From Mycobacterium sp. (GTDB taxonomy: Bacteria > Actinomycetota > Actinomycetes > Mycobacteriales > Mycobacteriaceae): a stretch of DNA of 64,000 nucleotides. The stretch covers positions 1 to 64,000 of the forward strand of contig NZ_PKEK01000079.1 in NCBI RefSeq assembly GCF_002863225.1, given 5' to 3'. Below the pieces are notes generated by a model. That model saw nothing but the letters and a program-made list of their open reading frames with translations. It had not been told where the DNA came from and made no database searches. Below are positions 1-64,000 of the stretch, one piece after another. The position numbers were made by a program, and so were the translations under genes. Numbering within the stretch: position 1 is the stretch's first letter; each line of letters starts with the position of its first letter.

Positions 1-127
1 ATAGCCCCATCGTCTCGGCCTATCCGGCGCCACGATCGGGGTCGGGCAGGCGCGCCGCACGCGCGCATTCTCAGATGAGGCAACGACTACCCCTACGCGC
101 GCATTTTCGATGAGTCAACGCGGGGAT

Positions 128-157
128 TTGACGTTTGACCAGTACGGAGGCTACCGT
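128..157 (+). promoter_or_regulatory. Putative ilvB operon promoter (TTGACG-N18-TACCGT)
   Basis: TTGACG at 128-133 and TACCGT at 152-157, ending about 10 nt before the leader ORF. Confidence 0.5.
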
Positions 158-166
158 CGGGGGGCG

Positions 167-217
167 ATGAACACTTCTGGAGAGCTCGTAGTAATCCACA
201 TGCGCGTTGGTGCCTGA
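167..217 (+). CDS. Putative branched-chain amino acid leader peptide (MNTSGELVVIHMRVGA)
   Basis: Short ORF with an L-V-V-I run, located between promoter-like sequence and a terminator-like hairpin upstream of ilvB. Confidence 0.6.
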   Translation: MNTSGELVVIHMRVGA

Positions 218-241
218 CTGAACAAGTCGACCGACGCGCAA

Positions 242-276
242 CCCTCGTGCAGCTGCTGAGCTGACGGGGGTTTTTT
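242..276 (+). terminator. Intrinsic terminator / attenuator upstream of ilvB
   Basis: CCCTCGTGCAGCT-GCTG-AGCTGACGGGGG hairpin followed by TTTTTT. Confidence 0.65.
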
Positions 277-330
277 GTTGCCCGCCCCTTTCCAGAGCAA
301 ACGCACGACGAATAAGGACAAGAGGACCCC

Positions 331-2229
331 GTGAGCGCACCCACCAGATCGCACTCCGATCCGCAGGCAGCCGCTTCCAAGCCTGCCTCACCGGAGGTGG
401 CCCGTATCGCCACCGACGCGGCCAAGCAGGCCGCGAAACCGCCGACGGTCCGGCCGAAACATGTTGCGCCTGAGCAACTTACCGGCGCCCAGTCGGTTAT
501 CCGGTCGCTGGAAGAGCTCGACGTCGAGGTCATCTTCGGAATTCCCGGCGGCGCGGTGCTGCCGGTCTATGACCCGCTGTTCGACTCGGAGAAGTTGCGG
601 CACGTTCTGGTTCGTCACGAGCAGGGCGCCGGCCACGCCGCCAGCGGCTACGCGCACGCCACCGGGAAAGTCGGCGTGATGATGGCGACCTCCGGCCCCG
701 GCGCCACCAACCTGGTCACGCCGCTGGCCGATGCGCAGATGGACTCGATCCCGGTGGTCGCCGTGACCGGCCAGGTCGGGCGGGCGCTGATCGGTACGGA
801 CGCCTTCCAGGAGGCCGACATCTCCGGCATCACCATGCCGATCACCAAGCACAACTTCCTGGTTCGCAACGGCGACGAGATCCCCCGTGTGCTGGCCGAG
901 GCGTTCCACATCGCCAAGAGTGGACGCCCGGGCGCGGTGCTTGTCGACATTCCGAAGGACGTGCTGCAGGGCCAGTGCACCTTCAGCTGGCCGCCCCGGA
1001 TGGATCTGCCCGGCTACAAGCCGAACACCAAGCCGCACAACCGTCAGATCCACGAAGCCGCCAAGCTGATCGCTGCCGCGCGCAAGCCGGTGCTGTACGT
1101 GGGTGGCGGTGTCATCCGCGGCGAGGCCACCGAGGAGCTTCTCGAGCTGGCCGAGCTGACCGGCATCCCGGTGGTCACCACGCTGATGGCGCGCGGCGCG
1201 TTTCCGGACAGCCACCGCCAGCAACTGGGCATGCCCGGCATGCACGGCACCGTCTCCGCGGTGGCCGGGCTGCAGCGCAGCGACCTGCTGATCGCGCTGG
1301 GCACCCGTTTCGACGACCGGGTCACCGGTCAACTGGACTCGTTCGCGCCGGAGGCCAAGGTCATCCACGCCGACATCGACCCCGCGGAGATCGGCAAGAA
1401 CCGGCACGCCGACGTGCCGATCGTCGGAGACGTCAAGGCCGTCATCACCGAGCTGATCGCGGCGCTGCGGCACAAGCGCGAGTCGGGCGCCGAAGTGGCC
1501 GACATCGCCGAGTGGTGGAGCTATCTCGACGACGTCAAGGCCACCTTTCCGTTGAGCTATGGGCCGCAGAGCGATGGCAGCCTGAGCCCGGAGTACGTCA
1601 TCGAGAAGCTGGGCGAGATCGCCGGTCCCGAGGCGGTGTACGTCGCCGGCGTCGGTCAGCACCAGATGTGGGCCGCGCAGTTCGTCCGCTACGAGAAGCC
1701 CCGAACCTGGCTCAACTCGGGCGGTTTGGGCACCATGGGCTACGCGATCCCGGCGGCGATGGGTGCGAAGTTCGCCCGACCGGATGCCGAAGTGTGGGCG
1801 ATCGACGGCGACGGCTGCTTCCAGATGACCAACCAGGAGTTGGCCACCTGCGCGATCGAGGGCGCACCGATCAAGGTGGCGCTGATCAACAACGGCAACC
1901 TCGGCATGGTTCGGCAGTGGCAGACGCTGTTCTACGAGGAGCGCTACTCCCAGACCGACCTGGCCACCCACTCGCGGCGGATCCCGGACTTCGTCAAGTT
2001 GGCCGAGGCGCTCGGATGCGTCGGATTGCGTTGTGAGCGTGAAGAAGACGTCGTCGACGTGATCAACCAGGCTCGGGCGATCAACGACCGCCCGGTGGTG
2101 ATCGACTTCATCGTCGGCGCCGACGCGCAGGTCTGGCCGATGGTGGCCGCCGGCACCTCCAACGACGAGATCCAGGCCGCCCGCGGCATCCGCCCGCTGT
2201 TCGACGACGGCGTCGAGGGGCATGCCTGA
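331..2229 (+). CDS. ilvB: Acetolactate synthase large subunit
   Basis: ThDP-enzyme motifs ([24 protein letters not shown]); GTG start; followed by ilvN and ilvC. Confidence 0.97.
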
Positions 2230-2744
2230 TGACCACTGGATCGACGACGACGCACACCCTTTCGGTGTTGGTCGAAGACAAGCCCGGTGTGCTGGCCCGT
2301 GTCGCGGCGTTGTTCTCCCGGCGCGGGTTCAACATCGAGTCGCTGGCCGTGGGTGCCACCGAACAGAAGGACATGTCGCGGATGACGATCGTGGTCTCCG
2401 CCGAGAGCACCCCGCTCGAGCAGATCACCAAGCAGCTCAACAAGTTGATCAACGTCATCAAGATCATCGAGCAGGACGACAACAGCTCGGTGTCCCGAGA
2501 GCTGGCGCTGATCAAGGTCCGAGCCGACGCCGGTAGTCGCAGTCAGGTGATCGAGGCGGTGAACCTGTTCCGCGGCAAGGTGATCGACGTGTCACCGGAA
2601 TCGCTGACCATCGAGGCCACCGGTGACCGCGGCAAACTGGAAGCACTGTTGAAGGTGCTCGAACCGTTCGGTATCCGCGAGATCGTGCAGTCGGGAGTGG
2701 TGTCGCTGTCCCGGGGACCGCGTGCCATCGGTACCGCCAAATAG
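2229..2744 (+). CDS. ilvN: Acetolactate synthase small (regulatory) subunit
   Basis: ACT domain (HTLSVLVEDKPGVLARVAALFSRRGFNIESL); 1-nt overlap with ilvB stop. Confidence 0.97.
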   Translation: MTTGSTTTHTLSVLVEDKPGVLARVAALFSRRGFNIESLAVGATEQKDMSRMTIVVSAESTPLEQITKQLNKLINVIKIIEQDDNSSVSRELALIKVRADAGSRSQVIEAVNLFRGKVIDVSPESLTIEATGDRGKLEALLKVLEPFGIREIVQSGVVSLSRGPRAIGTAK

Positions 2745-2761
2745 CCAATTCATTTCAGTAA

Positions 2762-3811
<1,050 letters not shown>

Positions 3812-3826
3812 ATCTCTGGCGCTTTC

Positions 3827-3863
3827 GACGCCGAGCGGCCCGGCCAGCCGGGCGCTCGGCGTC
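3827..3863. terminator. Strong hairpin downstream of ilvC
   Basis: GACGCCGAGCG...CGCTCGGCGTC perfect 11-bp stem. Confidence 0.6.
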
Positions 3864-3865
3864 AC

Positions 3866-3889
3866 GCGCCCGCCTGGCCGGGCGGGCGC
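3866..3889. terminator. Second hairpin downstream of ilvC
   Basis: GCGCCCGCC...GGCGGGCGC inverted repeat. Confidence 0.45.
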
Positions 3890-3990
3890 TCTTGCGCATC
3901 TTGCGCACTTGCACATCTTGCGCACTTGCGCATCGAAATCGACGCTAGCGTGGCAGTTTTCGGCGTGTCGTCGCGCTAGTGTCGATCTCG

Positions 3991-4461
3991 CTATTCGGGT
4001 GGGTCTACTCGAGCGCCGAACACCGGCTGTCGCACGCCGCCGTTGCTGAATTCCGGACACCAGGGCCGGTGCCCATTGTCGTCGGCCCAGACTAACTGCA
4101 GGGCCTGCACGTCGGGGCCGTACAGCGCGATGGCCATGCGCAGGTGAGCATCGGGATGTTCTACCTGAACCACGCAGACTTCCACCTCAACACCAATGAA
4201 GATGAAGTCGCCCGGCACCGGTCTTCCGCCGTTCACCAGGTAATCGGCGACGCTGTTCAGGGTCAGCGTCGCCCGCTCTGGGGGCATCCCCGTCACCATC
4301 AGTTCGGGTAGCCCTCGAGAGTGCAATCCGATCGTGTACGCGAACGGTCTGCGTTCGCTTTCCACGAATTGCACTGCCCAACCGTGCTCGCTCACCGTCT
4401 GGCGAAGGACATCCAGCCATTCCTGCATGGTGGCCTCTGGGTGATCGCATTTCCAGCACAT
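3991..4461 (-). CDS. DUF4262-type protein
   Basis: MCWKCDHPEATMQEWLDVLRQTV... FAYTIGLHSRGLPELMVTGMP; start chosen at MCWKCD. Confidence 0.75.
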   Translation of the reverse strand: MCWKCDHPEATMQEWLDVLRQTVSEHGWAVQFVESERRPFAYTIGLHSRGLPELMVTGMPPERATLTLNSVADYLVNGGRPVPGDFIFIGVEVEVCVVQVEHPDAHLRMAIALYGPDVQALQLVWADDNGHRPWCPEFSNGGVRQPVFGARVDPPE

Positions 4462-4620
4462 CGGTCTTCTCCTGTCGTCGTACTTGACGACAGGATTCAC
4501 CCGGACACCGACATGGCGCCGAACGTGCACTCAGGACGAAATTTTGGCGATTTTCTCGCGCTGAATGCACGCTCGGCGCTGCTAGCGGGTCCGATCGGCG
4601 ACCGTTTACAAACGCGACCA

Positions 4621-4730
4621 GGCCTGACGGCGGTGACCCGCTGCGCCCGGCTTCGCCGCGCTTGCGATCACCGCGGGCCTGACGGCGGTGACCCGCTGCG
4701 CCCGGCTTCGCCGCGCTTGCGATCACCGCA
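4621..4730. repeat. Two tandem copies of a 55-bp unit upstream of serA
   Basis: ggcctgacggcggtgacccgctgcgcccggcttcgccgcgcttgcgatcaccgc[g/a] at 4621-4675 and 4676-4730, differing only at the last base. Confidence 0.95.
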
Positions 4731-4743
4731 TAGGCTTGCCCGC

Positions 4744-6330
4744 GTGAGCCTGCCTGTTGTTCTCATCGCTGACAAACTTGCCGAATCAACCGTCGCCGCG
4801 CTCGGCGACCAGGTCGAGGTCCGCTGGGTGGATGGCCCGGACCGGCCGAAGCTGCTCGCGGCGGTACCCGAAGCCGACGCGCTGCTGGTCCGCTCCGCGA
4901 CCACCGTCGACGCGGAGGTGCTCGACGCGGCGCCGAAGCTCAAGATCGTCGCCCGCGCCGGCGTCGGCTTGGACAACGTCGACGTGAAGACCGCCACCGA
5001 ACGCGGGGTGCTGGTCGTCAACGCGCCGACCTCGAACATCCACAGCGCCGCCGAGCACGCGCTGGCGCTGCTGCTGTCGGCCGCCCGACAGATCCCGGCA
5101 GCCGACGCCACGCTGCGTGAGCACGCCTGGAAGCGCTCGTCGTTCTCGGGCACCGAGATCTTCGGCAAGACCGTCGGTGTCGTCGGTCTGGGCCGGATCG
5201 GGCAGCTCGTCGCGCAGCGCCTGGCCGCGTTCGAGGCCCACATCGTGGCCTACGACCCCTACGTGTCGGCGGCGCGCGCGGCGCAGCTCGGCATCGAGTT
5301 GCTGACGCTGGAGGAGCTGCTCGGCCGGGCCGACTTCATCTCGGTCCACTTGCCGAAAACCCCTGAGACGGCAGGCCTGATCGACAAAGAGGCGCTGGCG
5401 AAAACCAAGCCCGGTGTGATCATCGTCAACGCCGCCCGCGGTGGACTGATCGACGAGGCCGCGCTGGCCGATGCCATCACCAGCGGTCACGTGCGCGCCG
5501 CCGGTCTGGATGTGTACTCCAAAGAACCGTGCACCGACAGCCCACTGTTCGAGCTGTCCCAGGTCGTGGTGACGCCGCACCTCGGCGCGTCGACCGAGGA
5601 AGCCCAGGACCGGGCCGGCACCGACGTGGCCGCCAGCGTGAAGCTGGCGCTGGCCGGAGAATTCGTCCCCGACGCGGTCAACGTCGGCGGTGGAACCGTC
5701 AGCGAAGAGGTATCGCCGTGGCTGGATCTGGTGCGCAAGCTCGGTGTGCTGGCCGGCGCACTCAGCGAGGAGCTACCCAACTCGCTGTCGGTGCAGGTAC
5801 GCGGCGAGCTGGCCGGCGAAGACGTTGAGGTGCTTCGACTTTCGGCGTTGCGCGGGCTGTTCTCGGCAGTCATCGAAGACCAGGTGACGTTCGTCAACGC
5901 ACCGGCGATCGCCGAGGAGCGCGGCGTAGCCGCCGACATCAGCACCGCCACTGAGAGCCCCAACCACCGCAGCGTCGTCGACGTGCGGGCGGTGGCTGCG
6001 GACGGATCGGTGGTCAATGTGGCCGGTGCGCTGTCCGGTCCGCAACAGGTCGAGAAGATCGTCCAGATCAACGGCCGCAACTTCGACCTGCGCGCCCAGG
6101 GCATTTATCTCGTCATCAATTACGCCGATCAGCCTGGGGCACTGGGCAAGATCGGCACACTGCTGGGCACCGCCGGGGTCAACATCCAGGCCGCCCAGCT
6201 GTCCGAGGATGCCGAAGGCCCGGCCGCGACGATCCTGCTGCGCGTCGATCGCGAGGTTCCGGCCGATGTGCGCACCGAGATCCGGTCCGCGGTCTCGGCC
6301 AACAAGCTCGAAGTGGTTGACCTGTCGTGA
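4744..6330 (+). CDS. serA: D-3-phosphoglycerate dehydrogenase
   Basis: [20 protein letters not shown] motif, C-terminal ACT domain; GTG start ([12 protein letters not shown]) inside the longer ORF. Confidence 0.95.
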
Positions 6331-7337
6331 AACTCGCCGTCATTCCGGGTGACGGGATCGGGCCGGAGGTGATCGCCGAGGCGGTCAAGGTTCTGGACAC
6401 GGTGCTGCCCGGTGTGGATAAGACGCACTACGACCTGGGCGCCAAGCGATTTCATGCGACCGGCGAACTGCTGCCTGATGCGACGGTCGCCGAGCTACGT
6501 GAGCACGACGCGATCTTGCTGGGTGCGATCGGCGACCCGTCGGTGCCCAGCGGCGTCCTGGAGCGGGGCCTGTTGCTGCGGCTGCGATTCGAGCTCGACC
6601 ATCACGTCAACCTGCGGCCGGGCCGGCTCTACCCGGGCGTGAGCAGCCCGCTGGCCGGCAACCCGGAGATCGACTTCGTGGTGATCCGTGAGGGCACCGA
6701 GGGCCCCTACACCGGGACCGGCGGCGCGATCCGCGTCGGAACCCCGCACGAGGTGGCCACCGAGGTCAGCACCAACACCGCATTCGGTATTCGCCGCGTC
6801 GTCGAAGACGCGTTCGCGCGCGCCCAACAGCGTCGCAAGCATTTGACGCTGGTGCACAAGACGAACGTGCTGACCTTCGCCGGGTCGTTGTGGTCGCGGA
6901 CCGTGGCCGAGGTCGGCGAGAAGTATCCCGCGGTCGAGGTGGCGTACCAGCATGTCGATGCCGCGACCATCCACCTCGTCACCGACCCCGGTCGTTTCGA
7001 CGTGATCGTCACCGACAATCTGTTCGGCGACATCATCACCGACCTGGCCGCGGCCGTCTGCGGCGGAATCGGGTTGGCGGCCAGTGGAAACATCGACGCG
7101 ACGCGCACCAACCCGTCGATGTTCGAGCCCGTGCACGGCAGTGCGCCCGACATCGCCGGCGAAGGGATCGCCGATCCGACCGCGGCGGTTATGTCGGTGG
7201 CGCTACTGCTTTCCCACGTCGGCGAAGACGCTGCCGCCGCGCGAGTGGACCGGGCCGTGGCTTCCCATCTGGCCAGTCGCCCGAGCGGAAAGCTATCCAC
7301 CGCCGAAGTCGGCGAAAGGATAGTGTCCGCGCTCTAG
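6327..7337 (+). CDS. leuB: 3-isopropylmalate dehydrogenase
   Basis: [23 protein letters not shown] overlap with serA stop. Confidence 0.97.
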
Positions 7338-8538
7338 TCTCCAGGCCCGGCGGCAGCGTCCTGGCCGGCACGATGGGTACCGCGAGCAGTGGGAAGAGCG
7401 CGCAGACAACGAATCCCGGCGGATAGCCATGGGTGGCGATCAACGCACCGAATACCGGTGGTGCGCCGGCGGCCATCAATCGCTGATAGGTGTTCTGCAG
7501 CCCGAGTGCGCGTCCACTCCAGAACGGCCCGGCGTACTCGGTGATCGCCGTTGACTCCAACCCGTTGTCGAGCACGGCGACCACGGAGGCGGCCACCATC
7601 AACGGCACCGCGATCGACGACCGCAGGTTGTCGGCGAACGCCAGGCCGAACAGCACCAGCGTCCCCGCTACCGACATGATCCGGACCGGAACCAACCGCG
7701 ACCCCACCCGGTCGGACCATCGACCGACCGCGACGCGCCCCACCGCGCCGAGTAGTTGTGACAGCGTGACGAGGCTCCCCGCCAACGCAATTGAGCATTT
7801 GTAGTTGGCGATCAGCCAGACCAGCATGAAGGTCACCGTCACCGTCTGCGGGACCATCAGCAGCGCCGAAACGGCGTGGATCCGTCGCAGTACCCGGGAC
7901 CGTCGATACGGGTTGGCCCGTTCTTCCGGGGTGGCCTCGTCCCACTCCTTGCGTGGTGGGTCGGTGATGGCCACCACGCTGAGCAAAGCCGCCCCCGCGC
8001 ACAGGATCGCGGGAAAGATCAGGGCCGACGTCGCGATCCTGGATTGTATTGCGAATTCGGGAATAACCAACGCGCCCAACGCAATTCCGAGCGGCTGCGC
8101 GGCCTGCCGGACGCCCATCGCGAGGCCGCGTTGTTCTGGCGGGAACCAGCCGGAGACGAGCCGGCCGCCGGCCGAATTGCAACTCGCCGCCGCCATGCCG
8201 CCGATGAACAGCCACGCCGCGAATGCGAGCATCGAGTGCATATTGGCCGCGGCATAGGCCGCGCCCGCAGTCAGCGCCGAACCGATTGTCAGCACGATCC
8301 GTTCGCCCACCCGGTCGAGCACGTAACCCCACAGGATCAATGTCGCCACCATGCCGAAGCTCGGCATCGACGACAACAATCCGGCTTCGGCCAGCGGTGT
8401 GCCCAGATCTTCCTTGAGCGCGGGAATCATGAACGCGACACCGTTGATGAAGACGAACGCGCTCGCGGTCACCAAGAGCGAGACGATGACGATCGCCCAG
8501 CGCCGGCCTGCGCTGAGCACGACCGCGTCCGAAGTCAT
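7189..8538 (-). CDS. MFS transporter
   Basis: 12-TM-like MFS protein ([28 protein letters not shown]...); position matches Rv2994; C-terminus overlaps the leuB 3' end convergently. Confidence 0.85.
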
Positions 8539-8629
8539 GATCAATGCTTGCACAGCGCGATGAAAGCCGCGGTCGAAGCGACGACCCCGGCTGCGTCGAC
8601 GACGTCGGCCGATCGCTAGGCTCGAGCGA

Positions 8630-9418
8630 ATGCGCCTTGGCCGAATTGCCAGTCCCGATGGTGTCGCGTTCGTCTCCATCGAGGGCGAGCCCGACGACAT
8701 GACCGTTCGCGAGATCGCCGAGCACCCGTTCGGCACTCCCACCTTCACCGGCCGCTCCTGGCCGCTGGCCGACGTGCGGCTGCTGGCCCCGATCTTGGCC
8801 AGCAAGGTGGTCTGCATCGGGAAGAACTACGCCGACCACATCGCCGAGATGGGTGGCCAGACCGGGCCCGTGCCGGCCGATCCGGTGATCTTCCTCAAGC
8901 CCAACACCGCGATCATCGGACCGAATGTGCCGATTCGGTTGCCGGCCAACGCATCGCCGGTGCATTTCGAAGGCGAGTTGGCGGCCGTCATCAGCCGTCC
9001 CTGCAAGGACGTCACGGCCGATCGGGCGGCCGAGAGCATTCTCGGCTACACGATTGCCAACGACGTGTCCGCGCGCGACCAACAGAAATCCGACGGCCAG
9101 TGGACCAGGGCCAAGGGCCACGACACGTTCTGCCCGGTCGGACCCTGGATCGAGACCGAGGTCGACCCCGCCGATCTGTCGCTGCGTACCGAGGTAAACG
9201 GCGAGGTCAAGCAGGACAGCCGAACGTCGCTGATGATCCACGACGTCGGGGCGATCGTGGAATGGATATCCGGCGTGATGACCCTGCTGCCGGGAGATCT
9301 GATCCTGACCGGCACACCCGCCGGCGTCGGACCGATCGTGGACGGCGACCTCGTCAACATCAGCATCTCCGGCATCGGGACGTTGTCGAACCCGGTTGTG
9401 CAGAAGCAGGATTCGTAG
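8630..9418 (+). CDS. Fumarylacetoacetate hydrolase family protein
   Basis: VVCIGKNYADHIAEMGG, HFEGELAAVI, GDLILTGTPAGVGP motifs; Rv2993c-like. Confidence 0.93.
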   Translation: MRLGRIASPDGVAFVSIEGEPDDMTVREIAEHPFGTPTFTGRSWPLADVRLLAPILASKVVCIGKNYADHIAEMGGQTGPVPADPVIFLKPNTAIIGPNVPIRLPANASPVHFEGELAAVISRPCKDVTADRAAESILGYTIANDVSARDQQKSDGQWTRAKGHDTFCPVGPWIETEVDPADLSLRTEVNGEVKQDSRTSLMIHDVGAIVEWISGVMTLLPGDLILTGTPAGVGPIVDGDLVNISISGIGTLSNPVVQKQDS

Positions 9419-9608
9419 CGCCCGCGGCCGGCTGGACGCGGCGGCCGGGGTCGGTCGCGATCGGCCGCCGGCGGGGGGTCGGGCGCTGGTGAGAGGCGAG
9501 TCGTTTGTTTGGTAGTCTGCTCGTCGGCCCACAACGGCTGGCAGCATTGCCCGTACGACCGCTGAGCGTTCACAGGCAGGGCTCTGACCAGCAGTTATAG
9601 GCAGCCGA

Positions 9609-9680
9609 TGGGGTATGGTGTAATTGGCAACACAGCGGTTTCTGGTACCGCCATTCTAGGTTCGAGTCCTGGTACCCCAG
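9609..9680 (+). tRNA. tRNA-Gln (anticodon CTG)
   Basis: TGGGGTA/TACCCCA acceptor stem, anticodon loop TTCTGGT, T-arm GGTTCGAGTCC. Confidence 0.95.
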
Positions 9681-9763
9681 CTGAATTTTCCAAGTTCGTT
9701 CCACCCCACAGCGATTAGGTGGGCGTGCTGCAGTCAGCTATGCTGGCTGCTCGGATCGGTTCC

Positions 9764-9836
9764 GGCCCCGTCGTCTAGCGGCCTAGGACGCCGCCCTCTC
9801 ACGGCGGTAGCGTGGGTTCGAATCCCATCGGGGCTA
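9764..9836 (+). tRNA. tRNA-Glu (anticodon CTC)
   Basis: GGCCCCG/CGGGGCT acceptor stem, anticodon CTC in CCCTCTCACGG, T-arm GTGGGTTCGAATCCCAT. Confidence 0.93.
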
Positions 9837-9855
9837 CTCATCCAAGCCAGCTGCA

Positions 9856-10356
9856 CTAGCTGGCTGCAGGAGCGGTCGAACCGCCCACCGGCATCGCCGG
9901 TATTCCGAGCTTGCGGTGATCCCACGAACGCGTGCGCTGGGCGGCGATGCGCACGGCGACGCGCTTGTTCATCATCATGTCGACGGCGGGCTTCATTTCT
10001 TCCGTGTACGGCCCGGTGTAACGCTCCCAGACGCTGACCCCGACCCGGAAGATCGTGTCCGGGTCGTCGACGATCTCGGCGAGGCCTTCGAAGGAGACAC
10101 CGCGCAGGGTGTCATAGGTGTCGCCGTCTTCGATCATGAAGCTCACGCGGGGATCGCGTTTGAGGTTGACCGCCTTCTGCGACTTGGCTTTGGTCTCGAG
10201 CCAGATCTCACCGTCGACCACGCCGTACCACATCGCGGTCAAGTGCGGCTGTCCGTCAACGCCGATGGTGGCCAGCGTGCCGGTTCGGCTGCTGGTGACG
10301 AAGTCGGTGATTTCGCCCTCGGACATGACGATCTGCGTGCGCTGGTTGGTTCCCAT
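9856..10356 (-). CDS. Pyridoxamine 5'-phosphate oxidase / F420-type split-barrel family protein
   Basis: TLATIGVDGQPHLTAMWYGVVDGEIWLETKAKSQKAVNLKRDPRVSFMIE; Rv2991-like. Confidence 0.85.
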   Translation of the reverse strand: MGTNQRTQIVMSEGEITDFVTSSRTGTLATIGVDGQPHLTAMWYGVVDGEIWLETKAKSQKAVNLKRDPRVSFMIEDGDTYDTLRGVSFEGLAEIVDDPDTIFRVGVSVWERYTGPYTEEMKPAVDMMMNKRVAVRIAAQRTRSWDHRKLGIPAMPVGGSTAPAAS

Positions 10357-10414
10357 GGCGACAGTGTCTCAGGTCACGAATGCCGGCGATGCGCCACCGG
10401 CGATGCGACACGCT

Positions 10415-11116
10415 TCACAGTCGCTTGGTCAATGCGTCGGCGGCCGCCAGCAGGTCGGCGGCCCAGCGTGCGCCCGGTCGGCGGCCCATGCGATCGATCG
10501 GGCCCGACACTGAGATGGCCGCCACCACCGACCCCTGGGAATCACGTACCGGCGCAGACACACTCGCCACGCCCGGTTCGCGCTCGGCGGCACTCTGGGC
10601 CCATCCGCGTCGTCGTACTTCGGCCAGGGTGCGATCGCTGAACTTGGCGTCGGGCAGCACCGCTGCCCGGGTGGAGTCGTCGCCGAAGGCCAGCAACACC
10701 TTGGCGCCGGACCCGGCAGTCATCGGCAACCGGGCGCCGACCAGGACGGTATCGCGCAGCCCTGCAGGAGGTTCCACGGCGGCGATGCATATCCGCGACG
10801 TGCCTTCGCGCCGGTACAGCTGCACGCTCTCGCCGGTGATCTCCCGTAATCGTGGCAGCACGGTCGCGCTGGCGGTCAGCAGTGGGTCACTGACCTGAGC
10901 TGCCAATTCGCTGAGCGCCGGGCCCAACCGCCACCGCCCCTCGCCGTCGCGCGCGAGTAGACGGTGCACTTCCAGGCCCGCGGCCAGCCGGTGGGCTGTG
11001 GCTCTGGGCAGGCCGGTGCGTTCGCACAATTCAGCCAGCCCGCAGGGTGATTCCGCGATCGTCCGCAATACCCCCACGGCTTTGTCGAGAACGCCGATGC
11101 CGCTATCCTGTCTCAC
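10415..11116 (-). CDS. IclR family transcriptional regulator
   Basis: [44 protein letters not shown] wHTH; divergent from leuC (Rv2989-like). Confidence 0.93.
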
Positions 11117-11167
11117 AGAGAGATACTAACGTCTCGCATAGTGAGATCGACGAATTGGGATGACCTG

Positions 11168-12601
11168 GTGACGAAAAATTCAGCCCACGACACTGCGCGG
11201 CCGCGAACTCTTGCGGAAAAGGTGTGGCACGACCATCTGGTGGCCTCGGGTGGTGACAACGAACCAGATCTGATCTACATCGATCTGCACCTGGTGCACG
11301 AGGTGACCAGCCCCCAGGCGTTCGACGGTCTTCGTCTGGCGGACCGGCCCGTGCGCCGGCCCGATCTCACGCTGGCCACCGAAGACCACAATGTGCCGAC
11401 GATCGACATCGACAAGCCGATCGCCGACCCGGTGTCCCGTACTCAGGTGGAGACGCTGCGGCGCAATTGCGACGAATTCGGGATCCGGCTCTACCCGATG
11501 GGCGACATCGAACAGGGCATCGTGCATGTCGTTGGTCCGCAACTCGGTCTGACCCAGCCCGGAATGACGGTGGTGTGCGGCGACAGCCACACCTCGACGC
11601 ACGGCGCATTCGGCGCAATAGCCATGGGAATCGGGACTTCTGAGGTTGAGCATGTGCTGGCGACTCAGACACTCCCGCTGCGGCCGTTCAAGACCATGGC
11701 AGTCAATGTCGACGGCGAACTGCCTGCGGGTGTGACGGCCAAGGACATCATTCTGACGGTGATCGCCAAGATCGGCACCGGCGGCGGTCAGGGCCACATC
11801 ATCGAATACCGGGGCAGCGCCATCGAATCCCTGTCGATGGAGGCCCGGATGACGATCTGCAACATGAGCATCGAAGCCGGTGCGCGGGCGGGCATGGTGG
11901 CACCGGATGCCACCACTTACGAGTTTCTGCGCGGCCGTCCGCATGCGCCGACCGGCGCCCAGTGGGATGCGGCCCAGGCCTATTGGGACCAGCTGGCCAC
12001 CGACGACGGTGCCGAATTCGACACCGAGGTCTACATCGACGCCGCGTCGTTGACGCCGTTCGTGACGTGGGGGACCAACCCCGGGCAGGGCGTCCCACTG
12101 GGCGCTGCGGTCCCCGACCCCGAGCTGATGACCGACGACAACGAGCGCCAGTCTGCCGAGAAAGCGCTGGCGTACATGGACCTTCGGCCTGGACTTCCGA
12201 TGCGCGAGATCGCCGTCGACACGGTGTTCGTCGGCTCGTGCACCAACGGCCGCATAGAGGATTTGCGCGCGGTCGCCGACATCCTGCGGGACCGAAAGGT
12301 GGCCGACGGCGTGCGGATGCTGATCGTGCCCGGATCGATGCGGGTTCGCGAGGCGGCCGAAAGCGAAGGCCTGGGGGAGATCTTCACAGCCGCGGGGGCT
12401 GAGTGGAGGCAGGCCGGCTGCTCGATGTGTCTGGGCATGAACCCTGACCAGCTCGCGCCGGGGGAGCGCTGCGCCGCAACGTCAAACCGCAACTTCGAAG
12501 GCCGGCAGGGCAAAGGGAGCCGCACGCATCTGGTGTCACCGGCCGTCGCCGCAGCCACCGCGGTCCGCGGAAAGCTCTCCGCGCCCGACGACTTGAACTG
12601 A
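11168..12601 (+). CDS. leuC: 3-isopropylmalate dehydratase large subunit
   Basis: Aconitase-family motifs ([46 protein letters not shown]); GTG start chosen. Confidence 0.96.
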
Positions 12602-12618
12602 CGAGAGGGAGACATTCG

Positions 12619-13215
12619 ATGGACGCTTTTCAGACCCATTCCGGAATCGGTGTGCCGCTGCGACGCTCCAATGTCGACACCGACCAGATCATTCCCGCGG
12701 TCTATTTGAAACGAGTCACCCGAACAGGTTTCGACGACGGCTTGTTCGCGGCATGGCGCAACGATCCGTCTTTCATCCTCAATCTCAGCCCATTCGACAA
12801 GGGTTCAGTACTGGTCGCCGGACCGGATTTCGGCACGGGATCCTCTCGCGAGCATGCCGTCTGGGCGCTTATGGACTACGGCTTCCGAGTGGTGATCTCG
12901 TCGCGCTTCGGCGACATTTTTCGCGGCAATGCGGGTAAGTCGGGTCTGTTAGCGGCCGAAGTTGCTCAAGATGATGTCGAACTTCTTTGGAAGCTCATCG
13001 AGAGCAACCCGGGGCTGGAAATCACTGTGAACCTTCAAGATCGGAATGTGTCGGCGGGAACGGTGGTGGTGCCGTTCAACATTGACGATTACACCGCATG
13101 GCGATTGCTCGAAGGTCTCGACGACATAGCCCTTACGCTGCGCAAACGCGATCAGATCGAAGACTTCGAGGCGGCTCGCCCGGACTGGAAGCCAAAGACT
13201 TTGCCGACCGGCTGA
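12619..13215 (+). CDS. leuD: 3-isopropylmalate dehydratase small subunit
   Basis: [46 protein letters not shown]. Confidence 0.96.
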
Positions 13216-13415
13216 CAGTCCGAGGGGCGCCGAAATTGCAGCGCCCCAGGGTCGTATTCGGCCGCTGCGCCACCTCCCAAGGGCGGCAAGCGGATTCCTA
13301 AAAAGTTCGCCAGGAACCATTGAAATTGCGCGTGGCTCTTGGAAATCAGGCACCTGAGGGTTTACCGTGTCCTCTAGTCGGTCCAAACGAGGGCCACTAG
13401 CTTCGGAGGACTTGA

Positions 13416-14066
13416 ATGAACAAAGCAGAGCTCATCGATGTACTCACAGACAAATTGGGCTCAGACCGTCGGCACGCAACCGCGGCCGTCGAGAATGTCG
13501 TCGACACGATTGTGCGCGCCGTGCACAAGGGCGACAGTGTCACCATTACCGGGTTCGGCGTTTTCGAGCAGCGGCGCCGCGCGGCCCGTGTAGCCCGCAA
13601 CCCCCGCACCGGCGAGACGGTGAAGGTGAAGCCGACGTCCGTGCCGGCCTTCCGGCCCGGCGCGCAATTCAAGGCGGTTGTTTCTGGCTCGCAACGTCTC
13701 CCGGCGGAAGGACCAGCAGTGAAGCGTGGAGTTGTCGCAAGTGGTGGCGCTGCCAAGAAGGCGGCCAAGAAAGCGCCCGCCAAGAAGACGGCTGCCAAGA
13801 AGGTAGCGAAGAAGGCTCCGGCCAAGAAGGCAGCCGCGACCAAGCGGACCACCACCGCTGCCAAGAAGGCTCCGGCCAAGAAGGCCGCGACCAAGCGGAC
13901 CACCACCGCTGCCAAGAAGGCTCCGGCCAAGAAGGCCGCGACCAAGCGGACCACCACCGCTGCCAAGAAGGCTCCGGCCAAGAAGGCTGCAACCAAGCGG
14001 ACCACCACCGCTGCCAAGAAGGCTCCGGCCAAAAAGGCGACCACCGCTCGTCGCGGACGTCGCTAA
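13416..14066 (+). CDS. hupB: DNA-binding protein HU homolog with Lys/Ala-rich C-terminal tail
   Basis: [39 protein letters not shown] followed by PAKK/AAKK repeats. Confidence 0.97.
13839..14042 (+). repeat. Four tandem 51-bp (17-aa) units in the hupB tail
   Basis: accaagcggaccaccaccgctgccaagaaggctccggccaagaaggc... at 13839, 13890, 13941, 13992 encoding [17 protein letters not shown]. Confidence 0.93.
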
Positions 14067-14085
14067 GCGCTGAACGCACCAAACC

Positions 14086-14133
14086 CAGATTCGCCGCGGA
14101 TGCGGCTCTTCGGAGTCGCCCGCGGCGAATCTG
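14086..14133. terminator. Bidirectional terminator-like hairpin between convergent hupB and mutT1
   Basis: CAGATTCGCCGCG (14086-14098) / CGCGGCGAATCTG (14121-14133), perfect 13-bp stem. Confidence 0.75.
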
Positions 14134-14137
14134 CGTG

Positions 14138-15076
14138 TCAGGCCTCGACGTTGGACGCCAGCGGGCTACCGATGTGATCGGCCGCCACCAGACGGCCGTC
14201 CACCAGCGACAGCACCCAGGTGCTGCCTTTGCGGTTGCGTGACTTGTCCGGGCGCACTCCGTCGCGGTCGCACCACCACGCGATCAGGTCGGGAATCACC
14301 TTGCCCTGAGTGCAGATAACCGGAATGCGATGAGTTTCGGCGATCTGCAGCACGCGGCGCCGAGCGCGCTTCGGGTTGTCGGCGTATGCCTCTTCGGTCA
14401 GGCTGAGCTCGTTGCCGATGCTCACACCCAGCTCCTCGGCCAGTGGCTCCACGGTCTGGTGGCATCGCAGGCGGTCGGCGGAAAAGACATCGGTGGGGCA
14501 GAACGTCGCCAGCTGGGCGACGAGCGCCTCAGCCTGCGCTCGGCCCTTCTTGTCCAACGGCCGAATCTTGTCGTCGCCGGAGAACCGGGACTTGCTGCCC
14601 GCGGTGCCGTGTCGCACGATCAGAACGGATTGGGTGGCCGGAGGCTGTTTGGCCCACCGCCGCAGGATTTTTCGGTCGTACGGGTAGGACACCTTCTTTA
14701 TCGCGGCGCTGGGCGACAGCCAGATGAGTTCGTCGACTTCGTTGTTGGGGGCGAAACTACCCCCGACGCTGCGGGCCGACCAGTACTGGACTTTCTTCGT
14801 GCGCTGTTCGATCGGATAGCTCACCGTGGCGATCCGGCGTCCGAGTTGGACGTGATGGCCGGTCTCTTCCAGAACTTCGCGCACAGCGGTCACGGGCTCT
14901 GTCTCACCGGGGTCAACTTTGCCTTTGGGCAGGGACCAGTCGTCGTAGCGCGGCCGGTGAATCACCGCGACCTCGGCGACGGATTCGTTCTGACCCGGCC
15001 GCCACAGCACGCCACCGGCGGCAAGAACGGTCTTGCCCGTCGAGCGCCCCGACGAGGATTGAGTCGACACCTGCAC
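14138..15076 (-). CDS. mutT1: NUDIX hydrolase with C-terminal histidine phosphatase domain
   Basis: NUDIX box [22 protein letters not shown]; phosphatase motif LIVRHGTAG. Confidence 0.93.
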
Positions 15077-15139
15077 CCCTGCAAATCAATTGGGGCCCGT
15101 TGGGGCCCAGCGGCCAGAAGTCTGCGGTTACCTCGTCGG

Positions 15140-17335
15140 TTAGGGGCTGCGGTGTTCTTCCATCAACGACACCTGATGGTCGCGAACCGACTGGCCGGCG
15201 TGCGGTAGCGCTTTCCACTGACCCTCCGGCTTCAACTCCCAGCAGCGTGTTGCCGGGTCCAGTGCGGACTCGAGGATGTCGTTCAGTCGAGCGGTCAACC
15301 GCGGGTCCTTGACCTGAACCAATACTTCGACACGGCGATCGAGATTGCGGTGCATCATGTCGGCACTACCGATCCAGAATTCGTTGATCGCACGGAAATT
15401 GAAGATTCGCGAGTGCTCCAGATATTGTCCGAGGATCGAGCGCACGGTGATGTTTTCGGAAAAACCCTCGACACCCGGGCGCAGCGCACAGATACCGCGC
15501 ACCACGACTTCGACCCGCACACCGGCCTGCGACGCACGATAAAGCGCATCGATGACCTGCTCGTCGACCAGCGAGTTCATCTTCAGACGGATGTCGCCGT
15601 TGCCGGTTTCCTTGTGCGCCGCGATCTCCCGGTTGACACGTTCGATGATGCCCTTACGGATGCCGTGTGGCGCGACCAACAGATTGCGATACGACACCTT
15701 GCGCGAATAGCCCGTCAATGTGTTGAACAGGTCGGTCAGGTCGGCGCCGATGTCGGGATCGGCCGTCAGCAGGCCGACGTCCTCATACAGCCGGGCGGTC
15801 TTGCTGTTGTAGTTGCCGGTTCCGATGTGGCAGTAGCGCCGAATGGTCGAGCCCTCGCGCCGGACCACCAGACATGTCTTGCAGTGAGTCTTCAGGCCGA
15901 CCAGGCCGTAGGCCACGTGAACACCCGCCTGCTCCAGCGCCCGGGCCCACTTGATGTTGGCTTGCTCGTCGAACCGTGCCTTAATTTCAACCAGTGCCAC
16001 GACCTGCTTGCCGGCGGCTGCTGCCTCGATGAGGGCCCGCACGATTGGTGAGTCACCGGACGTGCGGTACAGAGTCTGCTTGATCGCGAGCACGTTCGGG
16101 TCGGCAGCGGCCAGTTCGATGAACCGCTGCGTGCTCGTCGAGAACGAGTCGTAGGGGTGGTGCACCAACACATCACCCTCGCGCAGAGTCGCGAAGATGC
16201 TCTTCGGTGTCTCGCGGTCGGCGAACGCGGGGCTTGTCGCGGGAACGAAAGCGGGATCCTTCAGCGCCGGCCGGTCGACTCCGTAGATCTGCCACAGTGA
16301 CGAAAGATCAAGCAGTCCAGGCACTTGGATCACGTCGCCGGGGTGCACGTCGAGCTCGCGGAGTAGCAGCTCGAGCATGTGCTCGGTCATGTCGTCGGCG
16401 ACCTCGAGGCGCACCGGGGATCCGAACCGGCGCCGGGCCAGTTCGCGTTCGAGTGCCTGCAGCAGATCCTCGTCGCGGTCCTCGTCGACCTCGAAATCCG
16501 CGTTGCGGGTGATCCGGAAGGCATGGTGCTCAACGATTTCCATGCCGGGGAACAACGCGGTCAAGAAGGCCGCGATCAATTCCTCCATCGGCAGGAAGCG
16601 GACTTCTTTCTTGCCCTGCGACTGCTCGGTGCCCAGTCGATTGTCGAGTTCGACGAAGCGGTCGACGTTGTCGGGAACCTTGACGCGGGCGAAGTGCTGA
16701 CCGTTGTCATCCGGCTGCTTGACCGTGACCGCCAGGTTCAGGCTCAGGCCGCTGACGAACGGGAAGGGGTGCGCAGGATCCACCGCCAACGGAGTCAGCA
16801 CCGGGAACACTTGCTCGGTGAAATAGCTCGAGAGCCGGTCACGCTCGGCCTGATCGAGGTCGGCCCACGTGACGATGTGGATGCCTTCGCTCGCCAGCCC
16901 GGGCTCTACCGAGTTGAGGAACACCTCCGCGTGCCGCGTCGCGATCTTCTGGGTCTGCTCGCCGATCTGGCGAAGCTGTTCTCGAGGGGTCAGTCCGTCC
17001 GCGGAGCGCACCGACAGGCCCATCTCGTCACGTCGTTTGAGGCCGGCGACGCGGACCATGTAGAACTCGTCGAGATTGGAAGCGAAGATCGCCAAGAACT
17101 TTGCCCGCTCCAGCAGCGGCAGCGAAGTGTCTTCGGCGAGCGCGAGAACGCGCGAGTTGAAGTCCAGCCAGCTCAACTCGCGGTTGAGGTAGCGGTCTTC
17201 GGGGAGAGGATTCTCGACTGCTGCCGCGGTGGTGGCAGGCGGGGCTCCCGGGGTCGAGTCGTGGGCCGGCCACGCGGGCGTGTCGCCGGCGACGGTGGCG
17301 TCCGGGGCTTCGATGTCAGTCACCCTTGCGATCAT
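15140..17335 (-). CDS. ppk: Polyphosphate kinase
   Basis: [64 protein letters not shown]; start chosen at MIARVTD. Confidence 0.96.
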
Positions 17336-17407
17336 TCCCCATCGGTGGGGGATGCTGCTACCGACCGGCAACGGGACATTTGCCGTTGAGCCGGTGTTCA
17401 CCGGTCG

Positions 17408-18172
<765 letters not shown>

Positions 18173-18228
18173 CTACCGTGTAGCGCCGGGAGTTAGAGAT
18201 CACTGACCAGACGGGACATTGCCGAACC

Positions 18229-19230
18229 ATGCCCACCACGACAGCAGTAATGGGTTCCGGTGCGTGGGGCACGGCGCTGGCCAAGCTGCTGGCCGACGCC
18301 GGCGGTGAAGTCACCCTGTGGGCACGACGCTCCGACATTGCCGACCAGATCAACGAGACCCGGACCAACCCTGACTACGCACCTGGCGTGCGGTTGCCGG
18401 ACGGCATCCATGCCACCGCCGACCCGGCCGAGGCGCTCAGCGCAGCCACGACGGTGCTGCTGGCAGTTCCCGCGCAGACGATGCGGAGCAATCTGGAGCA
18501 GTGGGCCGGCCTGGTGGCGCGGGGCGCGACCCTGGTCAGCGCGGCCAAGGGCATCGAGCTGGGCACGCTGATGCGGATGAGCCAGGTCATTGTCGCCGCC
18601 ACGGGCGCCGATCCGTCGCAGGTCGCGGTGATCTCGGGGCCGAATCTCGCCAACGAAATCGTCGACCAGCAACCCACGGCCACCGTGATCGCCTGCCCCG
18701 ATTCCGGCCGCGCCGTGGCCCTGCAGCGCATGCTGAACACCGCCTACTTCCGGCCCTACACCAACGCCGACGTGATCGGCACCGAAATCGGCGGCGCCTG
18801 CAAGAACGTGATCGCGCTGGCCTGCGGCATGGCGGCCGGGGTCGGCCTGGGCGAGAACACCGCGGCGGCGATCATCACCCGCGGTCTGGCCGAGATCATG
18901 CGATTCGGGATCGCCGTGGGCGCCAAGGGCGCGACGCTGGCGGGGCTGGCCGGCGTCGGCGATCTGGTCGCCACCTGCACCTCGCCGCGGTCCCGCAACC
19001 GCAGCTTCGGCGAGAGTCTGGGGCGGGGCGAAAGCATGGAGGCAGCCATGCGGGCCCGGGGCGGTCATGTCGTCGAAGGGGTCACCTCTTGCGAGTCGGT
19101 GCTGGCGCTGGCCTCCAGCTACGACGTCGAGATGCCGCTCACCGACGCCGTCCACCGGGTGTGCCACAAGGGGTTGTCGGTGGACCAGGCGGTGGTCGCG
19201 TTGCTGGGGCGCAGCACCAAGCCGGAATGA
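18229..19230 (+). CDS. gpsA: Glycerol-3-phosphate dehydrogenase [NAD(P)+]
   Basis: [46 protein letters not shown]. Confidence 0.96.
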
Positions 19231-19274
19231 GCTCGTAACCAGCACCGCAACGCCAGACGGTAGCCTCACACGTT

Positions 19275-20408
19275 GTGAGCGCCCGTTTGCCGTCCAGCAC
19301 TCCCGGTTCGGGGCGTGTCCGGGTCGCCGTCGTCTTCGGCGGACGCAGCAACGAGCACGCGATTTCATGCGTCTCCGCGGGCAGCATTCTGCGCAACCTC
19401 GACCCGGCCAGGTTCGAAGTCGTCGCGGTCGGCATCACCCCGGAAGGTTCGTGGGTGCTGACCGATGGCGATCCCGAAGCGTTGGCCATCGCCAACCGGC
19501 AGCTGCCGAACGTGACGTCGGACTCGGGCACCGAGCTGGCGTTGACCGCGGACCCGCGCCGTGCCGGTCAGCTGGTGTCGCTGGCGCCCGGAGGGGCCGA
19601 GGTGCTGGCATCGGTCGACGTGGTCTTCCCGGTCTTGCACGGGCCGTACGGCGAGGACGGCACCATCCAGGGCCTGCTCGAGCTGGCCGGTGTCCCATAC
19701 GTCGGTGCCGGTGTGCTGGCCAGCGCGGCCGGAATGGACAAAGAGTTCACCAAGAAGCTGCTGGTGGCCGAAGGACTGCCGATCGGCGACTATGCGGTGC
19801 TGCGGCCGTCGGAGTCCTCGTTGCCGGCCGATCAGCTTGACCGACTGGGTCTTCCGGCGTTCGTCAAGCCTGCCCGCGGCGGCTCCTCGATCGGGGTCAG
19901 CCGGGTGGCCGGCCGCGCGGATTTGGCCGGGGCTATCGACCACGCCCGCAAGCACGACCCCAAGGTGATCATCGAGTCGGCGATCGTCGGTCGGGAGCTG
20001 GAATGCGGTGTGCTCGAATTCCCGGATGGCACAGTGCAAGCCAGCACCGTGGGGGAGATTCGTGTGGCTGGGGTCCGCGGACGCGAGGATTCCTTCTACG
20101 ACTTCGCGACGAAGTACCTCGATGACGCCGCCGAGCTCGACGTGCCCGCGAAAATCGATGACGACGTCAGCGATGCGGTGCGCGACTTGGCAATTCGGGC
20201 GTTCAAGGCAATCGACGGCCGGGGTCTGGCGCGGGTGGACTTCTTCCTCACCGAGGACGGACCGGTGATCAACGAGGTCAACACGATGCCGGGCTTCACC
20301 ACGATCTCGATGTATCCGCGGATGTGGGCGGCCAGCGGTGTGGATTATCAGAGTTTGTTGGCCACGATGGTGGACACCGCGTTGTCCCGGGGGACCGGCC
20401 TGGGCTGA
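19275..20408 (+). CDS. ddl: D-alanine--D-alanine ligase
   Basis: [48 protein letters not shown]. Confidence 0.97.
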
Positions 20409-20930
20409 TCAGCCCCTCGACGGGTCGGCCGGGCGGGCCGGCAGGATTCGGTCGACCAGCTCGGAGATCTGCTGGATCGGCGTCGGCCCGGAGCCCTGCG
20501 GCAACGTCAGCGCCACGTAGACCTCCCGATCGACCGCGTACCAGGTGCTGCGCTGGTCCTGGCTGACTTCGAACCACTGCACCCGGTCGACAACTTGAAT
20601 CGGGGATCCGACGACGAAATCCGACGGACGCTCGAGACCACACCGAAGCACGACGGGGTCACCCTTGCCGGCCGGCTGCCACGCCGCGGCGCCGACCGGA
20701 GCCGGCTGGACGACCTGGGCCCGGGTGTAGTCGCCGAGTTGCTGCGGCAGCGCGTCGGTCAGCTTCTGGCAGGAGGAATCGTGCGCATGCGGCGCGGGTA
20801 CGGCGGCGATGACGGCCGGGGCCGTCCGGTGGCGGGTCGCCGCAACGGCCAGAATCACGCCGATCGTGCCGATCGCGATCACCAACGCGGTGATCAGCGC
20901 GGCCCGTGGCGGGCCATCGGAGTCGGCCAT
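20409..20930 (-). CDS. DUF3515-type membrane-anchored protein
   Basis: N-terminal TM segment then SSCQKLTDALPQQLGDYTRAQ...VVLRCGLERPSDF; between ddl and thiL. Confidence 0.8.
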   Translation of the reverse strand: MADSDGPPRAALITALVIAIGTIGVILAVAATRHRTAPAVIAAVPAPHAHDSSCQKLTDALPQQLGDYTRAQVVQPAPVGAAAWQPAGKGDPVVLRCGLERPSDFVVGSPIQVVDRVQWFEVSQDQRSTWYAVDREVYVALTLPQGSGPTPIQQISELVDRILPARPADPSRG

Positions 20931-21000
20931 TCCCTCACCCTCTGCTCGGTCTCGGCGTTGTAGAACCTACCGTGGTTTCCAGACGGCGATCGGCGAGGAG

Positions 21001-21972
21001 GTGGGCGTGGACGGCAACGCCTCGGAACGCACACTCGGCGAGGTCGGCGAATTCGAGGTCATCGACCGCCTGACCCGGGGCCGGGCCGCGTTCGCCGGTG
21101 TGCTCGTCGGACCCGGTGACGACGGTGCGGTGGTGTCCAGCGGCGACGGGCGGGTCGTGGTGTCCACCGACATGCTGATCGAGGGCCGCCACTTTCGGCG
21201 GGACTGGTCGACGCCACACGACGTCGGCCGTAAAGCCATGGCGCAGAACGCTGCCGACATCGAAGCGATGGGCGGGAGGGTCACCGGGTTCGTCGTCGGC
21301 TTCGGTGCGCCGCACGATACGCCGGTCGCGCAGGTCGATGAGTTGTTCGACGGAATGTGGGCTGAGGCCGAGCGGATCGACGCAGCGATCGTCGGGGGAG
21401 ACCTGGTCAGCAGCCCGCTGTGGGTGGTGTCGGTGACCGTGCTCGGCGACCTCGAAGGTCGTGCGCCGGTGTTGCGATCCGGCGCACGAGCCGATTCGCT
21501 GCTGGCTGTCGCCGGGCGCCTCGGATGTTCAGCTGCTGGATATGCGCTGTGGGACAACGGTATTGATCAGTTCGACGAGCTGCGGCAATGCCATGTGGTT
21601 CCACAACCGCCGTACCGCCAGGGTGTCGTTGCCGCCCAGGCGGGCGCTGAGGCGATGATCGACATCTCCGACGGGCTGGTCGGCGATCTGCGTCATGTCG
21701 CCGACGCGTCCGCCGTGACGGTCGACCTGAGCACCGAGGCGTTGAGCGTCGACCGTGATGCGTTGGCCGGCGCCGCCGCAGCGGTCGGGGCCGACGCGTG
21801 GGACTGGGTGCTCGGCGGCGGTGAGGACCACGCTCTGGTGGCGGCGTTCAGCGGTCGGGTCCCTCACGGTTGGCGGACGATCGGGCGGGTGCTCGACGGT
21901 CCGGCGGCTGTGCTCGTCGACGGGGCGTCGTGGGACGGTTACGCCGGGTGGCAGTCGTATTCCGAACGGTGA
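21001..21972 (+). CDS. thiL: Thiamine-monophosphate kinase
   Basis: LGEVGEFEVIDRL...VGPGDDGAVVS...STDMLIEGRHF; GTG start chosen inside longer ORF. Confidence 0.93.
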   Translation: MGVDGNASERTLGEVGEFEVIDRLTRGRAAFAGVLVGPGDDGAVVSSGDGRVVVSTDMLIEGRHFRRDWSTPHDVGRKAMAQNAADIEAMGGRVTGFVVGFGAPHDTPVAQVDELFDGMWAEAERIDAAIVGGDLVSSPLWVVSVTVLGDLEGRAPVLRSGARADSLLAVAGRLGCSAAGYALWDNGIDQFDELRQCHVVPQPPYRQGVVAAQAGAEAMIDISDGLVGDLRHVADASAVTVDLSTEALSVDRDALAGAAAAVGADAWDWVLGGGEDHALVAAFSGRVPHGWRTIGRVLDGPAAVLVDGASWDGYAGWQSYSER

Positions 21973-22192
21973 GGTGCGTGCAGGAGGGGCCGACGGGCGC
22001 GCAGTAGGGTGACCCGGTGGATGTATTCGTGACGAACGGACACAGGTCATTCGGGTGTCACCTGGATCGGAGGAGAACAGTTTCGAAGTCCCTTGCCGAT
22101 CAGGCTGAATCTCGAACCTGGTTGAAATCAACTGAGTGCCATGGTATTTCGCTCGACTGTGCCCGCCACGCCGTCTCCGCGAGGGGATCGGC

Positions 22193-22876
22193 GTGACCGC
22201 TAAGCCTTTGCGCGATCTCGTCGACGAGGGCTGGGCCACCGCGTTGCAGCCGGTCGAGGATCAGGTCGCCAAGATGGGACAGTTTCTCCGAGAGGAAATC
22301 GCATCCGGTCGCGGCTACCTGCCCGCTGGGGAGAACGTGTTGCGCGCGTTCACTTTTCCGTTCGACAAGGTACGGGTGCTGATCGTGGGCCAAGATCCCT
22401 ATCCGACGCCCGGGCACGCTGTCGGCCTCAGCTTCTCGGTGGCCGCCGACGTGCGACCGTTGCCGCGCAGCCTGGAGAACATCTTTCGCGAATACGCCAG
22501 CGATCTGGAGTTTCCGGCGCCTGGCAACGGCGACCTCACGCCGTGGGCGCAGCGCGGGGTGATGATGCTCAACAGAGTGCTCACGGTCCAGCCGGGTAAT
22601 TCGGCATCCCATCGCGGCAAAGGCTGGGAGGGCGTCACCGAGCACGCGATTCGCGCGTTGGTGGAACGTCAACAGCCGATGGTCGCCATCCTGTGGGGGC
22701 GCGACGCGTCGACGCTCAAGCCGATGCTGACAGGAAGCGACTGCCGGTCGATCGAATCGCCCCATCCCTCGCCGCTGTCGGCATCACGGGGGTTCTTCGG
22801 ATCGCGCCCGTTCACCCGCGCCAACGAGTTGCTGGCCCAGATGGGCGCCGAGCCGATCGATTGGCGGCTGCCGTAG
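22193..22876 (+). CDS. ung: Uracil-DNA glycosylase
   Basis: [35 protein letters not shown]. Confidence 0.96.
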
Positions 22877-22897
22877 CAGCCGGTGGATCGGCGGGTT

Positions 22898-23092
22898 CTA
22901 GCCTCGGACGATCTTGCCGGCCTTGATGCACGACGTGCATACGTTGACACGGTGCTTGTTGCCGCCGGGACGGTCGGCGACCCGGACGCTCTGGATGTTG
23001 GGATCCCACCGGCGGCTGGTCCGGCGATGGGAGTGCGACACCGACTTACCGAAGCCGGGGGCCTTCCCGCAGATATCGCAGACGGCAGCCAT
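22898..23092 (-). CDS. rpmB: 50S ribosomal protein L28
   Basis: [34 protein letters not shown]...[10 protein letters not shown]. Confidence 0.96.
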
Positions 23093-23281
23093 AGGTGAAA
23101 CTCCTCAGACTCTGGGGCCAACAACCAAGCGACGGGTGGCCCGACGACCTGGCAAGAATAGCTGCCGCCGGGCAGAACTGCCAAAACCATCAACAAACGG
23201 CCGGTGTCTCGTCACCTGTGCTGTCGCCGCGAGTGGATAGGCTGGCGCGCACCGATGGCGGCGCGAGGAGGTGGGATTCCG

Positions 23282-24955
23282 GTGGGGTCGGGGCTGACTG
23301 AGCCAACTCGTGCGCTGAATGCGTCCGCGTTGCGGGACTGGGCGCACACCGCGGTCGGCGACCTCATCACCCACATCGACGAGATCAACCGCCTCAACGT
23401 GTTCCCGGTCGCCGACGCTGACACCGGCGTCAACATGCTGTTCACCATGCGTTCGGCGCTGGCCGAGGCCAACACCGAGGCGAAATCCGCCGACGTGGTC
23501 AAGACCGCGGCGGCCCTCTCCTCGGGCGCGTTGAACGGCGCCCGGGGCAACTCCGGGGTGATCCTGTCGCAGATTCTGCGCGGCATCGCCGACGTCACCG
23601 CCCGGGCGGCTGCCGACTCAGACGGGCACCTGCCCGAAATCGACGCCGCGTTGTTCGGCGCAGCGCTGCACCGCGGGGTCGAACTCGTCGTCGCCTCGAT
23701 GGGCGGTCGTGAGGTCAAGGGCACGATCGTGTCGGTGCTCAAAGCCGCCGGCGAGGCCGTCGACAAGGCTGCCGAGGCCGGGAGTGGGCTGGCGCAGGCT
23801 GTCACCGCCGCCGGTGACGCAGCGGTGGTCGCCCTGGAGAAAACGCCCGACCAGCTCGATGTGCTCGGCGATGCGGGCGTGGTCGATGCCGGCGGCCGTG
23901 GCCTGCTGGTTCTGCTCGACGCGCTGCGCTCGACGCTCACCGGTCAGGCGCCCAGCCGCAAGGTCTACGACCCGGCCCCGCGACGGCAGGCAGTTGAGCT
24001 GCCGGCGCAACCGCCCGCGCCACAATTCGAGGTGATGTACCTGCTGGGCGGGTGCGACGACGAGGGAGCCGACCAGCTGCGTGAGCGCCTGGACGAGCTC
24101 GGCGAATCGGTCGCCATCGCGACGTCCGGTGTCGTCGGGGGCTACTCGGTCCACGTCCATACCGACGACGCCGGCGCGGCGATCGAAGCCGGCCTGGTTT
24201 TCGGGAACCCCCGCCGGATCCAGATCTCGATGCTGACCAGCGGTACCAGTGGATTGCCGCCGGGCAGCTGGACGCGGGAGCGTGCGGTGCTGGCCATGGT
24301 CGACGGTGACGGCGCCGCCGAATTGTTCGCCGACGAAGGCGCCTGCGTGCTGCGGCCCGACCCGCTCGCCGAAGATCCGGCCACGGTCATCACCGCTCAG
24401 CAGCTGTTGCGCGCGGTCGTCGATACCGGGGCGGCGCAGGTCATGGTGCTGCCCAACGGTTACGTACCGGCCGAAGAACTGGTGGCCGGCTGCACCGCAG
24501 CCATCGGCTGGGGCATCGACGTGGTGCCGCTGCCCACCGGCTCGATGGTGCAGGGCCTGGCCGCGCTGGCGGTTCACGAACCGGGCCGCCAAGCCGTCGA
24601 CGACGGCTACACGATGGCCCGGGCAGCGGGCAGTGCCCGGCACGGGGCGGTGCGGGTCGCGACCGAAACCGCGTTGACCTGGGCCGGCGCCTGCGAGCCG
24701 GGCAACGGGCTGGGCGTCGCGGGCGACGAGGTCTTGATCGTGGCTCCCGATGTCGCGGGGGCCGCAACCGGGCTGATCGACCTGTTTCTCGGCGCCGGTG
24801 GTGAGTTGATCACCGTGCTGGCCGGCGATGGCGTGGACGTCGACTCCGTCGAGGCCGCCTTGCGTCGTCACGTCCACGATCACCACCTCGGAATCGAGCT
24901 CGCGATCTACCGCACCGAGCACCGTGGTGACGCGTTGCTGATCGGGGTCGAGTGA
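23282..24955 (+). CDS. DAK2 domain / DegV-like fatty-acid-kinase-type protein
   Basis: INRLNVFPVADADTGVNMLFTMRSALAEA, GARGNSGVILSQILRG; start uncertain (GTG with upstream GGAGG). Confidence 0.9.
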   Translation: MGSGLTEPTRALNASALRDWAHTAVGDLITHIDEINRLNVFPVADADTGVNMLFTMRSALAEANTEAKSADVVKTAAALSSGALNGARGNSGVILSQILRGIADVTARAAADSDGHLPEIDAALFGAALHRGVELVVASMGGREVKGTIVSVLKAAGEAVDKAAEAGSGLAQAVTAAGDAAVVALEKTPDQLDVLGDAGVVDAGGRGLLVLLDALRSTLTGQAPSRKVYDPAPRRQAVELPAQPPAPQFEVMYLLGGCDDEGADQLRERLDELGESVAIATSGVVGGYSVHVHTDDAGAAIEAGLVFGNPRRIQISMLTSGTSGLPPGSWTRERAVLAMVDGDGAAELFADEGACVLRPDPLAEDPATVITAQQLLRAVVDTGAAQVMVLPNGYVPAEELVAGCTAAIGWGIDVVPLPTGSMVQGLAALAVHEPGRQAVDDGYTMARAAGSARHGAVRVATETALTWAGACEPGNGLGVAGDEVLIVAPDVAGAATGLIDLFLGAGGELITVLAGDGVDVDSVEAALRRHVHDHHLGIELAIYRTEHRGDALLIGVE

Positions 24956-24957
24956 CC

Positions 24958-27180
24958 ATGGCATCGCTCACCGACCGCCTGGACTACGTCCTCGGCGCCA
25001 AGGCCGCCGGCCCACTCTACGACGTGTTCGGCATCCGCACTGTCGACGACCTGCTTCGCCACTACCCGCGCAGCTACGTCGTCGGCGCCTCGGTCCGCGG
25101 CACCGATGACGAGCAACCGCCCGAGGGTGAACACGTCACCCTGGTCGACGAAATCACCGACACCGCTTTACTGCCGATCCGAAACCGACCTAAAGACAAG
25201 CTGTTTCGTGTCACTCTGGGATCTGGCCGCGGCAAGGTCACCGCCACGTTCTTTCATCCAAAGAAATGGATCACCGACCAGCTGTCCAAGGGCACCCGCG
25301 TCATGCTGTCCGGGGAAGTCGGCTACTTCCGCAACGCGATGCAGCTCACCCATCCCGACTTTTTGGTGCTCGACAGCGCTGACGGTCGCAACCACGGCAG
25401 CCGGTCGCTGAAGATGATCGCTGAGGCATCGCAGGCGGTGAGCGGGGAAGTGCTGCAGGAAGCCTTCGAACGCACCTTCTACCCGATCTACCCGGCCAGT
25501 GCGAAGCTGCAGAGCTGGGACATTTTCAACTGCGTGCGGCAGGTGCTCGAGGTGCTCGACCCGGTCGCCGACCCGCTACCCGAAAAGCTCTGTGCCGAAC
25601 ACAATTTACTATCCGAAGACGAGGCGCTGCGGGCAATCCACCTCGCCGAGAGCGACGCCGATCGGCGACGAGCGCGTGAGCGGTTGGCCTTCGACGAGGC
25701 AGTCGGCCTGCAATGGGCGCTGGTGAGCCGGCGCCACGGCGAACTCGCGCAGTCCGGGCCGGTGGCGCCCTCCGCGCCCGAAGGCCTCAAACACGAACTG
25801 CTGCATCGCTTGCCGTTCGATCTGACCGCCGGTCAATGTGAGGTGCTCGACGTGCTCTCCGCTGAGCTCGCGGCGAGCCGGCCGATGAACCGGCTCCTCC
25901 AGGGTGAAGTCGGCTCGGGCAAAACCATCGTGTCGGTGTTGGCGATGCTGCAGATGGTCGATGCCGGATACCAGTGTGCGCTTCTTGCGCCCACCGAAGT
26001 ACTTGCCGCGCAACATCTTCGATCGATCAGCGATGTACTGGGATCGCTGGCGATGGGCGGCCAACTCGGCGGACAGGACAATGCCACCAGGCTGGCGTTG
26101 CTGACCGGTTCGATGTCGCAGGCCCAGAAGAAGCAGGTGCGTGCCGAAATCGCCGGCGGTGAGGTCGGCATCGTCGTCGGCACGCACGCCTTGCTACAAG
26201 ACACCGTCGAGTTCCACAAGCTCGGTATGGTGGTCGTCGACGAGCAGCACCGCTTCGGTGTCGAGCAGCGAGACCAGTTGCGGGCCAAAGCGCCTGCCGG
26301 CGTAACGCCGCATCTGCTGGTGATGACCGCGACCCCGATACCGCGGACCGTGGCCCTGACCGTATTCGGCGACCTCGAAACGTCGACGTTGCGCGAGCTG
26401 CCCCGGGGTAGGCAGCCGATCACCACCACCGCGATCTTCGTCAAGGAGAAGCCGGCCTGGCTGGACCGGGCCTGGCATCGGATCATCGAGGAGGTGCGCG
26501 AGGGCCGGCAGGCCTACGTGGTGGCTCCCCGAATCGACGACTCCGACAGCGGCGGTCAGAGCGAGAATGACCAAAGACCCTCGGCGACAGTCGAAGAGCT
26601 CTATGCGCGGCTTGGTCAAGAACAGCTGGCCGGGCTCCGGCTGGGACTCATGCACGGACGGTTGAGCGGTGACGAGAAGGACGCTGTGATGACGGCGTTC
26701 CGCGCCCGCGAAATCGACGTGCTGGTCTGCACCACGGTCATCGAGGTCGGCGTCGACGTTCCCAACGCGACGGTGATGCTGGTGATGGATGCCGACCGCT
26801 TCGGGATCAGCCAGCTGCACCAACTGCGTGGCCGTATCGGGCGGGGCCAGCACGCCAGCATCTGCCTGCTGGCCAGTTGGATGGCCCCGCACTCACGTGC
26901 CGGCCGCCGGCTGACCGCGGTCGCCGGGACGCTGGACGGGTTCGAGCTCGCCGATCTCGATCTGCAGGAACGGCGTGAGGGAGATGTGCTGGGCCGCAGC
27001 CAGTCCGGACGCGCGATCACGCTGCGACTGCTGTCGCTGATCGACCATCGGGAGGTCATCGAAGCGGCCCGCGATTTCTGCGAGCAGGTTTACGACGATT
27101 CACGCGCCCACGCCGGGCTGGCGCTGCTGGCGGCACCGTTCACCGGCAACGAGCGCATCGAGTTCCTGGACAAGTCGTGA
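24958..27180 (+). CDS. recG: ATP-dependent DNA helicase RecG
   Basis: LLQGEVGSGKTIVSVLAML, VVDEQHRFGVEQRDQLRAKAP, QLHQLRGRIGRGQ. Confidence 0.97.
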   Translation: MASLTDRLDYVLGAKAAGPLYDVFGIRTVDDLLRHYPRSYVVGASVRGTDDEQPPEGEHVTLVDEITDTALLPIRNRPKDKLFRVTLGSGRGKVTATFFHPKKWITDQLSKGTRVMLSGEVGYFRNAMQLTHPDFLVLDSADGRNHGSRSLKMIAEASQAVSGEVLQEAFERTFYPIYPASAKLQSWDIFNCVRQVLEVLDPVADPLPEKLCAEHNLLSEDEALRAIHLAESDADRRRARERLAFDEAVGLQWALVSRRHGELAQSGPVAPSAPEGLKHELLHRLPFDLTAGQCEVLDVLSAELAASRPMNRLLQGEVGSGKTIVSVLAMLQMVDAGYQCALLAPTEVLAAQHLRSISDVLGSLAMGGQLGGQDNATRLALLTGSMSQAQKKQVRAEIAGGEVGIVVGTHALLQDTVEFHKLGMVVVDEQHRFGVEQRDQLRAKAPAGVTPHLLVMTATPIPRTVALTVFGDLETSTLRELPRGRQPITTTAIFVKEKPAWLDRAWHRIIEEVREGRQAYVVAPRIDDSDSGGQSENDQRPSATVEELYARLGQEQLAGLRLGLMHGRLSGDEKDAVMTAFRAREIDVLVCTTVIEVGVDVPNATVMLVMDADRFGISQLHQLRGRIGRGQHASICLLASWMAPHSRAGRRLTAVAGTLDGFELADLDLQERREGDVLGRSQSGRAITLRLLSLIDHREVIEAARDFCEQVYDDSRAHAGLALLAAPFTGNERIEFLDKS

Positions 27181-27371
27181 CTGCCGGCGACGATGCGGGT
27201 GGTCCCGAGGAGGAGCGGCGCAGTTGCACCGCCGGCGACGATGCGGGTGGTCCCGAGGAGGAGCGGCGCAGATGCACCGCCGGCGACGATGCGGGTGGTC
27301 CCGAGGAGGAGCGGCGCAGATGCACCGCCGGCGACGATGCGGGTGGTCCCGAGGAGGAGCGGCGCAAGTGA
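27177..27371 (+). repeat. MIRU-like intercistronic tandem repeat, 4 x 48 bp, encoding a 64-aa ORF
   Basis: gccggcgacgatgcgggtggtcccgaggaggagcggcgca at 27183, 27231, 27279, 27327; GTGA overlaps with recG stop and the downstream GTG start. Confidence 0.9.
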
Positions 27372-27712
27372 CCCGCAAACGGTGGCTGTGGCTGTCAGCG
27401 ACTGCGCTTCTCACCGTGCTGGTGGCCTACCAGGCGGTGATCACCTCCACCGGGGACCGCACCCGGGAGTTCGCTGCCCGCGCCGACGTACCGACCGTTC
27501 AGCCCGGCGTCGACGTGCTGGGCGGAATCACCGTGGTGCCGTGGCGGACTCGGCACTACGACTACCGCCGGGCGGCGTTCGGCGACGCCTGGACCGACGA
27601 CAACGACGCCCCCGGTGGTCACAACGGATGCGACACCCGCTTCCTTGGGGGGTTTGACGTGTTGCGTGAGACGTTACAAGAAGTCGGTTTCAAGCAGGGA
27701 ACCCTCCGATGA
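27368..27712 (+). pseudogene. 5' fragment of a secreted HNH endonuclease-family gene (Rv2972c-like), truncated by insertion at ~27640; ORF runs into the element
   Basis: VTRKRWLWLSATALLTVLVAYQAVITS...DNDAPGGHNGCDTR aligns with residues 1-~90 of the intact paralog at 27709, then diverges into FLGGFDVLRETLQEVGFKQGTLR*. Confidence 0.88.
27640..27665 (+). repeat. Left terminal inverted repeat of the insertion
   Basis: CTTCCTTGGGGGGTTTGACGTGTTGC; matches reverse complement of 37904-37928 at both ends of the repeat. Confidence 0.8.
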
Positions 27713-28419
27713 GTCGGGCGAGGCTGGCGTGGTCGGGTGCAGCTGCCGTTCTGGCGGTTGTGGTGGCCGTCCAAACGGTGATCTCGTCGACAGGGCCGTC
27801 GACGTTGATTGCCGGGGCGGATCTACCGACGGTGACTGCTGGCGTCGATGTTCTGGCTGGAGTTCCGGTGGTGCCGGTCCGTGTCCGTCATGGGGACTAT
27901 CGCCGCGCGGCGTTCGGAGAGGCGTGGACTGATGACACCGATGCGCCTGGCGGACATAACCTGTGCGATACGAGGAACGACATCCTCGATCGCGATTTGA
28001 TCGACAAGACCTATGTGGCGATCAGTCGTTGCCCTCGTGCGGTGGCCACGGGTGTTCTGCATGATCCATACACAAGTACGACGGTAAACTTCCAGCGCGG
28101 CAACAAGACTGGTGCGGCCATACAGATCGAGCACATCGTGCCGCTGGCCTATTCATGGGATCAGGGTGCATGGGCATGGCCGGAATCGTTGCGCGTCCGG
28201 TTCGCCAACGATCCCGCCAATCTCCTGGCGGTGCAGGGGCAGGCGAACCAGGACAAGGGCGATAAAGAGCCGGCGTCGTGGATGCCGCCGAACGCCGCGT
28301 TTCACTGCCAGTACGCGATGCAGTTCATCGCGGTGATGCGGGGCTACGGGTTGGCTGTTGATGAACCGTCGGTGCCGGTGTTGCGTGACGCGGCAGCGAC
28401 ATGTCCGAGCAGCCGATGA
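27709..28419 (+). CDS. Intact HNH endonuclease-family protein (GmrSD C-terminal/DUF1524-like), paralog of the interrupted gene
   Basis: N-terminal hydrophobic segment; IEHIVPLAYSWDQGAWAWPESLRVRFANDPANLLAVQGQANQDKGDKEPASWMPP. Confidence 0.88.
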   Translation: MSRARLAWSGAAAVLAVVVAVQTVISSTGPSTLIAGADLPTVTAGVDVLAGVPVVPVRVRHGDYRRAAFGEAWTDDTDAPGGHNLCDTRNDILDRDLIDKTYVAISRCPRAVATGVLHDPYTSTTVNFQRGNKTGAAIQIEHIVPLAYSWDQGAWAWPESLRVRFANDPANLLAVQGQANQDKGDKEPASWMPPNAAFHCQYAMQFIAVMRGYGLAVDEPSVPVLRDAAATCPSSR

Positions 28420-28880
28420 GGGAGGCGTTATTCGGAGTGCGATATGGCCGTGTACTGGACGGTTGGTGAATCGATTTCGGTAGCACGGATCTGCACGGGC
28501 TTCCTCGACCTGCATGCGGGCAATCCGCTCGATGCATTCGGCGAGCCCGGCCAGCGGGACCGGCCACAGATTCGCTGGCGAGGTGTCCTCATCCACCCCC
28601 GAAGGATTTCTCGCCGGCAGCGCCGCGCGTATCGGTGAGCAGAATCGGCTCGCCAGGCACGATGCGACCGCCGCGACCGCCGCGACTCGCAGCTGGTTCG
28701 GCGAAGACAACCGACACGGGCGAACACTCAACCCATGGGATCCCGAGCTCAGCCAGGCGGCTGGTCAGCCACCAGTGGCGATCTGCACGAGAGCCCTGCC
28801 TCAGCCAGAAGCGAAGCCACGATGCAACCAATGCCCAACATTGCTTGAATCAGTGATGGAAACAGTGATTGAATGGCTGA

Positions 28881-29489
28881 GTGCCCACTGAGAGCCTCGC
28901 GAAGTCGCCCGTTCGTGCAAGGCTGATCGATGCAACCGAGGAGCTGCTCCTCACCACGTCGTATGAGGATCTCTCGGTCCGTGCGGTTTGTGCCCGTGCC
29001 GATGCCAACGTCGCGGCAGTGCGGTACCACTTCGGATCGAAGGCCGCGTTGGTCGCGGCAGTCCTCCAGGACCGGCTCGGCCCCCTGTGGACTGACCGGC
29101 TCCGCGATCTGGTGGCAGACGTGGGCAACGTGGACGTTGCCACGTGTGTCGAGGCGATCGTCGCGCCCCTGCGTGGTTTGGCGGCAGACCCGGTCGGTCA
29201 GGTGCGACTCCATTTGTTGACGCGCATCTTGTTCGCTCCCGGGCCACAGCCGTGGACGAATGAGTGGTTCGCACTCAGTCCCTTCGTTGGGCTGGTCCGC
29301 CGTGCGTGTCCGGAGATTGCCGACGATGAGCTCGCACGGCGATGGGTGCTCGCCTTCCGGCTCATCCTGCTCGAGTTCGGCAATCCGATCGTCCGACGTT
29401 CCGCTCCGGCCGAGGACGACGTCAAAGCGATGGTCAGGTTCGTCGTTGCCGGTTTGACTGCCGACAGTAGCGGGGTGCAGGAGCGGTGA
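28881..29489 (+). CDS. TetR/AcrR family transcriptional regulator
   Basis: RARLIDATEELLLTTSYEDLSVRAVCARADANVAAVRYHFGSKAALVAAVL HTH. Confidence 0.92.
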   Translation: MPTESLAKSPVRARLIDATEELLLTTSYEDLSVRAVCARADANVAAVRYHFGSKAALVAAVLQDRLGPLWTDRLRDLVADVGNVDVATCVEAIVAPLRGLAADPVGQVRLHLLTRILFAPGPQPWTNEWFALSPFVGLVRRACPEIADDELARRWVLAFRLILLEFGNPIVRRSAPAEDDVKAMVRFVVAGLTADSSGVQER

Positions 29490-30700
29490 GTGAGGCAACG
29501 AGCCGCGTGGTGAGCCCACCGAGCAGCATCTTCACGTCGGCCGACCTCGGTCCGCTGCGTCTGCGGAACCGCGTGCTGAAGGCGGCGACGTTCGAAGGCA
29601 GAACACCCGACGCAGTGGTCACCGACGAGCTGATCGACTTCCACGTCGCCCACGCCGAGGGTGGGGTGGCTATGACGACCGTGGCCTATTGTGCGGTGTC
29701 CGAGGCAGGGCGCACCGATCGGCACCAGATCTGGATGCGTCCGGAAGCAGTGCCCGGTCTGCGCCGACTGGCCTCGGCGGTGCATGCCACCGGGGCCCTT
29801 GTCTCCGCGCAGATCGGCCACGCCGGCCCGGTCGCCAACGCCGCCTCCAACCGCCTCCCGGCGATCGCACCGTCTCGATTGTTCAGCCCGCTCGGGATGG
29901 CGATTGTTCAGCGACCCGACGCGGGGGGTGTCCGGGCCATCGTTCGCGCGCACGCCGAAGCGGCACGTTACGCCGTGGAAGCCGAGTTCGACGCCGTCGA
30001 GGTGCATTTCGGCCACAACTATCTCGTGAGTGCGTTTATGAGCCCACTGCTCAATCGCCGACGTGACGGCTACGGGGGCGACACTCTGTCGCGCGCTCGC
30101 TTGGCGCGCGAGATCTCCGAGGCGATTCGCCTCGAAGTGGGCGATCAGATAGCGGTCATCGCGAAGCTCAACATGGACGATGGGGTGCCGGGTGGATTGC
30201 GACCCGACGAGAGCATCCGCGTCGCCCAGCTGCTCGAGCAGGACGGTTACCTCGACGCTCTCGAACTGACAGTTGGGAGCTCACTCCTCAACCCGATGTA
30301 CTACTTCCGGGGGGCCGCTCCTCGTCGCGAGATGGCCGCGACCATGCCACCCCCGGTCGGCGCAGGCATGCGCCTGGTGGGGCGCGCCTTCCTTCGTGAG
30401 TACCCCTACGAGCCGATGTATCTGATGGAGACGGCCCGGCGGTTCCGCCGTCAGCTTGCGATGCCCCTGGTCTACCTCGGCGGCGTCACGGACGCTGAAG
30501 GGATGGACGCTGCCCTCGCGGCGGGCTTCGAGTACGTCGCCATGGGGCGGGCGTTGCTCCGCGAGCCGGACCTGCTGCGCCGAATCGCTCGGGACTCGTC
30601 GGTCCGGTCCGCCTGCATCCACTGCAACAAGTGCATGCCGACGATCTTCACGCGCACTCGCTGTCCCTTCATCCCTGTTCAGAGAGATCGACGTGCGTGA
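29486..30700 (+). CDS. NADH:flavin oxidoreductase, Old Yellow Enzyme family
   Basis: FTSADLGPLRLRNRVLKAATFEGRTPD, HFGHNYLVSAFMSPLLNRRRDGYGG, CIHCNKCMPTIFTRTRCP; GTGA overlap with TetR. Confidence 0.92.
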   Translation: MSEATSRVVSPPSSIFTSADLGPLRLRNRVLKAATFEGRTPDAVVTDELIDFHVAHAEGGVAMTTVAYCAVSEAGRTDRHQIWMRPEAVPGLRRLASAVHATGALVSAQIGHAGPVANAASNRLPAIAPSRLFSPLGMAIVQRPDAGGVRAIVRAHAEAARYAVEAEFDAVEVHFGHNYLVSAFMSPLLNRRRDGYGGDTLSRARLAREISEAIRLEVGDQIAVIAKLNMDDGVPGGLRPDESIRVAQLLEQDGYLDALELTVGSSLLNPMYYFRGAAPRREMAATMPPPVGAGMRLVGRAFLREYPYEPMYLMETARRFRRQLAMPLVYLGGVTDAEGMDAALAAGFEYVAMGRALLREPDLLRRIARDSSVRSACIHCNKCMPTIFTRTRCPFIPVQRDRRA

Positions 30701-31520
30701 ACTCACAGGCCGCGTCGCGGTCGTCACCGGCGCAGGCGGGGGGATCGGTCGGGAGGTCGCGCTCGAACTCGCCCGTCGCGGCTGTGCAGTTGCAGTGGTC
30801 GATGTTCGGCGCGAAAGGGCCGAGGCCACTCGAGACCTGTTGCTCGACAGCGGGATCGACGCGTCCGCTCACCTCGTCGACGTCTCGGACGCCGATCAAA
30901 TGGCGGACCTTGTCGGCGAGGTGGTCGCGCACCATGGAGCGGTGCACATCCTCGTCAACAACGCCGGTGTCACGTCGGCGGGTTCCTTCACCAAGGAGTC
31001 GCTCGACGATCTGCGCTGGATCGTGGGCATCAACCTTTGGGGTGTCGTCCACGGCTGCCACGCCTTCCTGCCGGTGCTCCTCGAGCAGGACGAGGCGCAC
31101 ATCGTGAACGTGTCCAGCATGGTGGGCATTCTCGGCCTCCCGCACAACGCGTCGTACGCCATGACCAAGGGAGCGGTCCGGTCGTTCTCGGAGGCGCTGC
31201 GCGGTGAACTGGTCTCCACGGACGTCGGACTCACGACCGTCTTCCCGGGTGCGCATCGCACTGGCATTACCGACACGGCGCGCGGAAGCCACCGGGACCT
31301 CTTGTCCCAGATGGGGTCGTCGCGGATCGCGCCAGTTGCCATGCGATCGCCAGCGCGCCTGGCGCGCCGCATCGTCGATGCCATCGCGAAGGACAAGGCC
31401 CGGGTCGTCGCCGGCCCGGACGCCCACGCCCTTGACCTGTGGGCCCGGGTCGCCCCCGGCCGGACCCGCCTGATCGGCAGGTTCACGGGCCGGATGGAAG
31501 CTAGTGCGTATGGCGACTGA
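30693..31520 (+). CDS. Short-chain dehydrogenase/reductase
   Basis: GRVAVVTGAGGGIGREVALELARRG, NNAG, YAMTKGA; GTG start overlapping OYE 3' end. Confidence 0.92.
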   Translation: MRELTGRVAVVTGAGGGIGREVALELARRGCAVAVVDVRRERAEATRDLLLDSGIDASAHLVDVSDADQMADLVGEVVAHHGAVHILVNNAGVTSAGSFTKESLDDLRWIVGINLWGVVHGCHAFLPVLLEQDEAHIVNVSSMVGILGLPHNASYAMTKGAVRSFSEALRGELVSTDVGLTTVFPGAHRTGITDTARGSHRDLLSQMGSSRIAPVAMRSPARLARRIVDAIAKDKARVVAGPDAHALDLWARVAPGRTRLIGRFTGRMEASAYGD

Positions 31521-31639
31521 TCAAACCCGTGGACCTGGTTCACGGCGAACGAGCGTCGTCCATCGGTGGGTTCAGCCGGGGCTGAGGGTAAGCAGCCCAG
31601 CGATGAATGCCAGCGATGGTGGTTGAACTCGTGCTTTCA

Positions 31640-31755
31640 GTCGCCGATGTCGACGCGGGCCTGGGCCAGCGACCAGAAGCTGTTGATGTTAAGGCATTCG
31701 TAGAGATACGGGAGTTGAACGATTCGACGTAGCCGTTGCGCCACAGTTCGCCCCG
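31640..31755 (-). pseudogene. IS3-family transposase C-terminal remnant, frameshifted
   Basis: Minus strand GELWRNGYVESFNSRIS in one frame and ECLNINSFWSLAQARVDIGD in another match the IS3 OrfB 'WRNGYIESFNSRLRDECLNIN.FWSL.QARV' signature. Confidence 0.75.
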
Positions 31756-32055
31756 GGGGACTAAGTGAATAGCCGATGATGCTGCGCTCGACCATATTGG
31801 ACCAGCGAGCTCGCGTACTCGGAGTGGGTGGTGGCCCGATGTCGACGTTGTACACGTCCACGACCCGCAACACCGTCGCGGTGGTCGCTACGGGTTCGGC
31901 GCGTGCGGAGGAGCCCAGCGGCATCGATTAGATGAGGACGAGCGCGGTCAGGGCCACGGCCGGGAACGCTTCGCCAAGCCAGTCGTGCGGGGCGGCGACA
32001 CTTTGCGGGCGGTTGGAGGCGGCGGGTCCTGGGCGGACCGGTTCGACCGGTCCGG

Positions 32056-32499
32056 TCACGATGCGGGGTCGGGGAACGCCGAGATGGTGGTGACGCGGCC
32101 ACCGGCTGGTTGGTTTTGCCGCAGCCGGTCGTTCTCCAGAGTGAGAACCTGGATGGCACGGGCGAACGTCTCCGCGGTGGCCTTCCACTTGCGGCGTTGG
32201 TCGTTAGCGTCGCCGAGTCGGTGCCGAAGATCCTCGATGTCCGATTTCAGCTGTGCAGCATCGGTTTTGACGGGGTTGTGATGATGGTCGCGTAGCTGGT
32301 AGAAGAGGTCCTTCAACTCGGGGTGCTTGTGTGTCAGGTAGTGGCGTTTGAGCCCCGACTCGGCGGCCACCGCGGTGATGGTGAGATCACCGGCCCGAGC
32401 CGTCGACGGCCGTCCCGACAGGACCCGCACCATGGCGGCCAGCAGCTGCGCCGTCACGTCGCCGGGGGGTGTGGTCGCGGTCGGGTCGGGTGGGGTCAT
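32056..32499 (-). CDS. Small TnpC-like/DUF6262-type coiled-coil protein of the recombinase cluster
   Basis: 147 aa, predicted coiled coil (LKSDIEDLRHRLGDANDQRRKWKATAETFARAIQVLTLENDRLRQ); ATGA overlap with upstream recombinase. Confidence 0.75.
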   Translation of the reverse strand: MTPPDPTATTPPGDVTAQLLAAMVRVLSGRPSTARAGDLTITAVAAESGLKRHYLTHKHPELKDLFYQLRDHHHNPVKTDAAQLKSDIEDLRHRLGDANDQRRKWKATAETFARAIQVLTLENDRLRQNQPAGGRVTTISAFPDPAS

Positions 32500-34622
32500 G
32501 AGGCGGGCTTCCCGAGTGCGGTGGGTTCGGTCGCGCGGAGCGTTACCTCGGCAGAGGTCGCGTCGTGGTGGGCGGCTGCCGCGGCGAACGTGTCGGCGCG
32601 GTGCAGCATCCGCTGCGCCAACGGCTCCGGGGTTGCCGGGCTCGCGGCTTCCCGCCGTAACCGCGCAACTTCCCGCTGCATGTCGGCGACCTGGCGGTCG
32701 GTACGCGCGATGTTCGCACAATGCTCCACGCAGTGATCGAGCCGCGGTTCGGTCGACCTGCTGGTGCGCCCGTGGAGGCAGGCCGCTCGGTTCGGATCGA
32801 ACAGGCAGGTCAGGAACTGCTTGGGGTTGTCGTAGACGCGCAGTCGCGTATCGCGCTTGACGCGGTTGAGGTCTGCGGCGCTGAGGAACGTTCCGCTGAA
32901 CCGGGGCGCGGCGTCGAGGGCGGAGAACAACCGCTGTCCTGCCGGCCCTGAAATGCGCGCGCCGGACGCGACGTCGCCGCGAGTACGTTCGATCGTGTCG
33001 ACGATGGCGGTGAGCTCCTCGCGTTCCATTAGGGCGGCGAAGCCGTCGGTCTTGAGGCCCGCGTACCCCTCGCCTTCGCGCACGGTGAGATGTCCGTATT
33101 GGACGGCCAGCGCGATCTTCCCCTGGGGCAGGCGGCGGATGTGCCAGGCCAACGTTCGACGGAAGCGCCGTAGCGTGACCGCGCCTGCCGGGTCGGGTGG
33201 GATGGCGTAGGCCTGTGGGAGGTGCCGATCGTCGCGCAGCCGATTGGCGGTGTCGATCAGCGCGGTGATCCTCTTGGAGGCGTTCACCGGGTCGAGGATG
33301 GCGTTGCTGTCGCGCATCATCGGGAACAGGGTGTTCTCGTCGGGGTAGACCCGTTCCAGGGTGGCGATCGCAGCGGCGACCGGCTTGATCGTCGCCCATG
33401 TGCGTTGCGCGCCTTCGGGATCGGTGCGTCCGTCGCGTCGTACCCGTTTGTGTTTGCGTCCGCTGACGGTGTACCGCACGGTGCCGTCGAAACGTTCGAC
33501 GCGGCAGCATCCGGGTTTGAGCGCCAGTGCTTCGTGTGGTCGCATTCCGGTCAGGTAGGTGATGATCACCAGGCAGGCCGCGGACAGGGATTTGTGCAAT
33601 GTGGGTAGGTCGGCGTAGTCGATGTGGTCACACCACGGTCTGCCGTCAATGGTGGCGATGATCGGACTGTCGATCGGTTTGGCGGCGTCGAGGTCCAGTG
33701 CGAAGTCGCGCCCGGATGCCTTCAGGGCGTTGGAGATGTCGGAGGGATGGACGTCGCCGTGCATCGCGGCGAGGTATTGGACGTCCCAACAGGGCTGTCC
33801 GTGTTGTAGTCGGGCTGGTAGGGACGTGACGCCGTCGCGGATCCAATCCTGTACTAGAGGAGAAGCTTTCGCGAACCCGGCACGGGTTTCGCATCCGGGT
33901 ATCCGAGCAAGTCGGGTGTTCCACCGCGCGGTGGCTGCGGCGATGTCGTCGGCGAAGTCGAGGAATCGCTGCGCCCACAACAGCAGGGGTGCCATCGTCG
34001 CGGGATGGATGATCCGTGTGGTGTTCTCCCCGCGTCGCTCGCCCCGGCCCAGCAGGTCGGAGATCGGTTCGTCTTCCCAGGGCGGCATGGGTAGCGCGTC
34101 ACCAGGTGGTAGGTGGGGTGCGTGCGCCCACAGCCGTGTCAGGCCGCGTAGCGTCCGCGCGGCGGTGCCCCGGCTGACGCCCTTCTCGCCGAGATGCCGG
34201 ACGAACAGTTCCAGGTCGTCGCGGGTCAGATCGCTCAGTCGTCCGATGCCCCGTTCGTCGACCCAGTGGGCGAATATCAGCCAGTCGTACATCACGGTGG
34301 TACGAATGGTGCTGGCGCTGAACCATTCCACGCCGCTCGAGCCGCTCCTGTCGAGGGTGACTTCCGGCGCCTCGGTGTTGATCAGCAGCCATGCGGCCCG
34401 TCGAAACGACTCCCGCAGTTGTTCGGGGAAGCGGTCCCACGTGAGTAGGCCGGGCTTGACGGCGGCCGGTGCTCCCAGGGGTGCCAGCGGCCAGCGCGAG
34501 TCGGCGAAGTTAGCCACCGCCGCCTCGGATGTGTGGACCCGCTGCGCGATGATCGACGGGTCGCCGGGCGACGGCAGCCGATACGGGGTGGCGGCGAATT
34601 CGGTTTGTGCGGACGCCGTCAT
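32496..34622 (-). CDS. Tyrosine recombinase 3 (TnpB-like, 708 aa)
   Basis: YLTGMRPHEALALKPG, LRRFRRTLAWHIRRL, YGHLTVREGEGYAG; Cys cluster CLFDPNRAACLHGR...DHCVEHCANI. Confidence 0.88.
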   Translation of the reverse strand: MTASAQTEFAATPYRLPSPGDPSIIAQRVHTSEAAVANFADSRWPLAPLGAPAAVKPGLLTWDRFPEQLRESFRRAAWLLINTEAPEVTLDRSGSSGVEWFSASTIRTTVMYDWLIFAHWVDERGIGRLSDLTRDDLELFVRHLGEKGVSRGTAARTLRGLTRLWAHAPHLPPGDALPMPPWEDEPISDLLGRGERRGENTTRIIHPATMAPLLLWAQRFLDFADDIAAATARWNTRLARIPGCETRAGFAKASPLVQDWIRDGVTSLPARLQHGQPCWDVQYLAAMHGDVHPSDISNALKASGRDFALDLDAAKPIDSPIIATIDGRPWCDHIDYADLPTLHKSLSAACLVIITYLTGMRPHEALALKPGCCRVERFDGTVRYTVSGRKHKRVRRDGRTDPEGAQRTWATIKPVAAAIATLERVYPDENTLFPMMRDSNAILDPVNASKRITALIDTANRLRDDRHLPQAYAIPPDPAGAVTLRRFRRTLAWHIRRLPQGKIALAVQYGHLTVREGEGYAGLKTDGFAALMEREELTAIVDTIERTRGDVASGARISGPAGQRLFSALDAAPRFSGTFLSAADLNRVKRDTRLRVYDNPKQFLTCLFDPNRAACLHGRTSRSTEPRLDHCVEHCANIARTDRQVADMQREVARLRREAASPATPEPLAQRMLHRADTFAAAAAHHDATSAEVTLRATEPTALGKPAS

Positions 34623-36340
34623 GCCGACAGCTCACCGTCGAGGAGTCGACCGACCAGTTCGCGTTCCGCGTCGGTGGCGGCGGCTATCGCGTGGGCACGT
34701 TCGGCGTCGGTGCTGTGGTGGTCGAGCACGTCGCAGAGACGCTGGTGATGAAGCTGCCACCGCTGTCGCCATTCCGTCTCGGACAATGCGCTGCGGAGTT
34801 CTTCGAGGGCGGCGTGCAGGACGACCAGTCGGCCCAGGTGTCGCGGCGTCGCGATGGCGTTGGCGCATCCCAGGCAGGCGAGGAACGAGTCGGTGCACAG
34901 GGCATAGGTGCCGGGGTGGTGCTGGAAGTCGGAGCAGGCCGCGATGACGGTGTCGGCGAGCCCGGAGCGGATGCGCTCGTCCACCGCGTTCTCGGCGACG
35001 ATGCGCAGCTGAACGTAGTTCTCGGCGGTGCTCAGCGCGTTGGTCAGACCCGTCTCGATGATGGGGCGGGATTCGTCGCGGGTCGCGGAGTCGTTGAGGA
35101 CATAGGCGTCGTCGTGGACGTTGCGGCTGTTCTGGGTGGGTGTGCGATCGAAGATGACCTGGCGGGTGCGGCGCAGTCGTTGCAGCGAGATGGGACCACA
35201 CGGCGCCCACGTCGAAAGCCGCCGGACGGTGCCGTTGGGGGTGCCTAACGCGAATCGGTCGTCGGCGGTGTACCCCTTGTGGCGGGCGTAGATGAGAAGC
35301 CGGTCTGTTGGCTCGTCGATGGACGCCAGGACGTCGCGAGCCGGTTCGGTGGCGGCGATGACCCACTTGAGTGCTCGTCCGGTCTCACCGCCGGGTTCGA
35401 CGACCTCCGTGGTGGTGCTGTGGCGGTAGCTTCCACGGCGAGGCTTGTCGATCCTGATGGTGAACACGTCCACACCGTCGGCGACGCCGGCGACGTTGTC
35501 GGGCACCGCGAGTTCATCGACGACCGACGGATTCCATCCCGCTTCGGCGGTGAGCAGGACCGCGCACGCCCAGGCCTCGTGCGGTGTCAGGAAGAGGTGA
35601 TCCTGTGCGGCCCGCGCGGACACCCCCCGTGGTCGACTCGCCCCGAGGTCGCGGCAGGCCGACTCCGACACCCGCATGCCGAGATCGGCGACCTGGGCGA
35701 GGGCAAGGGCGATGCGCGTCTGGGGAGCAGTGAGATCCTGTCCGCCGCGATAGCGGGCGAGAAGTTCGGCATTGGCGTCGATTCTTCGTGCCGCGCGGTG
35801 CACGACTTGTCGCGACGCTCGTCGGATCTGGCGGAACTCCTCGTGGGTGTAGGAGGTCTGCAAGCGTGGTTCGGGTTTCCCGGTGCGTCGCGACAACACC
35901 GCGGTCAAGGATGCCGACAGGTTTCCGGCGGCGCGGAGTACATTGCGCACGTTGCGGATCCGGGCGGCACCGGCACTGGTGGTCGCTCCGCCGTTGCGCA
36001 GAATCCATCGGTTCCACACTCCGCCGTCGATGGCTGCCACCGAGTCCGGTCGCAGATCTTCGCTTTCCAGCCAGCGGAGAAAGAATGCGATCGTGTCGTA
36101 ATGAGCCAGAGCGGTTTCCGCTGATCGCCATCGGCCGCGCGGACCGTTCAAGTAGGCCATGGCGGTGATGAGTTCCAGGCGCAGCTGGTGTGTGCCAGGC
36201 AACTTGACCAGGCTGACCAGGGCCTGTCGAGTGCCCGACTCGTTGGACGCCACGAACGACAGATGCTCCACTTCGACGGTGCTGGTGCTGTCGAAGTCGC
36301 TCGGCGGCAGCAGCTCGCTGCGGGTGAGTCGCCTAGCCAT
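34619..36340 (-). CDS. Tyrosine recombinase 2
   Basis: LGMRVSESACRDLGASRP, LQRLRRTRQVIFDR; C-terminal CTDSFLACLGCANAIATPRHLGRL; ATGA overlap with recombinase 3; start at MARRLTRSELL overlapping the upstream TAG. Confidence 0.85.
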   Translation of the reverse strand: MARRLTRSELLPPSDFDSTSTVEVEHLSFVASNESGTRQALVSLVKLPGTHQLRLELITAMAYLNGPRGRWRSAETALAHYDTIAFFLRWLESEDLRPDSVAAIDGGVWNRWILRNGGATTSAGAARIRNVRNVLRAAGNLSASLTAVLSRRTGKPEPRLQTSYTHEEFRQIRRASRQVVHRAARRIDANAELLARYRGGQDLTAPQTRIALALAQVADLGMRVSESACRDLGASRPRGVSARAAQDHLFLTPHEAWACAVLLTAEAGWNPSVVDELAVPDNVAGVADGVDVFTIRIDKPRRGSYRHSTTTEVVEPGGETGRALKWVIAATEPARDVLASIDEPTDRLLIYARHKGYTADDRFALGTPNGTVRRLSTWAPCGPISLQRLRRTRQVIFDRTPTQNSRNVHDDAYVLNDSATRDESRPIIETGLTNALSTAENYVQLRIVAENAVDERIRSGLADTVIAACSDFQHHPGTYALCTDSFLACLGCANAIATPRHLGRLVVLHAALEELRSALSETEWRQRWQLHHQRLCDVLDHHSTDAERAHAIAAATDAERELVGRLLDGELSA

Positions 36341-37915
36341 TGCCGGCCTGGGTGACGTCGAGGACACGCGGGTCAAGCGAGGCCAGCCCGGCGAGTGCCC
36401 GTTGCAGATCGGCGTGGCCGATCAGCGAACGGAGCCGCACACCGTTCAACGGTGCGAGATAACGCTCCCTGGTTGTGGCTTCGTGACGATGGCCCAGCAG
36501 GTCGCGTACGGTTTCCCAGGCCATCCGGTAGCGCTCTTCGTGGTATCCGGTGCTGCCCGTGCTGCCGTTCTGGACGTCGATGGCCCGATGCAGCGCAATG
36601 AGCATGTAGAGGGCGAACGAATGTCGCAGGCTGTGTGGGCTCAGACGCGGCGCCCGCGATCCCGGTTTCACGACGCCGCCGGGGCGAATCTCTTTGAACG
36701 CATCGAACACTCGATCATTGGCATCGCTCATGACGTCGGTCCACGCCGACACCGGCAGGGGCATGCCGGCTTCCGATAGCCACAACCACAGGGGCTCCGG
36801 CCCGTCGCCGGTGTCGAGGAGCAATCTCCGACGGTCGGCGATGTCGATGTCGTCGGGGCGCCGCCATCGGCCCGAATACTTCAGTTTCACGCCGTCGGCG
36901 GTCAGACGGGTGTCCGTGACCAGGATCCGGTCGGCGTTCTCGTAGCGCTTGTGGTGTTTGGCTCGGTCGACGGACACTCGTCTCGTCGTCGTCATGTAGC
37001 TGTTGACGATGGCCAACGCGTCGTTGAAGAGATACCAGGTGCGTGGGTGGCGGCCCTTGGCGACCGCGGCGGCTAGACGGGCTTCGTTCAGGCCGACGTC
37101 GTGTCGGTCGCAGGATGGGAGTTCGAGTGTCAACAGTGAGGCACCTTCGGTGATGCGCAGCCCGGACGAGAACAGCATCTCCATCATCGCTTTGTTGCGC
37201 AGCGCATTTCGTCCCTTGAACGAGGTACCTCGTAGGTCGTCGAGTGTGTAGCCCTCGATACCGACTTGGCGCCAGAGGCGAAATGTTCGCGGCGTCACCC
37301 ACTTGACCCGCTCGGCGACGACGTTGCGGGACCGCACCGGCACACCGTTCCGGTGGCCCGATCCCGACCGAGCGGACCGAGTGATTCACGCTCGACGGGA
37401 TTGAACTCGACGTGTCCTCTGGTGCGGTGCGACGCCCACCGATAGAGCAGGGAGATGGCGGCCAGCTCGCGGTTGGCCTTCGACCCGCTGACGGAATGCT
37501 CGTTGAGGTCGCTGCGTGAGCGCCACTACCAGTACGTGTTGACGTCTTGAGGAGACGCCTCTGACCAGCCTTTCCCGCGAGTGTCTAGATATTCCAGCCA
37601 CATTCGCAGATCGGCTGCATACGATTTCTTCGTCGACGAGCTCAGTCGTGCGAAGTGGGGAGACACGACAAACTCGCAAAGGCGCGGATCGCAGCTGCCG
37701 TCCGGAGCGATCAATACCGGCGTATCCCGGCCGATACCGAGTGCACGCTCTCTCTCGCCGAGGTCATCGAGTTCTGCCAATACTGGGTGAAAGGCCGGGT
37801 CCGGTAGAGCGCCCCCCGACCAGGTCAACAACCACTCCCTCGCATCAGCCTCGGGTCGTTGCACGGATCGAACACTATGGGTATCGCGCCACAAAACAGT
37901 GATGCAACACGCCAA
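36333..37915 (-). pseudogene. Tyrosine recombinase 1, disrupted: N-terminal core-binding part (37526-37915) and catalytic part (36333-37343) separated by a TAG and a frameshift
   Basis: Catalytic motifs SSGLRITEGASLL, PHSLRHSFALYML, LLGHRHEATTRERYL; N-terminal STKKSYAADLRMWLEYLDTRGKGWSEASPQDVNTYW*WRSRSD...KANRELAAISLLYRWASHR continues past the TAG in the same frame. Confidence 0.75.
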
Positions 37916-37928
37916 AATCCTGAGGAAG
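37904..37928 (-). repeat. Right terminal inverted repeat of the insertion
   Basis: Reverse complement reads CTTCCTCAGGATTTTGGCGTGTTGC. Confidence 0.8.
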
Positions 37929-37930
37929 TC

Positions 37931-38374
37931 AGGAACGACATCCTCAATCGCGACCTGGTCGACAAGACCTTGATCGCGACCAAACGCTGTCCCGACGCGG
38001 TCTCAACGGGCACCTTGCACGACCCGTATATCAACGCCACCATCATCTTTCACCGCGGCCCCAAGGTCGGCGAGGCGGTGCAGATCGACCACATCGTGCC
38101 GTTGGCGCTGGCCTGGGACATGGGAGCCTACGACTGGCCCGACGCGCAACGAATCCGGTTCGCCAACGATCCAGCGAATCTCCTTGCCGTACAAGGACAA
38201 GCCAACCAGGACAAGAGCGACTCCCAGCCCGCACTGTGGATGCCGCCCAACGCCGCGTTCCACTGCCAATACGCGATGCAGTTCATCGCGGTGTCCCGGG
38301 GCTACGGGTTGCCGATCGATCTGGTCTCGAGCAATGTGCTGCGTCAGGCCGCCGGCACCTGCCCGGCCGGATGA
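37931..38374 (+). pseudogene. 3' fragment of the interrupted HNH endonuclease-family gene
   Basis: RNDILNRDLVDKTLIATKRCPDAVSTGTLHDPYINATIIFHRGPKVGEAVQIDHIVPLALAWDMGAYDWPDAQRIRFANDPANLLAVQGQANQDK picks up where the 5' fragment stops. Confidence 0.9.
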
Positions 38375-39220
38375 CTAGTCGCCGGTGTAGGTTAGCGGAT
38401 CCGGGCGCACCCGGGTGCCGTCGTCGAGCCCGCTGAGCGCGTCCATGTGCTCGGTGGTGAGCTCGAAGTCGAAGACGTCGATGTTGCTGGCGATCCGCTC
38501 GGGGTTGCCGGAGCGCGGGATCACCACGTTGCCGAGCTGGATGCTCCAACGGATCAGCACCTGCGCGGGGCTGCGGTCGTATTCGGCGGCGATCGACGCC
38601 ACCGTTGCGTCGTCCAGGACCTTGCCCACACCCAACGGGCTGTACGCCTCGGTGACGATGTTGTGCTGCTTGTTGACCGCGCGCTGCTCGGCCTGGTTGA
38701 GCAGCGGGTGCAGCTCGATCTGGTTGACGGCGGGGGTGACGTAGGTCAGGTCGATCACCGTCTCGAGGTATTCCTCGTTGAAGTTGCACACGCCGATCGA
38801 GCGGGTGTGGCCGTTGCCGCGGGCCTGGATCAGACCGCCGAAGGTGTCCACGTACTTGCCGAGCTGCGCCATCGGCCAGTGAACGAGGAAGAGGTCGACG
38901 TAGTCCAGGCCGAGCTTGTCCAGGCTGACCTTGACGGCGTCCTGGCTGGTCTGGAAACCCTGGTCGGCGTTGGCGACCTTGGTGGTGATGAACAGTTCCG
39001 CGCGGGGGATACCGGACGCCGCGATGGCGCGCCCGACGGCTTCTTCGTTGCCGTACACCGCGGCGGTGTCGATCAAGCGGTAGCCGACCTCGAGTGCCGT
39101 CGACACTGCCCGCTCGGTCTCCTCGTCGGACAGCTCGGCGACACCGAGCCCGAGCACTGGGATGGTGTTCTCGTCATTGAGCGCAATGGTGGGGACTGAA
39201 AGGTCAGGGCCGCCCGACAT
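38375..39220 (-). CDS. Aldo/keto reductase
   Basis: [37 protein letters not shown]; Rv2971-like. Confidence 0.95.
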
Positions 39221-39223
39221 CGT

Positions 39224-40066
39224 TCACCTGCCTGTGTAGTCGAAGGTTCGTGGATCAGGACCGAGCCGGTTTCCGTCGTCGAGCGACGAGATGGACGACA
39301 TGTCGCTTTTGGTCAATTCGAAATCGAACACGTCGAAGTTGCTCGCAATTCGTTCAGCATTCACCGACTTCGGGATGACGATATTACCCAGCTGAAGGTG
39401 CCATCGGATCAGGACCTGAGCGGGTGTCCGGCCAACGCTCTCGGCGACCGCCGTGACGGCGGGGTCGGCCAGCAGCGATCCCTGGCCGAGCGGACCCCAT
39501 GCTTCGGTCGCGATACCGAGCCGGGCATGGAGCTCGCGCAGCTCGTTTTGCGGCAGCCGCGGGTGCAGCTCGATCTGGTTGACGGCGGGCACGATGCCGG
39601 TGGCGTCGACGACCGCGTTGATGTGCTCGGGCTCGAAGTTGCTGACCCCGATGGAACGGATCCGGCCCTGATCGCGCAGGTGCGCGAACGCCTTGAAGGT
39701 GTCGACGAACTTGTTCAGGGCTGGAACCGGCCAGTGGACCAGGTACAAGTCCAGGTAGTCGAGGCCGAGCCGGTCCATGCTGGCGTCGAACGCGGCCAGT
39801 GTGCTGTCGTAGCCCTGCTCGGAGTTCCACAGCTTGGTGACCAAGTACAGTTCGTCCCTGGGCACGCCGGACTCCGCGACCGCACGGCCGGTCTCGCGTT
39901 CGTTGCGATACGCCGCGGCGGTGTCGATGTGGCGGTATCCGGCTTTTAGCGCGGTGCTCACCGCCTCCTCGGTGTCCGCGGGCGGGACTTTGAACACCCC
40001 GAATCCGAGGGCGGGGATCGAATTGCCGTCGTTCAGAGGGACCGAGGGACTCGAGGAACTAGCCAT
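39224..40066 (-). CDS. Aldo/keto reductase (tandem paralog)
   Basis: GYRHIDTAAAYRNERETGRAVAESGVPRDELYLVTKLWN; IPKSVNAERI; start at MASSSSPSVPLNDG. Confidence 0.95.
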   Translation of the reverse strand: MASSSSPSVPLNDGNSIPALGFGVFKVPPADTEEAVSTALKAGYRHIDTAAAYRNERETGRAVAESGVPRDELYLVTKLWNSEQGYDSTLAAFDASMDRLGLDYLDLYLVHWPVPALNKFVDTFKAFAHLRDQGRIRSIGVSNFEPEHINAVVDATGIVPAVNQIELHPRLPQNELRELHARLGIATEAWGPLGQGSLLADPAVTAVAESVGRTPAQVLIRWHLQLGNIVIPKSVNAERIASNFDVFDFELTKSDMSSISSLDDGNRLGPDPRTFDYTGR

Positions 40067-41177
40067 GACACGAAGTCTGCCAGGCGTGCCGGATTCGAAG
40101 CTCACCACCAAAGGTTGGGCCGGCAGATTGCAGAGCGCCGCGACGACCGCCGGAATGAAAGTGATCCCGTTGGTGCCGACCCGCGCCAAACGGCTGCTGT
40201 CCGGTGGCCGCGCGATCACCATCGACGGCAACACCCTGGACCCGACCCTGCAATTGGCGCTGGCCGGTCTGCGCGCATTCGGGATGAACGGCCTGGTCCT
40301 CGGTGAGGACGCCGCGGTCTCGCGCGCCCAGATGCGCGAGATGACGTTGGGCTTCGCCGGCCCGCAGATCCACGTCGGGGTCAGCGAATTGTCGATTCCC
40401 GGCCCCGCCGGCTCGATTCCGGCCCGTCACTACCGCCCTGCGACGACGGACCCGGCGCCGTTGGTTGTCTTCTTCCACGGCGGCGGCTGGGTGATCGGCG
40501 ACCTCGACACACACGACCCGCTCTGCCGCTTGACCGCTCGCGACGCCGGCGTCCACGTGCTGTCGATCGACTACCGCCTGGCCCCCGAGCACCCGGCTCC
40601 GGCCGCGATCGAGGACGCCTACGCGGCGTTCGCATGGGCTGGTGAGCACGCCGCGGAGCTCGGCGCCCTGCCGGGGAAGGTGGCGGTCGGCGGCGACAGC
40701 GCAGGCGGGAACCTGGCGGCGATCGTGTCCCAGCTGGCCCGCGACGAATATCCGCAAGGCCCGCAACCAGTACTGCAATGGCTGATCTACCCGCGCACCG
40801 ACTTCGCCGCGCAGACCAGGTCTCTGAGCCTGTTCGCCGACGGCTTTCTTCTCACCAAGGCCGATATCGACTGGTTCACCGAGCAGTACCTGGGTGGTTC
40901 GGACATCGACCCGGCCGATCCTCGTATCTCGCCGCTGCGTGCCGCCTCGCTGTCGGGGTTGCCGCCCGTCCTGATCACGACGGCGGGCTTCGATCCGTTG
41001 CGCGACGAGGGCAACGACTATGCCGCCGCGCTGCGCGCCGCCGGGGTCGATGTCGACCTGCGTTCGATGGGCTCGCTGACCCACGGGTTCGCCAGCCTCT
41101 TCCCGCTCGGTGGAGGCAGCGCGCAGGCCACCACCGGATTGATCTCGGCCTTGCGGGCGCATCTCAGCCGCGTCTGA
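40065..41177 (+). CDS. lipN: Esterase/lipase of the hormone-sensitive lipase family
   Basis: VFFHGGGWVIGDLDTHD, GDSAGGNLAAIV; start codon overlaps the divergent AKR start. Confidence 0.92.
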   Translation: MTRSLPGVPDSKLTTKGWAGRLQSAATTAGMKVIPLVPTRAKRLLSGGRAITIDGNTLDPTLQLALAGLRAFGMNGLVLGEDAAVSRAQMREMTLGFAGPQIHVGVSELSIPGPAGSIPARHYRPATTDPAPLVVFFHGGGWVIGDLDTHDPLCRLTARDAGVHVLSIDYRLAPEHPAPAAIEDAYAAFAWAGEHAAELGALPGKVAVGGDSAGGNLAAIVSQLARDEYPQGPQPVLQWLIYPRTDFAAQTRSLSLFADGFLLTKADIDWFTEQYLGGSDIDPADPRISPLRAASLSGLPPVLITTAGFDPLRDEGNDYAAALRAAGVDVDLRSMGSLTHGFASLFPLGGGSAQATTGLISALRAHLSRV

Positions 41178-41314
41178 CGTCCTCCCGTGGCCGTACCGGC
41201 CCGCATCGTCACCGCGCTGACCTGGCAATTGCGATCGCCGGTACGCTTAAGCGCTATCGCCGACCGCACCGCGGTCGGGCATCGAAGCCGAGTGACCGGA
41301 GTGTGAGTTAGCCC

Positions 41315-42076
41315 GTGGCCGCCAAATCAAACCGACCCGCCAAATACGACCTGAACGCCGCCGGACGGCGACGCGACCTGCTGGTCAGGATCGGTCTCAC
41401 ATCGATCGTGGTGCTGTTCGCCGTCGTGCTGGTCGGGTACATCGTGATCTCCCACGACAAGAAGACGGCCGCCAACGGCGCCCGGGCGATCCGGGTGACG
41501 TCGAGCAAACTGGTCACCAAGGAAGGCGGCCACGACCCGAAAGCCGTGGTCTCGTTCTACGAGGACTTCCTCTGCCCGGCTTGCGGCAACTTCGAGCGGA
41601 GCTTCGGCCCGACGGTGTCCAAGCTGATCGACGACGGCGCCATCGCCGCTGACTACTACATGACGGGCTTTCTCAGCAGACCGCAGAACCAGGAGTACTC
41701 GTCGCGGGCTGCCAACGCCGCATACTGCATTGCCGACGAGTCGGTCGACGCATTCCGGCGATTCCATACCGCGTTGTACTCCAAGGACCTTCAGCCCGAC
41801 GAGGCCGGAACGTCGTTCCCCGACAACGCAAAACTGACCGAGTTGGCGCGCGAAGCGGGTGTGGTCGGCAAAGTTCCCCAGTGCATCAAGGACGGTAAAT
41901 ACATTCCGATGGTCGACGGTCTGATCACGTCCGCGGGCATTCACGCCACCCCGACGGTCCGCATCAACGGCCAGGATTACCAGTGGACGACACCGCAGGA
42001 TTTGGTCACCAAGATCAAAGGAATCGTCGGGGACGTCCCGGGAATCGACTCGGCTGCGACCCCAGCAGCCTCGTGA
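41315..42076 (+). CDS. DsbA-like thioredoxin-domain membrane protein
   Basis: N-terminal TM; VVSFYEDFLCPACGNFERSFG (CPAC); Rv2969c-like. Confidence 0.92.
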   Translation: MAAKSNRPAKYDLNAAGRRRDLLVRIGLTSIVVLFAVVLVGYIVISHDKKTAANGARAIRVTSSKLVTKEGGHDPKAVVSFYEDFLCPACGNFERSFGPTVSKLIDDGAIAADYYMTGFLSRPQNQEYSSRAANAAYCIADESVDAFRRFHTALYSKDLQPDEAGTSFPDNAKLTELAREAGVVGKVPQCIKDGKYIPMVDGLITSAGIHATPTVRINGQDYQWTTPQDLVTKIKGIVGDVPGIDSAATPAAS

Positions 42077-42717
42077 CGACGACGGCGTCGGCGAAACCTG
42101 ATGGGCCGGTTGAACATTCGAAAGGCCCCAGCCCTTTGTCGACCGTGTCACGGGCGAGTGGGTTGTGGATCCTCATCGCGGGGGTAGCCGGCCTGGTCGC
42201 GTCAGTCACGCTGACCGTCGAGAAGATCGATATGTTGCTCAACTCGTCGTACGTGCCGTCGTGCAACATCAACCCGATCGTGTCGTGTGGCTCGGTGATG
42301 ACCACACCGCAGGCGTCGGCTTTTGGATTTCCGAATTCGTTGATCGGCATCGCCGCATTCGCCGTCGTCACCGTCACCGGCGTCTTGACACTGGCCAATG
42401 TGGCTTTGCCGCGGTGGTATTGGGTTGGGCTGACGCTGGGAACGCTGGCCGCCGCCGGGTTTGTGCACTGGCTGATCTTTCAGAGCCTCTATCGGATCGG
42501 CGCGCTGTGCCCGTACTGCATGGTGGTGTGGGTGGCCACCATCTCGCTGCTGGTGGTGGTCGCTTCCGTCACCGTCCGCTCCGGCGGTGAGGTTCGCGGC
42601 GGAGCGATCGCGCGTTCACTACATCATTGGCGGTGGTCGATTGCCACCATCTGGTTTACCGCAGTCTTCCTGCTGATTGTGGCCCGGTTCTGGGACTACT
42701 GGTCCACGCTGGTCTGA
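42073..42717 (+). CDS. Vitamin K epoxide reductase family protein
   Basis: VPSCNINPIVSCGSVM and ALCPYCMVVW; GTGA overlap with the DsbA-like gene. Confidence 0.94.
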   Translation: MTTTASAKPDGPVEHSKGPSPLSTVSRASGLWILIAGVAGLVASVTLTVEKIDMLLNSSYVPSCNINPIVSCGSVMTTPQASAFGFPNSLIGIAAFAVVTVTGVLTLANVALPRWYWVGLTLGTLAAAGFVHWLIFQSLYRIGALCPYCMVVWVATISLLVVVASVTVRSGGEVRGGAIARSLHHWRWSIATIWFTAVFLLIVARFWDYWSTLV

Positions 42718-42751
42718 ACAACCCGCCCACCTGAAACCGAAGAGGACGTAC

Positions 42752-45700
42752 GTGATCTCTAAAGTGCTGGTCGCCAATCGCGGTGAAATCGCCGTTCGGG
42801 CGTTCAGGGCCGCCTACGAACTCGGTGTCGGCACCGTCGCCGTCTACCCGTACGAAGACCGAAACTCGTTGCATCGCTTGAAGGCTGACGAGTCTTACCA
42901 AATCGGTGAGGTCGGCCACCCGGTCAGGGCATATCTGTCGGTCAGTGAGATCGTGGAGACCGCGCGCCGCTCCGGTGCCGATGCGGTCTACCCGGGTTAC
43001 GGGTTCCTCTCGGAGAATCCGCGACTGGCCGCCGAATGCGCCAAGAACGGCATCACGTTCGTCGGCCCCAAGTCTGACGTTCTTTCGTTGACCGGTAACA
43101 AGTCTCGTGCCGTTGCCGCGGCCAGCGAGGCGGGTCTGCCGGTCCTGACCTCGTCGGCACCGTCCTCGTCGGTCGACGAGCTGGTGGCGGCGTCGGCCGA
43201 CATGGAATTCCCGTTGTTCGTCAAGGCGGTCGCCGGCGGCGGAGGCCGCGGAATGCGGCGCGTCACCGAGGCCGAGTCGCTGCCGGAGGCCATCGAAGCT
43301 GCCAGCCGCGAGGCCGAATCGGCGTTCGGGGATCCGACGGTCTACCTCGAGCAGGCGGTGCTCAACCCACGCCACATAGAAGTTCAGATTCTCGCGGACA
43401 CCCACGGCAACGTGATTCATCTCTACGAGCGCGACTGCAGCGTGCAGCGCCGCCACCAGAAGGTCGTCGAATTGGCGCCGGCCCCGAACCTGCCGGAAGA
43501 ATTGCGCGCCAAGATCTGCGCGGACGCGGTCGCCTTCGCCCGCCACATCGGATACAGCAACGCGGGCACCGTGGAGTTCCTACTCGACGAGCGGGGTCAT
43601 CACGTCTTCATCGAGATGAATCCCCGAATCCAGGTGGAGCACACCGTCACCGAGGAGATCACCGACGTCGACCTGGTCTCCAGCCAGCTACGCATCGCGG
43701 GCGGCGAGACACTCGACGATCTAGGTCTCCGGCAGGCCGACATTCGCCCGCGCGGTGCCGCGTTGCAATGCCGGATCACCACCGAAGACCCGGCCAACGG
43801 GTTCCGGCCGGACACCGGACGGATCACCACCTACCGCAGCCCGGGTGGTGCGGGTATCCGTCTCGACGGCGGAACCAACCTCGGCGCTGAGGTCAGTGCC
43901 CACTTCGACTCCATGCTGGTCAAGCTCACCTGCCGGGGCCGCGACTTCACCACCGCGGTCAACCGGGCGCGGCGGGCGATCGCGGAGTTCCGGATCCGTG
44001 GTGTGTCGACGAATATCCCTTTCCTGCAAGCAGTTTTGGACGATCCAGACTTCCAGGCCGGCCGCGTCACCACCTCGTTCATCGAAGAACGCCCTGCGCT
44101 GCTCACCGCTCGATCATCGGCCGATCGTGGCACCAAGATCCTCAACTATCTGGCCGACGTGACCGTCAACAAGCCACACGGATCGCGACCGTCGGCGCTG
44201 TACCCGCAGGACAAGTTGCCCGATGTCGATCTGACCAAGGTGCCGCCGGCCGGCACCAAGCAGCTCCTGGCCGAACTAGGGCCGGAAGGCTTTGCCCGTT
44301 GGCTACGCGACTCGTCCGGAGTTCGCTTGACCGACACGACTTTTCGGGACGCCCACCAGTCGTTGTTGGCAACCCGGGTGCGCACCAGCGGACTGGGGCT
44401 GGTGGCGCCTTACATCGCGCGGACGATGCCGCAACTGTTGTCCGTCGAGTGCTGGGGTGGCGCGACCTACGACGTCGCGCTGCGGTTCCTCAAAGAAGAC
44501 CCCTGGGAGCGCTTGGCGGAGTTGCGCGAATTGATGCCCAACATCTGTCTGCAGATGCTGCTGCGGGGCCGCAATACCGTTGGTTACACACCGTATCCGG
44601 AGTTGGTCACCTCGGCGTTCGTGGAGGAAGCGACCGCGACGGGTATCGATATCTTCCGGATCTTCGATGCGTTGAACAACCTCGAGTCGATGCGCCCCGC
44701 AATCGACGCGGTTCGCGAAACAGGTTCTGCGATAGCCGAAGTCGCGATGTGCTACACCGGAGACCTGTCCGATCCGGCCGAGAATCTCTACACGCTGGAC
44801 TACTACCTCAAACTGGCCGATCAGATCGTCGAAGCCGGAGCCCATGTGCTGGCCATCAAGGACATGGCGGGCCTGCTGCGGCCGCAAGCCGCACGACTCT
44901 TGGTCGGCGCGTTGCGCAGTCGGTTCGACCTGCCGGTGCACGTGCACACCCACGACACACCGGGTGGTCAGCTGGCCAGCTACATCGCAGCCTGGCAGGC
45001 GGGCGCCGATGCGGTCGACGGCGCATCGGCCCCGATGGCGGGAACCACCAGTCAGCCTGCGTTGAGTTCGATCGTGGCGGCAGCGGCCAACACCGAGTAC
45101 GACACCGGAATGTCACTCGCGGCGGTCTGCGCGCTGGAGCCCTACTGGGAGGCGCTGCGAAAGGTCTACGCACCCTTCGAATCCGGGCTTCCGAGCCCGA
45201 CCGGGCGGGTGTATCACCACGAGATTCCCGGCGGTCAGCTGTCGAACCTTCGCCAGCAAGCCATTGCGTTGGGCCTGGGGGACCGGTTCGAGGAAGTCGA
45301 AGAGGCGTACGCCGGCGCGGACCGGGTGCTCGGCAGGCTGATCAAGGTCACGCCGTCGTCGAAGGTGGTCGGCGATCTCGCGCTGGCATTGGTCGGAGCG
45401 GGCCTGAGTGCCGACGAGTTCGCCTTGCATCCAGAACAATTCGACATCCCGGAGTCGGTGCTCGGTTTTCTGCGCGGCGATCTCGGCGACCCGGTGGGCG
45501 GTTGGCCAGAGCCGTTGCGTTCGAAGGCCCTGGCCGGCCGCGGTGAGCCCAAGCCCGTCGAGCAGTTGACCCCCGAGGACGAGACCGCGCTTGGTCTACA
45601 GGGGTACAAACGCCAAGCCACGCTCAATCGGCTGTTGTTCCCAGGGCCGACAAAGGAATACGAGGCCCACTCCGAGACCTACGGTGACACCTCGCGGTTG

Positions 45701-46135
45701 TCGGCCAACCAGTTCTTCTACGGCCTGCGGCAGAACGAGGAGCACCGGGTGCAACTCGAGCCCGGTGTCGAGTTGCTGATCGGGCTGGAAGCGATCTCTG
45801 AACCCGACGAACGCGGGATGCGCACGGTGATGTTCATCATCAATGGTCAGCTGCGGCCGGTCGAGGTTCGGGATCGCAGTATCGCCAGTGACGTTCCGGC
45901 TGCGGAGAAGGCGGAGAAGGGCAATCCCAACCACATTGCCGCACCGTTTGCCGGTGTCGTGACCGTCGGAGTGTCGTTGGGCGACAAGGTCAATGCCGGC
46001 CAGACCATCGCCACGATCGAGGCGATGAAGATGGAAGCGCCGATCACCGCGCCCGCCGACGGCGTCGTGGAGCGGGTGGCTGTGTCGGACACTGCTCAGG
46101 TCGAGGGCGGCGATCTGCTGGTGGTACTCGACTGA
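42752..46135 (+). CDS. pca: Pyruvate carboxylase
   Basis: [23 protein letters not shown] biotin carboxylase, [17 protein letters not shown] carboxyltransferase, [13 protein letters not shown] biotinyl domain. Confidence 0.97.
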
Positions 46136-46193
46136 CCGGCGGCGACGATCAGCGGAGCAGCGCGATCGACTTCGACTGCGAGAGTCGACGCTC

Positions 46194-46748
46194 GTGACTC
46201 GCATCGTTGGCGGGGTCGCCGGCGGACGGCGGATCGCTGTCCCGCCGCGGGGCACTCGACCGACGACCGATCGGGTGCGTGAGGCGGTGTTCAACATCCT
46301 GAGCGCGCGACTGGACTTCACCGGACTGGCGGTGCTCGACCTCTACGCGGGCTCCGGGGCGCTGGGCCTCGAGGCGCTGTCGCGTGGTGCGGCGTCAGCG
46401 TTGTTCGTGGAGTCGGATCGCCGGGCGGCGACTGTGCTCGAACGCAACATTGCGGCACTCGGGCTGCCCGGCGCGACGCTACGGCGCGGGCAGGCGGCCG
46501 CCGTTCTCGCCGTGAACGCCACCGCCCCGGTCGACCTCGTGCTGGCTGACCCGCCTTACGAGGTGGACGCGAGTGAGGTCGAGGCGCTCCTCGGCGCGCT
46601 CGCGACCAATGGCTGGGTGCGGAGCGGAAGCATGGTCGTGGTGGAGCGCGCGGCCGCGGGAGTGACGTTGACGTGGCCGAATGGCTGGGACCCGTGGAAG
46701 CCGCGGATTTACGGCGACACCCGGCTGGAGCTGGCCGAACGGCTCTGA
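46194..46748 (+). CDS. rsmD: 16S rRNA (guanine(966)-N(2))-methyltransferase
   Basis: [43 protein letters not shown]. Confidence 0.94.
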
Positions 46749-46771
46749 CTCGGCGTGTAGCGTCCTTGGGC

Positions 46772-46825
46772 ATGACCGCCGACGACGATGCAGAGCGGAG
46801 CGATGCGGAGGAGTGGCGCATATGA
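46772..46825 (+). repeat. Single MIRU-like element between rsmD and coaD
   Basis: Encodes [17 protein letters not shown] ending in ATGA over the coaD start; resembles MTAGDDAGGPEEERRK from the recG repeat. Confidence 0.7.
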
Positions 46826-47307
46826 GCGGCGCGGTATGCCCGGGATCCTTCGATCCGGTGACGCTGGGCCACATCGACGTGTTCGAGCGAGCGGCGGCTC
46901 AATTCGACGAAGTAGTGGCGGCCATCCTGATCAACCCCGCCAAGAAGGGCATGTTCGACATCGACGAGCGGATCGCGATGATCGAGGAGTCGACGACCCA
47001 CCTGCCCAACGTGCGGGTGGAGTCGGGTCAGGGGTTGGTGGTCGACTTCGTCAGAGCCCGCGGCATGACGGCCATCGTCAAGGGTCTGCGCACCGGCACG
47101 GACTTCGAGTACGAGCTGCAGATGGCGCAGATGAACAAACATGTAGCCGGTGTGGACACCTTTTTCGTGGCCACCACGGCCCGGTACTCGTTCGTGTCGT
47201 CGTCGCTGGCCAAGGAAGTCGCGTTACTGGGTGGCGACGTGACGGAACTGCTGCCTGACGCGGTGAATCGCCGACTGGCCGAGAAGGTGGCCGCCAAGGG
47301 CCGTTGA
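46822..47307 (+). CDS. coaD: Phosphopantetheine adenylyltransferase
   Basis: [47 protein letters not shown]. Confidence 0.96.
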
Positions 47308-47359
47308 GTCGTCAGCGCGACCGCGCCAAAGCCGCGGCCGCGCTGACGATCTGACGGGT

Positions 47360-47986
47360 CTAGCTCTCGGCCAGTGCGCCGTGCAGAGACTGCTTCGCTT
47401 CGGTGATCGCCGTCAGAACCTTGGCTCGAGCTTCGGCGAGCTTTTCCTTTTGAGCATCGGTGCCCGACCAGTGGATGGTTCGCGCCAGCCCGGCGAGCTC
47501 GAACAAGCCCCACCGAATTTTGGCGACGTCGCCGAACTTGCCGGCCTGAGCGAGGCGTGCGTGAATGCTCTCGCTACTGACACCCTTCCACTGCAATACA
47601 TTTCGGCCGAGCTCGGAGAGCGTCGCCACGCCGTCGCTGACTGTCACGAAGCCGCGGCCGGCAAGCTTGCCGATCGCGAGCTCGACGATCTCCTGCGGCG
47701 GGGCGAACGCTCCGCCGGTGGCCTCCGAAACGCGCTGGACGATCTGCTCCGCGTTCGCGGGCCCGTCGAGCAACAGGGCGGCGGTGCCCACGACCACTCG
47801 CTTGTGTCGTCCACCGAATCCACGCCCGCCCGGTCCGCCGGGCCCGCCCCAGCCGTGGCCCCCGAAACCTGGACCGCCCCAACCTGGCCCACCAAATCCC
47901 GGCCCACCAAATCCTGGGCCGCTGAATCCGGGACCCCCGGAACCGGGACCACCCCAACCAGGGCCACCAAAAAATCCACCAGACAT
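47360..47986 (-). CDS. PadR-like regulator with Gly/Pro/Phe/Trp-rich N-terminal repeats
   Basis: MSGGFFGGPGWGGPGSGGPGFSGPGFGG... followed by winged-helix-like region. Confidence 0.7.
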   Translation of the reverse strand: MSGGFFGGPGWGGPGSGGPGFSGPGFGGPGFGGPGWGGPGFGGHGWGGPGGPGGRGFGGRHKRVVVGTAALLLDGPANAEQIVQRVSEATGGAFAPPQEIVELAIGKLAGRGFVTVSDGVATLSELGRNVLQWKGVSSESIHARLAQAGKFGDVAKIRWGLFELAGLARTIHWSGTDAQKEKLAEARAKVLTAITEAKQSLHGALAES

Positions 47987-48189
47987 CCTCGTTCTCCTTC
48001 AATCGACGGCGACAGGCCGAGTGGCCGAACGCCACATTGCATATCTAGTTCCTTGATACCCAAGGGGCAGATCGGTGTCAAGAAACTTGATACACCGGAG
48101 GAAAAGGCGAGTCGGTACCGCGTCTCGGGCGCGCGACGCGCTTGCTAATACGGTGCCGGTGCCGGCACTTGCGTGTCAGCATGTGAGAG

Positions 48190-48660
48190 ATGAGCGAATT
48201 CGACGATCAACCACTGGGCTTCCTGGTGCGCGGATTGATGGCGCGGTTGCGTCCGCACGCTCTGCAAGCCCTGCGGCCGCTCGGGCTCGGGCTCCCAGAA
48301 TTCGTCTGCATGCGCATCCTCGACGACGACCCGGGCCGCACCAGCGCCGAGTTGGCACGCCATACCCATGTCACCGCGCAAGCGATGAATCAGGTGTTAC
48401 AGGGTCTCGAAGAATCGGGTCTGGTGACACGACCCATGACGGCGCCGTCGGGGCGTGCGCTACCGGCCCAGCTCACTCGAAAAGGAAAGGCACTACTCAA
48501 GCGGGCCGAGGCCGCCGTTGCGTCAGCCGACGAACAGCTTTTGGCTCACCTCAGCGTCGCTGATCGGCATCAGCTCAAACGGCTGCTGTACCGCGCCGGC
48601 AACCCGGGTCCGGACGACGCCGAGCCCTGCGCCAAAGATGTGACGACGCGGCTTGATTAG
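48190..48660 (+). CDS. MarR family transcriptional regulator
   Basis: ELARHTHVTAQAMNQVLQGLEESGLVTRPMTAPSGRALPAQLTRKGKALL. Confidence 0.9.
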   Translation: MSEFDDQPLGFLVRGLMARLRPHALQALRPLGLGLPEFVCMRILDDDPGRTSAELARHTHVTAQAMNQVLQGLEESGLVTRPMTAPSGRALPAQLTRKGKALLKRAEAAVASADEQLLAHLSVADRHQLKRLLYRAGNPGPDDAEPCAKDVTTRLD

Positions 48661-48676
48661 TCTGGTGGACAACCTT

Positions 48677-51457
48677 TTACGCGTTGTCACTGTCGCCGGG
48701 CTGCCAGGCTAGGTATAGCTCCACGCGGGAGCGGATCTTGAGTTTGCGGTAGATCCTGCTGAGATTGACCTCGACGGTTTTGGGGCTGATGAACAGGGCC
48801 GCCGCAATGTCGCGGTTGGTCATGCCCGTTACGGCGAGCTCGGCCACCCGAGTTTCGGAGGGTGTCAGCCCGACAGTGCGCTGCCGGCCCGACGTACCAC
48901 GCGCCAATTCGGCTCGGGCTCGATCCGCCCACAACTCAGTGCCGAGGTCTTCGAAGGTGTGCAGTGCTTCGCGCAACGTCACGGTGCCGGCCTCGCGTCT
49001 GCGTTGGCGCCGCTTGAGCTGCCCGAGTAGCAGTTGGGTGCGGGCCCGCTCGAAGGGCATCGGAAGCCGCGAATGCTCAGCCATGGCTTGCTCGGCCATC
49101 TCGGTAGCGGTGCTCACATCGCCCTGTGCGGCGAGAAGCATTGCACGGCAACGCAATGCAGTGGCAAGCATCCAGGCGCGATCGAGGCGGCGGCCGTTTG
49201 CCTCGAGACTGTCGATATACGATTCGGCCTCATCGAGTCGTCCTACCCCGACCAGCGCCTCGACGGTCTCCGGAAGGTGCGACGCCGCGATGATCTCGGT
49301 CGCGTCCGGCAGGGCCCGCGACATGGCCAACAGCGGTTCGAGGAAGCGCAGGGCCGCTTGGTGATCACCGCGGGAGTTCTCGACGAATCCACGCAAGGTG
49401 GCCGGCCATTCGCCCATCCGCATCGATCCGCAGCGTTGCGCCGTGGCGATGGCCTCGTCCAGGTCGCTCGTCGCGTCGTCGACTCTGCCGAAATATGCGG
49501 CAGCCGCGCCGCGGATCGTCAGCGCTATGAACATGGGAAAGTCGCCACCGAGTTGCGCTGCGCGCTCGACGGCTTCGTCTCCGGTAATCGCGACGCTCTG
49601 CAGATCACCGCGCCAGATATCCATCAACGCCTGGGAGAAGGCGACGAATATCAGTTCGCTCTCCTGGCCCAGCGCGACACACCGCTGTCCAGCGGCCCGC
49701 AGCACCTCCCGGGCGTGGTCGAATTCGCCGGTCCAGCCGCGCAACAGCGCCCTCTGCATGCTGGGCAGGAACGCCAGTGGGATTGGCAGACTGTCGTCTT
49801 GGAGGTCGACCGCATGGGCCATAGTGGCCGGGTCGAAACCGCGTCCGGTGAGAAAACCCAGTATTTCGTGCATTCCCAGCGCTGAGCTCAGCAGGCTCGG
49901 GACACCCAATTGCTCGGCTTCGGTCACGGCTTGTTCGACGCGGTCGAGCGCGCGCTCGTGTTGGGCCGCATTGAACAATGCGTAGGACAGCATGGTCAGC
50001 ATCCGGATCCGCAGCGGGTCGTCGGCACCTCGATCCGGCAGACCGTTCTCCAAAAGCTCTGCTGCATCAATGAACCCGTCCTCGTGCAATCGAAGCATGG
50101 CCAGGTGAAGCAAGGCCTCGGGGCGAGGGGATCCGACCGGCAGGCTGGCGACCACCTGTTCGAGTGAGTGGCGCGCTCGCCCAGTGTCGCCGGCGGCGAA
50201 GTAGTGCAGCGCGCAGAGAATTCGACGGGCCGGATCGTCGGCACCGAGATTGATTGCCAAATCCAGGAGTTCGGCCGCGGCCGCCGGTGCGCCTCGGGAG
50301 AGTGCAATCTCGGCGCCCGCGTCGAGAGCTTCGATGGTTTCCCGGTTCCCGGTGGCATCCGACAGGGCCAAATGCCGCGCCCGCAGTTCCGGCTCGACCA
50401 CCAGCTCGGCCAACCTCCGGTGCATGGCACGCCGCCGCCGGGGCGACGCATCGCTGTAGACGCCGTGGGCCAACACCGGGTGCACGAACGAAAGCCGGTT
50501 CCCGTCAATGGCGATCAATTCCTGATTTTCCGCTTCGCCCAGAGTCTCCAGCACACCTTCGGCGCTACTGTCGGTGGCGTCAGCCAGCAGGCGCAGGGTG
50601 GGGTTCGGCACGCTGGCCATCGCGAGTAGCAGCTCTTTGGCGTCGTCTCCCACGCGTTTCAACCGGGAGCTCACCAACTCGTTGAGGCTGCCCGGCAGCG
50701 GCACTTCAGCGGAACCGGTAATGGTGTCCATTTCACGGGCCAGCTCGAGACCGTAAAACGGGTTGCCACCCGCAATCTGATGAATACGCAGCAAGGTCGG
50801 TCGTGGCACCGAAAATCCCAGTCGCAGTGTCAATACTCGATGCAGATCTCCAACTGTCAACGGCTGCAGCCGTACTCGCCGAACTGCGTCGGGCTGAGCC
50901 AGTTCGACCCTGGCCGCGACCTCGACGCTGCGCGTCGTACACACCAAGCCCACGCCTCTCGGGAATCGTCGGGCGGCGAAGGCAACCACGTTGGCGCTGG
51001 AGACATCAACCCACTGCAGGTCGTCGATCGCGATCAAGACGAATCCCTCGGAGCGTGCGGCCAGCCGATCGAGCACTCCGACAAATGCCGCGGCAACCGC
51101 CCGGGAATCGCTTCGGCCGGCGTGGTCGCGATGCCGCAACAGGGCCGCGGCCAGACTTTGCTGCTGCGGAAGGGGTAAATCGGCCCAGACTGACTCGTCG
51201 ATGCCGCTGAGCAGATCGGCCAGCGTCGCGTACGCCAGTACGGACTCCGCCCGGGCGGAGCGACTGGCCAGCACCGTGAATCCGCGCTCGCGCGCCTGTT
51301 CCAACGCGCCGAGCCACAGCGTCGTCTTGCCGATTCCGGGATCGCCCTCGATCACCAACGCCGTCGGAGCCAGGGGCACGGCGTCCAAAAAGTCGACCAC
51401 GCACTGCTCTTCGGCGTGGCGACTCGCCGCACGCACCGCCATGGACCTGCCCGTCAC
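48677..51457 (-). CDS. LuxR-family (LAL-type) ATPase regulator
   Basis: Walker A VIEGDPGIGKTTLWLGAL; C-terminal LTPSETRVAELAVTGMTNRDIAAALFISPKTVEVNLSRIYRKLKIRSR. Confidence 0.93.
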   Translation of the reverse strand: MTGRSMAVRAASRHAEEQCVVDFLDAVPLAPTALVIEGDPGIGKTTLWLGALEQARERGFTVLASRSARAESVLAYATLADLLSGIDESVWADLPLPQQQSLAAALLRHRDHAGRSDSRAVAAAFVGVLDRLAARSEGFVLIAIDDLQWVDVSSANVVAFAARRFPRGVGLVCTTRSVEVAARVELAQPDAVRRVRLQPLTVGDLHRVLTLRLGFSVPRPTLLRIHQIAGGNPFYGLELAREMDTITGSAEVPLPGSLNELVSSRLKRVGDDAKELLLAMASVPNPTLRLLADATDSSAEGVLETLGEAENQELIAIDGNRLSFVHPVLAHGVYSDASPRRRRAMHRRLAELVVEPELRARHLALSDATGNRETIEALDAGAEIALSRGAPAAAAELLDLAINLGADDPARRILCALHYFAAGDTGRARHSLEQVVASLPVGSPRPEALLHLAMLRLHEDGFIDAAELLENGLPDRGADDPLRIRMLTMLSYALFNAAQHERALDRVEQAVTEAEQLGVPSLLSSALGMHEILGFLTGRGFDPATMAHAVDLQDDSLPIPLAFLPSMQRALLRGWTGEFDHAREVLRAAGQRCVALGQESELIFVAFSQALMDIWRGDLQSVAITGDEAVERAAQLGGDFPMFIALTIRGAAAAYFGRVDDATSDLDEAIATAQRCGSMRMGEWPATLRGFVENSRGDHQAALRFLEPLLAMSRALPDATEIIAASHLPETVEALVGVGRLDEAESYIDSLEANGRRLDRAWMLATALRCRAMLLAAQGDVSTATEMAEQAMAEHSRLPMPFERARTQLLLGQLKRRQRRREAGTVTLREALHTFEDLGTELWADRARAELARGTSGRQRTVGLTPSETRVAELAVTGMTNRDIAAALFISPKTVEVNLSRIYRKLKIRSRVELYLAWQPGDSDNA

Positions 51458-51658
51458 CTCTCAGCCGAAAACGCCTGCAACCGGCTGGGTCGTCGCCTGT
51501 CTTTCGCCCCGGTTCCCGGGCGGCAGCCCCGTCGATCTGTTGCGCATCATGATAAGTGAACTCTGTGAATTTGGCATGAGTTACCGCAGCGGCTCAGGCC
51601 TGTGCGGGTCGTCGCGCGCAAACCCGTAGGCCTTTGCCGGTGGAGTTGGGTGAATCGT

Positions 51659-52822
51659 TCAGTGGTCGTGATGGTGGTCGTGTGTCGCGTCGGGGGAGCC
51701 GCCCATCGCCTTGAGCATCGGGATGCCGCCGGTGATGGCGAAGCGGAGGACAAGTACAGCGGCCAGGGCGAGGAAGGCGATGTTGAGCCAGGTGGTGTAG
51801 TTCCACGAGATGCCGGTTTCCATCGTTGCGGCGCTGCGCCGTGGCGGGATGAGACCTGTGGCGCCGAAGAGGAATTCAACTAGATAGCCGGCGACCACCA
51901 TCGCCACGTAGAACGTGCCCAGCAGTCGCAGCATCATGGCGGTGCCGTAGTACTTCCGGTAGATGTTCAAGATCGGCAGGATCAGCAGGTCGGCGAAGAT
52001 GAACGCAACGACGCCGCCGAAACTGATGCCGCCGCTCCACAGCACCGCGGCCAACGGCACATTGCCGATCGAGCAGACGAACGAAGCGACCGCCACGACC
52101 GGGCCCACGAGGGGCCCCCACAGCACCGACAGCGACGGATGATCAGCGAAAAAGAAGTGTTGCCAGAAGGATTCGGGCACCCATGCCGCGACGGCACCGG
52201 CAATCAGCAAACCGATGATCAGATCGCGAAGGATTGCGGCCCACTCCATCACGAACACGTGTGAGACGGAGGTGAAGCCTTCCCGCGACACCAGCCGGCG
52301 CGCGAAGGAACCTCCACGCTGGACCGACATGTCCATGGCGGCATGGCCTTCCATGGCTCCTGCCAGACCGCGATCGGACTGCTCACGCGCCGCATCGACG
52401 AGTCGCGAGCTCACGACGATTCGGAACAGCACCGCCATCACCACGATCATCAGCGGACCACCGACGAACTCGGCCGCGGTGAACTGCCAACCCATCAGTA
52501 GGGCCAGGATGATGCCCAGCTCCGCCACCAGGTTCGTCGAGCCGATTTCGAAGGCCATCGCAGCGGTGAAATTGGCTCCTTTGCGAAACAACGAACGGGC
52601 CAGCGCCACCGCGGCATAGGAGCACGACGAGGAGGCGGCGCCCAGTCCTGCCGCAATGGCCAACGTTTTGGGGCGGTCGTCCCCGAGCACTGTCGCGATG
52701 GTCGATCGGCGCACGATCGCCTGGACTACAGCCGATAACGTGAAGCCGAGAATCAATGCCCACAGGATCTCCCACGTCATCGACCCGGTGACGGTCAACG
52801 CGTGTACCAGAGCGGCGGTCAT
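51659..52822 (-). CDS. DUF318/UPF0718-type permease with His-rich C-terminus (Rv2963-like)
   Basis: Multiple TM segments (GLGAASSSCSYAAVALARSLFRKGANF); C-terminal DATHDHHHDH. Confidence 0.87.
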   Translation of the reverse strand: MTAALVHALTVTGSMTWEILWALILGFTLSAVVQAIVRRSTIATVLGDDRPKTLAIAAGLGAASSSCSYAAVALARSLFRKGANFTAAMAFEIGSTNLVAELGIILALLMGWQFTAAEFVGGPLMIVVMAVLFRIVVSSRLVDAAREQSDRGLAGAMEGHAAMDMSVQRGGSFARRLVSREGFTSVSHVFVMEWAAILRDLIIGLLIAGAVAAWVPESFWQHFFFADHPSLSVLWGPLVGPVVAVASFVCSIGNVPLAAVLWSGGISFGGVVAFIFADLLILPILNIYRKYYGTAMMLRLLGTFYVAMVVAGYLVEFLFGATGLIPPRRSAATMETGISWNYTTWLNIAFLALAAVLVLRFAITGGIPMLKAMGGSPDATHDHHHDH

Positions 52823-52838
52823 GGCACCTCCAACCAGG

Positions 52839-52853
52839 TACCCCCTAGGGGTA
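52839..52853. promoter_or_regulatory. RicR/CsoR-like operator
   Basis: TACCCCCTAGGGGTA, 17 nt upstream of the permease start codon. Confidence 0.65.
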
Positions 52854-53042
52854 TTCCAGATAGTCCCGCCGATCGATGCGGGATTGCCGCCACCGCGCCG
52901 GGGTCGCCATAATCACATCAAGTGTGCAGGTTATTGGGACGTTTTCGAGACCTAAAAGCCCGACACACCGGGCCTGGCAACGCAGTCACAGAAGCAACAC
53001 CAGGCACACTGGTAACAACAACGAAGCCGGGAGGGTGTTGCC

Positions 53043-53780
53043 GTGTACCGAGTTTTTGAGGCGCTCGACGAATTGGGCGCCATTGTCGAGGAAGCTCGTG
53101 GCGTCCCCATGACCGCGGGCTGCGTGGTGCCCCGTGGCGACGTGCTCGAGTTGATCGACGACATCAAGGACGCCATCCCCGGCGAGCTGGACGACGCCCA
53201 GGACGTCCTCGACGCCCGCGACTCGCTGCTGCACGAAGCCAAGGCGCACGCCGACGCCACGGTGTCCTCCGCGACGACCGAGTCGGAATCGCTGCTCAAC
53301 CACTCCCGCGCCGAAGCCGATCGCATTCTCTCCGACGCGAAAGCCCAGGCAGACAGGATGGTCGGCGAAGCCCGTCAGCACAGCGAGCGCATGGTGGGCG
53401 AGGCGCGTGAAGAGTCGAGTCGCATCGCGGCATCGGCCAAGCGCGACTACGAGGCCGCGACGAGCCGTGCGAAGGCCGAGGCCGACCGCCTCATCGAGAA
53501 CGGCAACATCTCCTATGAGAAGGCCGTCCAAGAGGGCATCAAAGAGCAGCAGCGCCTCGTCTCGCAGACCGAGGTCGTGCAATCGGCCAACGCCGAGTCC
53601 GCCCGGTTGATCGACACCGCGCACGCGGAAGCCGATCGCCTACGCGGCGAGTGCGACATCTACGTCGACAGCAAGCTCGCCGAGTTCGAGGAGCACCTCA
53701 ACACCACCCTGCGATCGGTCAACCGCGGCCGCCACCAGCTGCGGACGGCGGCGGGCGTGCACGACTACGCCCAGCGCTAG
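53043..53780 (+). CDS. sepIVA: DivIVA-domain septation factor
   Basis: MYRVFEALDELGAIVEEARGVPMTAGCVVPRGDVLELIDDIKDAIP plus long coiled coil; Rv2927c position. Confidence 0.88.
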   Translation: MYRVFEALDELGAIVEEARGVPMTAGCVVPRGDVLELIDDIKDAIPGELDDAQDVLDARDSLLHEAKAHADATVSSATTESESLLNHSRAEADRILSDAKAQADRMVGEARQHSERMVGEAREESSRIAASAKRDYEAATSRAKAEADRLIENGNISYEKAVQEGIKEQQRLVSQTEVVQSANAESARLIDTAHAEADRLRGECDIYVDSKLAEFEEHLNTTLRSVNRGRHQLRTAAGVHDYAQR

Positions 53781-53832
53781 TCATCCCGCCGACAGGACGG
53801 GGTCGTAGGTAAACGCCCGTAGAATTGCGGAC

Positions 53833-54420
53833 ATGGCGCGCCAGCACACCCAGGCAGCACGACCACGTTCGGATTCGCCGCTCGTCGTCAACGTCACCCG
53901 GCTGGGCCGTCGCCCCGGCGCAATGTTCCCCCTTCGCGAGACAGTGGGTAACCCCGCGCGGATCGGTTTGGGCATGGTCGGCATTGCCGCGGGTACACCG
54001 TTGGATCTTGATCTGCGGGTCGAATCGGTGTCCGAAGGTGTGCTGGTCAGCGGGACGGTGGCGGCGTCGATCACCGGCGAATGTTCGCGTTGTCTGACCT
54101 CGTTGAGTGAGCCCATCACCGTCGACGTGACCGAATTGTTCGCTTACCCGGACAGCCTCACCGAGGCCACCACGGACGAGGACGAGGTGGGGCGGGTCGT
54201 CGGCGACACCGTCGATCTGCAGCAGCCGATCATCGACGCCGTGGGTCTGGAGCTGCCGTTCTCGCCGCTGTGCCGGGACGACTGCCCGGGGCTCTGCCCG
54301 ACGTGCGGTGTCGCGCTGGCCACCGCCGAGCCGGATCATCACCACGATCAGATCGACCCGCGATGGGCGAAGCTCTCCACGTTGCTGGAAACAGACAGCG
54401 ACGGAATCAGTGATGAGTGA
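53833..54420 (+). CDS. YceD/DUF177 family protein
   Basis: [44 protein letters not shown]. Confidence 0.92.
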
Positions 54421-55111
54421 TCTTCTCGACGCGCTCGAGGTCGATCTACCGGAGGCGCTGCTGACTCTGGCGCTGACACATCGCAGTTATGCCTACGAGC
54501 ACGGCGGCCTGCCCACGAACGAGCGGCTGGAATTCCTCGGTGACGCGGTGCTGGGCCTGACCGTGACCGACGAGCTCTACCACCGGCACCCGGAGCGCCC
54601 GGAGAGCGACTTGGCCAAAATGCGTGCCGGCGTGGTCAATACGCAGGCGTTGGCCGATGTCGCGCGCTCGTTGACCGAGCAAGGGCTCGGTGCGCACCTT
54701 TTGCTGGGCCGCGGCGAACTGAAGTCCGGCGGCTCAGACAAATCCAGCATCCTGGCCGACAGCCTCGAATCACTGCTCGGCGCAATCTATTTGCACAGTG
54801 GCATCGAGGCCGCGCGGCGGGTCATCCTGCGGTTGTTCAGCGAATTGCTCAACGCCGGCGGGCTTTTGGACTGGAAGACCAGCCTGCAGGAGTTGACCGC
54901 TGCACGCGGCCTCGGCGCGGTGTCCTATCAGGTGACCGCGACGGGGCCCGACCACAAGCGCGAGTTCACCGCGGTGGTGGTGGTGCGGGACACCTCGTAC
55001 GGGTCCGGGGTCGGCCGCACCAAAAAGGAGGCCGAGCAGAAGGCGGCCGAGCAGGCATGCCAGGCACTGAACCAGCTCGACAGTGCGGTTTCCGGGGAAA
55101 CAGCCGGCTGA
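54413..55111 (+). CDS. rnc: Ribonuclease III
   Basis: [21 protein letters not shown]; dsRBD at C-terminus. Confidence 0.97.
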
Positions 55112-55972
55112 ATGCCCGAGCTACCCGAAGTCGAGGTGGTGCGGCGCGGACTGCAGGCCCATGTGGTCGGCAAGACAATCACCGCGGTGCGAGTCCACCA
55201 CCAGCGCGCCGTCCGCCGTCACGAAGCCGGGCCGGCCGACCTGACGGCGCGGCTGCTGGACGCGCGGATCACCGGAAGCGATCGGCGCGGCAAGTACCTG
55301 TGGCTCATTCTGGACGGCCCGAGTGGTGACGAGCAGGCGTTGGTCGTGCACCTCGGGATGAGCGGACAGATGCTGCTCGGGGAGGTGCCCAACGCCGGCC
55401 ACCTGCGCATCGCCGCGCTCCTGGACGACGGCACCACATTGAGCTTCGTCGACCAGCGAACCTTCGGCGGCTGGCTGTTGGCCGACCTGGTCACCGTCGA
55501 CGGCAGTGTTGTCCCGACACCGGTCGCGCACGTCGCGCGTGACCCGCTGGACCCACGTTTCGACGTTGACGCGGTGGTAAAGGTATTGTGGCGCAAGCAT
55601 TCTGAGATCAAGCGCCAACTGCTCGACCAGACCGTGGTGTCGGGGATCGGCAACATCTACGCCGACGAGTCACTGTGGCGGGCCAAGATCAACGGCGCCC
55701 GGCTGGCCGAGAAGTTGACCCGCCCACAGCTGACTGCACTGTTGGGGGCCGCCGCCGAGGTGATGCGCGACGCGTTGGCGCAGGGTGGCACCTCGTTCGA
55801 CTCGTTGTACGTCAACGTCAACGGGCAGTCCGGGTACTTCGACCGTTCGCTGAACGTCTATGGCCGAGAAGGCAAGCCTTGCAAGCGTTGTGGCGCGGTG
55901 ATCCGCCGGGACAAATTCATGAACCGCTCGTCGTTCTACTGCCCTCGCTGCCAGCCCCGACCCCGAGCTTGA
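55112..55972 (+). CDS. fpg: Formamidopyrimidine-DNA glycosylase
   Basis: [15 protein letters not shown]; zinc finger [25 protein letters not shown]. Confidence 0.97.
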
Positions 55973-56016
55973 CCGACTGTCACACGGATGCGCAGTTTTG
56001 CGTCATCATCAGGCAC

Positions 56017-56406
56017 ATGACCGATCCCGATCAACCGCACGCCTACGAATACCCGTCGACGCCGCAGGATCCCTATGCGCCCCCGTTTGGCGGGCAGCCC
56101 AACTGGCAGCCGCACTATCCGGTCGGCGGCCAACCCGGCATGCCCTATCCGCCGGGCCTTCCCTATCTGGATGCCTACGGTCAGCCGCTGTCGGACAAGA
56201 GCAAGCTCACGGCCGGCCTACTCGAGTTGTTCCTGGGTGGGTTCGGCGTCGGCCGTTTCTACCTCGGCTACACCGGGATCGGCGTCGCGCAACTTCTGGT
56301 GACCCTGGCGACCTGCGGAATCGGGGGGATCTGGCCGTTCGTCGACGCGATCATGATGTTGACGGGCAATGTCCGCGACGTGCACGGTCGTACCCTGCGC
56401 GACTGA
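56017..56406 (+). CDS. TM2 domain-containing protein
   Basis: Pro/Tyr-rich N-terminus; LLELFLGGFGVGRFYLGYTGIGVAQLL. Confidence 0.9.
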   Translation: MTDPDQPHAYEYPSTPQDPYAPPFGGQPNWQPHYPVGGQPGMPYPPGLPYLDAYGQPLSDKSKLTAGLLELFLGGFGVGRFYLGYTGIGVAQLLVTLATCGIGGIWPFVDAIMMLTGNVRDVHGRTLRD

Positions 56407-56457
56407 GACCAACCGGCGCGTCGCCAACCTCGGCCGCGTGTTCGGTACAAATGAACG

Positions 56458-56871
56458 ATGACGGATCTGTGGGTGCAGCGCACCGGAGTGCGGCGCTACA
56501 CCGGCCGTAGCTCGCGGGGCGCCGAGGTGCTGATCGGCTCCGAGGATGTCGAGGGCGTGTTCACCCCGGGAGAACTCCTGAAAATCGCGCTCGCTGCCTG
56601 TAGCGGAATGTCCAGCGACGCACCGCTGGCCCGTCGACTGGGCGAGGACTACCCGGCCACCGTTCGGGTGTCCGGCGACGCGGACCGCGAGCAAGAGGTG
56701 TACCCGCTGCTCCGGGAGGCGCTCGAAGTCGACCTCTCGGGCTTGGACGACGCCGAGAAGTCGCGCCTGCTCACCGTGGTCCAGCGCGCTGTCGACCAGG
56801 TGTGCACGGTGGGGCGGACGCTGAAGGCGGGAACCAAGGTCGAGTTCCACGTTGTCGATGACCGAAAGTGA
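56458..56871 (+). CDS. OsmC family protein
   Basis: FTPGELLKIALAACSGMSSDAPLARRLGEDY; Rv2923c-like. Confidence 0.87.
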   Translation: MTDLWVQRTGVRRYTGRSSRGAEVLIGSEDVEGVFTPGELLKIALAACSGMSSDAPLARRLGEDYPATVRVSGDADREQEVYPLLREALEVDLSGLDDAEKSRLLTVVQRAVDQVCTVGRTLKAGTKVEFHVVDDRK

Positions 56872-57142
56872 CAATGCCCGGCTGACCGCCTGGGTGCACG
56901 GGCGGGTGCAGGGCGTCGGCTTTCGCTGGTGGACCCGATCCCGCGCGCTGGAGCTCGGTCTGACCGGCTACGCCGCCAACCGTCCCGACGGCCGGGTGTT
57001 CGTCGTCGCGCAGGGATCGCGTGACGCCTGTGAACAGCTGTTACGCCTGTTGCAGAGCGGAAACACGCCGGGCAGTGTCGACACCGTGGTCGCCGACTGG
57101 TCGCCGCCCGGGGAAGCGATCAGCGACTTCTCCGAGCGTTAG
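56858..57142 (+). CDS. acyP: Acylphosphatase
   Basis: [37 protein letters not shown]. Confidence 0.95.
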
Positions 57143-57254
57143 GCCCCTGGGACGCGTCGCGTCCCGCGTCGTCGCCCGACGGCCGCAAGTCCGGCTCTCA
57201 CGTCGAACGCGCGTCGCCTTCTGCATCGTGACCGGACGGGTAGTCTGGCACGCC

Positions 57255-60200
57255 GTGTACCTCAAGAGTCTGACGCTCAAGGGCTTCAAGTCCTTCGCGT
57301 CGCCGACGACTCTGCGGTTCGAGCCCGGCATCACCGCGGTGGTCGGGCCGAACGGGTCCGGCAAATCCAACGTGGTCGACGCACTGGCCTGGGTGATGGG
57401 GGAGCAGGGCGCCAAAACACTGCGCGGCGGAAAGATGGAAGACGTCATCTTCGCCGGCACCTCGTCACGTGCTCCGCTGGGCCGCGCCGAGGTGACGGTC
57501 ACCATCGACAACTCCGACAACGCCCTGCCGATCGAGTACTCCGAGGTCTCGATCACCCGGCGGATGTTCCGCGACGGAGCCAGCGAATACGAAATCAACG
57601 GCAGCAGTTGCCGTTTGATGGACGTCCAGGAACTGCTGAGCGACTCCGGGATCGGCCGCGAAATGCACGTCATCGTCGGGCAGGGCAAGCTCAACGAGAT
57701 CCTGGAATCGCGGCCGGAAGACCGCCGGGCGTTCATCGAAGAAGCCGCCGGCGTGCTCAAGCACCGCAAGCGCAAGGAAAAAGCGGTCCGCAAGCTCGAG
57801 TCGATGTCGGCGAATCTGGCCAGGCTGACCGACCTGACCACTGAGCTGCGTCGTCAGCTCAAACCGCTCGGCCGACAAGCAGAAGTAGCCCGGCGCGCCC
57901 AGACCATTCAGGCCGATCTGCGCGATGCCCGGCTGCGGCTCGCCGCCGACGATGTGGTGACCCGGCAATCCGAGCTCAACAACACCAACCACGCCGAGGC
58001 GACGTTGCGGCGCGAGCACGACGAGGCCTCGGCCCGGATGGCGGTGGCATCCGAGGAACTGGCCGCCCACGAAGCGGCGTTGTCGGCGTTGTCCGAGCGG
58101 GCGGAGTCGGCGCAGCAAACCTGGTTCCGGTTGTCCGCCTTGGCCGAACGGGTCAGTGCGACCGTGCGCATCGCTAGCGAACGCGCCCAGCATCTCGACG
58201 TCGAGACAGCGTCGACCGGTGGCCCCGATCCCGACGAGTTGGAGGCCGAGGCCGAGCAGGTCGCCGGTGCCGAGCGGCAGCTGCTCGCCGAGCTCGACGC
58301 CACCCGTACCCGGCTCGACGCCGCCCGGGCGGAGTTGGCCGACCGGGAGCGAGACGCCACCGAGGCCGAACAGGCCCACCTGGCCGCGGTGCAGGCCGAG
58401 GCCGACCGGCGCGAGGGACTGGCCCGGCTGACCGGTCAGGTGGACACGATGCGGGCGCGTGTCGAGTCGATCGACGACGGTGTCGCCAAGCTCTCCGAAC
58501 GCATCGAACACGCCGCCGCTCGCGCCCAACAAGCCAAAGCCGAGTTCGAGACCGTGCAGGGCCGGGTCGGCGAGCTGGACCAAGGTGAAGTCGGTCTCGA
58601 CGAACACCACGATCGGACGGTAGCCGCCCTACGGTCGGCCGACGAGCGGGTCGCCGAGCTGCAAACCGCCGAGCGCGGTGCCGAGCGGCAGGTGGCGTCG
58701 CTGCGGGCACGTATCGATGCGCTCGCGGTGGGGCTCGAGCGTCGCGACGGCGCCGCCTGGCTGACCCAGAATCACGGCAGCGCAGGGTTTTTGGGATCGA
58801 TTGCGAAGCTCGTCAGGGTGCATTCCGGCTACGAGGCGGCACTGGCGGCGGTGCTGGGATCGGCCGCAGACGCGTTGGCGGCCGAAAGCTCGACCGCGGC
58901 AACGGATGCTGTGCTCGCGCTCAAGCAAGCTGACGGTGGCCGCGCCGCCATCGTCCTGAGTGACTGGCCTGCGGAGGCCCCCGACGGCGCGGGCGTATTG
59001 CCCGACGGTGCGCGCTGGGCCCTCGACCTCGTGGAGGCACCGCCCCGGCTGCGTGGCGCGATGGTGGCCATGCTCTCTCGCGTCGCGGTCGTCAGCGGCT
59101 TGAGTGAGGCGATGAATCTCGTTGCCGCGCAGCCACATTTGCGTGCAGTCACGCGTGACGGCGATCTGGTGGGGGCCGGCTGGATCAACGGCGGATCGGA
59201 CCGCAAACCCTCGACGCTGGAGATCACCTCCGAAATCGCCAAGGCGCGAGCCGAACTCGTCGCCGCAGAGACGCAGACCAGCGAGCTCGGCGCCGCACTG
59301 TCCGGTGCGGTGAGCGAACAGACCGCCCGCCAAGACTCCGCCGAGCAGGCACTGGCAGCGCTCAACGAATCCGACGCCGCGATCTCGGCGATCTACGAGC
59401 AGCTCGGGCGACTCGGTCAGGACGCCCGCGCCGCCGACGAGGAATGGCACCGCCTGATGCGTCAGCGCGAGGAACTGGAGACCGGGCGCGCCGACACCCT
59501 CGCCGAGCTCGGTGAGCTCGAAACCCGGCTCGGCAACGTCGAACAGACCCAGAGCGTCAGCGCCGAGCCCGTTGATCGTCAGCAGATTTCGGCTGCGGCC
59601 GAGGCTGCCCGCGGTGTCGAGGTCGAGGCCCGGCTGGCCGTCCGAACCGCCGAAGAGCGGGCCAATGCTGTTCGCGGAAGGGCGGATTCGCTCCGCCGTG
59701 CCGCAGTTGCCGAGCGCGAGGCGCGGGTGCGTGCACAACAGGCCCGCGCCGCGCGTCAGCACGCCGCGGCGGTGGCTGCCGCCGTGGCCGATGCCGGTCG
59801 GCGTCTGGCAGCCCGACTGAGCCAGGTGGTCGGTGCCGCCTCGCAGAACCGCGACGTGTTGGCCGCCGAGCGTCAGCAGCGTTCGGTCGCGATGGTCGCG
59901 GTCCGCGACGAGGTGCACACTCTGGGCACCCGGATCGGGGTGCTCACCGAGGCGTTGCACCGTGACGAAGTCGCCAAAGCGCAAGCGGCGCTTCGCATCG
60001 AACAGCTCGAGCAGATGGTGCTCGAACAGTTCGGCATGTCGCCCGACGTACTTGTCGCCGAGTACGGCCCACAGGTCTCGCTGCCGCCGACCGAGTTGGA
60101 AATGGCGGAGTACGAACAGGCCCGCGAACGAGGCGAGCAGGTGACTGCGCCGGCGCCGCTGCCCTTCGACCGACCCACCCAGGAGCGCCGGGCCAAACGC

Positions 60201-60848
60201 GCCGAACGTGAGCTCGCCGAGCTCGGCCGGGTCAACCCGTTGGCGCTGGAGGAGTTCGCCGCGTTGGAGGAACGCTTCAACTTCCTGTCCACTCAGCTCG
60301 AGGATGTCAAGGCCGCGCGCAAGGACCTGCTGGATGTGGTCGCCGATGTCGATGCCCGCATTCTGCAGGTGTTCACCGAGGCCTATGTCGACGTAGAGCG
60401 AGAGTTCCAAGGGGTTTTCGCGTCGCTCTTCCCCGGCGGTGAGGGCCGGTTGCTGCTCACCAATCCCGACGACATGCTCACCACGGGCATCGAGGTCGAG
60501 GCCCGTCCGCCCGGCAAGAAGGTCAAGCGGCTGTCGCTGCTGTCCGGTGGCGAGAAATCGCTGACCGCGGTAGCGATGCTGGTGGCCATCTTCCGGGCCC
60601 GCCCGTCGCCGTTCTACATCATGGACGAGGTCGAGGCGGCCCTCGACGACACCAACCTGCGGCGGCTGATCGGCCTGTTCGAGCTGCTGCGGGCCAAGTC
60701 CCAGCTGATCGTCATCACGCACCAAAAGCCGACCATGGAGGTCGCTGACTCGTTGTACGGGGTGACGATGCGAGACGACGGCATCACCACGGTGATCTCT
60801 CAGCGGATGCGCGGTCAGCAGGTCAACGAGCTGGTCACGACTACCTAA
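57255..60848 (+). CDS. smc: Chromosome segregation protein SMC
   Basis: [66 protein letters not shown]. Confidence 0.97.
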
Positions 60849-60860
60849 GCGAGGAACACT

Positions 60861-62156
60861 GTGCCGCAATCCCTCTGGATCGCGATAGCGGCTGTCGCCG
60901 CACTGATCGTCATCGCCGTCCTGGTATGGGGACTGGTGCGTTACCGGCGACGGCAGATCAGCCTGTCGGCGCCCGAGCAGACCGCTACCCTCGACCGCTC
61001 CGGCGGATATACGGCATCGACTGGAATCACCTTCAGCCGCACCGAAACTCCTGACATTCTCGACACCACAGGTCTGCCCACCGTCGGCGATGACGCGACC
61101 ATTCCGCGCGATGCCCCGAAACGCTCCGTCTCCGATGTCCAACTGCCCCTGCCGGGTACCGCCGCGCCGACGCCCGAAGCGGAGCCGGCTGCCCAGCCGG
61201 AAGTCGCGGCGGAGGCACCTGCGGTAGAGGAGATCGCACCGACCGATGGACGGCTGGAGCGACTCCGCGGACGGCTGGCGCGGTCGCAGAATGCGTTGGG
61301 CCGAAGCCTGCTAGGACTTCTCGGCGGTGGCGATCTCGACGAAGATTCGTGGGAACAGGTCGAGGACACGCTGCTGATCGCCGACTTGGGGCCGACGGTG
61401 ACCAGCTCGGTGGTCGCTCAGTTGCGCAGCCGTCTGGCCAGTCGAGACGTACACACCGAGGCCGATGCCCGGGCGGTGCTGCGCGAGGTGCTGATCGGCG
61501 AGCTCCAACCCGGTCTGGACCGCTCGGTGCGCGCACTGCCGCACGGCGATCATCCGTCGGTGCTGCTGGTGGTCGGCGTCAACGGGACCGGAAAGACAAC
61601 GACGGTGGGCAAACTCGCGCGCGTGCTGGTCGCGGACGGCCGACGCGTCGTGCTGGGTGCCGCTGACACCTTCCGGGCCGCCGCCGCGGATCAGTTGCAG
61701 GCTTGGGCATCTCGGGTGGGCGCCGAGGTGGTTCGGGGCGCCGAGGGCGCCGACCCGGCCGCGGTGGCATTCGACGCGGTCGACAAGGGGATCGAGGTGG
61801 GCGCCGACGTCGTCGTGATCGACACCGCCGGCCGGCTGCACACCAAGACCGGGCTGATGGACGAGCTCGGCAAGGTCAAGCGAGTGGTCAGCCGGCGGGC
61901 GGCCGTTGACGAGGTGCTGCTGGTGCTCGATGCGACCATCGGGCAGAACGGTCTGGCGCAGGCCCGCGTGTTCGCCGACGTGGTCGAGATCACCGGCGCG
62001 GTACTGACCAAACTAGACGGCACGGCCAAGGGCGGCATTGTGTTTCGCGTCCAACAGGAGCTCGGAGTGCCGGTCAAGTTGGTCGGACTCGGCGAGGGGC
62101 CCGACGATCTGGCGCCCTTCGAACCGGCGGCCTTCGTCGACGCACTGTTGGGTTAG
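60861..62156 (+). CDS. ftsY: Signal recognition particle receptor FtsY
   Basis: VLLVVGVNGTGKTTTVGKLARVLVADGRRVVLGAADTFRAAAADQL; N-terminal TM. Confidence 0.97.
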   Translation: MPQSLWIAIAAVAALIVIAVLVWGLVRYRRRQISLSAPEQTATLDRSGGYTASTGITFSRTETPDILDTTGLPTVGDDATIPRDAPKRSVSDVQLPLPGTAAPTPEAEPAAQPEVAAEAPAVEEIAPTDGRLERLRGRLARSQNALGRSLLGLLGGGDLDEDSWEQVEDTLLIADLGPTVTSSVVAQLRSRLASRDVHTEADARAVLREVLIGELQPGLDRSVRALPHGDHPSVLLVVGVNGTGKTTTVGKLARVLVADGRRVVLGAADTFRAAAADQLQAWASRVGAEVVRGAEGADPAAVAFDAVDKGIEVGADVVVIDTAGRLHTKTGLMDELGKVKRVVSRRAAVDEVLLVLDATIGQNGLAQARVFADVVEITGAVLTKLDGTAKGGIVFRVQQELGVPVKLVGLGEGPDDLAPFEPAAFVDALLG

Positions 62157-62206
62157 CAGCGGGCGACCCTCGTTGTATCCCGCCTCCGTAGGCAGCCAGA
62201 GCAGAT

Positions 62207-62222
62207 GTAACACCGACGAAAC
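62207..62222. promoter_or_regulatory. GlnR-binding-site-like sequence upstream of amt
   Basis: GTAAC-ACCGAC-GAAAC matches GTnAC-n6-GAAAC. Confidence 0.7.
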
Positions 62223-62323
62223 CTGTCAGCGCCGCGATTTGTAACAACCTCTTTGCAAGGTTCTCATGCAGGCCGCAGTCACATGTCCGGCGGCTGTAGA
62301 TGGCTGACCGGAGGTGATAGCGC

Positions 62324-64000
<1,677 letters not shown>

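What the first reader, a model, noticed from the sequence alone, without database searches (positions are those of the whole stretch)
27709..28419. Element carries an intact paralog of the gene it interrupts
Just 43 nt inside the left inverted repeat lies a full-length HNH-family gene clearly homologous to, but well diverged from, the split host gene, so it is not a recent duplication. This looks like target-gene replacement: the element breaks a conserved gene and supplies its own version. It could equally be an effector (nuclease) cargo that explains target choice by ancestry.
Basis: inference. Interest (0 to 1): 0.85.

Follow-up and report, generated by a model that had tools for sequence, protein, structure and literature searches.

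The report
Jumping element replaces the gene it breaks
A mobile DNA element in mycobacteria cuts a conserved nuclease gene in two but brings a complete spare copy, placed so that it is probably translated in the broken gene's stead and spelled differently exactly at the spot the element cuts; at least two unrelated element types have done this.

Summary
Confirmed and extended. At 27641-37927 a four-gene tyrosine-recombinase element (GInt/SE type) splits the recG-linked HNH gene after codons CDTR. It carries a full-length HNH paralog (27709-28419; 69% identical to the resident gene, 99% to the cargo of M. wolinskyi, whose RecG is only 70% identical). In a 397-genome genus survey, relatives sit at the same codon, and a different, Tn554-like element sits at a second codon of the same gene. 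Seven of nine resident-gene insertions carry an intact paralog at the left end; one (M. arosiense) restores the gene as a chimera; one (GA-1841) lacks it. In all seven the interrupted reading frame runs through the element's end and stops on the cargo's start codon, copying the native recG-HNH overlap. Site-A cargo copies are synonymously recoded at the insertion core (AGR arginine in 0 of 54 resident genes). Cargo is under purifying selection (dN/dS 0.02-0.14); in M. brisbanense the resident gene has decayed and only the cargo survives. Best reading: target-gene replacement ("break and rescue") that evolved more than once. Function not tested experimentally. A precedent (tgl of Tn552-II) makes this a new variant, not a new kind.

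The parts
24952..27180 (+). recG, the gene upstream of the target gene
   Evidence: ORF; recG-HNH-aldo/keto reductase order in most relatives examined
27368..27640 (+). 5' part of the resident HNH gene (residues 1-89, ends GCDTR)
27641..27708 (+). Element left end: terminal repeat TTCCTTGGGGGGTTTGACGTGTTG, then a linker that keeps the resident reading frame open up to TGA at 27710-27712, overlapping the cargo ATG
27709..28419 (+). Cargo HNH paralog, full length; insertion-site core recoded (GAT ACG AGG)
28881..31520 (+). Variable cargo: TetR regulator, FMN oxidoreductase, short-chain dehydrogenase; not shared with the M. wolinskyi element
32056..32499 (-). Small fourth recombination gene (TnpD/GinD-like, 147 aa)
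   Evidence: position and size, no Pfam family
32496..34622 (-). Large tyrosine recombinase (TnpC-like, 708 aa)
34619..36340 (-). Second recombinase-like gene (TnpB-like, 573 aa), no family match
36333..37915 (-). First tyrosine recombinase (TnpA-like); broken in the window by a stop and a frameshift, open in M. wolinskyi, NAZ190054 and GA-1841 over the same stretch
37900..37927 (-). Element right end (reverse complement TTCCTCAGGATTTTGGCGTGTTG), imperfect inverted repeat of the left end
37928..37933 (+). Six-base core at the right junction (GTCAGG), differing from the left core (ACCCGC)
37934..38374 (+). 3' part of the resident HNH gene (NDIL... to stop)

Best explanation
The element is a site-specific, tyrosine-recombinase genomic island of the GInt/SE/Tn554 kind that inserts into the conserved codons C-D-T-R|N-D of the recG-linked exported HNH-nuclease gene and carries a complete replacement. 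Shown from sequence: the gene is split; the element's left end extends the interrupted reading frame for about 23 codons and ends it on the start codon of the cargo copy; the cargo copy keeps the residues invariant in the family, is under purifying selection, moves between species with the element, and has a synonymously rewritten insertion core. Inferred: ribosomes that translate the broken gene terminate and re-initiate on the cargo copy, so that the cell keeps the nuclease and insertion costs little; the rewritten core makes the cargo copy a poor target for the same recombinase; with time the resident fragments decay and the cargo copy becomes the only gene. A second, Tn554-like element type arrived at the same arrangement at another codon of the same gene.
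For: Same site and cargo in M. wolinskyi, NAZ190054 and M. brisbanense; other site and other recombinase with an intact paralog in M. canariasense, sp. 141 and sp. J2. Cargo 99% identical between window and M. wolinskyi against 70% for RecG and 64% for the resident genes; M. canariasense and J2 have RecG 97%, resident gene 95% but cargo 75%. Conserved backbone = left end + HNH and recombinases + right end; the middle cargo differs. Frame read-through to an overlapping stop/start in 7 of 7 resident-gene insertions with cargo, as in the native recG-HNH ATGA overlap; shuffling gives 0.115, 0.012 and 0.113 for the three left ends taken singly. Core recoding: rank 1 or 2 of about 70 three-codon windows in all 7 A-lineage copies; AGR in 0 of 54 residents. 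dN/dS 0.02-0.14 within the A lineage, 0.107 for J2 against M. adipatum. M. brisbanense: resident 5' part internally deleted, recombinases gone, cargo intact. M. arosiense: resident N-terminus joined to an element-type C-terminus, native 3' end displaced, core recoded to CAT ATA.
Against: GA-1841 has the related element at the same codon with no HNH copy found in its genome, so rescue is not required. Mutants of the M. bovis BCG homologue Rv2972c are recoverable (PMC11329110), so the gene is not essential there. The recoding is one ancestral event, and 4 of 54 resident genes have the same window among their least typical 4%. Translation, nuclease activity and loss of target activity are untested. 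The two-origin reading of the cargo is favoured but not decisive (AU p = 0.056).
Confidence: 0.76

Rival explanations
1. Mechanistic capture without selection for rescue: elements that live in this gene pick up neighbouring HNH copies by imprecise excision or homologous recombination, and the copy is a passenger.
For: Capture of HNH sequence from hosts has probably happened more than once; M. arosiense shows a fusion of resident and element HNH sequence.
Against: Same orientation, same end and a stop/start overlap in all seven resident-gene insertions with cargo, in two element types; the copy is the one cargo shared by otherwise different elements and is under purifying selection.
Confidence: 0.13
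2. The cargo HNH nuclease is an effector (homing-like or anti-competitor nuclease) and its likeness to the target is a matter of ancestry only.
For: HNH/GmrSD_C domain; predicted fold nearest to periplasmic endonuclease Vvn, a weak match (E 0.03).
Against: N-terminal membrane helix suggests it works outside the cytoplasm; the family is an ancestral recG-linked core gene (390 of 397 genomes; order); one cargo clade is found at two insertion sites with two recombinase types; no PADLOC or PHROG match.
Confidence: 0.06
3. Competition between elements: the recoded copy mainly keeps the locus closed to rival or sister elements, rescue being secondary.
For: Site-A core rewritten in A-lineage cargo; two element types compete for one gene.
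Against: Site B is not clearly rewritten in the B-type cargo copies; the coupling and purifying selection are not needed for this.
Confidence: 0.05

Closest known systems
Tn552-II (Tn554-related, Staphylococcus aureus; PMC12486829)
   Same: Tyrosine-recombinase transposon with brought-in att core that carries a target-gene-like gene (tgl) homologous to the interrupted gene; its authors suggest a rescue role.
   Different: There tgl still holds an att copy; here the core is recoded, the copy is coupled to the broken reading frame, it recurs in two element types and two sites, and it has replaced the resident gene in one species. Other host phylum and other target gene.
GInts (ginABCD genomic islands; PMC5385486)
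   Same: Four-gene operon of three recombinase genes and a small protein at one end, variable cargo, imperfect direct repeats at the junctions, strong site specificity, interspecies exchange.
   Different: In the parts of the GInt paper I read, target function is preserved by inserting at gene ends or by an outward promoter, with no carried target copy; neither Actinobacteria nor Mycobacterium is mentioned.
[quoted passage not shown] PMC10214605)
   Same: Four recombination genes and a 6-bp core.
   Different: Reported from Gammaproteobacteria; the terms for target-gene copies that I searched are absent from that paper.
Prophages and ICEs that restore the 3' end of their target gene (own knowledge)
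   Same: Insertion preserves the target's function; the M. arosiense case resembles it.
   Different: Here a whole, separately translated gene is supplied in most cases.

Membership tests
GInt (site-A element) | Operon of three recombinase-like genes and one small gene at one end of the island | tested here: met
   Four overlapping minus-strand genes 37915-32056; same order in M. wolinskyi and GA-1841
GInt (site-A element) | Catalytic tyrosine-recombinase residues in at least two of the products | tested here: inconclusive
   TnpA matches Phage_integrase (E 1.7e-8); TnpC only phrog_1 integrase (E 3e-6); TnpB no match
GInt (site-A element) | Imperfect direct repeats at the junctions and site-specific insertion | tested here: met
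   Same codon in window, wolinskyi, NAZ190054, brisbanense and GA-1841; unlike six-base cores ACCCGC / GTCAGG at the two junctions
GInt (site-A element) | All four genes essential; excision as a circle | not testable with these tools
   TnpA is broken in the window, so this copy is predicted immobile
Tn554-like element (site-B element) | Two tyrosine recombinases plus a small third protein | tested here: met
   M. adipatum pMYC1: two tyrosine-type recombinases and a DUF6262 protein in a row; M. canariasense recombinase (Phage_integrase E 2.5e-14) and DUF6262 (E 6.9e-9)
Elements with a target-gene-like gene (Tn552-II type) | Carried gene homologous to the interrupted gene | tested here: met
   69% protein identity within the window; seven resident-gene insertions
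Elements with a target-gene-like gene (Tn552-II type) | Carried copy makes up for the broken gene | not testable with these tools
   Needs complementation; supported only indirectly
GmrSD_C / HNH nuclease family (cargo protein) | Domain match with the conserved residues | tested here: met
   (H142, N167, N171, N180, K183 invariant)

The most novel reading that the evidence does not exclude
A natural break-and-rescue strategy: two types of site-specific elements have independently come to carry a full copy of the gene they interrupt, translationally coupled to the broken frame and, in one lineage, synonymously recoded at the cut site so that the rescue copy is no longer a target. This resembles the design of synthetic cleave-and-rescue drives.
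Probability: 0.55. Interest if true: 0.85.

Novelty: new variant of a known kind. Interest (0 to 1): 0.74.

Why it matters
Site-specific elements usually avoid harming the host by inserting at gene ends or restoring a gene end. Here elements insert in the most conserved motifs of a core gene and appear to offset the damage by bringing a coupled, target-proof replacement, so the invader's allele can become the species' own gene. It explains how insertion inside an active-site motif can be tolerated, gives a route for horizontal replacement of core genes, and is testable in a laboratory mycobacterium with reporters, complementation and integration assays on native versus recoded cores.

Tried and rejected
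Recent tandem duplication: rejected by 69% identity and by the transfer pattern. Assembly artefact: the same arrangement recurs on single contigs in M. wolinskyi, M. canariasense and sp. 141. Always-present paralog: rejected, GA-1841 lacks it. Strictly one insertion site: rejected, there is a second site. Recoding of site B in B-type cargo: not found, except in the M. arosiense chimera. A single origin of all cargo copies: disfavoured, not excluded. Phage or plasmid source of the cargo: no phage match above 60% identity; one close plasmid copy, in M. adipatum pMYC1, which is itself the B-type element. Solitary left-end motif in G084: no recombinase or HNH gene within the 20 kb read; chance or relic. 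PDB sequence search: nothing useful. One tree had a misframed row for the resident gene of the window; it was corrected and rebuilt.

Full report
OBSERVATION. The window holds recG (24952-27180), the 5' part of an HNH gene (27368-27640), an element (27641-37927), the 3' part of the HNH gene (37934-38374) and an aldo/keto reductase gene. The gene order corresponds to Rv2973c-Rv2972c-Rv2971 of M. tuberculosis (names from the table in PMC11329110; I did not compare sequences with M. tuberculosis directly). A close relative, Mycobacterium sp. 1245111.1 (L125, RecG 91%), has the uninterrupted gene: window positions 27640 and 37935 fall on nearly adjacent bases of L125. Inside the left end lies a complete HNH gene, 27709-28419, 69% identical in protein to the resident one.

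THE ELEMENT. Four overlapping minus-strand genes (TnpA to TnpD) fill the right part. TnpA and TnpC match tyrosine recombinases, TnpB matches nothing and TnpD is small. This is the layout of GInts and SEs (PMC5385486, PMC10214605). The ends are imperfect inverted repeats (TTCCTTGGGGGGTTTGACGTGTTG and, reverse-complemented, TTCCTCAGGATTTTGGCGTGTTG) with unlike six-base cores, ACCCGC left and GTCAGG right. The window's TnpA has a stop and a frameshift, whereas M. wolinskyi, NAZ190054 and GA-1841 are open over the same stretch, so this copy is probably immobile. Against M. wolinskyi, two blocks are conserved at about 93%: left end plus HNH, ending about ten bases after the HNH stop, and recombinases plus right end. 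The TetR/oxidoreductase/SDR cargo between them is not shared. HNH is thus part of the backbone.

RELATIVES. HNH relatives occur in 390 of 397 genus genomes. Site A (CDTR|ND): window, M. wolinskyi, NAZ190054, M. brisbanense and GA-1841. Site B (QIDH/IV, in the HNH motif): M. canariasense, Mycobacterium sp. 141, sp. J2 and M. arosiense, with a different recombinase set (recombinase plus DUF6262 protein; two recombinases plus DUF6262 on the M. adipatum plasmid). NAZ190054, J2, M. arosiense and GA-1841 are read across two contigs each. Seven of the nine have an intact HNH paralog at the left end in the orientation of the broken gene. GA-1841 has none; its left end borders other cargo. At other loci the left end with its HNH copy occurs in M. 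vinylchloridicum and M. rhodesiae JS60 (A type; their resident genes are intact) and on M. adipatum pMYC1 (B type).

HORIZONTAL MOVEMENT AND ORIGIN. Window and M. wolinskyi: RecG 70%, resident HNH 64%, cargo HNH 99%. M. canariasense and J2: RecG 97%, resident 95%, cargo 75%. In the protein tree the A cargo, the M. canariasense cargo and the sp. 141 cargo form one clade next to the GA-1841 resident gene; the J2 and M. adipatum cargo fall among other resident genes. No bootstrap tree of 200 has a single origin, but the AU test is borderline (p = 0.056), so two origins are likely, not proven.

COUPLING. In all seven resident-gene insertions with cargo, the interrupted host frame continues through the left end and its first stop overlaps the cargo start: ATGA or GTGA in type A, TGATG in type B. 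Native recG-HNH junctions overlap as ATGA/GTGA in the same way. Shuffled left ends show this in 11%, 1% and 11% of trials for the three left-end lineages tested; if these are independent the joint chance is about 2 in 10,000 (my multiplication). Translational coupling itself is inferred.

RECODING. Site-A codons in 54 resident genes: Arg is always CGN. In a pattern scan of 357 genomes, of about 150 listed matches (paralogs and cargo included) two had AGR: the M. brisbanense cargo and a distant paralog in G036. All seven A-lineage cargo genes, including the one now in the type-B element of M. canariasense, read GAT ACG AGG/AGA with the protein unchanged. This is the least or second-least host-like three-codon window of each gene (1 or 2 of about 70). 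It is one ancestral event; four of 54 resident genes have this window among their least typical 4%, so chance is not negligible, and a footprint of an earlier insertion and excision could also have made it. The restored gene of M. arosiense has CAT ATA at the site-B core (ATA in 0 of 44 residents; two-codon rank 3 of 93). Type-B cargo genes of sp. 141, J2 and M. adipatum are not clearly recoded at site B. That a core mismatch lowers integration is supported by the GInt work (tenfold effect of attI/attB identity, PMC5385486).

SELECTION AND FATE. Cargo copies show dN/dS of 0.02-0.14 within the A lineage, and in the 22-sequence alignment the residues invariant in the family are kept. In M. brisbanense the resident 5' part has an internal deletion, no resident 3' part or recombinase was found at the locus, and the cargo is intact. 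In M. arosiense the intact gene is a chimera: residues before the core are closest to M. bohemicum (81%), the C-terminal part is closer to cargo and rapid-grower genes (up to 86%, against 76% for M. bohemicum), and the displaced native 3' end is 90% identical to M. bohemicum. How it formed (3'-end restoration or later recombination) is open.

PROTEIN. The product has an N-terminal membrane helix and a GmrSD_C/HNH domain; the model (mean pLDDT 83) resembles periplasmic endonuclease Vvn, weakly (E 0.03). I infer an exported nuclease. Mutants of the BCG gene exist, so it is not essential there.

CONCLUSION. The most likely mechanism is break and rescue by target-gene replacement. Shown: anatomy, recurrence, transfer, frame relation, recoding, purifying selection, decay of a resident copy. 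Inferred: re-initiation, functional rescue, immunity. Closest precedent: tgl of Tn552-II.

Noticed in passing
27180-27371: Four tandem 48-bp repeats separate recG from the resident HNH gene in the window, breaking the usual recG-HNH stop/start overlap.
   Followed up: no
L174:10860-17297: The GA-1841 site-A element carries a 1256-aa ORF that looks like a restriction enzyme (by eye), an SNase-like protein and a GajB-like UvrD helicase next to its left end: possible defence cargo.
   Followed up: partly
L210:3512-22658: The B-type element on M. adipatum plasmid pMYC1 carries sulfur-metabolism genes (sulfite oxidase, rhodanese, MBL-fold, TauE/SafE exporters).
   Followed up: partly
L172:6220-6460 and L173:1-260: M. 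arosiense: a TTATCCGGGG left-end-like sequence follows the stop of a chimeric intact HNH gene, and the native 3' end lies beyond the right end; a different way of restoring the target.
   Followed up: partly
L088:9720-10424: M. wolinskyi has a further, fast-evolving HNH copy far from recG, with no recognisable element end nearby.
   Followed up: partly
L209:5937-6833: A distant HNH paralog (about 48%) in G036 also has the rare ACG AGG codons at the site-A motif; no recombinase close by.
   Followed up: partly
L168:5985-6008: Solitary exact match to the site-A left-end motif in G084, without recombinase or HNH gene in the 20 kb read.
   Followed up: partly
L078:14386-16103: TnpB of the M. wolinskyi element is split between two frames, so that copy may be immobile too.
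   Followed up: no
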